Shown piece by piece: positions 1 through 64,000 of a stretch of DNA of 64,000 nt. The position numbers and the translations under genes were made by a program. Within the stretch, counting starts at the first letter, position 1, and each line of letters begins with the position of its first letter. A model generated the notes under the pieces. The model was not told the DNA's origin. It did no database searches and worked only from the letters and a program-made list of their open reading frames with translations. This DNA is from Salminus brasiliensis (Eukaryota > Chordata > Actinopteri > Characiformes > Bryconidae), in NCBI RefSeq assembly GCF_030463535.1, contig NC_132891.1:12125949-12189948 (forward strand), read 5' to 3'.

Positions 1-207
1 TGTACACCCCTACAGATTTCAAGACTGTTAACTAAGAAGTCTTCTTCTAATTGGGAGGATCAGGGCCATTTCTACTGTAGTGTACTCAGCAGTTTGGGAC
101 TATATTTACTTCTAGCTCACTTCATAAGCACCCTGTTTTATCTAGGAATTCAGAATGATGCTATTTCTGTCCTTGTTACTATGAGGCAGGAGAACAGGAG
201 TGGTAGA

Positions 208-210
<3 letters not shown>

Positions 211-252
<42 letters not shown>
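211..252. repeat. (TG)n microsatellite
   Basis: About 21 TG dinucleotides in the rnf207 intron before the first visible exon. The rest of 1-333 is plain intron. Confidence 0.95.
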
Positions 253-254
<2 letters not shown>

Positions 255-333
255 GCAACCAAATGAACATCAAACCAGCCCTTTACTCTTTAAAGTGGGG
301 GAAAAAAGATGTGTCAAATCTTCCCCTTTTCAG

Positions 334-3300
334 ACAGCAGTCTGTTGTGAAAGGAGTAACGGCGCTGCCTCCGGAGGACCGTCTGCTGAAGTTCTTGGTG
401 GATAACTCTGTGGACTGTGAGGAAGCCGTGCAGTGTGCTAACTGTGACTGGGAATGCAAAAAGAAGGTTGTCCATCATCTTTCATGAAACAACCAGAAAT
501 AATGGTCTAGCTACATTAAACTGGCTTGAACGTGATTCAGGTTTAGTTGCATGCTGTTACATTCACAGAGGCTTCTGAAGTAAAGTAACACATTGTTTTC
601 ATAACTGTCAGGATGTGGATGCAATGTATTATTGCAACACTTGTAGCCAGCCCTTGTGTGGAGACTGCAGGGAAGCCACCCACATGGCCAAGATGTTCTC
701 GCGCCATGAAATTGTCCCCCTGGCCAAACGCACCAAGGAAGCCCATAAAAAGTGTGGTATGTATGGAAATGCTTCAGCCAATCAGGGAAATGTGGGTGGG
801 AACATCATGTCATGGAAAATCAACATTTGCTTGTTCTGGTTTTCTGAAATTGAAGTTAAGTTAGACATGCTCTTTTAAACACTATTAAAGCAACATTTTG
901 AAGCTATTTTAAGGCAAAATTGTAACAATCATTTTAATGCGCTACTGACTTAGTCAAGGAGAATGACCCCTCTGTCTGGCCGTCCAGGTCCAGAATGCTG
1001 ATAACTGTACTATGTAACTTTGGCGGAGCTGCACGAGACCACTTCTAAGAACTGCGTAGCGCCCTAGAGTCCTATTTGTGTAAAGTTCCGTAATATTACT
1101 CTACCACCTTTTTTCACTTAAAGTACCGGATCTGTATCTCTCAGCTAGTCAACAAATACTAATGTTTATAGTTTTTTATAAAGGGGGCGGGGCTCCCCTC
1201 TTGTGATCTGTATTTACAGCAGTGAGTTCTTACAAGCTGAATTTATGGTAGTTGTGAAATCACAACCATGGACACATTTACATATGGATGTCCGTTTAAT
1301 CTATAACAGAAAAACCCACCCATTCGTCTTGGCTAGTCAATACAGAGGTCGTTTAGGTAGGAAAGTAAACAAGATGTTGATGTTGTGAAATGACTGTTAA
1401 GGATCAGGTAAATAAAAAAAATAAAATTCAAGTTAAAGCAGCAATCTGCAATAATTGGTCTAATAATTGGTCGCCTTGCTTGATGGCACTTCCTCCCCAC
1501 ATTACTCCTGGGGTGATGTTGGTCAGTTCAGTTGTATTGGAGCTGGGTAGCGGGTATGTTTGGCTGACATGGTCCCACTACAGTTGTGAAGTGTATTTCA
1601 CTTGTACATACAAATTGACTGATTTAACTCAAAGCACTGACAAATGCGGGGGAGTCATAGTATAGGATTTTACACATATATGGTTATACAGCATTATGCA
1701 GTTTTTCATTGCAAGCTCCACCAAAGTTACATAGTACAGAGGTAGACCTTTCAGTCCCTCAGTGGCAGAGACGGGTGCCATTCTCCCTATTACAAGTCAG
1801 TAGAGTTGAAATGGCTGTAACTTTCAGGTAACTTGTAACAGTGTTAAATACAAATCTATGAAGAACAATAATATGTGTATTACCATGTATTATATATGTA
1901 TATAGTTCATAAATAGACCTTTTTTGACTGGTTTTACCACAGAAGACCACACAGCAGTAAAATCCTTTTAGTTCCCTACTACTGTTACTTCTGCTGCACA
2001 TGTGATGCTCTCTGTGTCTGTACTGCAGCCCTCCATGAAGAACTATACATCATGTTCTCCACAGAGAAGAAGTCCATGCTTTGCATCAACTGTTTCAGAG
2101 ACATGCCAGTGTGGGTTTCTTTAACCAGACATTGAAATGAGCTGTGAAGATTTGAATGAATGGGCAGCTGACTGTTGTCTGGTCATGCTTGTAGGGAAAG
2201 CAGAGCACACTGCATTGATATTGAGACAGCGTATATGCAAGGCTGTGAAAAACTGGACCAAGCCGTTTTAGTAAGGCATACTTAATTTTTTCTTCTTACT
2301 CTTAATGTACTCGCTAATAGTGTGAAGTTTAAGGAGACACAGTACTCATCTGTTCCCCCTTATTCCAGGCTGTGAAGGAGCTGCAGACATCAGCCCGGGA
2401 AGCCATTATTCTGCTGAAGGCTATGATTGGAGAAGTCCGAGCCAATGCGGATGAGGAGGAGACAGCCATTAGCACTCTTTTTAATAGCATGCAGGTAAAA
2501 TACTAATTCCTATTAAACTGTAATTATTTGAAAATGTATTTTAATTAAGTTAGTTTTGTTACTTAATTATAAAAAGAAGCACAGGGGCCTTGTGTCATAC
2601 AGTGGATTTCAATCAATAGAGCTTTTAACTCTGTAATAAAATAGATTTTATTCATTGCTGTTATTATGGCTCTTACGTGGCAACTGTCTCTTTCAGGAAA
2701 AACTGGCAGAGAGAAAGAGAGTTCTTCTCAAGGCAGCTCAAAGGCGAGTGTTTCACAAGCTCTTTTGTTTCACGATGATGAACACACAGTGTCTGTATCA
2801 GACACACTAAACCACAGTAAATTGACAGTGAACTATGAGGCACCGACAAGACACAGAGTATCCTATGACAGTCTAAAAATATCTCAGCCATGTTACTGTA
2901 AATCTGCCTCACGTCTCATTCCACTGTTCACAAGATGACTATGGCACGTTTGTCTTTTACAAATGGGAATTCCACTTTTTATTTTCTTTTTAATTTTTTA
3001 AAATAATTTTATAATATAATTTAAATAATATAAAATAATATAATATAAAATAATTTAAATAATAATCAGTGGTTGAGATGTAAAGCAAATCAGAGTGGTT
3101 TGGTTTATTGCGAAGAAACAAACTCATACATTCAGTGGTGATGATTGGAACCCGGGGTCACATAGCCATTTTATTAAGTTTTCAAAATGATCGTTGATCT
3201 TAGACTTCTGAGTTTTTGTGTATTATGTTGGTTTAGTAAAATAGTAAATAAAAGAGATTTCTTTGGGGTTCTTAACTTAAACAGTGTCTCATGCATCAGG

Positions 3301-4533
3301 AAAAACATTCTCCAAAACATAACTAAGGTTCCTTAGTTCCTATTACCATCACTATGTACAATTCAGTATTAGTCAGTAACCGTCCCTAAAATAATGTATT
3401 TTACAACATACCACTCTAAACGACTCTACATCCTAATGGTTTAATTAAGAAGAATTTTGTTATGAACGATCTTTAAGTGAAAGTAACGGTTCTCAAGTTG
3501 TACTCTAATAAAACTGGAAGTATGGGGCTAAACATAAACAAGAGTAACAGTAAAATAAAAATGAAATACATTTAAACAAACTCGATTATATGAAAGTGAA
3601 ATGGTGAAATGGATAAATTTGTGAACTGCAATTTGTAAAATTGTCCAATCAGGATTTGTTTCTCCGTTTATACAGCTTCCAAGCTTTGTCATTGGTTAGG
3701 ACTTCACAAATAGAACTGAAGGCCTAAAATGAATAAACAGAATTAGCAAGTGAGAGACAAAGTGCATTCAATGCCATTAGTTTAGCGCTGACATATTACT
3801 AAAATGTAATATGAAGGTAGTGAGACCAGTAAAATGGTGTTTGTCATATTAAGATATGTTCCATGTGTATTTTCCAGTCAGCATGAGGAAAAGGAAAGAG
3901 CTTTTAAAGAACAGCTGTCTCACCTTTCTGCATTACTGCCGACTCTCCAGGTCAGAGCTTTCGTTCTGTCCGTCTGAGGCATGATGCTGTTCCTCCTCTT
4001 CAACCCATTCTTTCTCTTAAAGCATTTCTCTTTCTTTTATAGGTTCATCTCGTCACATGCTCTGCTTTCCTTAGTTCTGCAAATAAATTTGAGTTTTTAG
4101 ACATGGGTTATGTAAGTGCATCATAATTATGCAATCTTTGTCTGGCCTACATATTTGTTTTGAGTGTTCATGTTAGAGTAAGGCTTTTTTACTTCACATT
4201 TACAAATCTCCATTCCTCCCACAGCAACTCATGGAGAGGCTGAAGAAGATAGTAAAGCTGCCGCATAGGCTGAGGCCAGCCCAGAGCAGCAAGGTAACAG
4301 CCGGCTTGACTTTCACCTCATGCCCTTTACAGTTATCACCTGTCACATGACTGTCTCTCTACACAGATAAACACGGAGTACCGGTCCGAATTTGCCCGCT
4401 GCCTGGAGCCTCTCTTGCTGCTGAGTCAACGGCGATCAGTGTCCACGGCAGGCAGCGTGTCAGGACTGGGCCTGACCAGTGGTGGTGGACTGTTAGTTTA
4501 TTTTAGTCTCTCCACAAGGACATGTATATGTAG

Positions 4534-4598
<65 letters not shown>

Positions 4599-6832
4599 TT
4601 ATGTATATGTGTGTGTGTGTGTGTGTGTGTGAGTGTAGATCTTAAAATATTGAAATCAGAGGTCTCAAGTGTTTGTTTACTTTTTAAATTCTAGGAATAT
4701 CATTCAGATATTAATATTAAGGCTTATACTAAAGTGATTACAATGAATGATCAATTGACTGCTATGAAACTCTTTAAATATGTAGCTATGACAGTGAGTT
4801 TATCCTCCCTCCAGGCTTCCCTCGTCACTGTCAGTGGCTTGTCACTCTCCAGCAGCCAGTGACATGTCCCTGGGCTGCTCTGTGGTGCGTAAGCCAACAT
4901 CCCATCGCTACATCAGCACTAAAGTCCTACTGGCTGAGGGTGGAGAGAGCCCCTTCACGGAGCACTGCCGCAACTATGAGAACAGCTACAGGGTAAGACC
5001 TGCATTTCACACACTGCATATCTGGGATTGTGTCTGCAACATGTTCAAGGTCCCCACAGATGAATTGGAGTGACTCCATGCAAAAAAAATAAAAATATTT
5101 TGGAATATGATGACACATAGGTATACATATATTTTTGACATGAGATTACGTCTTACTGCATTACTACAGAGATACACATTCTACACTATATGGGCAAAAG
5201 TAATGGGACCTGCTCCAGAGAGTCCTATTCTATTGGCAGTACTTCTCATCAGGGACTAGAAAACCTGGGTGTCCACAGACATTTGGACATATAGTGTATG
5301 TAGTGTTTCCAAGTTTAAAATACATTTTTACCTCATAAAGGGCTGGATAATTACTTGATTAGTTGATTTAGGTGTCTTACAGTAGTAAAATGTCAAAATA
5401 TGCAGGGCAAATGTATTCCTGGACCAGAAAACATTTTTTGATTTAGGTCAGTCATTCAATTCTTTTCAAACTTTTCATTGGGAATTGTTTAGCCTTACAG
5501 TGTCGGCATGTCCCCCTCCACCATGGTGCCTGGTTCCTGTCCTCATAATTGTAAACAATTCTGTCTCCTTTCACATCCAATCACTGTGATTAAGTTTGTT
5601 TACATCTTGACAATTTAACTTTGCAGAACCTTTGACAAATAATGGGAGTTTCCATTTACTAAATCATTTCTACTGTTTTTAATGTAGTCACGGTTCCCCT
5701 TTCCTCTTGGAGCAGTGTTTGCAGACAGAGATGCAGAAACTTAAGGACCAGGTGCAGGAGATTCACAGGGACTTGACCAAGCACCATTCCCTCATAAAGA
5801 CAGACACCATGAGTGAGATTCTGGACAGGTCTCTGCAGATGGACAGAGAGATCTTGTCTGAATACTCCTCTGTTGAAATGATGAAGGCCATGTTTGAGGA
5901 GGTAAGGGCCATGGATTCCAGTCATGTTTGTCCCATGGCTGGACAACTTTTGGTAACCTTTTATGTGAAAGGTCTCCTGTAGATGTGTTGTAGATACTCA
6001 CCTTGTCTTAACCAGCATTCAGAAGTGAGCATTAGAAGAAATCACATGACTTATTTTGTACCATTAAAAAAAGAGCATGACTAAAGTTTAATGTGAAACT
6101 GATTGTTCTATGACCAACGTTTCTCATAGATTTGGGAGGAGACATACCAGAGGGTGGCAAATGAGCAGGAAATTTATGAAGGTGAACTAATTAACATATG
6201 GTTTTTACCCTTATAATGTCGGTGTGATAAACTCATACTTGGCACTTTCCATTTCTAGCACAACTCCATGACTTGCTTCAGTTGAAGCAAGAGAATACGT
6301 ACCTGACTACCATTGCTCGGCAAATAGGTCCATACATCCAATCAATTGCAAAGGTTAAAGAACGCCTAGAGCCTAGGTCAGTGCCTTTCTGTACTGCTGT
6401 ATTCTTCCAAACACTGTATTCAGTCCAGTTCAGTCAGTACAGTCTTTGGTGAAACATTCCTCATTTAATTTTAAGCAGGCTAAAGGAACCTAAGGAGCTC
6501 AAAGATGACCGAACTGAAACTATGCTCAAGATTTACGAGGATAGCACCATGACAGCTAATACCCAGCACAGGCAAGCTCCCAACCATTCTAATCAACATT
6601 TGTCTGTTGTATATTAGGTCTTTCTTGGTGAGCAACCAAACACAAAATCTAAAATTTGTGATGTGTGATTTATCTCCACAGCAATGAACTGACCTGTGCC
6701 CACAGCCTATCAGATGACTCAAGTCTCAAAGGCAAGGATCTGTACAGACTGAGCAAGCAGAAATGCACAACAGACATGGGGCACAGTTCCCCCATGAAAC
6801 CACAGCTCAGTTCCCACGACTATCCAAAATAA
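334..6832 (+). CDS. rnf207: RING finger protein 207, 3' part (16 exons; 5' end outside window)
   Basis: Exons read by eye: 334-466, 612-756, 2029-2110, 2195-2270, 2369-2494, 2697-2743, 3878-3950, 4043-4111, 4225-4293, 4367-4491, 4815-4992, 5716-5901, 6130-6181, 6259-6376, 6479-6571, 6682-6832 (TAA). They join in one frame and give 573 residues. Visible: a B-box zinc finger (CANCDWEC in exon 1; CNTCSQPLCGDC plus His in exon 2), then a long helical/coiled-coil stretch with RNF207-typical blocks such as KEQLSHLSALLPTLQ, ISTKVLLAEG, LTKHHSLIK and ANEQEIYEAQLHDLL. The RING finger exon lies left of the window. Family knowledge: RNF207 is a cardiac RING/B-box protein linked to HERG (KCNH2) channel level and QT interval. 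Introns after 2743 and 6571 appear to use GC donors. The a or b paralogue cannot be told. Its 3' end faces icmt, as in human. Confidence 0.93.
1005..1739. mobile_element. Non-autonomous DNA element with 26-bp terminal inverted repeats, in rnf207 intron
   Basis: The 26 bases at 1005-1030 (core CTATGTAACTTTGG) recur as the reverse complement at 1714-1739 with one mismatch. The 735-bp interval has no transposase-like reading frame. A target duplication is not clear by eye, so the superfamily is left open. It fills most of the intron between exons 612-756 and 2029-2110. Confidence 0.65.
4536..4630. repeat. (TA)n followed by (GT)n microsatellite
   Basis: A TA run at about 4536-4593 is followed by GT at about 4609-4630, just inside the rnf207 intron that starts at 4492. 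Confidence 0.95.
5182..5298. mobile_element. Short Tc1/mariner-like MITE
   Basis: The interval starts TACACTATATGGGCAAAAG and ends with the inverted form CATTTGGACATATAGTGTA. These are the ends of an abundant fish MITE. About 117 bp, internally deleted, in the rnf207 intron between 4992 and 5716. Confidence 0.7.
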
Positions 6833-7550
6833 TGAATTACTATTAATCATAATGTTAAGACAAGACAATAGGCAAGTCACATGGATGTGTAAATTGTGGG
6901 GCGTTCTAAAAAGGACCTGATGTGTTTTGGATGTTCAAAAAAAAAAAGAGAACAAATCCTGTCATAATGTTATCAAACATAAACCCATACACTTGTTATG
7001 CTCAGTGTTTATTTTAGAGGCTTGTGGTACTTATTGTATGCTGAAAACATCAGTGTGAATAATCGTACAGTTCGCTTTCATTCATTGTTTTTTTTTCCCC
7101 CACATTACATTACTAATATACTGCAACTCATCAATCTTACTGTACAAGGAAGCCTGTTGGATGTATGAAACTTTGATGTTTAACAATTTGGGGGTTACTC
7201 ATTTACTGAGAAATGTGCAAAAAGAAAGAAAAACAATTCTACTTGTATGTTGTTCGTTGAAGCTAGGCCATGCTGAGAAGAAAATGGAGTCCTCATACAG
7301 CAGAGATAAGTAAAGAAGTAGGAGGCTCTGGATATGGCTACATGTCCCCCCTCCCGCTCATCTTGTGTGAATGCCTCAGAATCTGGCATTTAAAACAAAT
7401 GTAGCCTAGCTGTTTGATTCTCTTTCGAAATGCATCAGAAGTTGGAAACACTGAAATGATGATGATGATGATGAATGTGTGGGACCAGAAATAGAAAGTG
7501 ATTAAAATGTGTGATGGATAAAAAAAAATAAAATAAATAAAACAAGATGT
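6833..7550 (+). other. rnf207 3' UTR with clustered AATAAA signals
   Basis: Non-coding sequence after the rnf207 stop. Overlapping AATAAA hexamers at about 7527-7542 (first 7527-7532) are the likely polyadenylation signals. No other gene is seen here. The end of the transcript is inferred. Confidence 0.5.
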
Positions 7551-7822
7551 ACACAGAAGTTAAAGGTTGTATAATAGTTTAAACAAAGCCTCGCCCAAGT
7601 GTGCCATAATTAGTCGGACTGCTGCACTGACAGAGTTCTGAATTCTGAATGGTGGGTGCCAACAAATACATCTGTTGGAGTTGGCAACTTCATGCAGAGT
7701 TAGAGAATTTGATAAACAAACAAGACATTTCAGCCCACTCAAATTCTGGCTAAAATGGAAACGAGGACTGACTACAATGGCCGGAGTGACTGAGATGTCT
7801 TTCATCGTTTAGGAATCATGTG

Positions 7823-8975
7823 TTTATTACAGATTGTCAGCACTCAGCATTTAAAACCGCGTGCGCCTAACACTGGGAGAACAGTGTGTGAGAAGTCATC
7901 CAGAATTCCAGAACATGTAAAGCTCATCCAAGGACAGACATCACAGGAATTACAAATAGAATAAGACTTTCTTTTCCTCTATCCACAAAAAGACATCTGC
8001 ATCTCTGGAATACCAAATTACCAGTTCAACTTGTATGGCCTAATCCACAGTGTATCTCAATAAGGACCTCAAAACATTACTGGATATTTAATTATTTATC
8101 TAAATCATATTTATGTACCTTATACGTAACATTCTGCTTTAATTACTAGGAGGGTAAGAAAAAAAGAAAAAAAAAAAAAAGACTTTCTGTACAGTAAATG
8201 GTTTCTCTCCAAATATTTAGTACTCTAAGTCCAGTCTAGATCTTAGTACTTGTTCTATTTGAAAGTCAACATCTCACTGCAGTTCGATTCCCTTTACATG
8301 CTCAAACAGATCATCGCTGTCATGCAGAAACCTTGTATCTCCAAAATGGTAACTTTACAGGAGAAAGGAAAAACACCCTACTAACTTCCAGTGGAAGTCA
8401 ATGTAGTGAATGGTAGTCAGTTGGAGCACTTATATGGGTCCACTCATCATGAAATTTGGAAACAATCTTAAATGACAACTGCCAAGGTCCAATTTTGTCA
8501 AAATGGAAATACAAGGTTTTTACATTAAAGCAACAATATTCTAACAAGTTTAAAACCAAAAGTATATGCGAAATGAGTGAATATGATAAAATGGACTTAA
8601 ATTATGAAGCACAGACATGAAACAGATCACCATGGACAAGTAAGAAATATTATATGATGCATCAGAGACAGTATGAAAGGTAGTCTAAACAGAGATATGT
8701 ATTGAGGGAGGAGGGGCATATGTAGGGGAGTGCTGGGAGTGTCGTGGCTGTGTTTGTGGGGTAGAGGATCCACCCTGCTCAGAGCAGATTGCTGTGTCCC
8801 AGAACAGATCAGCAGGTCAGTCGCTCTGCACTGTGTCCTCGCTCCCCTGGGCATTCCTGCAGGGGAGAGCCACAAGGTCACCGGGTAACCAGCTCGCTCA
8901 CAGTGCCAGTCAGAGGTGTCCAGGTGTGCGCTTCTAGAGGTTTCCAAGTTTCCCCTCGCTTTGTCTGTCCCAGCC
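7823..8975 (-). other. Probable icmt 3' UTR
   Basis: Stretch left of the icmt stop with no reading frame worth calling. TTTATT at 7823-7828 (AATAAA on the minus strand) is a candidate poly(A) signal. That would place the icmt end about 280 bp from the rnf207 signals, a tail-to-tail arrangement. Confidence 0.4.
8328..8519. mobile_element. Palindromic MITE-like repeat
   Basis: AAACCTTGTATCTCCA at 8328-8343 returns inverted at 8504-8519 with one mismatch. The 190-bp interval resembles a common fish interspersed repeat. It lies in the likely icmt 3' UTR. Confidence 0.5.
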
Positions 8976-9480
8976 TTACGAGTTTACCCTAATGCCTGAG
9001 ATAAAGGGCAAGCCAGTGGGGACTTTCTTTTTGTACTCAATGTAATCTTCTCCAAAGAAATGGATGAGAGAGATCTCCTCTTCTTCAACACGCTCCCGGA
9101 AGAACCGCCAGCTAGCCAGAGTATAGGCCATGAAGCATAATGGGTTGAACAACATTATCTGTAAAAAATAAAATAAATACATTAAAAAAAAATCTAATTT
9201 TAAAAATAGATGGGTTTTCATCCAATGTCTATGTGCATTTGAGCTCATTAAATAATCTTTTAAAAAGCCAAAGTTCACACTGAAGTTTGTATGCACATTT
9301 CTGCTGATAATAAAAATGAGCTAAATACCAAATGCAAATAGATATTATAGTAGATATGAAATGTAGAGAATCCAATTAAAATAGTGATATTAAGTGGTAA
9401 ATAATTGCTCTACAGCCATTGTATTTGGCAGCATTTCTACCTACTCTTGTAAAATAAACATAGCACATACATATACATAT

Positions 9481-9571
<91 letters not shown>

Positions 9572-10721
9572 CTTTTTTTTTTTTTTTTTTTTTTTTTTTC
9601 TTTTCTTTATGTGAGCAGTGAAGACAATTACTAATCAATCTAATCATTTAGTAATAATCAGGTACTATGATGACCTCAACCAGGATAACCTACCTGAGTA
9701 CCAATGCTCCAGTAGAACCAGCCCACATAGGATGGGTGTCTAAAGAATGCGTACACACCACTAGTGACCAGCACGTGGCTCTGGGCCTTCTCATTCTGCA
9801 CTATGTGGTTGAAGTTGGATCCTGCTGTCAGCATAGCAGACTTGCGCAGCCCTTCTCCACATAATACCATTAGCAGCCCGATGAAACAGATCCAGTTCAG
9901 CTGCTTCAGCTCTGCCAGAGGACACATTTCAGAGGATGAGCGAGATCTGTGCACTTTCACATAACACACAACACAGATATTCAACTATATATGACATCAC
10001 CACCAGTGCTTCTCAAACCGATCCTTAGGGTCCCACGGAGGGACCAAATGTTTGCTCTTTCTTTAAGTGTTGCAGAAAAAGGTCAGGGTGGGGCAAAAAT
10101 GTGGACCATCTGGGGGGGCCTGAAGACTGAGATCTGAGAAGCACTGTGTGAAACTATATGCAACAGACCTGGAACAAGCAGCTTCTCCACAGTGAACTCC
10201 ATCCAGGAGGAGATTGCTGCTAAGGTGTATTCAACACTGTGGTTGAGCAAGAAGGAGTCTAGCGACAGACTGCGGGGGTTGATGATGGCCGTGACCAGGT
10301 ACTCCGAGTAGTGGAAGAACGACAGTGAACACATGTACCTGAATGAAGGAAATGCAATATGTGCAGTATTACAATGCAGGCTTATTAACCGTGTCAGTGC
10401 ATTTGAACTTGGCATTTTACACATTAATTATGAAATTATGATTGCTCCAAGTGAAGAACGAAAATCTGAGGGAATTTACCAGCCAAACTGTGTCCATGTC
10501 GTTTCGCCAAAACTTATTATCAGGCCACATCCGAAAGCAAAGCCTAGAAAGCAAGCTCGCACGGCGACCTGGTTGAGTGAAAAAAAGAAAAGCCCGACAT
10601 GAGAAAGCTCTCTATAGACTGACCAACCACGCAAACTATCCCACATTCCCACTGTCCTGCTGCCAGAGAGCTAACTCAGCCTCCAAATCCCGTTAAGGTG
10701 GATTATGGCTGAACACAACAC

Positions 10722-10782
<61 letters not shown>

Positions 10783-11160
10783 CCAATGGGACAGTTGGGG
10801 TTTATCTGCTGACCATCGCGAAACATTAGCCAAGTCCGTATAATCGGTTCAGAAAACATGCAGAAGAACAGAAACAGCAGAAGTAACGAGGTAAAACCCA
10901 ATGAGGACTCTGGCTGAAGCTGGAGCAGCTCTCACTCTTACCCTGTATAGAGGTCCCTTGTATATGATGAGCAGCAGACCGTTGATAACTGTTAAATAAA
11001 CTGCAATGGCTATTTTCCCGTTTACATCAGTGAGGTAATCGAATATCCAGTCAATATGGGAGCCGAATTTGACAAGCAGGGGTATTATTATCACCCCAAG
11101 CCCTGAGAGAAAGCTTACAATACTTATCCTCCCTTCCAGCACCAACTTACTGCCTGCCAT
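8976..11160 (-). CDS. icmt: Protein-S-isoprenylcysteine O-methyltransferase
   Basis: Five exons on the minus strand: 11160-10942, 10568-10480, 10338-10169, 9911-9694, 9158-8976 (TAA). All junctions are GT-AG and in phase, giving 292 residues against about 284 in mammals. ICMT is a multipass ER membrane enzyme that methylates the C-terminal prenylated cysteine of CaaX proteins (Ras, Rho, lamins) with S-adenosylmethionine. Seen: several hydrophobic helices in the first 110 residues, family block [15 protein letters not shown], then the conserved C-terminal core [43 protein letters not shown] and KVPTGLPF. The start ATG at 11158-11160 opens [10 protein letters not shown], like other ICMTs. Nothing looks broken. 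Confidence 0.96.
9493..9598. repeat. (TA)n plus poly(T) tract in icmt intron 4
   Basis: A TA run of about 75 bp is followed by about 26 T residues, between icmt exons at 9158 and 9694. Length in the assembly may be unreliable. Confidence 0.95.
10716..10781. repeat. (CA)n microsatellite in icmt intron 1
   Basis: About 32 CA dinucleotides between icmt exons 2 and 1. Confidence 0.95.
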
Positions 11161-11395
11161 GTTGAAAACACGGAGGTCTCGTAGGGAAATCTCGCGTGAC
11201 TTCACTCCCAGTCGGTTCTGTACGTCAGAGAGTGATTGACAGGCGCCCACCCGCTGAATGGAGACGCAGTTTATTAGTTTCCGCTCATTCTTCCAGTCTT
11301 TCTGTCTTTCTGTCCTTTTCCCTTTGCTTTCGTTTTTATCAGGATAATCTACTGCGTAAAGGGAAATTCACACAATATATCCAACAATAAAAATG

Positions 11396-11396
<1 letters not shown>

Positions 11397-11435
<39 letters not shown>

Positions 11436-11627
11436 GAGCCTCAATAAAATGTGTGATTTGAAACAATCTGAATTTTTGTGTTACTATTTATGTCAGGTTA
11501 ACTGCAGAAAAATAGAAATTTTTTTGTTCAATAATTTTTGACAGTGTTTATTGTATAGATTGTATAGATCTTCGTTATTTTCTTAATATGTAAAAATAGT
11601 TCAAATAATCTTTGTTATATATATTTT

Positions 11628-11686
<59 letters not shown>
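11397..11686. repeat. (ATT)n and (TA)n microsatellites
   Basis: ATT triplets at about 11397-11434 and a TA run at about 11626-11686, in the spacer between the icmt start and the draxin 3' end. Part of this spacer must hold the icmt promoter. I see no clear TATA box. Confidence 0.9.
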
Positions 11687-11688
<2 letters not shown>

Positions 11689-11710
11689 AAATTAATAATA
11701 TTTAATAATA

Positions 11711-11930
11711 CATTTACAGCATTTAGCTGACGCTCTTATCTAGAGCGACTTACAAGGTAACTCGTATTACAGAGGTGGGTCAGTGTAGTGTTAGGAGTCT
11801 TGCCCAAGGACTCTTATTGGTGTAGCGCAGCATAGTCACCCAGCCCGGGAATCGAACCCCAGTCTCCCACATGGTGTGGAAGCTCAGTGGCAGGTAGTGG
11901 TGTTATCTGTTGCGCCACACCAACCACTAT
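11711..11930 (-). mobile_element. tRNA-derived SINE-type repeat
   Basis: On the minus strand it has a box-B-like GGTTCGATTCC and ends in the very common fish motif around CATTTAGCTGACGCTCTTAT (read on plus at the left end). A diverged piece of a similar tail lies near 14009-14055. Confidence 0.65.
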
Positions 11931-12077
11931 ATTTATTTAATAATATATATATATATTATATATATTTAATAATATTTAAATATTTAATAATTAATAATAT
12001 CCAATTATTTGTGAATTGTAGTGCAAATAGAATCATCATAAAGACACGTTTCAGATGAGATGTTCAAAGTGAAAGAG

Positions 12078-13516
12078 TTTATTGTTGCTTTTTATTGAGC
12101 ATACACAACTGGAGAGCTGAAAACAGGGCTGTTAAAGGGAAAACACAGGATCTCTTATACTGTTCAATATGTGAAGAAGAGAAGAGCAGAAAAACAGCAG
12201 CACAATATCTGTGCTTATTTGACAGACCTAAGCCTCGTATTGGCATGGTGAGGGTGACTCTCATAGAGCGAGCTTAGCACATACCTCCCTAGGGTGATTA
12301 AGATTCAAGCCAAAAGGAAGATTTCATTGTTTATCGTGAGACTATGGTCTCCTATGTGTCTTCCTTTGTGTCCACTCTGCAAGACAGGGCTGCAAGTTAG
12401 AGACACTGGGAGCTGTGTGAGCTGATTGTGGCCTATTTGTATCCAAAACGCAGTATCCATTTCCAGCTTGGGTCTGTCAATTCGGGCTGATGCTGCCGTA
12501 ATATAAATAATATCTTGTTTTAGAAAAGCAAAATATAATTTGCTGCCTTCATTTTATGGACTAGAAATGTGAGCCTTTTCTGTTTAACAGACAGAAGAAC
12601 CACCTTAATGTTGAGGTCAAAACTCATAATTGTTTAAAGTACAAATGCCAGTTTTTTTTATTTCTAAGACACAAAAAATGTAATGAGCCAATTAGAATTC
12701 AAGACAAAACATACATGTAACCAATCAGAACACAGGGAGAAAAATACTGCAAAAATTATACCAGCCAAAAATGCAATAAAATTGTTTAGTAAAATATCCA
12801 GTTTAATCAGAATAAGGAATGGAAAGTTCTAAGAGCCAATCAGGATTTTCTGGAAATTCAAGTAGTCAATTACAGCAAAGAAGGGAAAATACTTCTAACC
12901 AGGAATACTAAAGGATAAATATCACTAGTCAAAACATAGATAGATAGAAAACTACTATCCAATCAGAGCACAGGGATGAAAATACCACTATCTAATCAAC
13001 ATACAGGATGGAAAACACTACATTCACTTACCTAAGGAACAGCATTCAAATGTAAGTCACTTTGGATAAAAACATCAGCCAAATGACATACGTATTGAGA
13101 TCAAGCGTAATTGAGCTATGATTAGTGTGGTGGTAAATTAGTGAAATCTGACAAAAACCTCATGAATAGTTCATCGTGTTTGGCTCAATAATGGACAAAA
13201 AACACAATATTTTGACTTACTGTTTGGCAACATCTACATCATCAGTGCCTAAATGCATTTGATTGATTTAAGTGTTTTGAAACCATTATTTGCTTTTGGA
13301 AAATAAAAATGCATTTTGGGAAATTACTAGCTAACAGTTTTAACTACAGTAATATTACAAGTATACTATTATAAAATTTAAAATAACTACAAATAAGTAG
13401 TCATTTGCAGGTTTTGCACCCTCAATAGGATTAAATCCAAGTAAAACACATGGTCCAACACAAAAAAACCACACTGACATACATTAGAGACATTAAAGTG
13501 AGATAGATGATTTCTT
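12078..13516 (-). other. draxin 3' UTR
   Basis: Runs from the draxin stop to TTTATT at 12078-12083, which reads AATAAA on the minus strand, with a second copy close by. No other gene is seen in these 1.4 kb. The end point is inferred from the signal. Confidence 0.55.
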
Positions 13517-16500
13517 TCAGATGGCTGTGTAAGACACATGTTCACTGTTTATATATTCAGGATCAACACAGCGGCCCTTTTTGTGGATGACGCGATGATG
13601 GTGGTGAAATTTAGTGAAGCACCGGAGCCCTGCAAAGACATATACTGTATTTACTTTTCAAGTAGCATTGAGTTTAACATGATTTGTATACACCGATCAG
13701 CCATAACATTAATACCACCTCCCTAATATTAAGAGGGTCCCCTTGTGCCACCACAATCCATCTGAGAATTCGTACCATGGACTCTGAAGGTGTCCTGTGG
13801 CACCATGTCGTTAGCAGCAGGTCCTTTAAGTCCTGTAAGTTGTGAGGTGGGGTCTCAATGGATTGCATCAATGAGCCTTAAATTCCATGACCCTGTCACC
13901 AGTTCCAAGGTACTAGATACTATCCACTGCATATTGGGAGACTTGCCTTTTTGGAGATGTTCTGACCCAGTCATCTAGCCATCACAGCTTGGTCCTTGTC
14001 AAAGTGGCACAGATTACATTTACATTTACATGGAAAGCATTCAGCAGACACTCTAATTACAAATTACAAATTATAAAAGTGCTTCACTGTTTATTCAAAT
14101 ATTTCTAGCTAGTTTGTATAGACTAGGATCCTAAAATACCTCTAAGCCTGGATGCTACTAAATACAAAAGTCAGGATGAAGGCCACAACACTCAGCACTA
14201 TGCTTCGCCCAAGTACTCTCAGAAGAGGTGGGTCTTCATTCTGTGTTTGAAGACAGCGAATGACTCTGCTGTTCGGACTGATAGTTTATGCACTCACTAT
14301 ATGTCAAAGTGAGTGATGCTAGGAAAGAGGCCTCTCACCAAGGGAGGGGCCATGAGACGGTTTAAAGGAGAAGTGAACATCTTATAGCAATCAACAGCTA
14401 TCCTCAGTTTGTGGGGTGAAGGAGAGGTGAACGTCAACAGCTATCCCTTTTTGTGAGTGTCAGCATATTCGGTCTGCAGGTGTCAGAACTCCCTCTTTGT
14501 GAATGTCAGCATATTCGATTTGCAGTGGTCGGCACTCCCTTTTAAAAAAAAAGAACGGTACTTTTGGTCTAGACCTATTCGGACCTTCGTGAAACGTGAA
14601 CTCCAAGGTAGGAGGTTTGGAGATGAGCGGGTCCAAACAAGCACACTGAATGGTAAAAAATATGTGTAGGAGTCAGAGCTTCCCGATAAGGGGGACAAAG
14701 ACAGTATATAAGACACAATCAGAATCAGGGGAATCAGACTGCTTTGGTGAGATGCTGGATGTCTCAGGCAACAACAGGACACCCACAGGACGTTTGTTCC
14801 GCCACTTCGGTGCCAGGACAGAACAAAGTCTGGATGCTTGTCTTCTGTGGATCTTAAATGATGGCGGGTCAAGCCTTCTTGAAGTACTTAAAGCTTGAAG
14901 GGCTCTTGAAGGGCTTTTGACCAATGCCATCAAGCATGGAGGGGCTGGTCCATTCTTGGCTTTGTAGGCCAGTGTCAGGGTTTTGAATCTGATGTGGGCA
15001 GCAACTACAGAAGGCCAGTGAAGAGAACACAGCAGAGGAGAGACATGACTGAACATAAAACCAATAAAGATGACCCGTGCCACTGCATTCTGGATTAATT
15101 GTAGGGGCCTGATGGTGTGCAAAGGGAGACCAGCCAGAATGTTATGGCTGATTAGTGTACATTCATAAACATCTTTATTAACTTGATATATGATTTCTAA
15201 ATTATTAATATTTACATTAGTTTGAGTTTTTACTAATACCTACCTTCTTCACACATGCAGTCATCATAGCACTTGTTGTTGAGCCCTCGATTATGAGGAT
15301 CACATAGGTGTTTTCTGAGGTTGCAGCAGGAACCTACATTACATAAAATACGACCAATTACTAAAATGTTGCCAATTACTAAAGAGTAATAGCATTATAC
15401 ATAAAAACATGCCTTTTATTGGCATCAATGGAAATACTGCTAATAATGATCAAGAGTAATACGACTGTGCCATTTCAGAGCCCAATATGAGTCACACTCT
15501 CTTTAATTATATGACAGTGATACATGCAAGAGAGAAGGTAGTGGAGGACACTGTCTATTAAGCAAATTGTTGAAAAAATAGAAAATAACAGTAACAATTT
15601 CACAATTCACAGACGAGCACTTTATAAGCGTTTATAAAGAAGAAGAAACATGGTATGAGTCTAAGAACCCAGTGAGACGCAGATGCAGGGCAGCACACTG
15701 GCTAACACAAGGGTAGAAACAGACAAGAAACACCTGGAATCACTGATAGAAGGCGGGGTGAAAAACAAGACACAGGGGCGAGATATCAGCCAAGATGTAG
15801 CAGGGGCAGGGCAAGGAACCAGAACAAACAATGCTGCAATGCACGAGAGGTAAACACAGGGAAAAACACAGCCAATGTACAAAAGTTAAAAAGGTTGATA
15901 CTGAAACCTGGGACACAGTCCAAATGATGATCACAGCTCACAGCTTTAAGAATCTTCTTCTTACTGCTGGAGCTTTTTATCTGCTGCCTTCCTGTAACCA
16001 AAGCGTACATTGTAAAATACACTACACAGGCAAAGGTATAGAGACACCTGCTCATTCACTGCATCATCGTTCCAGAGACCACAGTTCCACTGCTCCACAG
16101 ATCTGACACATCTGTGTCAGCAACTGGTGCAACTGAATGCATCAGTAAAATGGATGTCCACAAACATTTGGACATATCGTTTATATGAAAACAGAAACTT
16201 TATCCAGTCTTTATCCAGATGTTTAGATACAGTCATTCATACATAGAGTATTTGATAGTGGACAAATCTTGTTTTTATTGTAATCATACAAATCTTACCT
16301 TTGTTTTGAGAAGGCTGCTGTGTATCACTTCCTTCCTACAAGACACACAGAATAGTTTTAGAGAGACTTACTGATTTACATAATTCCACTCCAGTTTCAC
16401 TACAAATAAAAGCTAATCATCTTTAGAATTCACACACTGGCTTCACTGTGCTCCAGTTGAAATCAAGGGACCTATAACCATCCAAAAATAGAAGGAGAAC

Positions 16501-17577
16501 ATCCTGTAAGTACAATGTTCATCTACTGAGAGCTGGAAATGAGGTCATAAAATTGAGTGAATGTCAGTGTGATATGCTGACCAGCTTCCAAATGGACCAG
16601 CGGGGCCTGAAGATACAAAATGTGTATACTTTTGGAGTTTTATTTGACCATTATCCAGGTCATTTAATAATATAAAGACATTATCCCTGATAATGCAATA
16701 TTACTGAAACCTTCCTACCTTCAAGTCTGCCATCTGCACTGTAGAAACCTGCTGCTCTTTTACTGCCAGCTCAGCTTCTGATGGAGAAAATATCAGGCTC
16801 ACAGAAATGATGAAACTATGTACAATAACTAAACTAACCGTCCCCTCAATAAGCGTTTCGGGCTGATGTATATGTATCAGACACAACAGATTTTTACACA
16901 CATCCACAAGTTAAGAGTGATCAGTCATTCAAAAATATAAAGCCAAGAAGATATATATGGTCATAAACTGTCAATGAAGGCCTTAAAATAACTAGCATTT
17001 AGCATGGCAACTGATATGCTGTTGCTTACAAGCAAGTGTAACTGTTTGAGTGCCCAGAGACTGTACAATTATACTAAAAGTGAATTTGACACTCACCTCT
17101 GCCATTCTGAGCCTTAGTCCTATGCCTTTCAAGCTCTCTGTATCCAGCCTGATGGCTCTTGCTGTTTGCTGTGATCTCACTGTCCGGTGACACGTTTTTA
17201 TGTTTAACAGTTGAGAATCTAAGCTCTGGAAAATGTTTTTTTCTCTGACTCGTCCTCCTTCTCCTCTTCTTGTCTCCAGGATCCATTTCTAAACGCACCG
17301 GGCTAAGACCCTCTAGCTCAGGCTTGTCATACTGGGTCTGAATCACAACACGAACAAGCCGAGGCCTACCACTTAGCCGCATATCATTCATGCCCTCTTC
17401 ATGCCCACCCGGTCTCCTCTGAAGCCCCAATTTTTCTGAGTTGGAATGAGTGATGGGATTGCCAGACTGGTCACTTGGAGTATTTCTGAATGGTTTAGTT
17501 TTGACCTCCATAGCATGCGTCTGTATGCCCATGGTAAGGAGGACAGCAAGGCCAAAACACCAAAAGGAAGAAGTCAT
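13517..17577 (-). CDS. draxin: Draxin, secreted axon-guidance protein (short form, 259 residues)
   Basis: Coding exons on the minus strand: 17577-17097 (the exon itself starts at 17578, just after an acceptor), 16777-16719, 16335-16299, 15333-15244, 13629-13517 (TGA). Splice sites are GT-AG and phases agree. Draxin is a secreted repulsive guidance cue for commissural axons that binds DCC/netrin and antagonises Wnt through LRP6. Seen: N-terminal signal peptide ([20 protein letters not shown], likely cut near THA), a basic linker with KKRRRR, and a C-terminal cysteine domain with eight Cys: [19 protein letters not shown], then [13 protein letters not shown] and KGRC. The block [12 protein letters not shown] is diagnostic. 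At 259 residues it is shorter than draxins of about 350, the linker being reduced. The last exon has four His in a row. I chose MTSSF because the exon starts one base before it. Confidence 0.93.
13689..15159. mobile_element. Tc1-like transposon remnant interrupted by other repeats
   Basis: Left end TACACCGATCAGCCATAACA (13689) and right end (to 15159) are inverted repeats of 22 bp with two mismatches, flanked by TA. Bases 13690-14000 match the ends of a widespread fish Tc1-like element, including remnants of the transposase gene read in reverse. The middle is replaced by a SINE-like tail and a LINE piece. It sits in the last draxin intron. Confidence 0.75.
14673..15122 (-). mobile_element. 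LINE reverse-transcriptase C-terminal fragment
   Basis: The minus strand encodes [12 protein letters not shown], then SPLLCSLHW and [19 protein letters not shown], typical of the RT C-terminus of fish non-LTR (L2/CR1-like) elements. It is open for about 149 codons but lacks the catalytic RT core, so it is a 5'-truncated relic. Confidence 0.8.
16018..16185. mobile_element. Diverged Tc1/mariner-like MITE in draxin intron
   Basis: Left end TACACTACACAGGCAAAGGT and right end near CAAACATTTGGACATATCG are degraded copies of the same inverted ends as the 5182-5298 element. Confidence 0.55.
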
Positions 17578-18990
17578 CCTGAGAAGGAGGAAGAAATACA
17601 ACACATAAGACAAATACATCTCAATGAACTCTTTTGTAATAATCAGAAATCAGTGACAAATGCAAGATACCAGTAATAAAACCTTGATGTTGATACAGAT
17701 TGCTTCATTACAGACTAATCAAGAAGTGCTAACATTAATAACACGTAAAGACAATCATCAGTCTGGATTTTAGAGCAAGAAAACAATTTTTTAAAATTAG
17801 CATTAAATGATGCTGAATGTCTATTTATACTGGCTATGGACTGCCGGAAGACCAAAACGTTATTATAAACTTCTATTACTAAAGACGTTTGTACAGAAGT
17901 CACAGTAGTAATTGAATAATATACCTTTGAAAAAATTGGGCAGATAATCATTAGTACATAAATTACTTTCAAAGATACTCCAAAGAGCAAAGATACTCCT
18001 GTCCCTGTTTATACATTGCAGACTGCTCCATTTCAAAAGAAATGTGGAAAAGGACCAGCACAAACATGACGACAAGCTAAAGAGTGCAGAACACTCTTTT
18101 TTATAGCAGTACAGAATAGGAGAGAGTTGCTGGTTTTAAGCCATGTAACTGAGACTCAGTGACACTAACAGGCATTAAGACTCCTCTTACCCATAACCAA
18201 CCGATACACGTTTTGTGTGTGGGTTAATGTATAGCTTGCTTTGTAGAGCTACCAGAAACGAGAAGCAGAATCTGCTCTCATCTTTTCTAATAGCTTTCGG
18301 TGCCTTCAGCTCTAAAGTAATTCATGCTGAGAAGTGGGGATTAAAATAGCTCAAAAAAAAAAACAAGACAGATCCTTTAACTATGTTAGGGATCCTTCTT
18401 TGTGCACTTGCCCTACATGCATAAGCAGTGAAGCCAAAAACCAATAAGAGCTCAGTGTAGCACACCAAGCTATGATTGTGTCAACAGAGAGAACATGGTC
18501 TGAGCTTTTTTGAATAGTGTTTCTACTCGCTGTCTCAGGACATTTGGTCATTCTGTGTTCGCTGTTTGACATTTGATTGCAAATATAAAAGGCAGACAAG
18601 ACGCAGACGCGTAAGCCCCTCTGAATGGATGCACTTTTGTAAAGCATCTTTGCAATGGGGATGAATAACTGATCTGAGCTGGGGGATTTTTTTACCCTAG
18701 CAAAAAAATGGATTACACACACTTCGGGGGTGTGTGTAGCTGCTGGCTAATTAACCAAGCTAAGTTTGCTTTCATGTCCTGTCACATCAAAGATTTAACA
18801 AATCCTGCACTCAAAACCCAGAGATCCACAGACATGCAAAGCAGCTCTAAATGTCAGGATGTTTTATTATCGAAAACTCAAACAAACAAACAAACAAACA
18901 TCTCAATTTTTCACTTTTTAAAATGTGTGCTGCACTGGTTAAAGATGAATAAATTAAAGGTAGATATGAGCACAAGTAATATCCAGTTGG

Positions 18991-18994
<4 letters not shown>

Positions 18995-19075
<81 letters not shown>
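18995..19075. repeat. (TA)n microsatellite in draxin intron 1
   Basis: About 40 TA dinucleotides. The surrounding stretch 17579-20368 is the presumed first draxin intron, and nothing else in it could be supported. Confidence 0.9.
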
Positions 19076-19078
<3 letters not shown>

Positions 19079-20368
19079 CTTGTTAAAATTTAATTACATA
19101 GTATTCATGTTTCCAGGCCTGTCATTGCAAAGCACACACTGCTGCCGAAGGAGGGTTAATAGCCCACGGCCTACAGAACAAGCCGCAATGACCCTTCAAC
19201 ACATCTGAAGATTAATTACTCTGCAGTCCCACCAGGCAGACCAGGCTACTCATTCTCCAAACCTGACGGGCATTCAGGCATTTGACCACTAGAAGTGACC
19301 ATCTGACCTTTCTATGCCACCTTAATCAGTCGCTTCTCAGTCGACGAGCCTGTCTTCCTGCCTTGCCTATTATTAAAGGTTTTGTTGACTATGTTGGATC
19401 CATGGTTTGTAATCTCAATATCCCAAGGCTAGACATGAAACCACTTTTATGGAGCGCTCTGAACTCTAAATTATGCTAATTTTTTAGAGCGCTGAACCTC
19501 CACAGACTGTCCTCCTCTACTTAATGAACAAATACTGTGTGTGAATACAGACACAACTGCAAATGAATTATTTTAACATGTTTCATCATCTTCAATTTCA
19601 TGGAGTTATGCTGCTGGCACTGAGGGAATGCTGTTCCCTGCCCCCATACGATGAAAGTAGTATTTCCTTCAAAGAATGAAAGGAATCATCAAAGAAAAAA
19701 AAAGAACCTTTTTTTAATGCCATTAGTTACGCTTTTGACTAAAGCAGGGGAGTGTGAGATATATTACTACTGACAGGATGTGATTCTAGTTTTGATGTAA
19801 AAATGCATACAAATATATTACATCTGTCAGAAGCAAAAAATCTCCAAAATAGCAAGGAGAAGGTAAAAAAAAGAAAGTTAACAGAAAAAGATGTACATTT
19901 TATGATAATAAGTGAACACATATAAATAAACAATAAACAAATATATAAAACGATTTTATGTGACATTACTACCATAATTTTAAAACAGTGAATCTATTAA
20001 ACACAAGAATAAATAGAACACAGATAAAAATAGATAAGAGTGCACAGATATCTAGTTTTGATCACTGACATTTTAAACAGAATCATTGCCTGATCACACT
20101 TATAAGAAATAATGCCACACATCTAATAAACTCTTTTCCACTCTGATCTAAAGACACAGCACCCAGTTTGTGCTGGAGTAATGAATACAGGCTATCAAAT
20201 AGCAGATATGCTCCATATCAACAGAGATCTGACACGGACTTACTGAGTCCAGAGAGAATGAACTGACTCAGCTTACAGTACAGCATGAAATCCATCAGCA
20301 GCTCACTCCATTCAGTCACACATATTAAAACATCCTAATTTTATTACAATAGTGGAAAAAATACTCAC

Positions 20369-20455
20369 CTGTTTTCTCTTTAGTCTGGATCAGAAGCTCT
20401 TAGAAGGTTTTTAATATCTGGTGGTTTAAAGTGGCGTAATTTCTGTAAGTGCTAT
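20369..20455 (-). other. Candidate non-coding first exon of draxin
   Basis: A strong minus-strand donor (GTGAGTAT, 20361-20368) follows a polypurine-rich segment, about 2.8 kb upstream of the first coding exon, which itself begins with an acceptor one base before the ATG. GC-rich sequence with GCCCCCCGCG-like runs at 20515-20535 could be the core promoter. The 5' edge is a guess. Confidence 0.4.
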
Positions 20456-20539
20456 TCTACAGCTCTACTAATGTGACAAATACGATGCTTTTTTCCCCAC
20501 CCGTTTTCATACTAAACCCGCCCCCCGCGCCTGGATAAA

Positions 20540-21790
20540 TAAAGGCCAAGTAAATAAAGCCCGAATCCAGCCTATCAGAGCAGCGCAGGAAACAGGGCTC
20601 TACCAGCCAATCCGAGCGCTGGAAACGAGTTCAACCAGCCAATCCAAACACAGGGAGGTGAGGTTTGTCAGAACAAGGTGGAAAACAAAATAACGCCAAC
20701 AAAATGAGCTTCTACTAAGAAAATGAGTGGAAATCGTTAACGAGGTGATGATTAGAAAAGTAAAAAAAATGATGATGATGATGATTAAAAAAGTAAAAAA
20801 AAAAAAAAAATTAGTGGAAAAAATGACATCAAAATGTCTCTGTAAACACGAGAGAGATCCCACTAGCTCTGAGCCTGACCCCTGTACCCCTGAACGCTGG
20901 TCCATCATATCCACAGGATAAGTTGAAGGTTTGTATGTCCTCTTATCGAAAGTGTCCTCTTTTAGGTCTTGTTAATTGCCAGAAATCACATAATGAACAC
21001 ATAACTCTCTCAGTTCACGTGAGTTAATGTCAACACCATGTAACTGATCTCCATGATCATATGCTGTCACCTTTTTATAGGGTTTATGTTGTATCAGTGT
21101 TTCTCAGTAAGGAGAACTGAAACCTAAACATATGCATTTCTAAAACGTGTCCTTGTCATATTCCTTTCTGAAAGGTCTTCTGGAACTGTAGCCTGCCTCT
21201 CCTACAGAAACTGCAGCTCCTTTGTACCAGATGATGAAACTGGGAAGCGTTCACTCTCTCTCACCTCAGGGGAAGTGTAGGCTACTGAAACCCAGCTGCA
21301 AGAAATGTATTACCTTGGAATACCCTCATGGTTATGATGGATGGGTGCCATGACTGTAATGCAGCGAGCAGTGAGAAGAGTGAGTGGAAGCATGCAGACT
21401 CCGTAGTGAAGTAGCCCTATATACAGTACAACGTAAGCATGTATTCAATATGAGGGAATCAAGTACTGTTTGTTTTTTTAAGCCACTTACACTATTTTCA
21501 CTATATTTTTACTTTGAGCACACTTGCCTGACATTAACATTCATTTTTGCTAAATTATATCTACAGCATGCAAATTCAAAATGCAGTCCCACCGTGATTC
21601 AAAATAGCAGAATATAAACAACAGTTTGCAGGCTAAATTATCTATCCACAACAGATTATTGTTGAATAGTCAAAAATGGGATTATTAATTTCACAGTGTT
21701 AATGTCTGTTGTACAGAGTTTGGCAAAACAGTCTTAACAGTGCAGAATTGTTATGTGTAGTTTGAATTACAAGTTAAATGTCAGATTTTA
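20540..21790. other. Intergenic stretch, no gene seen
   Basis: Contains a GATGAT/poly(A) tract near 20757-20811 and otherwise ordinary AT-rich sequence. No coding exon or RNA gene was recognised. Confidence 0.5.
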
Positions 21791-21799
21791 CTTTTACAT

Positions 21800-22050
21800 G
21801 TGGTTAGAGCTCCGGGCTGTTGGTGATAGGGTTGTGGGTTCAATACCCAGGCTCAGCAAGCTGCCACTGTTGAGCCCTTGAGCAAGGCCCCTCACCCTCT
21901 CTGCTCCCCGGGTGCTGCAGCAATGACTGTGCACTGCTCCGGGCACGTGCGCTCCCTGTGCACTGTGTGTGTATGCGTGTGTTCACTGCACAGGCGGATG
22001 CCAAACTTCATCTGTGCCCGACACAAATGGTGACTTTGGTTGTCTTGACT
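21800..22050 (+). mobile_element. tRNA-derived SINE
   Basis: Starts GTGGTTAGAGCTCCGGGCTG (tRNA-like head), has a box-B-like GGGTTCAATACCC, then the body block TTGAGCAAGGCCC. Same family as 28768-29061, opposite strand. Confidence 0.75.
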
Positions 22051-22517
22051 TAAATTGTAAATTTAACAGGTATATTACAGATTATGTGAGTTTATAGAAT
22101 TTCGTGTGATTTTAATGTTAATTATTTAAACTTGGAGCTGGAATTGCAAATGCTAGGTTCAGTATTCATATATTTAAGCTACAGAAAACTTTTCACATGT
22201 CTAATGTTGTGTTTCTATAAGTAGTGTCGATCAGTTAAAAATCTGAACAATATTCCGTGATTAATTAGGATTAATCACAAGTTAAAATGCTAGCTAGCAC
22301 ATGTTTCACTGTTTAGCTAAACGTGTACCTAATAAACTGTCTAGACGAATCGGGTTAGTTTTATAATAATATTTTTTATTAAATATCTGTTTTTTCTTAT
22401 AATAGTTTTGAGAACTTTAGTCTCGGACACAGAAGCTTAAACAGAGAAAAGCATCAACCACTTTTTAAGAGATAAATGGAGGATCAGTCATGGGGCTGGA
22501 TTGAGCTAAGAGTAGCT

Positions 22518-22561
22518 CTGTGTGTGTGTGTGTGAGAGAGAGAGGGGGGGGGGGGGGGGGG
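22518..22561. repeat. (GT)n / (GA)n / poly(G) tract
   Basis: GTGTGT, then GAGAGA, then about 18 G residues. From 22051 to about 23140 no gene was recognised. Confidence 0.9.
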
Positions 22562-23142
22562 AAAGATGGTAAGAGAATGAGAGTTTGAGTAATAAGATTT
22601 TATCCATATTTCAGTATAAATAAAGTGTAATCTACCCTCTGAGCTCAACACTAGTGACGCTGTGTTTACATCCCTAAAGGAAACCGCTAACCCGCCGCTG
22701 GGCTCTAAAGACAGAGACTTATGGGGGGAGGTTGGGGCCAAACTTGGTAAGATGATTAATTTGCGTTAAAAAAAAAAACTTAAAAGTTAAAGTTTGTAGA
22801 TGAATCGTGTGCGTTAACGGTTTCTGGTTTCTACTTACTTGGGCACTAAATACATTACTACAACATTCTGAGGAAAAGCTGAAATACCTGTTCATGCCAG
22901 CAGGTGGGGCTGTGTGACAGCGCCTTCCTTTCCGATACTGCACTGTTTTATTATGGCCTCTAGATGGAGATACAGCTCAGCTCTGAAATTTGACAGATTC
23001 TGATGCTGTGATTTAAGATCTAGAAGAGTGTTCTCACACCGTGTTACTCTTCCTTATTTTAAGCAAATTCAAAATTAAGTAAATAAAAATAAATACATCT
23101 ATATAAAAGAACATGAACAATTTGGATAGAAAATTTTGGAGT

Positions 23143-23649
23143 TTTATTAAAAAAAACACTGATATTAAGAAATACATATTAAGTAATACATCATTGCAAA
23201 TATGTATTAAATAATATAAAATTCTGAAGCATATGATTACAACATAGGCTTCTGCATTAACCGCATACTAATGGTCCCTTTGTACAAAGGAATGTGTCTT
23301 TCATTCAGATCTTCTGTTCAACATTTACGTTTCATGCACCTGTTAAACAAACATTTTTTTCTTCATAGTACACTAAAGCATGTTCTGCTTATGAACATTA
23401 GCCATTTCCAGCGTCCATTTGTGGACTAAATTTAACCCCTGCAGGGCTGCGTGCATAACAAAAGCAAATCTGTCTTTACAAAAGACTTTACGTGCAGTTA
23501 AGCTATAAACCATTTGCCTCTTCATAGCAAAAACACCTACGCATATTTAAAACAAACCATGAAACAAAATGTTTCCAAATTTCAAGTATCCAGGGTCCGT
23601 GCTGGATGGCGTTCAACCACCATTACTGTTTTTCAGTTCTTAAGGTAGA
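23143..23649 (-). other. 3' UTR of the 86-residue gene
   Basis: TTTATT at 23143-23148 reads AATAAA on the minus strand about 500 bp after the stop. No other feature is seen. Confidence 0.45.
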
Positions 23650-24187
23650 TCACTGCTGGAAACACAGAGGAGCCACATCTTCAGCTGGGGCAGGGAAGAA
23701 GCGGAGGGTTTCTCTTGAGTACTTGGAGTAACCATCGTGGAAGATTGGGGCCTTTTTTGGAGCAAAGAACGAGACAGTCTTCTCCCAGATGTCTGTATGT
23801 GAGATGCCATTGTGCAGCTGGATCTCCAGAGCAGTCTTGAGGCGCTCCACACCATCAGTGCACTTTCTTTCCAGGCTCAAGAGCTTGCACCTAAGAAAAA
23901 AAAGAGCATCAACATGATTGCTGTGCTGGATTACACTCAAATAAGTGCTTCAAGTGGTTCTTTGAACAATGCCATCAAAAGAAACATGGTTCTTCCAAGG
24001 CATCACCTAGAAGGTCAGTGCCAGGACTACTTTTAAACCTCAGCAAATGTACCAAAAATGTAATCTATATTTATCATCAAATCAAAGTTTTACATTCAGA
24101 GAAATGCAATGAACCCAGATACTGCTGATTTACTCCAAAGATTCAGTCTAAAAATTCTTCAACATACCTTGTCTGTAGGTCTCTCAT
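23650..24187 (-). CDS. Unrecognised 86-residue protein with Notch-type promoter
   Basis: Two exons: 24187-24168 (MRDLQT plus two bases) and 23890-23650 (TGA), with donor GTATGT and acceptor CTTAG in phase. I do not recognise the family. Seen: no signal peptide or membrane segment; residues about 10-35 look helical and amphipathic (LERKCTDGVERLKTALEIQL); then SHTDIWEKTVSFFAPKKAPI and a C-terminal part rich in aromatic residues and prolines (RETLRFFPAPAEDV). It has three Cys. The alternative that this is a non-coding or decayed locus is weakened by the proper intron, poly(A) signal and promoter (see 24262-24324). It is transcribed away from the first her copy, whose ATG is 2 kb to the right. 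A role in Notch feedback is only inference from promoter and position. Confidence 0.7.
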
Positions 24188-24261
24188 GGTGTTTGGCTGA
24201 GCGATGTCAGAGTCGCGTAAAGAAGAGCGGCGAGACTGACTTGACCTGCTTGCGAGACTGC

Positions 24262-24324
24262 ATTTATACACAGGCCATCCACATGTAATGAGATGCAAGT
24301 TCTCACAACTTCGTAACCAATTGG
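24262..24324 (-). promoter_or_regulatory. Inverted CCAAT - CSL - TATA promoter of the 86-residue gene
   Basis: Reading the minus strand: CCAATTGG (24324-24317), nine bases after its ATTGG the RBPJ/CSL consensus TGTGAGAA (24307-24300), then TGTATAAATG (24271-24262), and the ATG 75 bases further. The order, strand and CCAAT-CSL spacing copy the her promoters of this window (8 bases there). Confidence 0.7.
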
Positions 24325-24525
24325 AGGTCTACAACAAGACAACGATGCAAGAGTGAATTGTTGGAAAAATCGGTGAACAATAACTGAGAGCTTTACAAGC
24401 AGGTGGGAGGGAGCACTTTTCATAACCCCTGTCAGTCAAGCCATAGAGACATTGTTACGAAAGCAGCTTTGAGTGTTGAGAATCGACACAGATGCGATTC
24501 ATGATGTTCTCTGCCAGTGAAATGC

Positions 24526-25789
24526 TGTGGGAAAATGTGAAGTCAAACATCTGCCCAAGAGCTAAGTGACTATGTATATACATTATTAAATATATAATAC
24601 AGCGAAGTATGAAAAGGTAAATACCTCATATTTAGGCTTTTTTTTTAAATATATTTCTTTTAATGGTCATATTCAATTGACAAAGACAAATTCTTTTGTA
24701 CATTTTTACTAAAGAACTGAGTTTATAAGACTATATACCACTTACATATCACTTACACTCTATCATATTGACTTATGTAAACAAAGGCCTCCATAAACAT
24801 TCATAAAGACTATTTCTGTGCTGAAATCACATCAGAATTGACAAAAACGGTCTTTATCTAAACTTGTGCACGTAGGTCTAAGGCCTTATAAATGTATATG
24901 TATGCTGATGTCACTGTGTCAAAGGCTTACGTAGGTGCGATGTAGCTTTAGGAATGCTGCCCTATATGCCACAGCATAAACCTTAGTATGTAACTAAAAG
25001 TTATAAATGTTTAACATTGGGACATTTTATATAATCACGTTACTTACGTTACCGTAATAATACTGTATTACAAAAAAAAAAAAACTTATAAGATATGCTT
25101 ATTGATTATTCTTATCTTGTTGCTGTTCAATTAGCACAGTTTGATGTTAGGGGATATCTCATTCCCACACATGAAGCTCTGGCAGTCTAGTCTATGGGAG
25201 GTAACTGAACAACCCTATCCAGATGGCTGGCCTGGTAGTTTGGAGGGGGAGGTGGGGGCTGGTCACTCTGGCTTTGTGTAATGGGCCACACTTCTTTTGT
25301 GTACAGGCTCAATGTCATTAATCCAGAAGTGTGGGAAGCCTTGCTGCAGAGCCGCTCCCACGTTCTCACTGCTGAAACAGGAGCGTTTAAATGAGGCCTA
25401 GACAACAGGCCAGCCGGCTGTGTGTGTGCGTGTGTGTGCGGCCAAAGGGCTTCTTAACTGGCCAAAGTTTATAGTGTGAGTGTACTGAGGGGCAAAAGTG
25501 TGTAGCTCTGACCTTTTGAAGTTAAAAGGAGAAGAGCTTGTCTGCCATGAGAGCGACAAAAGGTGGAGTTATATAAAACAGTTAGACACGTGCAGATGGG
25601 TTCAATAAGAATGTTTACCAGTATCAAGACTAGAGTTGAAAAAAAATCTACTTAAAAGTGTAACAAAAATCTACTTAAACTTAAAAATATACCACTAATT
25701 TATACATTTATAAACAAAGAATGTGAATCTGATCAATCATCTTTAAAGATCAATGCGTGAAAGCTCTCAAGATTTAAATGTAAATAAGC

Positions 25790-25828
<39 letters not shown>

Positions 25829-25929
25829 TAGAATGAGTTTTAATACCAAAGAAATCAAGCCAAAATGTAATCTTTAAACCGAGAGAAATGAGGATTCAAA
25901 TCACTTTACGAGGTCACTGCTTTCCCACA
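24526..25929. promoter_or_regulatory. Cluster of four RBPJ/CSL sites between the divergent genes
   Basis: TGTGGGAA on + at 24526-24533 and 25330-25337, and on - at 25162-25169 and 25922-25929. All fit YGTGRGAA, the CSL consensus. Two more sites lie in the flanking promoters. No exon was recognised in 24325-25970. Confidence 0.6.
25793..25827. repeat. (TA)n microsatellite
   Basis: About 17 TA dinucleotides upstream of her copy 1. Confidence 0.9.
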
Positions 25930-26075
25930 TTGACAAAGCACCATGCAATTGGCTCCCAACCCTTTAAAGACACCCTTCACCTGCGGCTCAGAGCTGGGCT
26001 CATTGTTTCCTGAGTAACACACACTTCACTGAGCATGTGGCACCCTCCGTTCTTTACTGTCATCCGAGCTTCCCC

Positions 26076-26150
26076 ATTGGCTGCAGACTGTGAGAACCTC
26101 CGGCAAACCCAGGCCTCACACATTCATATGGAGATCGGGGAGTATAAATA
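26076..26150 (+). promoter_or_regulatory. her copy 1 core promoter: CCAAT, CSL, TATA
   Basis: ATTGG (inverted CCAAT) 26076-26080, CSL site TGTGAGAA 26089-26096, TATAAATA 26143-26150. This 75-bp spacing is identical in all six her copies. Confidence 0.8.
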
Positions 26151-26225
26151 GAGGAGGGAAAGAGAGAGAGCTCAGCACAGCTCACATCTTCTCCTCACAG
26201 AGAACTCAACAGAAGACACACAGCC

Positions 26226-26821
26226 ATGCCTCCTACAGTCACTGCAGCTCTCATCTACTCCAAAGAGCATCTTCCACTTTCAAACAAGGTAAATATCCTA
26301 AACCAGGACATCTCATCTGTTCCAGTTCTGTATTGGTTTAGTGTGGGAATCAGGAGCAGAAGCTGATCAGTGTAATTAAACATGGATTTCTTTTCTCTCT
26401 CCAGCTGAGGAAGCCAATAGTGGAGAAGATGCGTAGAGAACGCATCAACAGCAGCATCGAGAAGCTCAAGTCTCTCCTGGGCCGAGAATTCCTAAAGCAG
26501 CAGCCTGATTCCAGACAGGAGAAAGCCGACATCCTGGAGATGACGCTTCACTTCCTGAAACAGCAGCAGCAGTCCCACAACCACTCTGTCTGCTCCACTG
26601 CAGCCAATGAAGGCTACAGCAGGTGTGTGCAGGAGGCCATCAGCTTCCTGTCTCAGTGTGAAGTGCAGACTTCATCCCAGAGAAGACTGCTGAAGCACTT
26701 CCTCACCATGCAGCCTTCCATGGAGAAGAGCACAAGTGTCCTGCAGACCAGCTCTCCAGCCTTCCACACCAGCAGCAAAGAGGAACCTCCAGCCTCTGGT
26801 GCTCTCTGGAGACCCTGGTAG
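26226..26821 (+). CDS. her4: her4-like (HES5-type) bHLH-Orange repressor, copy 1
   Basis: Exon 1 26226-26288, exon 2 26405-26821 (TAG), 159 residues. A HES5-family transcriptional repressor acts downstream of Notch in neural progenitors, binding N-/E-boxes and recruiting Groucho/TLE. Seen: exon 1 encodes 21 residues ending LSNK; bHLH at about 22-75 starts LRKPIVEKMRRERINSSIEK (family Pro before the basic region); a short Gln run of four; Orange domain at about 93-125 (GYSRCVQEAISFLSQCEVQT); C-terminal WRPW. There is only one intron. The intron holds a CSL site at 26342-26349. Which zebrafish member (her4, her2, her15 group) it matches best cannot be settled by eye. The coding region and promoter match the array copies closely but the flanks do not. 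Confidence 0.93.
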
Positions 26822-27530
26822 AGCCCTGTGGACTCTTTACCATTAGGAAACACACTTTAACATGTCAGTCTAAGATTGACATTCTCTAAGATTTCCTAAA
26901 GTTGTAGGAATTTATTCCTCTAATTTTACATTGGTGAAATATGATTTGTTCGTTTTTTGAGAACACAATATGTAGATGTTTCCGGTTTTGGAAACAACAA
27001 AAGAGAAAGGTACAAAGAAACCCATATTGGGTTTATTCTCCCTGCATTTTGATGGTTTTATGTTTTACATAATTAATTACTTGTTTTTCAAGTGAGTTTT
27101 ATTTGAATGTATTAAGGAACCCCATATTGGGTATAAATTCACTCTGCATATTTCAGTTTCTTTATTGGAACAACTTGTCTGTTTCTGAACTGAATAACTG
27201 AGTGCATAATGTCTGTGACATTCTATAATACACTACTTTCCACTCCAGTGGAGTATAAATGCATGTGAGACCATTTGGTCTAAACAGTTTTGCACACATT
27301 TGTAACAGAAGCTCTTTGTGATTCATGTGTTTGCATGTATGACAATATTACTCATCCAGCTATATTAGCTGTATGCCCTCTGTTCTGAGTAGATTTCAGC
27401 TGATGTTCTGTGAACATGTAATGTCTCCAGTTTGACACCTTCAGTGAAGGCTATTACTGATTTTTACGTTTTGGAGAATTTCTCCAAAAACAAAATCCTG
27501 AAAATAAATGGTATTGATACAATCAATATT
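26822..27530 (+). other. her copy 1 3' UTR, diverged from the other copies
   Basis: Similar to the other her 3' UTRs for about 90 bp, then strongly diverged. AATAAA at 27503-27508 sits in a context (CCTGAAAATAAA) shared with the array copies, so the two are homologous but old. Confidence 0.6.
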
Positions 27531-27589
27531 ATCTGTGTGTGTCCATTATCATGTCTCGTTGCCCATACCTGAACATTTGTGCATCAATT

Positions 27590-27815
27590 CAGGATGCCAT
27601 AACTTTACTAGGAACACCTCATTTACACCTGGTCACTTTATGCATAGAGGCACATAGTGCAGAAATGTCACCAGTGCTCTGTTGACTCAGAGCTCCAACC
27701 TGCTGTTACAGCTGCCTATTAATGCCTATGGATTTTGAACGGATTGTCATTACACCACTCATGTAGTTGTGTACACGTGTAGTTGAATACTTTTGTCCAT
27801 ATAATGCATTATTAA
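27590..27815. mobile_element. Degraded MITE piece
   Basis: Ends in AATACTTTTGTCCATATAAT, the right-end motif of the Tc1/mariner-like MITE seen elsewhere in the window. The left end is not found. Confidence 0.4.
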
Positions 27816-27946
27816 TAATACATAAAACTACACTTACACTTACGGCCATGGCACAGTGCCAGCATCACACGGTATAGCAGAAACCTTGTATTATTTTGAT
27901 TGTGCTAGTGTTTCCTGATATTAGGCATATATTTTGAACAGCAAAT

Positions 27947-28273
27947 GTGATGAACAAGAAAGTTTATTTACCTTCCACAGAGACAAAAAAAAAAAAACAC
28001 TCCAACTTAGGAACAGAAACCCCACTTTCCATCCCCCCCCTAAAAAAAAAAACCCAAAAAGAGGGTTTCTGTGCTGCTGAACTGATCTGGCTAAATGAGC
28101 ATCCTGGCTGTGCTCCTACAGCGATGGCCCCAACACCAGCATGGAAATACACCTGGAAGGTGCCCGGAACTGCCCCCACAGAAAAATCCCTAATGCATCT
28201 GCAGCCAGCCAATCTGATGAACAGTCTTATGGAGACTTTGGCCAACCAGCGTTGTGAGAAGGCAGGTTCCTAA
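27947..28273 (+). other. Unexplained open stretch (108 codons)
   Basis: Open from an ATG through a homopolymer-rich start into NEHPGCAPTAMAPTPAWKYT. No family, splice support or promoter is recognised, and it lies among transposon debris. More likely repeat-derived than a gene. Confidence 0.2.
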
Positions 28274-28329
28274 TAAACGACAAGAAGAGTGGGAAAACAA
28301 ACAAAACCATACGACCTGTGGACGTAAAC

Positions 28330-28530
28330 ACCTGCCTTTGTCTAGCAGACACCAGAGTATTTCCTATCTGCTCTCTAGGGAGGCCACCCAAGTGCTTGTT
28401 CAGTCCCTCATCATCTCAAAGCTTGACTATTGCAACTCCCTTATGGTTGGTTTTCCAAGGCCTGCCATCAGGTCTTTGGAGCTTATCTAGAACACAGCAG
28501 TTTGACCAGTTCCTGTAGAGTAGAATAGGA
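28330..28530 (+). mobile_element. LINE reverse-transcriptase fragment
   Basis: Encodes LVQSLIISKLDYCNSLMVGF and PAIRSLELI, then a stop, then NTAV: the hallmark C-terminal RT block of fish non-LTR elements, broken. Confidence 0.75.
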
Positions 28531-28589
28531 CTCTGTGGAGAAGATAAACATGGACCTATTGACAACATGCCTAATGCCAGGTGTGGGCT

Positions 28590-29190
28590 AGAGGGGTATA
28601 AAGCTTCCCAGCATTCAGCTGTGGAGAAGTAGAACTGTGTTCTCTGGAACAATGGTTCTCCATCCAGGACGTCTGGGATGAGTTGGGGAGCTGGGGATGA
28701 GATGGGGTGGTGATCGTCCAACATCCTGACTTCACTAATGCTTTTGATGACTAATGCAATCAAATCTAAAAAAATAAAGGTGCACGTATTCGTCACTGTA
28801 CAGTGTGGACTGTACAGCGAAATGTGTCCTCCGCATTTAACCCATCTGGTAGTGAACACACACTCACACGTGTTAGGGGCAGTGAGTACACACACACACA
28901 CACCCAGAGCGGTGGGCAGCCAACTCCAGCGCCCGGGGAGCAGAGAGGGTAAAGGGCCTTGCTCAAGGGCCCAACAGTGGCAGCTTGCCGAGCCCGGGAA
29001 TCGAACCCACAACCCTGTTATCGATATCCCGGCGCTCTAACCGCTGAGCCACCACTGCCCCCAACAATGCTCCAACACCTACAGTAGAGACAGTTACTCC
29101 AACAAAAGCAGGACATACTCTAGTTAAAACCTTTGGTTTTGGAAGAAACAATGAATGGGCAAGTGTCCCAATACTTTTGTCCATATGTGA
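28590..29190. mobile_element. Tc1-like element remnant with a nested SINE
   Basis: 28590-28767 and 29062-29190 read as neighbouring parts of one fish Tc1-like non-autonomous element, ending CCCAATACTTTTGTCCATAT. The SINE at 28768-29061 is inserted between them. Confidence 0.6.
28768..29061 (-). mobile_element. tRNA-derived SINE
   Basis: On the minus strand box A TGGCTCAGCGG and box B GGTTCGATTCC are both perfect, followed by the body shared with 21800-22050 and an A/T-rich tail. Confidence 0.85.
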
Positions 29191-29306
29191 CGTGTATCTT
29201 CTCTTAACATACACCTCCTCTTCTGAGTGTGTGTAAGGTCTTGGCCATGTGCTAAACTGTAATGGGGCACACTTCTATTCAGCTGTGTGTGAATGAATGG
29301 GGAGAG

Positions 29307-29607
29307 TGTGGGAAAGTCTCACTCCTCCACTGCACACACACTCCCGTACTCTACACTGCTGCTGAAGATATGTCTATCTTGCAATAAAACTGGCCTTCTT
29401 GTTAAATACACATATCAGACAGGTAACTCTAATGTTTATATCTATAAAAGAGATCAATGATGTCTCTGCACCCACAATTTCCATCATATTATGAACGACT
29501 GTGTGAAAACTGAAGAATGTGAGTGGTGTGGGAAGCACGTGCTGAATCACAGTCACACCACAGGGGACAGACCTAGTTTTACACATTCGTAAGTCTGCTT
29601 TCCCACA
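29307..29607. promoter_or_regulatory. Upstream CSL sites of her copy 2
   Basis: TGTGGGAA at 29307-29314 (+), 29527-29534 (+, directly followed by GCACGTGC, an E-box) and 29600-29607 (-). Confidence 0.55.
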
Positions 29608-29732
29608 CATTCACTGTCTAACACACACCCCTCCACCTGCTGCCCAGAGCTGGGTTCATTGTTTCCTGAGTAACACACACTTCACTGAGCATGTGGCAGC
29701 CCTTCGTTCTTTACTGTCATCCGAGCTTCCCC

Positions 29733-29807
29733 ATTGGCTGCAGACTGTGAGAACCTCCAGCAAACCCAGGCCTCACACATTCATATGGAGATCGGGGAGT
29801 ATAAATA
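29733..29807 (+). promoter_or_regulatory. her copy 2 core promoter: CCAAT, CSL, TATA
   Basis: ATTGG 29733-29737, TGTGAGAA 29746-29753, TATAAATA 29800-29807. Confidence 0.8.
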
Positions 29808-29882
29808 GAGGAGGGAGAGAGAGAGAGCTCAGCACAGCTCACATCTTCTCCTCACAGAGAACTCAACAGAAGACACACAGCC

Positions 29883-30487
29883 ATGCCTCCTACAGTCACT
29901 GCAGCTCTCATCTACTCCAAAGAGCATCTTCCACTTTCAAACAAGGTAAATATCCTAAACCAGGACATCTCATCTGTTCCAGTTCTGTATTGGTTTAGTG
30001 TGGGAATCAGGAGCAGAAGCTGATCAGTGTAATTAAACATGGATTTCTTTTCTCTCTCCAGCTGAGGAAGCCAATAGTGGAGAAGATGCGTAGAGAACGC
30101 ATCAACAGCAGCATCGAGACGCTCAAGTCTCTCCTGGGCCGAGAATTCCTAAAGCAGCAGCCTGATTCCAGACAGGAGAAAGCCGACATCCTGGAGATGA
30201 CGCTTCACTTCCTGAAACAGCAGCAGCAGCAGCAGCAGTCCCACAACCACTCTGTCTGCTCCACTGCAGCCAATGAAGGCTACAGCAGGTGTGTGCAGGA
30301 GGCCGTCGGCTTCCTATCTCAGTGTGGAGTGCAGACATCATCCCAGAGAAGACTGCTGAAGCACTTCCTCACCATGCAGCCTTCCATGGAGAAGAGCACA
30401 AGTGTCCTGCAGACCAGCTCTTCAGCCTTCCACACCAGCAGCAAAGAGGAAGCTCCAGCCTCTAGTGCTCTCTGGAGACCCTGGTAG
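29883..30487 (+). CDS. her4: her4-like bHLH-Orange repressor, copy 2 (intact)
   Basis: Exons 29883-29945 and 30062-30487 (TAG), 162 residues with bHLH, Orange and WRPW. Relative to copy 1: Lys to Thr in helix 1 (SSIETLKS), seven Gln instead of four after helix 2, and AVGFLSQCGVQ in the Orange domain. The intron has a CSL site at 29999-30006. It has the long leader (AACAGAAGACAC before the ATG), which copies 3 and 4 lack. The 3' UTR ends near AATAAA 31144-31149, tail to tail with geneB copy 1, about 190 bp between the two poly(A) signals. Confidence 0.93.
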
Positions 30488-31329
30488 AGCCCTGTGGACT
30501 CTTTACCATTAGGAAACACACTTTAACATGTCAGTCTAAGATTGACATTCTCTAAGATTTCCTAAAGTTGTAGGATTTTACTCCTTCTGTCTTTATGTCT
30601 CATTCTTACTATGCAAGAAGACTTTCTCCATCCTTCATGTGTGTTTGAGAGGAAAAAGAAAGCCCATAGTGGGTTCATGTTCTCTGCAGTTTGCAGGTTG
30701 TTTGAAATCTGCTTTCAGTCAAAGAAAGCTTTTCCTCTGATCTTCTTTCTCTTACTGTGTAAGAAAATGCTTTCCGTTTAGAAAGTGAACTTTTTATTTG
30801 AACAAACTGCTGTTCGTCTCTAATCTGAACTCTGGAGTGTAAAATGTCTGTGACACTCTTTAATCCAGTGCTTTCCACTCCTATGGAGTGAGATCTAGAT
30901 GAGTCTGTTGGTTTTGGACTCTGTGCAGTCTAAACATTTGTAACACAAGTTCTTTGTGATTTTGAAAAGATAAATGCATGCGTTTGTATGTATGAGATAT
31001 TATTCATGTAGCTACATTAGCTGTGTGCTCTCTGTTATGAGTTTATGAAGACTTAAAGGCCCTCAGAACCTGAGCTGTTTTGAGTTGATCACCTTCAGTG
31101 AAGGTTACTGATGTTATATCACTGTATCTATACATGCCCTGAAAATAAACTGTAATGAAACAATCAATACCATTTCTATGACTTATTTGATCATTTTAGA
31201 CATTCTGAATATTATACTGTTTCCATTTCAGAAATTCCTTGAACCTAAAACCCCTCTGAGATGAACAAGAATATTAATCTGACTGAACACTGGAAAATAA
31301 AAACAGAAGATTGAAAAGAAAAATAACAG

Positions 31330-31977
31330 TTTATTTACAGTTAGGAAATGAGACTTCACAAGCAATGTGGATTACATAAATCCAATTAAATCAATACAAT
31401 GAAAAGAAACATATGAAAAATATCTAGAGCACTGAAAATGAATATATTTACATGAAAAGCTGCTGCAATTATTATTTTAGTATCAGATATGATTCTATTG
31501 CTGTGCCTGTATCTAATGTGAATGATGATGTCATCAATGTCCTAGCATGGGCATCAAACTGTTCGTTATAGTCAAACAGCAGAAACTGAACTACTGCCAA
31601 CAGTCTAGTGTCCAGGCTAGGAAGCCTTCTGCCTGCTTCTCTATGTGTGTCCCATAGAGCAGATAAACAGCATCTTGTCTGATGCGGTCAATTCCAAGGA
31701 CACTGGTCTGGAGTCTCTAATCCAGGAGAAATGCTGCACTGGTTTCCTGCACAGAGAGACAAAGAGAGGGGAAGATATTCCCACCATGGTTAGACAAAAT
31801 TGGAAAGATTATAAAAACACTAGAAATTAAGAATGTGAAACAGGCAGCTGGGGTGGAGGAATGAGAAAGAAAAAACTCCCTTTTTGTTGATGACATGATG
31901 CTTCACTTCCACGCTTCTTCAGGTCAGGTCAAGGGGCTCTGGTCACACAGAACAGCTACAGCATCTGAAAAAAGAAA

Positions 31978-32009
<32 letters not shown>

Positions 32010-32129
32010 TCAAAGACAACCATATATAATATTAATGGGTTGACAAAAGATTAATTATTCATAATAAAATATTAATACTAATATTAATGATAATGATAAT
32101 AATAATAGTGTAAAGTGTCCTGCAGATGA
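31330..32129 (-). other. geneB copy 1 3' UTR
   Basis: From the stop to TTTATT 31330-31335 (AATAAA on minus). Contains a (CA)n run at 31984-32009. The homologous UTRs in copies 2-5 hold CA/GT runs of different length. Confidence 0.5.
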
Positions 32130-34060
32130 TCAAAACCCGGGGGGTGGTCCTCGTGGTTGGCTGGACATCAGAAGAGGCGCCTCGAGGGTCTGGCTGTCAC
32201 TGGAGTCATGACACCGCCAACGGCCATCCTCATCGACAGAGACCCCCTTGAAGACGATGGCCACCGTGGTTTTCTGAAAAACACAGAATAAAGAAATGAT
32301 GAAAATGTGCAGAACTGTCACTGGACACATGTTTCTAAAAGCTCCTCGTTACTAGAAACTCTAATTACAAAAAGGCAGAAAAAGAACTGACCAGGAAAAC
32401 CTCCTGAACTGAGGAGTCTGTTGTTTCGGTGCGCAGGTAGATCTTGGCCTCAGTGATGAATGTTCCGATGCACTGAATGAACAGAGGACACGGTGAAGAA
32501 ACTGAAATCACAAAAGAACAAACTGCCTCCAAAAGCCTCAGCATTCAAGTGAGTCTGTGGCTTTACCTTGATGCAGGCCACAGCACGGGTGGTGGCGAAG
32601 TGCTGGGGAGGAAGCTGTAAATACAATGAAAATCATGAGCTTAACAGGAAACAGGCTGTAGAACATCTACTTACAATAACATCATCAACCTACTCCAGTG
32701 ACTTACCTCTAGTGAACGCACGTGATAGAAGTCGTTGATGAGCACCCACCAGTGCTCCGACTCCAGACCGTTGTAGGAGGCCTTGTGCTGCAGCTTCACC
32801 TCCACCAGCTGCAGAAATCAGGAGGAAAACAGCTCATCAGTTTGAATGATGATTTGGAGAAGATTTCCTTCAACATCACTTAAGTAATAAAGTGTGTTTG
32901 AACAGAGTAAATGTATCATAAACACAATCCAGACTGATAGCAACCTTTCTGTAGTCCGATGACCACTTGGAGTAGGAGGAAGCAAACGTCCTGTTTGCTC
33001 TGTCCACCTCTCTGCAGGACTGCTACAGGGACGGTGAGAGAGAAAAGAAAAGCTTTAGACCAGACTGTTAAAGTTATCAGACCACAAACACAGTTTTCAT
33101 CTCAAGAAAGAGGGAAAGATTTCTGGTCTGCAGAGACATCTCCAACAGCAAAGACAAGACATGGAAATATGGTTCAAACAGAGCAGGAATATTTCTGTAA
33201 CCTCCTCAATTCAATGATCCTCTTCAGTCCGTTCAAACTAAGAGAAAGATTACCTCTGGGATGAGAACACAGAAGGAGGAGGACATCTCCTGCTCCAGAC
33301 GATCCATTCCTACAGAAAATGATGAATAAAGTCTTGAAATGTTTCAGTGTTAAATGTTGAAGTAATCACTGAAAGAGTTCAGAAAAGCTGATGAAGCATA
33401 AAGAGGGACTGTAGTGTAGATTCACTAAAGTCTAATGAATGAAAGCAGCTCTGACCTCCTGTTACCATGGAAACCTGTTCTCAAAGCGTTAGCTTAGCAT
33501 TAGGCTAAATTCAGCTAACACTACTAGTATACTAGAATATCAGTGTTTATGATTAATATCAGTGTTTATGAAGAATATCAGTGTTTATGATTAATATCAG
33601 TGTTTATAATTAATTTCAGTGTTTATGATTAATTTCAGTGTTTATGATTAATTTCAGTGTTTATGATTAATATCAGTGTTTATGATTAATATCAGTGTTT
33701 ATGAGGAATATCAGTGTTTATGATTAATTTCAGTGTTTATGATTAATATCAGTGTTTATGATTAATTTCAGTGTTTAATCAGAGCTCTATTAAAAAGGGA
33801 ACTTTACCGAGTTACAGGGCGCCGCTACTCGGTCAGTAAATGAAGCGTTTAGCTAGGTTTGGTCTTTTGGTTCTGCTATCAGAACCAGTAGTTCTAGATA
33901 ACTCACCATCGCAAGCGTCGGTCCGGGTCGCAGCATCCACCGTCGTCCGCTGCTGGTCCAGGATCCGCCGCCACCTAGAAAAGAGAAAATAGGAGGTGAC
34001 AGCTGAAATGCCAGCAGCCCAGAGGACCACTGGCCGCAGCTGAACCCCGAGGAAAGCCAT
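32130..34060 (-). CDS. geneB copy 1: unrecognised membrane-anchored protein, 220 residues
   Basis: Seven exons on minus: 34060-33907, 33309-33254, 33022-32945, 32808-32707, 32614-32567, 32472-32392, 32273-32130 (TGA). All junctions are GT-AG and in phase. I do not recognise the family. Seen: residues 1-10 MAFLGVQLRP, one hydrophobic segment at about 11-28 (VVLWAAGISAVTSYFLFS) followed at once by RWRR, which suggests a single-pass anchor with the rest cytosolic; then a mostly polar, probably folded body with NGLESEHWWVLINDFYHVRS and TTRAVACIKCIGTFITEAKI; a Pro-rich tail ending RGPPPGF. The ATG has a good context (A at -3, G at +4). Conservation of seven exons in five copies argues it is or was a real gene. 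Compared with copies 2 and 5, Ala replaces Ser in KTTVAIVF. Confidence 0.8.
33541..33779. repeat. 19-bp minisatellite in geneB copy 1 intron 1 (13 repeats)
   Basis: CAGTGTTTATGATTAATAT repeats at exact 19-bp steps from 33541 to 33769, with GATTAAT/GAGGAAT and ATAT/ATTT variants. Confidence 0.95.
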
Positions 34061-34679
34061 TTCTGTCGGGTGCTTGTCCAGATAGTGGGAGCTCAGGAAC
34101 AGCGTGTTGCTCGGTTGGGTGTCGGTAAACGACTGATCAGATTTAGAGCTTCAGTTTCGTTAAAGTTCCATAGAACTTCTGTCACCATGGAGACGAACAT
34201 TCACTTCAAAACATGCTTCCGAGACAGCGACATTTGAACCGTGGAGTTTATGAGACGTCACCGTTTTTACGACACTTCTTGTGATCATCTGTTCTCATAT
34301 GAGCTTAGTTTACAACAAGATGCTGCATCCAGACTTTCAGGAATCAGAACCAGAATCAGAACACTGTCAGACTCTCACAATCATTACAGTCATGTGGGAA
34401 AGACAGCTCTCACACACACTCCCAATCTGACTTTATAATATCATGAAACCTCTGGAATATATTACGATATGAAGCCAAATCACTAAATCCACACAAGGTG
34501 TACACATCAGTGGTCTTAGAGGCAGGTTGTCTCAGACAGTCTGTATTGTCTAATGTGGGACAGTCTGTTTGAAATGTGGGACACTGAAAGAAAGAGAAAG
34601 GCTTTAATTCATGTAATAAAAGCTTCTAAGCTCAGAAACATTAACGGCTAAAGGTGTGATATCATGTTCAGTCATTTTA

Positions 34680-35302
34680 AGATAAGATAAGATAAGATAA
34701 GATAGTCCTTTATTAGTCCCGCAGTGGGGAAATTCACAGTGTGACAGCAGAAAGGGATAGCAGGACACTCAGTTACAAAAATTTAGATAAATAATTTACA
34801 CTATATACACAATATAAATAAGAATTCAAAAAGCAATAAACAATATTATTTACAGCAAAAGACTCTTAATTGCACATGGGGGTGGGATATTGCACATAGT
34901 ATTCCCTGAACATGAACATGTGTGTGTAGTTAAGTGTGTGTGTATGTGGTCCGCTAGGAGCAGTGCTGGTTGTGTAGTCTGACGGCAGCAGGAAGGAAGG
35001 ACCTGCGATACCGCTCCTTCACACACTTGGGGTGAAGCAACCTGTCGCTAAAGGAGCTGCCCAGTGCTGCCAGAGTCTCATGCATGGGGTGGGAGCTGTT
35101 CTCCAGCATGGATGCCAGCTTGGTTGTCATCCTCCTGTCTCCCACCACCTGCACTGGGTCTAAGAAGCACCCCAGGACAGAGCCGGCCCTCTTTATGAGT
35201 TTGTCCAGTCTCTTCTTATCTGCCGTCGAGATGCTACTGCCCCAGCAGACCACTCCATAGAAGATGGCAGATGCCACCACTGTGTCGAAGTGGTGCCTGG
35301 TT
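34680..35302 (-). mobile_element. 5'-truncated L2/CR1-type LINE in unit 1
   Basis: On minus it encodes an RT tail (MVASAIFYGVVCWGSS, RRMTTKLASMLENSSHPMHE, RRSFLPAAVRLHNQHCS) and ends with (TCTTA)n. It is flanked by a 7-bp target duplication CATTTTA (34673-34679 and 35303-35309). Absent from unit 2 and the inverted unit. Confidence 0.9.
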
Positions 35303-35309
35303 CATTTTA

Positions 35310-37234
35310 CCAGTCATTTTGCTGTTCCAAGACTTGGGGTTTATGGGATGGAGGCTATATGTAACTGTTATCATGGCATGATCTCACACCCCTGCAGAAG
35401 AAATTCATTCACATTTCTAAACTTGTTTCCTAAAGTGCTTCTGTTTAACATTTTCTCCACCATATTGTATGATTTAACATTGTGGACATCATGTGATGTT
35501 GATCACATGCCATTAGAGCTTCAGTCAGCCTGTTACACATTAAACAGTATCCTACATTAGGCAGTCCACCCTCAGCAGTTTTTTTAATTAGCTGTTGATG
35601 GTGGTATGAAGAGGTGAAATGAGATCAATAGGCTTATTGCTTCTTGACATATGAAAGAGCCCATCAAATATCTTATCTCTATCAGACCCACCCGATGAAT
35701 CTCTCCTGCTTTTGCTGAGTTCACCCTCTAACACAGGGATTGGAAACTGAAGGCCAGAGTCCTGCACAGTTTGGTCTTTTTCCCGTGCAGGAATTCAGTC
35801 CTCCAAGTCCAGCTTCTCTCAACTCTGCTCTAATGCTAGAGTGTGTAATTAAATGGCCATGCTTCTCTACTACAGTCCTGAAGATACATTGACCTGCACC
35901 CACTCCAACACACCTGCCTGGTTCATCAGCTCATTATCAGTACACCACATACTGAAATGTGAGCTTTCGTTCTAAACACCATAAACAGAGGTCTGAATGC
36001 AGGAGTCAATCAACAGCTACACAAACTGCCAGCGTCCAAATCTCTGAATAGTTTATTTTATGTTTGTTTGTGAAAAAATCTTCTGTTTTTGCTCCACAAA
36101 AGGTCATAAGGTCAGCAGCCAATGAACGAGTTTGGAAATAGAAAGGAACAGAAGAGCAGAGAGCAACGTCACGCTCCTTGATGAGTGTACTGGTCATTGA
36201 ACAGTGTTGTCATGTCTGGGGAGCAGGTGGAGGGGTGTGTATGTTGTGTGTGTTGGAAAGTGTGTGAGAAAGTCTTCATGTCTAAAGGCCTCCAGTCACA
36301 GAATAATTAGTGACACAGCACGTGTGGTTCAGACAGCAGGAGCAGTCCAGGCAGTGTTTGTCTGAGAGCAGGACTGACTCTCAGTTTATCTTACTGTCTG
36401 ATTTCAAACTGATTCTTCAATCAGATCCAGAGTGTAGAAACGAGAACAGCGTTTTAAACAGGACTGTCTGATGATTTCAGCTCTGACTGTACACAGCTTT
36501 CTCACCCCGGGGTCCAGCACTGTCTACACAGATGGACAGATGTGAGAGGAGGGCTTATGTCCCACTGACTTGAGACCACTCAGTCAAGAGTCTTTAAAAA
36601 GAGGAAATGGCTTAATATGATCTTAATAATTTTTTGATTTTTAATGTTGAAATGTGTATCTATTAAATATTTCACTGATATTTCTTAACAGGACTGATGT
36701 TTGTACACCTCCTCTTCTGAGTGTGACTTGTTGACCATATGCTGTAATGGGGCACACTTCTATTCAGCTGTATGTGGATGAATGAGGAGAGTGTGGGAAA
36801 GCTCTGGAGAGAGCAGTCTCACTCCTCCACTGCACACACACTCCTGCTCCCAGCTTCACTGCTTGACATGACATCACATGATATGAAGGAATTTAAGTGA
36901 TATGAGTCTAATGTGACATTTCTATAAGATACTGTCTTATTTTTAATAACCCTGAAACAAATGTATCATTTTTTTTTTCAAAACTTTTTAAATAATGTTT
37001 TCCATTTATGAAATATCGCATAATATGCAGTATATGAACGGCACGTGCTGTTTCACCTATTAACCCCATAATATCAGTGACTGAGCTGGAGGTCACCACT
37101 TTCTCACACACTTCTCCCTCTCTGACACACCCCTCCACCTGCTGCACAGAGCTAGGCTCATTGTTTCCTGAGTAACACACACGTCACTGAGCATGTGGCA
37201 GCCCTCCGTTCCTTACTGTCATCCGAGCTCCCCC
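35310..37234. other. Spacer between geneB copy 1 head and her copy 3
   Basis: No gene seen. Holds CSL-consensus sites at 36263-36270 (+), 36792-36799 (+) and 37101-37108 (-), and an E-box CACGTG near 37042. The same spacer recurs at 42145-44073, 49488-51413 and, inverted, 58056-59985. Confidence 0.5.
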
Positions 37235-37309
37235 ATTGGCTGCAGACTGTGAGAACCTCCAGCAAACCCAGGCCTCACACATTCATATTGAGATCGGGGA
37301 GTATAAATA
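37235..37309 (+). promoter_or_regulatory. her copy 3 core promoter: CCAAT, CSL, TATA
   Basis: ATTGG 37235-37239, TGTGAGAA 37248-37255, TATAAATA 37302-37309. The leader has a 12-bp deletion shared with copy 4 only. Confidence 0.8.
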
Positions 37310-37372
37310 GAGGAGGGAAAGAGAGAGAGCTTAGCACAGCTCATATCTTCTCCTTACAGAGAACTCACAGCC

Positions 37373-37972
37373 ATGCCTCCTACAGTCACTGCAGCTCTCA
37401 TCTACTCCAAAGAGCATCTTCCACTTTCAAACAAGGTAAATATCCTAAACCAGGACATCTCATCTGTTCCAGTTCTGTATTGGTTTAGTGTGGGAATCAG
37501 GAGCAGAAGCTGATCAGTGTAATTAAACATGGATTTCTTTTCTCTCTCCAGCTGAGGAAGCCAATAGTGGAGAAGATGCGTAGAGAACGCATTAAAAGCA
37601 GCATCGAGAAGCTCAAGTCTCTCCTGGGCCGAGAATTCCTAAAGCAGCAGCCTGATTCCAGACAGGAGAAAGCCGACATCCTGGAGATGACGCTTCACTT
37701 CCTGAAACAGCAGCAGCAGCAGTCCAACAACCACTCTTGTCTGCTCCACTGCAGCCAATGAAGGCTACAGCAGGTGTGTGCAGGAGGCCGTCGGCTTCCT
37801 ATCTCAGTGTGGAGTGCAGACATCATCCCAGAGAAGACTGCTGAAGCACTTCCTCACCATGCAGCCTTCCATGGAGAAGAGCACAAGTGTCCTGCAGACC
37901 AGCTCTCCAGCCTGCCACACCAGCAGCAAAGAGGAAGCTCCAGCATCTAGTGCTCTCTGGAGACCCTGGTAG
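37373..37972 (+). pseudogene. her4: her4-like copy 3, frameshifted after the bHLH
   Basis: Exon 1 37373-37435, exon 2 from 37552. An extra T at 37737-37738 (ACTCTTG where the others have ACTCTG) shifts the frame, and translation would stop at 37759-37761 after 90 residues. The bHLH is complete (Asn to Lys: RERIKSSIEK), but Orange and WRPW lie in another frame, still open from 37778 to 37972. The stop is in the last exon, so nonsense-mediated decay is not expected and a bHLH-only protein could be made. An assembly indel is possible. SNNH after the Gln run is shared with copy 6. Confidence 0.8.
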
Positions 37973-39528
37973 AGCCCTGTGGACTCTTTACCATTAGGAA
38001 ACACACTTTAACATGTCAGTCTAAGATTTTCTACATTTGTAGGATTTTACTCCTTCTGTCTTTATGTCTCATTCTTACTATGCAAGAAGACTTTCTCCAT
38101 CCTTCATGTGTGTTTGAGAGGAGAAAGAAAGCCCATAGTGGGTTCATGTTCTCTGCAGTTTGCAGGTTGTTTGAAATCTGCTTTCAGTCAAAGAAAGCTT
38201 TTCCTCTGATCTTCTTTCTCTTACTGTGTAAGAAATGCTTTCTGTTTGGAAAGTGAACTTTTTATTTGAACAAACTGCTGTTCGTCTCTAATCTGAACTC
38301 TGGAGTGTAAAATGTCTGTGACACTCTTTAATCCAGTGCTTTCCACTCCTATGGAGTGAGATCTAGATGAGTCTGTTGGTTTTGGACTCTGTGCAGTCTA
38401 AACATTTGCAACACAAGTTCTTTGTGATTTGGAAAAGATAAATGCATGCGTTTGTATGTATTAGATATTATTCATGTAGCTACATTAGCTGTGTGCTCTC
38501 TGTTATGAGTTTATGAAGACTTGAAGGCTCTCAGAACCTGAGCTGTGTTGAGTTGATCACCTTCAGTGAAGGTTACTGATGTTATATCACTGTATCTATA
38601 CATGCCCTGAAAATAAACTGTAATGAAACAATCAATACCATTTCTATGACTTATTTGATCATTTTAGACATTCTGAATATTATACTGTTTCCATTTCAGA
38701 AATTCCTTGAACCTAAAACCCCTCTGAGATGAACAAGAATATTAATCTGACTGAACACTGGAAAATAAAAACAGAAGATTGAAAAGAAAAATAACAGTTT
38801 ATTTACAGTTAGGAAATGAGACTTCACAAGCAATGTGAATTACAGTCCACTGTAAATCAATACAATGAAAAGAAACATATGAAAAATATCTAGAGCACTG
38901 AAAATGAATATATTTACATGAAAAGCTGCTGCAATTATTATTTTAGTATCAGATATGATTCTATTGCTGTGCCTGTATCTAATGTGAATGATGATGTCTT
39001 CAATGTCCTAGCATGGGCATCAAACTGTTCGTTATAGTCAAACAGCAGAAACTGAACTACTGCCAACAGTCTAGTGTCCAGGCTAGGAAGCCTTCTGCCT
39101 GCTTCTCTATGTGTGTCCCATAGAGCAGATAAACAGCATCTTGTCTGATGCGGTCAATTCCAAGGACACTGGTCTGGTCTAATCCAGGAGAAATGCTGCA
39201 CTGGTTTCCTGCACAGAGAGACAAAGAGAGGGGAAGATATTCCCACCATGGTTAGACAAAATTGGAAAGATTATAAAAACACTAGAAATTAAGAATGTGA
39301 AACAGGCAGCTGGGGTGGAGGAATGAGAAAGAAAAAACTTCCTTTTTGTTGATGACATGATGCTTCACTTCCACGCTTCTTCAGGTCAGGTCAAGGGGCT
39401 CTGGTCACACAGAACAGCTACAGCATCTGAAAATAGAAAACACACACACACACACTCAAAGACAACCATATATAATATTAATGGGTTGACAAAAGATTAA
39501 TTATTCATAATAAAATATTAATACTAAT

Positions 39529-39559
<31 letters not shown>

Positions 39560-39581
39560 GTGTAAAGTGTCCTGCAGATGA

Positions 39582-41521
39582 TCAAAACCCGGGGGGTGGT
39601 CCTCGTGGTTGGCTGGACATCAGAAGAGGCGCCTCGAGGGTCTGGCTGTCACTGGAGTCATGACACCGCCAACGCCCATCCTCATCGACAGAGACCCCCT
39701 TGAAGACGATGGACACCGTGGTTTTCTGAAAAACACACAATAAAGAAATGATGAAAATGTGCAGAACTGTCACTGGACACATGTTTCTAAATGCTCCTCG
39801 TTACTAGAAACTCTAATTACAAAAAGGCAGAAAAAGAACTGACCAGGAAAACCTCCTGAACTGAGGAGTCTGTTGTTTCGGTGCGCAGGTAGATCTTGGC
39901 CTCAGTGATGAATGTTCCGATGCACTGAATGAACAGAGGACACGGTGAAGAAACTGAAATCACAAAAGAACAAACTGCCTCCAAAAGCCTCAGCATTCAA
40001 GTGAGTCTGTGGCTTTACCTTGATGCAGGCCACAGCACGGGTGGTGGCGAAGTGCTGGGGAGGAAGCTGTAAATACAATGAAAATCATGAGCTTAACAGG
40101 AAACAGGCTGTAGAACATCTACTTACAATAACATCATCAACCTACTCCAGTGACTTACCTCTAGTGAGCGCACGTGATAGAAGTCGTTGATGAGCACCCA
40201 CCAGTGCTCCGACTCCAGACCGTTGTAGGAGGCCTTGTGCTGCAGCTTCACCTCCACCAGCTGCAGAAATCAGGAGGAAAACAGCTCATCAGTTTGAATG
40301 ATGATTTGGAGAAGATTTCCTTCAACATCACTTAAGTAATAAAGTGTGTTTGAACAGAGTAAATGTATCATAAACACAATCCAGACTGATAGCAACCTTT
40401 CTGTAGTCCGATGACCACTTGGAGTAGGAGGAAGCAAACGTCCTGTTTGCTCTGTCCACCTCTCTGCAGGACTGCTACAGGGACGGTGAGAGAGAAAAGA
40501 AAAGCTTTAGACCAGACTGTTAAAGTTATCAGACCACAAACACAGTTTTCATCTCAAGAAAGAGGGAAAGATTTCTGGTCTGCAGAGACATCTCCAACAG
40601 CAAAGACAAGACATGGAAATATGGTTCAAACAGAGCAGGAATATTTCTGTAACCTCCTCAATTCAATGATCCTCTTCAGTCCGTTCAAACTAAGAGAAAG
40701 ATTACCTCTGGGATGAGAACACAGAAGGAGGAGGACATCTCCTGCTCCAGACGATCCATTCCTACAGAAAATGATGAATAAAGTCTTGAAATGTTTCAGT
40801 GTTAAATGTTGAAGTAATCACTGAAAGAGTTCAGAAAAGCTGATGAAGCATAAAGAGGGACTGTAGTGTAGATTCACTAAAGTCTAATGAATGAAAGCAG
40901 CTCTGACCTCCTGTTACCATGGAAACCTGTTCTCATGGTAAACAAAGCGTTAGCTTAGCATTAGGCTAAATTCAGCTAACACTACTAGTATACTAGAATA
41001 TCAGTGTTTATGAGGAATTTTAGTGTTTATGATTAATATCAGTGTTTATGAAGAATATCAGTATTTATGATTAATATCAGTGTTTATGAGGAATTTTAGT
41101 GTTTATGATTAATTTCAGTGTTTATGATTAATATCAGTGTTTATGATTAATATCAGTGTTTATGAGGAATATCAGTGTTTATGATTAATTTCAGTGTTTA
41201 TGATTAATATCAGTGTTTATGATTAATTTCAGTGTTTAATCAGAGCTCTATTAAAAAGGGAACTTTACCGAGTTACAGGGCGCCGCTACTCGGTCAGTAA
41301 ATGAAGCGTTTAGCTAGGTTTGGTCTTTTGGTTCTGCTATCAGAACCAGTAGTTCTAGATAACTCACCATCGCAAGCGTCGGTCCGGGTCGCAGCATCCA
41401 CCGTCGTCCGCTGCTGGTCCAGGATCCGCCGCCACCTAGAAAAGAGAAAATAGGAGGTGACAGCTGAAATGCCAGCAGCCCAGAGGACCACTGGCCGCAG
41501 CTGAACCCCGAGGAAAGCCAT
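39582..41521 (-). CDS. geneB copy 2 (intact, 220 residues)
   Basis: Exons 41521-41368, 40761-40706, 40474-40397, 40260-40159, 40066-40019, 39924-39844, 39725-39582 (TGA). Same architecture as copy 1, with Ser in KTTVSIVF as in copy 5. The (CA)n in its 3' UTR (about 39441-39456) is short. Its tail faces her copy 3, its head faces her copy 4. Confidence 0.8.
41002..41240. repeat. 19-bp minisatellite, geneB copy 2 (13 repeats)
   Basis: Same 19-bp unit, steps from 41002 to 41230. Two or more units carry TTAGTGTTTA instead of CAGTGTTTA. Confidence 0.9.
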
Positions 41522-44073
41522 TTCTGTCGGGTGCTTGTCCAGATAGTGGGAGCTCAGGAACAGCGTGTTGCTCGGTTGGGTGTCGGTAAACGACTGATCA
41601 GATTTAGAGCTTCAGTTTCGTTAAAGTTCCATAGAACTTCTGTCACCATGGAGACGAACATTCACTTCAAAACATGCTTCCGAGACAGCGACACTTGAAC
41701 CGTGGAGTTTATGAGACGTCACCGTTTTTACGACACTTCTTGTGATCATCTGTTCTCATATGAGCTTAGTTTACAACAAGATGCTGCATCCAGACTTTCA
41801 GGAATCAGAACCAGAATCAGAACACTGTCAGACTCTCACAATCATTACAGTCATGTGGGAAAGACAGCTCTCACACACACTCCCAATCTGACTTTATAAT
41901 ATCATGAAACCTCTGGAATATATTACGATATGAAGCCAAATCACTAAATCCACACAAGGTGTACACATCAGTGGTCTTAGAGGCAGGTGGTCTCAGACAG
42001 TCTGTATTGTCTAATGTGGGACAGTCTGTTTGAAATGTGGGACACTGAAAGAAAGAGAAAGGCTTCAATTCATGTAATAAAAGCTTCTAAGCTCAGAAAC
42101 ACTAACGGCTAAAGGTATGATATCATGTTCAGTCATTTTACCATTTCACCAGTCATTTTGCTGTTCCAAGACTTGGGGTTTATGGGATGGAGGCTATATG
42201 TAACTGTTATCATGGCATGATCTCACACCCCTGCAGAAGAAATTCATTCACATTTCTAAACTTCTTTCCTAAAGTGCTTCTGTTTAACATTTTCTCCACC
42301 ATATTGTATGATTTAACATTGTGGACATCATGTGATGTTGATCACATGCCATTAGAGCTTCAGTCAGCCTGTTACACATTAAACAGTATCCTACATTAGG
42401 CAGTCCACCCTCAGCAGTTTTTTTAATTAGCTGTTGATGGTGGTATGAAGAGGTGAAATGAGATCAATAGGCTTATTGCTTCTTGACATATGAAAGTGCC
42501 CATCAAATATCTTATCTCTATCAGACCCACCTGATGAATCTCTCCTGCTTTTGCTGAGTTCACCCTCTAACACAGGGATTGGAAACTGAAGGCCAGAGTC
42601 CTGCACAGTTTGGTCATTTTCCCGTGCAGGAATTCAGTCCTCCAAGTCCAGCTTCTCTCAACTCTGCTCTAATGCTAGAGTGTGTAATTAAATGGCCATG
42701 CTTCTCTACTCCAGTCCTGAAGATACACTGACCTGCACCCACTCCAACACACCTGCCTGGCTCACCAGCTCATTATCAGTACACCACATACTGAAATGTG
42801 AGCTTTCGCCCTAAACACCATAAACAGAGATCTGAATGCAGGAGTCAGTCAACAGCTACACAAACTGCCAGCGTCCAAATCTCTGAATAGTTTATTTTAT
42901 GTTTGTTTGTGAACAAATCTTCTGTTTTTGCTCCACAGAAGGTCATAAGGTCAGCAGCCAATGAACGAGATTGGAAGTAGAAAGGAACTGAAGAGCAGAG
43001 AGCAACGTCATGCTCCTTGATGAGTGTACTGGTCATTGAACAGTCTTCTCATGTCTGGGGAGCAGGTGGAGGGGTGTGTATGTTGTGTGTGTTAGAAAGT
43101 GTGTGAGAAAGTCCCCATGTCTAAAGGCCTCCAGTCACAGAATAATTAGTGACACAGCACGTGTGGTTCAGACAGCAGGAGCAGTCCAGGCAGTGTTTGT
43201 CTGAGAGCAGGACTGACTCTCAGTTTATCTTACTGTCTGATTTCAAACTGATTCTTCAATCAGATCCAGAGTGTAGAAACGAGAACAGCGTTTTAAACAG
43301 GACTGTCTGATGATTTCAGCTCTGACTGTACACAGCTTTCTCACCCCGGGGTCCAGCACTGTCTACACAGATGGACAGATGTGAGAGGAGGGCTTATGTC
43401 CCACTGGACTGAGACCACTCAGTCAAGAGTCTTTAAAAAGAGGAAATGGCTTAATATGATCTTAATAATTTTTGATTTTTAATGTTGAAATGTGTATCTA
43501 TTAAATATTTCACTGATATTTCTTAACAGGACTGATGTTTGTACACCTCCTCTTCTGAGTGTGACTTGTTGACCATATGCTGTAATGGGGCACACTTCTA
43601 TTCAGCTGTATGTGGATGAATGAGGAGAGTGTGGGAAAGCTCTGGAGAGAACAGTCTCACTCCTCCACTGCACACACACTCCTGCTCCCAGCTTCACTGC
43701 TTGACATGACATCACATGATATGAAGGAATTTAAGTGATATGAGTCTAACGTGACATTTCTATAAGACACTGTCTTATTTTTAATAACCCTGAAACAAAT
43801 GTATCATATTTTTTTTTCAAAACTTTTTAAATAATGTTTTCTATTTATGAAATATCCCATAATATGCAGTATATGAACGGCACGTGCTGTTTCACCTATT
43901 AACCCCATAATATCAGTGACTGAGCTGGAGGTCACCACTTTCTCACACACTTCTCTCTCTCTGACACACCCCTCCACCTGCTGCACAGAGCTAGGCTCAT
44001 TGTTTCCTGAGTAACACACACGTCACTGAGCATGTGGCAGCCCTCCGTTCCTTACTGTCATCCGAGCTTCCCC

Positions 44074-44148
44074 ATTGGCTGCAGACTGTGAGAACCTCCA
44101 GCAAACCCAGGCCTCACACATTCATATTGAGATCGGAGAGTATAAATA
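44074..44148 (+). promoter_or_regulatory. her copy 4 core promoter: CCAAT, CSL, TATA
   Basis: ATTGG 44074-44078, TGTGAGAA 44087-44094, TATAAATA 44141-44148. Confidence 0.8.
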
Positions 44149-44205
44149 GAGGAGAGAGAGAGCTTAGCACAGCTCACATCTTCTCCTTACAGAGAACTCA
44201 CAGCC

Positions 44206-44783
44206 ATGCCTCCTACAGTCACTGCAGCTCTCATCTATTTCAAAGAGCATCTTCCACTTTCAAACAAGGTAAATATCCTAAACCAGGACATCTCATCTGT
44301 TCCAGTTCTGTATTGGTTTAGTGTGGGAATCAGGAGCAGAAGCTGATCAGTGTAATTAAACATGGATTTCTTTTCTCTCTCCAGCTGAGGAAGCCAATAG
44401 TGGAGAAGATGCGCAGAGAACGCATCAACAGCAGCATGGAGACGCTCAAGTCTCTCCTGGGCCGAGAATTCCTAAAGCAGCAGCCTGATTCCAGACAGGA
44501 GAAAGCCGACATCCTGGAGATGACGCTTCACTTCCTGAAACAGCAGCAGCAGTAGTCCCACAACCACTCTGTCTGCTACAGCAGGTGTGTGCAGGAGGCC
44601 GTCGGCTTCCTTTCTCAGTGTGGAGTGCAGACATCATCCCAGAGAAGACTGCTGAAGCACTTCCTCACCATGCAGCCTTCCATGGAGAAGAGCACAAGTG
44701 TCCTGCAGACCAGCTCTCCAGCCTTCCACACCAGCAGCAAAGAGGAAGCTCCAGCCTCTAGTGCTCTCTGGAGACCCTGGTAG
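44206..44783 (+). pseudogene. her4: her4-like copy 4, nonsense in the Gln run
   Basis: Exon 1 44206-44268 (Ser to Phe: ALIYFKEH), exon 2 from 44385. The fifth CAG of the Gln run is TAG (44553-44555), giving 77 residues that end just after helix 2. A 21-bp in-frame deletion follows, removing the codons around STAANEG. Downstream the old frame stays open to WRPW at 44783. Both lesions are shared with copy 5. A Ile to Met change is in helix 1 (SSMETLKS). The intronic CSL site at 44322-44329 and the promoter are intact, so transcription is likely. Confidence 0.8.
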
Positions 44784-46262
44784 AGCCCTGTGGACTCTTT
44801 ACCATTAGGAAACACACTTTAACATGTCAGTCTAAGATTGACATTCTCTAAGATTTCCTAAAGTTGTAGGATTTTACTCCTTCTGTCTTTATGTCTCATT
44901 CTTACTATGCAAGAAGACTTTCTCCATCCTTCATGTGTGTTTGAGAGGAGAAAGAAAGCCCATAGTGGGTTCATGTTCTCTGCAGTTTGCAGGTTGTTTG
45001 AAATCTGCTTTCAGTCAAAGAAAGCTTTTCCTCTGATCTTCTTTCTCTTACTGTGTAAGAAAATGCTTTCTGTTTAGAAAGTTAACTTTTTATTTGAACA
45101 AACTGCTGTTAGTCTCTAATCTGAACTCTGGAGTGTAAAATGTCTGTGACACTCTTTAATCCAGTGCTTTCCACTCCTATGGAGTGAGATCTAGATGAGT
45201 CTGTTGGTTTTGGACTCTGTGCAGTCTAAACATTTGTAACACAAGTTCTTTGTGATTTTGAAAAGATAAATGCATGCGTTTGTATGTATTAGATATTATT
45301 CATGTAGCTACATTAGCTGTGTGCTTTCTGTTATGAGTTTATGAAGACTTGAAGGCTCTCAGAACCTGAGCTGTGTTGAGTTGATCACCTTCAGTGAAGG
45401 TTACTGATGTTATATCACTGTATCTATACATGCCCTGAAAATAAACTGTAATGAAACAATCAATACCATTTCTATGACTTATTTGATCATTTTAGACATT
45501 CTGAATATTATACTGTTTCCATTTCAGAAATTCCTTGAACCTAAAACCCCTCTGAGATGAACAAGAATATTAATCTGACTGAACACTGGAAAATAAAAAC
45601 AGAAGATTGAAAAGAAAAATAACAGTTTATTTACAGTTAGGAAATGAGACTTCACAAGCAATGTGGATTACAGTCCACTGTAAATCAATACAATGAAAAG
45701 AAACATATGAAAAATATCTAGAGCACTGAAAATGAATATATTTACATGAAAAGCTGCTGCAATTATTATTTTAGTATCAGATATGATTCTATTGCTGTGC
45801 CTGTATCTAATGTGAATGATGATGTCATCAATGTCCTAGCATGGGCATCAAACTGTTCGTTATAGTCAAACAGCAGAAACTGAACTACTGCCAACAGTCT
45901 AGTGTCCAGGCTAGGAAGCCTTCTGCCTGCTTCTCTATGTGTGTCCCATAGAGCAGATAAACAGCATCTTATCTGATGCGGTCAATTCCAAGGACACTGG
46001 TCTGGTCTAATCCAGGAGAAATGCTGCACTGGTTTCCTGCACAGAGAGACAAAGAGAGGGGAAGATATTCCCACCATGGTTAGACAAAATTGGAAAGATT
46101 ATAAAAACACTATAAATTAAGAATGTGAAACAGGCAGCTGGGGTGGAGGAATGAGAAAGAAAAAACTCCCTTTTTGTTGATGACATGATGCTTCACTTCC
46201 ACGCTTCATCAGGTCAGGTCAAGGGGCTCTGGTCACACAGAACAGCTACAGCATCTGAAAAA

Positions 46263-46299
<37 letters not shown>

Positions 46300-46417
46300 A
46301 AAGACAACCATATATAATATTAATGGGTTGACAAAAGATTAATTATTCATAATAAAATATTAATACTAATATTAATGATAATGATAATAATAATAGTGTA
46401 AAGTGTCCTGCAGATGA

Positions 46418-48243
46418 TCAAAACCCGGGGGGTGGTCCTCGTGGTTGGCTGGACATCAGAAGAGGCGCCTCGAGGGTCTGGCTGTCACTGGAGTCATGAC
46501 ACCGCCAACGGCCATCCTCATCGACAGAGACCCCCTTGAAGACGATGGCCACCGTGGTTTTCTGAAAAACACAGAATAAAGAAATGATGAAAATGTGCAG
46601 AACTGTCACTGGACACATGTTTCTAAAAGCTCCTCGTTACTAGAAACTCTAATTACAAAAAGGCAGAAAAAGAACTGACCAGGAAAACCTCCTGAACTGA
46701 GGAGTCTGTTGTTTCGGTGCGCAGGTAGATCTTGGCCTCAGTGATGAATGTTCCAATGCACTGAATGAACAGAGGACACGGTGAAGAAACTGAAATCACA
46801 AAAGAACAAACTGCCTCCAAAAGCCTCAGCATTCAAGTGAGTCTGTGGCTTTACCTTGATGCAGGCCACAGCACGGGTGGTGGCGAAGTGCTGGGGAGGA
46901 AGCTGTAAATACAATGAAAATCATGAGCTTAACAGGAAACAGGCTGTAGAACATCTACTTACAATAACATCATCAACCTACTCCAGTGACTTACCTCTAG
47001 TGAGCGCACGTGATAGAAGTCGTTGATGAGCACCCACCAGTGCTCCGACTCCAGACCGTTGTAGGAGGCCTTGTGCTGCAGCTTCACCTCCACCAGCTGC
47101 AGAAATCAGGAGGAAAACAGCTCATCGGTTTGAATGATGATTTGGAGAAGATTTCCTTCAACATCACTTAAGTAATAAAGTGTGTTTGAACAGAGTAAAT
47201 GTATCATAAACACAATCCAGACTGATAGCAACCTTTCTGTAGTCCGATGACCACTTGGAGTAGGAGGAAGCAAACGTCCTGTTTGCTCTGTCCACCTCTC
47301 TGCAGGACTGCTACAGGGACGGTGAGAGAGAAAAGAAAAGCTTTAGACCAGACTGATGAAGTTATCAGACCACAAACACAGTTTTCATCTCAAGAAAGAG
47401 GGAAAGATTTCTGGTCTGCAGAGACATCTCCAACAGCAAAGACAAGACATGGAAATATGGTTCAAACAGAGCAGGAATATTTCTGTAACCTCCTCAATTC
47501 AATGATCCTCTTCAGTCCGTTCAAACTAAGAGAAAGATTACCTCTGGGATGAGAACACAGAAGGAGGAGGACATCTCCTGCTCCAGACGATCCATTCCTA
47601 CAGAAAATGATGAATAAAGTCTTGAAATGTTTCAGTGTTAAATGTTGAAGTAATCACTGAAAGAGTTCAGAAAAGCTGATGAAGCATAAAGAGGGACTGT
47701 AGTGTAGATTCACTAAAGTCTAATGAATGAAAGCAGCTCTGACCTCCTGTTACCATGGAAACCTGTTCTCATGGTAAACAAAGCGTTAGCTTAGCATTAG
47801 GCTAAATTCAGCTAACACTACTAGTATACTAGAATATCAGTGTTTATGATTAATTTCAGTGTTTATGATTAATTTCAGTGTTTATGATTAATTTCAGTGT
47901 TTATGATTAATATCAGTGTTTATGATTAATATCAGTGTTTATGATTAATTTCAGTGTTTAATCAGAGCTCTATTAAAAAGGGAACTTTACCGAGTTACAG
48001 GGCGCCGCTACTCGGTCAGTAAATGAAGCGTTTAGCTAGGTTTGGTCTTTTGGTTCTGCTATCAGAACCAGTAGTTCTAGATAACTCACCATCGCAAGCG
48101 TCGGTCCGGGTCGCAGCATCCACCGTCGTCCGCTGCTGGTCCAGGATCCGCCGCCACCTAGAAAAGAGAAAATAGGAGGTGACAGCTGAAATGCCAGCAG
48201 CCCAGAGGACCACTGGCCGCAGCTGAACCCCGAGGAAAGCCAT
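46418..48243 (-). CDS. geneB copy 3 (intact, 220 residues)
   Basis: Exons 48243-48090, 47597-47542, 47310-47233, 47096-46995, 46902-46855, 46760-46680, 46561-46418 (TGA). Ala in KTTVAIVF as in copy 1. The (CA)n in the 3' UTR is at about 46269-46297. Its head is followed by the LINE at 48863, as in unit 1. Confidence 0.8.
47838..47962. repeat. 19-bp minisatellite, geneB copy 3 (7 repeats)
   Basis: Shortest of the five arrays: steps from 47838 to 47952. Confidence 0.9.
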
Positions 48244-48862
48244 TTCTGTCGGGTGCTTGTCCAGATAGTGGGAGCTCAGGAACAGCGTGTTGCTCGGTTG
48301 GGTGTCGGTAAACGACTGATCAGATTTAGAGCTTCAGTTTCGTTAAAGTTCCATAGAACTTCTGTCACCATGGAGACGAACATTCGCTTCAAAACATGCT
48401 TCCGAGACAGCGACACTTGAACCGTGGAGTTTATGAGACGTCACCGTTTTTACGACACTTCTTGTGATCATCTGTTCTCATATGAGCTTAATTTACAACA
48501 AGATGCTGCATCCAGACTTTCAGGAATCAGAACCAGAATCAGAACACTGTCAGACTCTCACAATCATTACAGTCATGTGGGAAAGACAGCTCTCACACAC
48601 ACTCCCAATCTGACTTTATAATATCATGAAACCTCTGGAATATATTACGATATGAAGCCAAATCACTAAATCCACACAAGGTGTACACATCAGTGGTCTT
48701 AGAGGCAGGTGGTCTCAGACAGTCTGTATTGTCTAATGTGGGACAGTCTGTTTGAAATGTGGGACACTGAAAGAAAGAGAAAGGCTTCAATTCATGTAAT
48801 AAAAGCTTCTATGCTCAGAAACACTAACGGCTAAAGGTATGATATCATGTTCAGTCATTTTA

Positions 48863-49480
48863 AGATAAGATAAGATAAGATAGTCCTTTATTAGTCCCGC
48901 AGTGGGGAAATTCACAGTGTGACAGCAGAAAGGGATAGCAGGACACTCAGTTACAAAAATTTAGATAAATAATTTACACTATATACACAATATAAATAAG
49001 AATTCAAAAAGCAATAAACAATATTATTTACAGCAAAAGACTCTTAATTGCACATGGGGGTGGGATATTGCACATAGTATTCCCTGAACATGAACATGTG
49101 TGTGTAGTTAAGTGTGTGTGTATGTGGTCCGCTAGGAGCAGTGCTGGTTGTGTAGTCTGACGGCAGCAGGAAGGAAGGACCTGCGATACCTCTCCTTCAC
49201 ACACTTGGGGTGAAGCAGCCTGTCGCTAAAGGAGCTGCCCAGTGCTGCCAGAGTCTCATGCATGGGGTGGGAGCTGTTCTCCAGCATGGATGCCAGCTTG
49301 GTTGTCATCCTCCTGTCTCCCACCACCTGCACTGGGTCTAAGAAGCACCCCAGGACAGAGCCGGCCCTCTTTATGAGTTTGTCCAGTCTCTTCTTATCTG
49401 CCGTCGAGATGCTACTGCCCCAGCAGACCACTCCATAGAAGATGGCAGATGCCACCACTGTGTCGAAGTGGTGCCTGGTT
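48863..49480 (-). mobile_element. 5'-truncated L2/CR1-type LINE in unit 3
   Basis: Same insertion as 34680-35302, at the same site with the same CATTTTA duplication (48856-48862 and 49481-49487), one GATAA repeat shorter. Confidence 0.9.
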
Positions 49481-51413
49481 CATTTTACCAGTCATTTTGC
49501 TGTTCCAAGACTTGGGGTTTATGGGATGGAGGCTATATGTAACTGTTATCATGGCATGATCTCACACCCCTGCAGAAGAAATTCATTCACATTTCTAAAC
49601 TTCTTTCCTAAAGTGCTTCTGTTTAACATTTTCTCCACCATATTGTATGATTTAACATTGTGGACATCATGTGATGTTGATCACATGCCATTAGAACTTC
49701 AGTCAGCCTGTTACACATTAAACAGTATCCTACATTAGGCAGTCCACCCTCAGCAGTTTTTTTAATTAGCTGTTGATGGTGGTATGAAGAGGTGAAATGA
49801 GATCAATAGGCTTATTGCTTCTTGAAATATGAAAGAGACCATCAAATATCTTATCTCTATCAGACCCACCTGATGAATCTCTCCTGCTTTTGCTGAGTTC
49901 ACCCTCTAACACAGGGATTGGAAACTGAAGGCCAGAGTCCTGCACAGTTTGGTCATTTTCCCATGCAGGAATTCAGCCCTCCAAGTCCAGCTTCTCTCAA
50001 CTCTGCTCTAATGCTAGAGTGTGTAATTAAATGGCCGTGCTTCTCTACTCCAGTCCTGAAGATACATTGACCTGCACCCACTCCAACACACCTGCCTGGC
50101 TCACCAGCTCATTATCAGTACACCACATACTGAAATGTGAGCTTTCGCCCTAAACACCATAAACAGAGATCTGAATGCAGGAGTCAGTCAACAGCTACAC
50201 AAACTGCCAGCGTCCAAATCTCTGAATAGTTTATTTTATGTTTGTTTGTGAACAAATCTTCTGTTTTTGCTCCACAAAAGGTCATAAGGTCAGCCGCCAA
50301 TTAATGAGTTTGGAAATAGAAAGGAACTGAAGAGCAGAGAGCAACGTCACACTCCTTGATGAGTGTACTGGTCATTGAACAGTCTTCTCATGTCTGGGGA
50401 GCAGGTGGAGGGGTGTGTATGTTGTGTGTGTTGGAAAGTGTGTGAGAAAGTCCCCATGTCTAAAGACCTCCAGTCACAGAATAATTAGTGACACAGCACG
50501 TGTGGTTCAGACAGCAGGAGCAGTCCAGGCAGTGTTTGTCTGAGAGCAGGACTGACTCTCAGTTTATCTTACTGTCTGATTTCAAACTGATTCTTCAATC
50601 AGATCCAGAGTGTAGAAACGAGAACAGCGTTTTAAACAGGACTGTCTGATGATTTCAGCTCTGACTGTACACAGCTTTCTCACACTGGGGTCCAGCACTG
50701 TCTACCCAGATGGACAGATGTGAGAGGAGGGCTTATGTCCCACTGACTTGAGACCACTCAGTCAAGAGTCTTTAAAAAGAGGAAATGGCTTAATATGATC
50801 TTAATGATTTTTAGATTTTTAATGTTGAAATGTGTATCTATTAAATATTTCACTGATATTTCTTAACAGGACTGATGTTTGTACAACTCCTCTTCTGAGT
50901 GTGACTTGTTGACCATATGCTGTAATGGGGCACACTTCTATTCAGCTGTGTGTGAATGTATGAGGAGAGTGTGGGAAAGCTCTGGAGAGAGCAGTCTCAC
51001 TCCTCCACTGCACACACACTCCTGCTCCCAGCTTCACTGCTTGACATGACATCACATGATATGAAGGAATTTAACTGATATGAGTCTAATGTGACATTTC
51101 TATAAGACACTGTCTTATTTTTAATAACCCTGAAACAAATGTATAATTTTTTATTTTTAAAACTTTTGAAATAATGTTTTCCATTTATGAAATATCCCAC
51201 AATATGCAGTATATGAACGGCACGTGCTGTTTCACCTATTAACCCCATAATATCAGTGACTGAGCTGGAGGTCACCACTTTCTCACACACTTCTCTCTCT
51301 CTGACACACCCCTCCACCTGCTGCTCAGAGCTGGGTTCATTGTTTCCTGAGTAACACACACTTCACTGAGCATGTGGCAGCCCTCCGTTCCTTACTGTCA
51401 TCCGAGCTTCCCC

Positions 51414-51488
51414 ATTGGCTGCAGACTGTGAGAACATCCAGCAAACCCAGGCCTCACACATTCATATGGAGATCGGGGAGTATAAATA
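51414..51488 (+). promoter_or_regulatory. her copy 5 core promoter: CCAAT, CSL, TATA
   Basis: ATTGG 51414-51418, TGTGAGAA 51427-51434, TATAAATA 51481-51488. The leader is the long form, as in copies 1, 2 and 6. Confidence 0.8.
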
Positions 51489-51563
51489 GAGGAGGGACAG
51501 AGAGAGAGCTCAGCACAGCTCACATCTTCTCCTCACAGAGAACTCAACAGAAGACACACAGCC

Positions 51564-52141
51564 ATGCCTCCTACAGTCACTGCAGCTCTCATCTACTCCA
51601 AAGAGCATCTTCCACTTTCAAACAAGGTAAATATCCTAAACCAGGACATCTCATCTGTTCCAGTTCTGTATTGGTTTAGTGTGGGAATCAGGAGCAGAAG
51701 CTGATCAGTGTAATTAAACATGGATTTCTTTTCTCTCTCCAGCTGAGGAAGCCAATAGTGGAGAAGATGCGTAGAGAACGCATCAACAGCAGCATCGAGA
51801 AGCTCAAGTCTCTCCTGGGCCGAGAATTCCTAAAGCAGCAGCCTGATTCCAGACAGGAGAAAGCCGACATCCTGGAGATGACGCTTCACTTCCTGAAACA
51901 GCAGCAGCAGTAGTCCCACAACCACTCTGTCTGCTACAGCAGGTGTGTGCAGGAGGCCGTCTGCTTCCTGTCTCAGTGTGGAGTGCAGACATCATCCCAG
52001 AGAAGACTGCTAAAGCACTTCCTCACCATGCAGCCCTCCATGGAGAAGAGCACAAGTGTCCTGCAGACCAGCTCTCCAGCCTTCCACACCAGCAGCAAAG
52101 AGGACCCTCCAGCCTCTAGTGCTCTCTGGAGACCCTGGTAG
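51564..52141 (+). pseudogene. her4: her4-like copy 5, nonsense in the Gln run
   Basis: Exon 1 51564-51626, exon 2 from 51743. TAG at 51911-51913 in place of the fifth CAG gives 77 residues (bHLH only). The same 21-bp deletion as copy 4 follows, and the frame is then open to WRPW at 52141, with AVCFLSQ and KEDPPAS changes. The intronic CSL site is at 51680-51687. The bHLH carries no change at expected DNA-contact residues. Confidence 0.8.
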
Positions 52142-53613
52142 AGCCCTGTGGACTCTTTACCATTAGGAAACACACTTTAACATGTCAGTCTAAGACTGAC
52201 ATTCTCTAAGATTTCCTAAAGTTGTAGGATTTTACTCCTTCTGTCTTTATGTCTCATTCTTACTATGCAAGAAGACTTTCTCCATCCTTCATGTGTGTTT
52301 GAGAGGAGAAAGAAAGCCCATAGTGGGTTCATGTTCTCTGCAGTTTGCAGGTTGTTTGAAATCTGCTTTCAGTCAAAGAAAGCTTTTCCTCTGATCTTCT
52401 TTCTCTTACTGTGTAAGAAAATGCTTTCCGTTTAGAAAGTGAACTTTTTATTTGAACAAACTGCTGTTCGTCTCTAATCTGAACTCTGGAGTGTAAAATG
52501 TCTGTGACACTCTTTAATCCAGTGCTTTCCACTCCTATGGAGTGAGATCTAGATGAGTCTGTTGGTTTTGGACTCTGTGCAGTCTAAACATTTGTAACAC
52601 AAGTTCTTTGTGATTTTGAAAAGATAAATGCATGCGTTTGTATGTATTAGATATTATTCATGTAGCTACATTAGCTGTGTGCTCTCTGTTATGAGTTTAT
52701 GAAGACTTGAAGGCTCTCAGAACCTGAGCTGTGTTGAGTTGATCACCTTCAGTGAAGGTTACTGATGTTATATCACTGTATCTATACATGCCCTGAAAAT
52801 AAACTGTAATGAAACAATCAATACCATTTCTATGACTTATTTGATCATTTTAGACATTCTGAATATTATACTGTTTCCATTTCAGAAATTCCTTAAACCT
52901 AAAACCCCTCTGAGATGAACAAGAATATTAATCTGACTGAACACTGGAAAATAAAAACAGAAGATTGAAAAGAAAAATAACAGTTTATTTACAGTTAGGA
53001 AATGAGACTTCACAAGCAATGTGGATTACAGTCCACTGTAAATCAATACAATGAAAAGAAACATATGAAAAATATCTAGAGCACTGAAAATGAATATATT
53101 TACATGAAAAGCTGCTGCAATTATTATTTTAGTATCAGATATGATTCTATTGCTGTGCCTGTATCTAATGTGAATGATGTCTTCAATGTCCTAGCATGGG
53201 CATCAAACTGTTCGTTATAGTCAAACAGCAGAAACTGAACTACTGCCAACAGTCTAGTGTCCAGGCTAGGAAGCCTTCTGCCTGCTTCTCTATGTGTGTC
53301 CCATAGAGCAGATAAACAGCATCTTGTCTGATGCGGTCAATTCCAAGGACACTGGTCTGGTCTAATCCAGGAGAAATGCTGCACTGGTTTCCTGCACAGA
53401 GAGACAAAGAGAGGGGAAGATATTCCCACCATGGTTAGACAAAATTGGAAAGATTATAAAAACACTAGAAATTAAGAATGTGAAACAGGCAGCTGGGGTG
53501 GAGGAATGAGAAAAAACTTCCTTTTTGTTGATGACATGATGCTTCACTTCCACGCTTCATCAGGTCAGGTCAAGGGGCTCTGGTCACACAGAACAGCTAC
53601 AGCATCTGAAAAA

Positions 53614-53658
<45 letters not shown>

Positions 53659-53729
53659 AAAGACAACCATATATAATATTAATGGGTTGACAAAAGATTA
53701 ATTATTCATAATAAAATATTAATACTAAT

Positions 53730-53760
<31 letters not shown>

Positions 53761-53782
53761 GTGTAAAGTGTCCTGCAGATGA

Positions 53783-55741
53783 TCAAAACCCGGGGGGTGG
53801 TCCTCGTGGTTGGCTGGACATCAGAAGAGGCGCCTCGAGGGTCTGGCTGTCACTGGAGTCATGACACCGCCAACGCCCATCCTCATCGACAGAGACCCCC
53901 TTGAAGACGATGGACACCGTGGTTTACTGAAAAACACACAATAAAGAAATGATGAAAATGTGCAGAACTGTCACTGGACACATGTTTCTAAAAGCTCCTC
54001 GTTACTAGAAACTCTAATTACAAAAAGGCAGAAAAAGAACTGACCAGGAAAACCTCCCGAACTGAGGAGTCTGTTGTTTCGGTGCGCAGGTAGATCTTGG
54101 CCTCAGTGATGAATGTTCCGATGCACTGAATGAACAGAGGACACGGTGAAGAAACTGAAATCACAAAAGAACAAACTGCCTCCAAAAGCCTCAGCATTCA
54201 AGTGAGTCTGTGGCTTTACCTTGATGCAGGCCACAGCACGGGTGGTGGCGAAGTGCTGGGGAGGAAGCTGTAAATACAATGAAAATCATGAGCTTAACAG
54301 GAAACAGGCTGTAGAACATCTACTTACAATAACATCATCAACCTACTCCAGTGACTTACCTCTAGTGAGCGCACGTGATAGAAGTCGTTGATGAGCACCC
54401 ACCAGTGCTCCGACTCCAGACCGTTGTAGGAGGCCTTGTGCTGCAGCTTCACCTCCACCAGCTGCAGAAATCAGGAGGAAAACAGCTCATCAGTTTGAAT
54501 GATGATTTGGAGAAGATTTCCTTCAACATCACTTAAGTAATAAAGTGTGTTTGAACAGAGTAAATGTATCATAAACACAATCCAGACTGATAGCAACCTT
54601 TCTGTAGTCCGATGACCACTTGGAGTAGGAGGAAGCAAACGACCTGTTTGCTCTGTCCACCTCTCTGCAGGACTGCTACAGGGACGGTGAGAGAGAAAAG
54701 AAAAGCTTTAGACCAGACTGATAAAGTTATCAGACCACAAACACAGTTTTCATCTCAAGAAAGAGGGAAAGATTTCTGGTCTGCAGAGACATCTCCAACA
54801 GCAAAGACAAGACATGGAAATATGGTTCAAACAGAGCAGGAATATTTCTGTAACCTCCTCAATTCAATGATCCTCTTCAGTCCGTTCAAACTAAGAGAAA
54901 GATTACCTCTGGGATGAGAACACAGAAGGAGGAGGACATCTCCTGCTCCAGACGATCCATTCCTACAGAAAATGATGAATAAAGTCTTGAAATGTTTCAG
55001 TGTTAAATGTTGAAGTAATCACTGAAAGAGTTCAGAAAAGCTGATGAAGCATAAAGAGGGACTGTAGTGTAGATTCACTAAAGTCTAATGAATGAAAGCA
55101 GCTCTGACCTCCTGTTACCATGGAAACCTGTTCTCATGGTAAACAAAGCGTTAGCTTAGCATTAGGCTAAATTCAGCTAACACTACTAGTATACTAGAAT
55201 ATCAGTGTTTATGATTAATATCAGTGTTTATGATTAATATCAGTGTTTATGAGGAATTTCAGTATTTATGATTAATTTCAGTGTTTATGATTAATATCAG
55301 TGTTTATGAGGAATATCAGTGTTTATGATTAATATCAGTGTTTATGAGGAATATCAGTGTTTATGAGGAATATCAGTGTTTATGATTAATTTCAGTGTTT
55401 ATGATTAATATCAGTGTTTATGATTAATATCAGTGTTTATGATTAATATCAGTGTTTAATCAGAGCTCTATTAAAAAGGGAACTTTACCGAGTTACAGGG
55501 CGCCGCTACTCGGTCAGTAAATGAAGCGTTTAGCTAGGTTTGGTCTTTTGGTTCTGCTATCAGAACCAGTAGTTCTAGATAACTCACCATCGCAAGCGTC
55601 GGTCCGGGTCGCAGCATCCACCGTCGTCCGCTGCTGGTCCAGGATCCGCCGCCACCTAGAAAAGAGAAAATAGGAGGTGACAGCTGAAATGCCAGCAGCC
55701 CAGAGGACCACTGGCCGCAGCTGAACCCCGAGGAAAGCCAT
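53783..55741 (-). pseudogene. geneB copy 4, stop at first codon of exon 7
   Basis: Exons 55741-55588, 54962-54907, 54675-54598, 54461-54360, 54267-54220, 54125-54045 and 53926-53783. The first codon of exon 7 is TAA instead of AAA (base 53926), so the product would end at 173 residues, losing the last 47 (KTTVSIVFKG onward). It also has Thr to Ser in exon 3 and Gln to Arg in exon 6. The stop is in the last exon, so the transcript should escape decay. The (CA)n at 53618-53655 is the longest of the five. Confidence 0.78.
55203..55460. repeat. 19-bp minisatellite, geneB copy 4 (14 repeats)
   Basis: Steps from 55203 to 55450, with ATTAAT/AGGAAT variants. Confidence 0.9.
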
Positions 55742-56098
55742 TTCTGTCGGGTGCTTGTCCAGATAGTGGGAGCTCAGGAACAGCGTGTTGCTCGGTTGGG
55801 TGTCGGTAAACGACTGATCAGATTTAGAGCTTCAGTTTCGTTAAAGTTCCATAGAACTTCTGTCACCATGGAGACGAACATTCACTTCAAAACATGCTTC
55901 CGAGACAGCGACATTTGAACCGTGGAGTTTATGAGACGTCACCGTTTTTACGACACTTCTTGTGATCATCTGTTCTCATATGAGCTTAGTTTACAACAAG
56001 ATGCTGCATCCAGACTTTCAGGAATCAGAACCAGAATCAGAACACTGTCAGACTCTCACAATCATTACAGTCATGTGGGAAAGACAGCTCTCACACAC

Positions 56099-56550
56099 AA
56101 CACGATTTTATTTTTAAATTAGTCTGCTTTCTTTACTTTTAACAGTAGGAACTAATGGCTCTCTGTAGATATTGGTGGTATGACAGCGTAAAATTTGATA
56201 AATTGGCCCTGTGGCTTGTAATAACTCACAAATATCATATGAGTTCATGACTTTTATTAGACACATCTAGTACATCTGTCCCACTTTTGCTCATTTCACC
56301 TTCTGAAACCAGAATGTTAAACCAAGTCAGAGTCCAGCAAAGTCTGGTGTCCAGCAGATTCTAGCAGTTTCCCAGCTCTATACCAACTAACCCTGGTAAT
56401 GAATTGTTGAGTTGAATGCAGTGTGTTTTAAAAAAAAGTGTTTTCTTTTTAATGAAGAGTTTGTTTTCATTATGTTTATTAACACTACTCTGTAAATCAC
56501 AACTGTTTTAGCAATTAGTAAAGTCTGTTAATAAACCATAATTTTTTGTT
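56099..56550. other. Inversion junction, unique sequence
   Basis: Identity with the direct units stops in a CA run at about 56097. From about 56551 the sequence is the reverse complement of a her 3' flank. The 450 bp between are found nowhere else in the window, are AT-rich and show no gene. Confidence 0.75.
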
Positions 56551-57306
56551 CAGTCTTCTAATTAATATTATTCTTCATCTCAGAGGGGTTTTATGTTCAA
56601 AGACTTTCTAAAAAGCAAACACTTTAAAATAAGTCATAGAAATGGTATTGATTGTTTCATTACAGTTTATTTTCAGGGCATGTATAGATACAGTGATATA
56701 ACATCAGTAACCTTCACTGAAGGTGATCAACCCAACACAGCTCAGGTTCTGAGAGCCTTCAAGTCTTCATAAACTCATAACAGAGAGCACACAGCTAATG
56801 TAGCTACATGAATAATATCTAATACATACAAACGCATGCATTTATCTTTTCAAAATCACAAAGAACTTCACAGAGTCCAAAACCAACAGACTCATCTAGA
56901 TCTCACTCCATAGGAGTGGAAAGCACTGGATTAAAGAGTGTCACAGACATTTTACACTCCGGAGTTCAGATTAGAGACGAACAGCAGTTTGTTCAAATAA
57001 AAAGTTCACTTTTCAAATAGAAAGCATTTTCTTACACAGTAAGAGAAAGAAGATCAGAGGAAAAGCTTTCTTTGACTGAAAGCAGATTTCAAACAACCTG
57101 CAAACTGCAGAGAACATGAACCCACTATGGGCTTTCTTTCTCCTCTCAAACACACATGAAGGATGGAGAAAGTCTTCTTGCATAGTAAGAATGAGACATA
57201 AAGACAGAAGGAGTAAAATCCTACAACTTTAGGAAATCTTAGAGAATGTCAGTCTTAGACTGACATGTTAAAGTGTGTTTCCTAATGGTAAAGAGTCCAC
57301 AGGGCT

Positions 57307-57905
57307 CTACCAGGGTCTCCAGAGAGCACTAGAGGCTGGAGCTTCCTCTTTGCTGCTGGTGTGGAAGGCTGGAGAGATGGTCTGCAGGACACTTGTGCTC
57401 TTTTCCATGGAGGGCTGCATGGTGAGGAAGTGCTTCAGCAGTCTTCTCTGGGATGATGTCTGCACTCCACACTGAGATAGGAAGCCGACGGCCTCCTGCA
57501 CACACCTGCTGTAGCCTTCATTGGCTGCAGTGGAGCAGACAGAGTGGTTGTTGGACTGCTGCTGCTGCTGTTTCAGGAAGTGAAGCGTCATCTCCAGGAT
57601 GTCGGCTTTCTCCTGTCTGGAATCAGGCTGCTGCTTTAGGAATTCTCGGCCCAGGAGAGACTTGAGCTTCTCGATGCTGCTGTTGATGCGTTCTCTACGC
57701 ATCTTCTCCACTATTGGCTTCCTCAGCTGGAGAGAGAAAAGAAATCCTTGTTTAATTACACTGATCAGCTTCTGCTCCTGATTCCCACACTAAACCAATA
57801 CAGAACTGGAACAGATGAGATGTCCTGGTTTAGGATATTTACCTTGTTTGAAAGTGGAAGATGCTCTTTGGAGTAGATGAGAGCTGCAGTGACTGTAGGA
57901 GGCAT
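57307..57905 (-). CDS. her4: her4-like bHLH-Orange repressor, copy 6 (intact, inverted)
   Basis: Exons 57905-57843 and 57726-57307 (TAG), 160 residues with bHLH, five Gln, Orange and WRPW. SNNH after the Gln run matches copy 3. One change near the C-terminus (LQTISPAF, Ser to Ile). The intronic CSL site is at 57782-57789. AATAAA on minus is at 56666-56671. Head to head with geneB copy 5, 2.7 kb away. Confidence 0.93.
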
Positions 57906-57980
57906 GGCTGTGTGTCTTCTGTTGAGTTCTCTGTGAGGAGAAGATGTGAGCTGTGCTGAGCTCTCTCTCTCTCTCTCCTC

Positions 57981-58055
57981 TATTTATACTCCCCGATCTC
58001 CATATGAATGTGTGAGGCCTGGGTTTGCTGGATGTTCTCACAGTCTGCAGCCAAT
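57981..58055 (-). promoter_or_regulatory. her copy 6 core promoter: CCAAT, CSL, TATA
   Basis: On minus: ATTGG (58055-58051), TGTGAGAA (58042-58035), TATAAATA (57988-57981). Confidence 0.8.
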
Positions 58056-60593
58056 GGGGAAGCTCGGATGACAGTAAGGAACGGAGGGCTGCCACATGCT
58101 CAGTGACGTGTGTGTTACTCAGGAAACAATGAACCCAGCTCTGAGCAGCAGGTGGAGGGGTGTGTCAGAGAGAGAGAAGTGTGTGAGAAAGTGGTGACCT
58201 CCAGCTCAGTCACTGATATTATGGGGTTAATAGGTGAAACAGCACGTGCCGTTCATATACTGCATATTGTGGGATATTTCATAAATGGAAAACATTATTT
58301 CAAAAGTTTTAAAAATGATACATTTGTTTCAGGGTTATTAAAAATAAGACAGTGTCTTATAGAAATGTCACATTAGACTCATATCAGTTAAATTCCTTCA
58401 TATCATGTGATGTCATGTCAAGCAGTGAAGCTGGGAGCAGGAGTGTGTGTGCAGTGGAGGAATGAGACTGTTCTCTCCAGAGCTTTCCCACACTCTCCTC
58501 ATTCATTCACACACAGCTGAATAGAAGTGTGCCCCATTACAGCATATGGTCAACAAGTCACACTCAGAAGAGGAGGTGTACAAACATCAGTCCTGTTAAG
58601 AAACATCAGTGAAATATTTAATAGATACACATTTCAACATTAAAAATCTAAAAATTATTAAGATCATATTAAGCCATTTCCTCTTTTTAAAGACTCTTGA
58701 CTGAGTGGTCTCAAGTCAGTGGGACATAAGCCCTCCTCTCACATCTGTCCATCTGTGTAGACAGTGCTGGACCCCGGGGTGAGAAAGCTGTGTACAGTCA
58801 GAGCTGAAATCATCAGACAGTCCTGTTTAAAACGCTGTTCTCGTTTCTACACTCTGGATCTGATTGAAGAATCAGTTTGAAATCAGACAGTAAGATAAAC
58901 TGAGAGTCAGTCCTGCTCTCAGACAAACACTGCCTGGACTGCTCCTGCTGTCTGAACCACACGTGCTGTGTCACTAATTATTCTGTGACTGGGGGTCTGT
59001 AGACATGGGGACTTTCTCACACACTTTCCAACACACACAACATACGCACCCCTACACCTGCTCCCCAGACATGAGAAGACTGTTCAATGACCAGTACACT
59101 CATCAAGGAGCGTGACGTTCCTCTCTGCTCTTTAGTTCCTTTCTACTTCCAAACTCATTAATTGGCGGCTGACCTTATGACCTTTTGTGGAGCAAAAACA
59201 GAAGATTTGTTCACAAACAAACATAAAATAAACTATTCAGAGATTTGGACGCTGGCAGTTTGTGTAGCTGTTGACTGACTCCTGCATTCAGATCTCTGTT
59301 TATGGTGTTTAGGGCGAAAGCTCACATTTCAGTATGTGGTGTACTGATAATGAGCTGATGAACCAGGCAGGTGTGTTGGAGTGGGTGCAGGTCAGTGTAT
59401 CTTCAGGACTGGAGTAGAGAAGCATGGCCATTTAATTACACACTCTAGCATTAGAGCAGAGTTGAGAGAAGCTGGACTTGTAGGACTGAATTCCTGCACG
59501 GGAAAAACACCAAACTGTGCAGGACTCTGGCCTTCAGTTTCCAATCCCTGTGTTAGAGGGTGAACTCAGCAAAAGCAGGAGAGATTCATCGGGTGGGTCT
59601 GATAGAGATAAGATATTTGATGGGCTCTTTCATATTTCAAGAAGCAATAAGCCTATTGATCTCATTTCACCTTTTCATACCACCATCAACAGCTAATTAA
59701 AAAAACTGCTGAGGGTGGACTGCCTAATGTAGGATACTGTTTAATGTGTAACAGGCTGACTGAAGTTCTAATGGCATGTGATCAACATCACATGATGTCC
59801 ACAATGTTAAATCATACAATATGGTGGAGAAAATGTTAAACAGAAGCACTTTAGGAAAGAAGTTTAGAAATGTGAATGAATTTCTTCTGCAGGGGTGTGA
59901 GATCATGCCATGATAACAGTTACATATAGCCTCCATCCCATAAACCCCAAGTCTTGGAACAGCAAAATGACTGGTAAAATGACTGAACATGATATCACAC
60001 CTTTAGCCGTTAGTGTTTCTGAGCTTAGAAGCTTTTATTACATGAATTGAAGCCTTTCTCTTTCTTTCAGTGTCCCACATTTCAAACAGACTGTCCCACA
60101 TTAGACAATACAGACTGTCTGAGACCACCTGCCTCTAAGACCACTGATGTGTACACCTTGTGTGGATTTAGTGATTTGGCTTCATATCGTAATATATTCC
60201 AGAGGTTTCATGATATTATAAAGTCAGATTGGGAGTGTGTGTGAGAGCTGTCTTTCCCACATGACTGTAATGATTGTGAGAGTCTGACAGTGTTCTGATT
60301 CTGGTTCTGATTCCTGAAAGTCTGGATGCAGCATCTTGTTGTAAACTAAGCTCATATGAGAACAGATGATCACAAGAAGTGTCGTAAAAACGGTGACGTC
60401 TCATAAACTCCACGGTTCAAATGTCGCTGTCTCGGAAGCATGTTTTGAAGTGAATGTTCGTCTCCATGGTGACAGAAGTTCTATGGAACTTTAACGAAAC
60501 TGAAGCTCTAAATCTGATCAGTCGTTTACCGACACCCAACCGAGCAACACGCTGTTCCTGAGCTCCCACTATCTGGACAAGCACCCGACAGAA

Positions 60594-62563
60594 ATGGCTT
60601 TCCTCGGGGTTCAGCTGCGGCCAGTGGTCCTCTGGGCTGCTGGCATTTCAGCTGTCACCTCCTATTTTCTCTTTTCTAGGTGGCGGCGGATCCTGGACCA
60701 GCAGCGGACGACGGTGGATGCTGCGACCCGGACCGACGCTTGCGATGGTGAGTTATCTAGAACTACTGGTTCTGATAGCAGAACCAAAAGACCAAACCTA
60801 GCTAAACGCTTCATTTACTGACCGAGTAGCGGCGCCCTGTAACTCGGTAAAGTTCCCTTTTTAATAGAGCTCTGATTAAACACTGATATTAATCATAAAC
60901 ACTGATATTAATCATAAACACTGAAATTAATCATAAACACTGATATTAATCATAAACACTGAAATTAATCATAAACACTGATATTAATCATAAACACTGA
61001 TATTCCTCATAAACACTGATATTAATCATAAACACTGATATTAATCATAAACACTGATATTCCTCATAAACACTGATATTAATCATAAACACTGATATTC
61101 CTCATAAACACTGAAATTAATCATAAACACTGATATTAATCATAAACACTGATATTCTAGTATACTAGTAGTGTTAGCTGAATTTAGCCTAATGCTAAGC
61201 TAACGCTTTGTTTACCATGAGAACAGGTTTCCATGGTAACAGGAGGTCAGAGCTGCTTTCATTCATTAGACTTTAGTGAATCTACACTACAGTCCCTCTT
61301 TATGCTTCATCAGCTTTTCTGAACTCTTTCAGTGATTACTTCAACATTTAACACTGAAACATTTCAAGACTTTATTCATCATTTTCTGTAGGAATGGATC
61401 GTCTGGAGCAGGAGATGTCCTCCTCCTTCTGTGTTCTCATCCCAGAGGTAATCTTTCTCTTAGTTTGAACGGACTGAAGAGGATCATTGAATTGAGGAGG
61501 TTACAGAAATATTCCTGCTCTGTTTGAACCATATTTCCATGTCTTGTCTTTGCTGTTGGAGATGTCTCTGCAGACCAGAAATCTTTCCCTCTTTCTTGAG
61601 ATGAAAACTGTGTTTGTGGTCTGATAACTTTAACAGTCTGGTCTAAAGCTTTTCTTTTCTCTCTCACCGTCCCTGTAGCAGTCCTGCAGAGAGGTGGACA
61701 GAGCAAACAGGACGTTTGCTTCCTCCTACTCCAAGTGGTCATCGGACTACAGAAAGGTTGCTATCAGTCTGGATTGTGTTTATGATACATTTACTCTGTT
61801 CAAACACACTTTATTACTTAAGTGATGTTGAAGGAAATCTTCTCCAAATCATCATTCAAGCTGATGAGCTGTTTTCCTCTGCAGCTGGTGGAGGTGAAGC
61901 TGCAGCACAAGGCCTCCTACAACGGTCTGGAGTCGGAGCACTGGTGGGTGCTCATCAACGACTTCTATCACGTGCGCTCACTAGAGGTAAGTCACTGGAG
62001 TAGGTTGATGATGTTATTGTAAGTAGATGTTCTACAGCCTGTTTCCTGTTAAGCTCATGATTTTCATTGTATTTACAGCTTCCTCCCCAGCACTTCGCCA
62101 CCACCCGTGCTGTGGCCTGCATCAAGGTAAAGCCACAGACTCACTTGAATGCTGAGGCTTTTGGAGGCAGTTTGTTCTTTTGTGATTTCAGTTTCTTCAC
62201 CGTGTCCTCTGTTCATTCAGTGCATCGGAACATTCATCACTGAGGCCAAGATCTACCTGCGCACCGAAACAACAGACTCCTCAGTTCAGGAGGTTTTCCT
62301 GGTCAGTTCTTTTTCTGCCTTTTTGTAATTAGAGTTTCTAGTAACGAGGAGCTTTTAGAAACATGTGTCCAGTGACAGTTCTGCACATTTTCATCATTTC
62401 TTTATTGTGTGTTTTTCAGAAAACCACGGTGTCCATCGTCTTCAAGGGGGTCTCTGTCGATGAGGATGGCCGTTGGCGGTGTCATGACTCCAGTGACAGC
62501 CAGACCCTCGAGGCGCCTCTTCTGATGTCCAGCCAACCACGAGGACCACCCCCCGGGTTTTGA
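60594..62563 (+). CDS. geneB copy 5 (intact, 220 residues, inverted)
   Basis: Exons 60594-60747, 61392-61447, 61679-61756, 61885-61986, 62079-62126, 62221-62301, 62420-62563 (TGA); lengths 154, 56, 78, 102, 48, 81 and 144. This copy reads most easily since it is on the given strand. Same anchor-plus-body layout as copy 1, Ser in KTTVSIVF. The poly(A) signal AATAAA is at 63347-63352, so the 3' UTR is about 0.8 kb unless it is spliced (an acceptor-like CTTTTTTCAG precedes 62724). Confidence 0.82.
60877..61151. repeat. 19-bp minisatellite, geneB copy 5 (15 repeats)
   Basis: TAAACACTG (reverse of CAGTGTTTA) at 19-bp steps, the first ending at 60885 and the last at 61151. Longest of the five. Confidence 0.9.
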
Positions 62564-63514
62564 TCATCTGCAGGACAATTTTACACTATTATTATTATTA
62601 TTATTATTGTCATTACTATTAGTATTAATATTTTATTATGAATAATTAATCTTTTGTCAACCCATTAATATTATATATGGTTGTCTTTGAGTGTGTGTGT
62701 GTGTGTGTGTTTTCTTTTTTCAGATGCTGTAGCTGTTCTGTGTGACCAGAGCCCCTTGACCTGACCTGATGAAGCGTGGAAGTGAAGCATCATGTCATCA
62801 ACAAAAAGGAAGTTTTTTTCTTTCTCATTCCTCCACCCCAGCTGCCTGTTTCACATTCTTAATTTCTAGTGTTTTTATAATCTTTCCAATTTTGTCTAAC
62901 CATGGTGGGAATATCTTCCCCTCTCTTTGTCTCTCTGTGCAGGAAACCAGTGCAGCATTTCTCCTGGATTAGAGACTCCAGACCAGTGTCCTTGGAATTG
63001 ACCGCATCAGACAAGATGCTGTTTATCTGCTCTATGGGACACACATAGAGAAGCAGGCTGAAGGCTTCCTAGCCTGGACACTAGACTGTTGGCAGTAGTT
63101 CAGTTTCTGCTGTTTGACTATAACGAACAGTTTGATGCCCATGCTAGGACATTGATGACATCATCATAGCACAGCAGGCACAGCAATAGAATCATATCTG
63201 ATACTAAAATAATAATTGCAGCAGCTTTTCATGTAAATATATTCATTTTCAGTGCTCTAGATATTTTTCATATGTTTCTTTTCATTGTATTGATTTACAG
63301 TGGACTGTAATCCACATTGCTTGTGAAGTCTCATTTCCTAACTGTAAATAAACTGTTATTTTTCTTTTCAATCTTCTGTTTTTATTTTCCAGTGTTCAGT
63401 CAGATTAATATTCTTGTTCATCTCAGAGGGGTTTTAGGTTCAAGGAATTTCTGAAATGGAAACAGTATAATATTCAGAATGTCTAAAATGATCAAATAAG
63501 TCATAGAAATGGTA

Positions 63515-64000
63515 TTGATTGTTTCATTACAATTTATTTTCAGGGCATGTATAGATACAGTGATATAACATCAGTAACCTTCACTGAAGGTGATCAACTC
63601 AAAACAGCTCAGGTTCTGAGAGCCTTCAAGTCTTCATAAACTCATAACAGAGAGCACACAGCTAATGTAGCTACATGAATAATATCTCATACATACAAAC
63701 GCATGCATTTATCTTTTCAAAATCACAAAGAACTTGTGTTACAAATGTTTAGACTGCACAGAGTCCAAAACCAACAAACTCATCTAGATCTCACTCCATA
63801 GGAGTGGAAAGCACTGGATTAAAGAGTGTCACAGACATTTTACACTCCAGAGTTCAGATTAGAGACGAACAGCAGTTTGTTCAAATAAAAAGTTCACTTT
63901 CCAAACAGAAAGCATTTCTTACACAGTAAGAGAAAGAAGATCAGAGGAAAAGCTTTCTTTGACTGAAAGCAGATTTCAAACAACCTGCAAACTGCAGAGA
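63515..64000 (-). other. her4: her copy 7, 3' UTR only (gene continues beyond window)
   Basis: Reverse complement of the her 3' UTR. AATAAA on minus at 63533-63538. A one-base-short AGAAATGC form and GGAAAGTG context match copy 3 rather than the other copies. The coding region lies to the right of 64000. Confidence 0.8.

Follow-up and report, generated by a model that had tools for sequence, protein, structure and literature searches.

Introduction

Notch signalling uses her genes to hold back neuron formation; in zebrafish neural stem cells, its central outputs include the clusters her4/her12 and her2/her15. HLH proteins without a basic region (Id/emc) are expected to block their partners, and Id proteins pair with proneural/E-protein bHLH factors, reinforcing the neurogenesis block. 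Besides, the genes of the Bearded family are small and lie beside Notch-responsive bHLH genes.

According to excerpts of a study on Hes6 and its fish relatives (PMC3125270), the Hes6 loop is five residues shorter, which is linked to its antagonism of Hes1; the same excerpts relate earlier work in which Hes1 minus five loop residues lost repression and Hes6 plus five residues gained it, and state that Hes6-like proteins keep the basic domain and Orange, Her8a having WRPW. In the excerpted part of another study (PMC12383255), pairing of Id1 with HES/Her proteins left their own promoters unbound and de-repressed.

Results

A small two-exon gene beside a her cluster

The window, i.e., the whole stretch of 64,000 nucleotides that was analysed (contig C14:12125949-12189948), holds from the left a B-box exon, taken as rnf207, an ICMT exon, a draxin-type exon, a small gene on the minus strand and six her copies. 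The names her4, her12, her15 and her2 were assigned by similarity and from the content of the zebrafish clusters as given in excerpts of PMC10112928. The features around the small gene are as follows.

17074-17649 (-): draxin-type exon between icmt and the small gene (PF15550, 35.2 bits, cut-off 27)
23143..23148 (-): possible poly(A) signal AATAAA, the nearest one downstream of the small gene's stop
23650..23890 (-): small gene, exon 2 with stop (23652-23650), predicted basic-less helix-loop-helix and partial Orange domain
23891..24167 (-): small gene, phase-2 intron
24168..24187 (-): small gene, coding part of exon 1, ATG at 24187, MRDLQT plus two bases of a split Arg codon
26226..26821 (+): her copy 1, ATG at 26226, divergent neighbour of the small gene

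The small two-exon gene next to the her cluster is real, and the decisive evidence for this is a second copy in the same genome. The original prediction had described a two-exon frame of 86 residues, divergent from her copy 1; the frame, the splice sites and the orientation were all as described, and the second copy was found in the other her cluster. The phase-2 donor reads AAG/GTATGT (after 24168) and the acceptor TTTTTTTTCTTAG/G (before 23890). GC content by codon position was 0.52, 0.41 and 0.61 in the coding part, whereas the intron has 0.35 and the 3' flank 0.34. The length of the frame is unremarkable: the 64-kb window contains 67 stop-to-stop frames that reach 90 residues or more, the one around exon 2 among them, and its Fickett score ranked 66th among 301 frames. 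A spliced frame of at least 86 residues anchored to the promoter position arose in 1 of 3,000 random sequences of local composition, and such frames were obtained from 34 of 4,276 arbitrary window starts, real genes included.

Second copy, selection and age

A genome-wide search with the 86 residues (1.07 Gb, 103 contigs) gave four matches. The best non-self match was the second copy (contig C25:6018871-6019113; E 2.0e-25; 62% identity over residues 6 to 86), followed by a her15-type gene (C25:6026642; E 0.13; 42% over residues 17 to 76) and a weak match on contig C2 (E 3.0). The second copy has 96 residues and two exons, with a phase-2 intron as in the small gene, and sits inside the second her cluster, on the other contig, where it is divergent from a plus-strand her gene; thus, each of the two copies is divergent from a her gene.

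In this comparison, which covers one species, the exon 2 sequences of the copies differ at 25, 16 and 51 of 80 first, second and third codon positions, respectively. Both copies are under purifying selection: 16 of 19 fourfold sites have changed and yet 50 of the 80 residues are identical. The dN between them was 0.27 (Nei-Gojobori), and dS was not computable, also by two other methods, as expected at saturation. The exon 1 peptides are dissimilar. A tree built from eight HLH-Orange segments joined the two copies at 100/100, with a distance of 0.72 between them, the her4-type genes of the two clusters being 0.53 apart.

Four further HLH matches lie to the right of the window on its contig. The second cluster (C25:5962523-6039951, loci L009-L025) contains at least 16 HLH matches, comprising many near-identical her4-type copies, two her15-type and one her2-type, and at least two of its copies have broken frames (near 5966498 and 5993228). 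Among the six her4-type copies in the window, three (copies 3, 4 and 5; exon 2 at 37552, 44385 and 51743) have frames broken near a polyglutamine run, copy 3 by a frameshift and copies 4 and 5 by an in-frame TAG, with 77-residue frames ending after the HLH; these may be pseudogenes, HLH-only products or assembly errors. We also observed an identical 105-residue open frame, repeated with the her units and antisense to the nearby her copies, whose DUF4229 match fell below the cut-off.

33833-34150 (-): 105-residue frame
41294-41611 (-): 105-residue frame
48016-48333 (-): 105-residue frame
55514-55831 (-): 105-residue frame
60504-60821 (+): 105-residue frame

A coiled-coil gene, which we take to be IFFO-like, flanks both clusters on the same side and the same strand. 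The rnf207 exon matched the genome twice, once per cluster contig, the match on C25 being 3.3 Mb away from the cluster. Excerpts of PMC8320183 describe doubly conserved synteny for the zebrafish clusters on chromosomes 23 and 11. The teleost genome duplication seems to have produced the two clusters, a dating that we infer; if it is right, both the small gene and the her gene divergent from it already existed before that duplication.

Promoters and a conserved element

The putative control sequences of the small gene, and a conserved element between it and her copy 1, are listed below.

24263..24268 (-): TATA box TATAAA
24300..24307 (-): predicted CSL/RBPJ-type site TGTGAGAA
24317..24321 (-): inverted CCAAT box (ATTGG)
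25284..25343 (.): conserved non-coding element, with a CSL-type site TGTGGGAA at 25330-25337

The order claimed for this promoter was confirmed: inverted CCAAT is followed by 9 bp, TGTGAGAA, 31 bp and TATAAA. In the her4-type promoters of both clusters, the first spacing is 8 bp and 46 bp separate TGTGAGAA from the TATA box. The strict CCAAT/TGTGAGAA/TATA pattern, which was defined post hoc from these very sites, occurs seven times in the window (six her copies and the small gene) and was absent from 60 simulated windows. Outside the motifs, the promoters of the small gene and the her copies are unlike, equal scores being reached in 149 of 3,000 shuffles and by 147 of 1,237 unrelated pieces. 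CSL-type sites number six in the 2 kb between the small gene and her copy 1, whereas the leftmost 23 kb of the window contain two; the full window has 42, where shuffles average 9.6, and many of the 42 fall within the repeated her units.

The promoter of the second copy has ATTGG and a TATA-like box with no CSL site between them, and its nearest full CSL match is TGTGGGAA, approximately 180 bp upstream of ATTGG. Direct Notch control of the small gene, which had been suggested originally, is therefore partly supported at most, because the proximal TGTGAGAA is absent from the promoter of the second copy; the her-like promoter motifs and a shared element with a CSL-type site speak for it. This 60-bp element has a counterpart in the second cluster (C25:6020409-6020469; 77% identical; E 2.4e-7), gave one strong match in each region searched, and lies in both clusters between the small gene and a her gene. 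It may act on either of these two genes or on both.

Several other features of these regions were observed. The arms CACACTTCT and AGAAGTGTG of the element are mutual reverse complements, and AGAAGTGTG runs into the CSL-type site. GCAGGTGG, which fits a proneural-type E-box consensus, lies at 24399-24406 (+), some 90 bp upstream of the CSL-type site of the small gene. In her15-type and her12-type promoters (C25 6026281 (+) and 6032942 (-); C14 12201319 (+)), TGTGGGAA stands 47 to 48 bp before the TATA box, a spacing close to the 46 bp of the her4-type copies, with no ATTGG within 30 bp upstream of it.

The product as a her derivative

Sequence comparisons indicate that the small gene is a her gene whose DNA-binding core has been lost. 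A profile built from the diverse her genes of this genome gave 17.6 bits for the small gene and 20.2 bits for the second copy, scores matched by none of 10,000 shuffles in either case; when the her15-type rows were left out, 2 of 10,000 shuffles scored as high for the small gene and none for the second copy. Profile-profile comparison with her by hhalign gave 97% (P 2.9e-11, 57 columns). Early comparisons based on her4 had been equalled by 37 and 16 of 2,000 shuffles, and a HES profile by 42 of 10,000. A generic HLH profile of segments including Id, emc, MyoD and E47 gave no signal for the small gene (1,611 of 10,000 shuffles as high), and Pfam reported neither an HLH nor an Orange domain in either copy. 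In a scan of 1,129 open frames from the two regions, the frames listed above the small gene that lacked the her basic motif consisted of the second copy, pieces of her genes and a degraded her-like piece on C25; the next unrelated frame scored 8.3 bits. The degraded frame, near C25 6024855 (-), scored 20 to 25 bits against her profiles and is probably a decayed her gene.

In the alignment to her, helix 1, helix 2 and the first Orange helix (GYSxYxRETxxF) are kept and the rest of Orange is absent, and exon 2 starts one nucleotide off the her intron position. The basic motif KPxVEKMRRxRIN is not preserved in either copy, MRRD being deleted and the Pro absent; KLEKA, five loop residues before helix 2, is deleted as well. 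There is no C-terminal WRPW, the copies ending in CFQQ and FCQQ. Two stretches are retained in both copies: RCKLxSLERKC, with 10 of 11 positions identical and still basic, whose residual basic residues might allow weak DNA contact, and the C-terminal tail EDVxPLxxQQ. AlphaFold2 predicted helices at residues 7 to 26 and 31 to 42 from the single sequence (pLDDT 47.5), and at 2 to 26, 31 to 42 and 50 to 62 from an eight-row alignment (pLDDT 63.9), the latter leaning on the her rows and thus not being independent.

Discussion

We consider it reasonably probable that the small gene is a her gene of long standing, maintained separately and without DNA binding, which is co-expressed with the her genes and whose product pairs with Her proteins and damps Her repression. 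The second copy, purifying selection, the divergent layout, the conserved CSL-type element and the profile homology make up the part of this reading that is borne out at the level of sequence. In the mechanism that we propose, the small gene would be expressed together with the her genes under Notch and RBPJ, and the 86-residue protein would pair with Her proteins through its HLH; the resulting dimers would bind DNA poorly and fail to recruit Groucho/TLE, which would dampen Her repression and Her autorepression. Since the protein has a short loop and lacks both the basic core and WRPW, and given the Hes1/Hes6 loop and Id1 results, it should pair with Her proteins and disarm them, and by analogy with Id or Hes6 this is its most likely action. 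More tentatively, and as a possibility that we rate below an even chance, teleost Hes5-type clusters may have carried a dedicated Her without DNA binding since before the genome duplication, Notch co-regulated with its targets through a shared enhancer.

Loss of the basic core with retention of the HLH would also suit a her-derived protein that pairs mainly with proneural/E-protein bHLH factors and reinforces the neurogenesis block as Id does. We regard this as unlikely, since the homology is to her proteins, part of Orange is kept and the generic HLH profile, with its Id, MyoD and E47 segments, was silent. It is rather improbable that the her-derived protein was kept for some other job, such as a scaffold or DNA binding via its remaining basic residues, and is not a titrating antagonist: the conserved basic stretch and tail described above are not required by plain titration, but the protein has lost the MRRD core and WRPW, on which the known action of Her proteins depends.

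The remaining two explanations concern the nature of the gene itself. A Bearded-like Notch target unrelated to the bHLH genes might be suspected from a small gene with a CSL-type site beside such genes, and the original prediction had pointed to small non-bHLH Notch targets among the bHLH genes of the fly E(spl) complex as a parallel. This parallel is not supported, the protein being itself a her derivative with an HLH and partial Orange; the homology to both her domains and the near-identical intron position make a Bearded-like identity highly improbable, and the hhalign match to her effectively refutes it. A chance frame or decaying pseudogene is barely credible. It would accord with the unremarkable length and Fickett score and with the broken her copies nearby, but two copies lying on separate contigs, which share their splice phase and are under purifying selection, argue against it, and the second copy refutes it.

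If the damping role is true, the cluster encodes repressors together with their own damper, which would determine how strong Her autorepression is or what rhythm it follows. A damper of this kind, linked to Notch and acting on Her repression, would lend itself to direct testing. Among the matches listed from open papers, we found no description of a basic-less Her in Hes5-type clusters. To our knowledge, such a Her is new, its ingredients (HLH-only antagonists and the Hes6-type short loop) being known. According to excerpts of a 2023 study that deleted both clusters in zebrafish (PMC10112928), the clusters hold nine Hes5 homologues "but no other genes", Ensembl being cited for this, and stem/progenitor cells of the thalamic zone were essentially normal after the deletion. 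In zebrafish the gene may be absent, just outside the deleted stretch or unannotated. If it lies in or beside the clusters, the deletion either took repressors and a possible antagonist together or left the antagonist; with the proposed role, the cluster deletions may thus have removed repressors and damper at once.

Comparison with known systems

The small gene shares with the Bearded family of the fly E(spl) complex its small size and its place adjoining Notch-responsive bHLH genes, whereas its own product is a bHLH-Orange derivative. Like Id/emc it has an HLH without a basic region, although residual basic residues remain; unlike them it is derived from her and retains part of Orange, and it has no detectable sequence kinship to the Id HLH by the generic profile. 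With Hes6 and its fish relatives it has in common a loop shorter by five residues, seen as a five-column gap before helix 2, but it differs from Hes6-like proteins in having neither MRRD nor WRPW. It is most like the Hes5-type her genes (her4, her12, her15 and her2), with which it shares location, two exons, an intron at nearly the same place, the HLH and the first Orange helix. The closest among them are the her15-type genes (alignment values of 37 and 35%; e.g., HDGYSKYSRET versus HDGYSQYWRET), from which, as from the other Hes5-type genes, it is set apart by the missing MRRD core, a loop of five residues fewer, a shortened Orange and the lack of WRPW.
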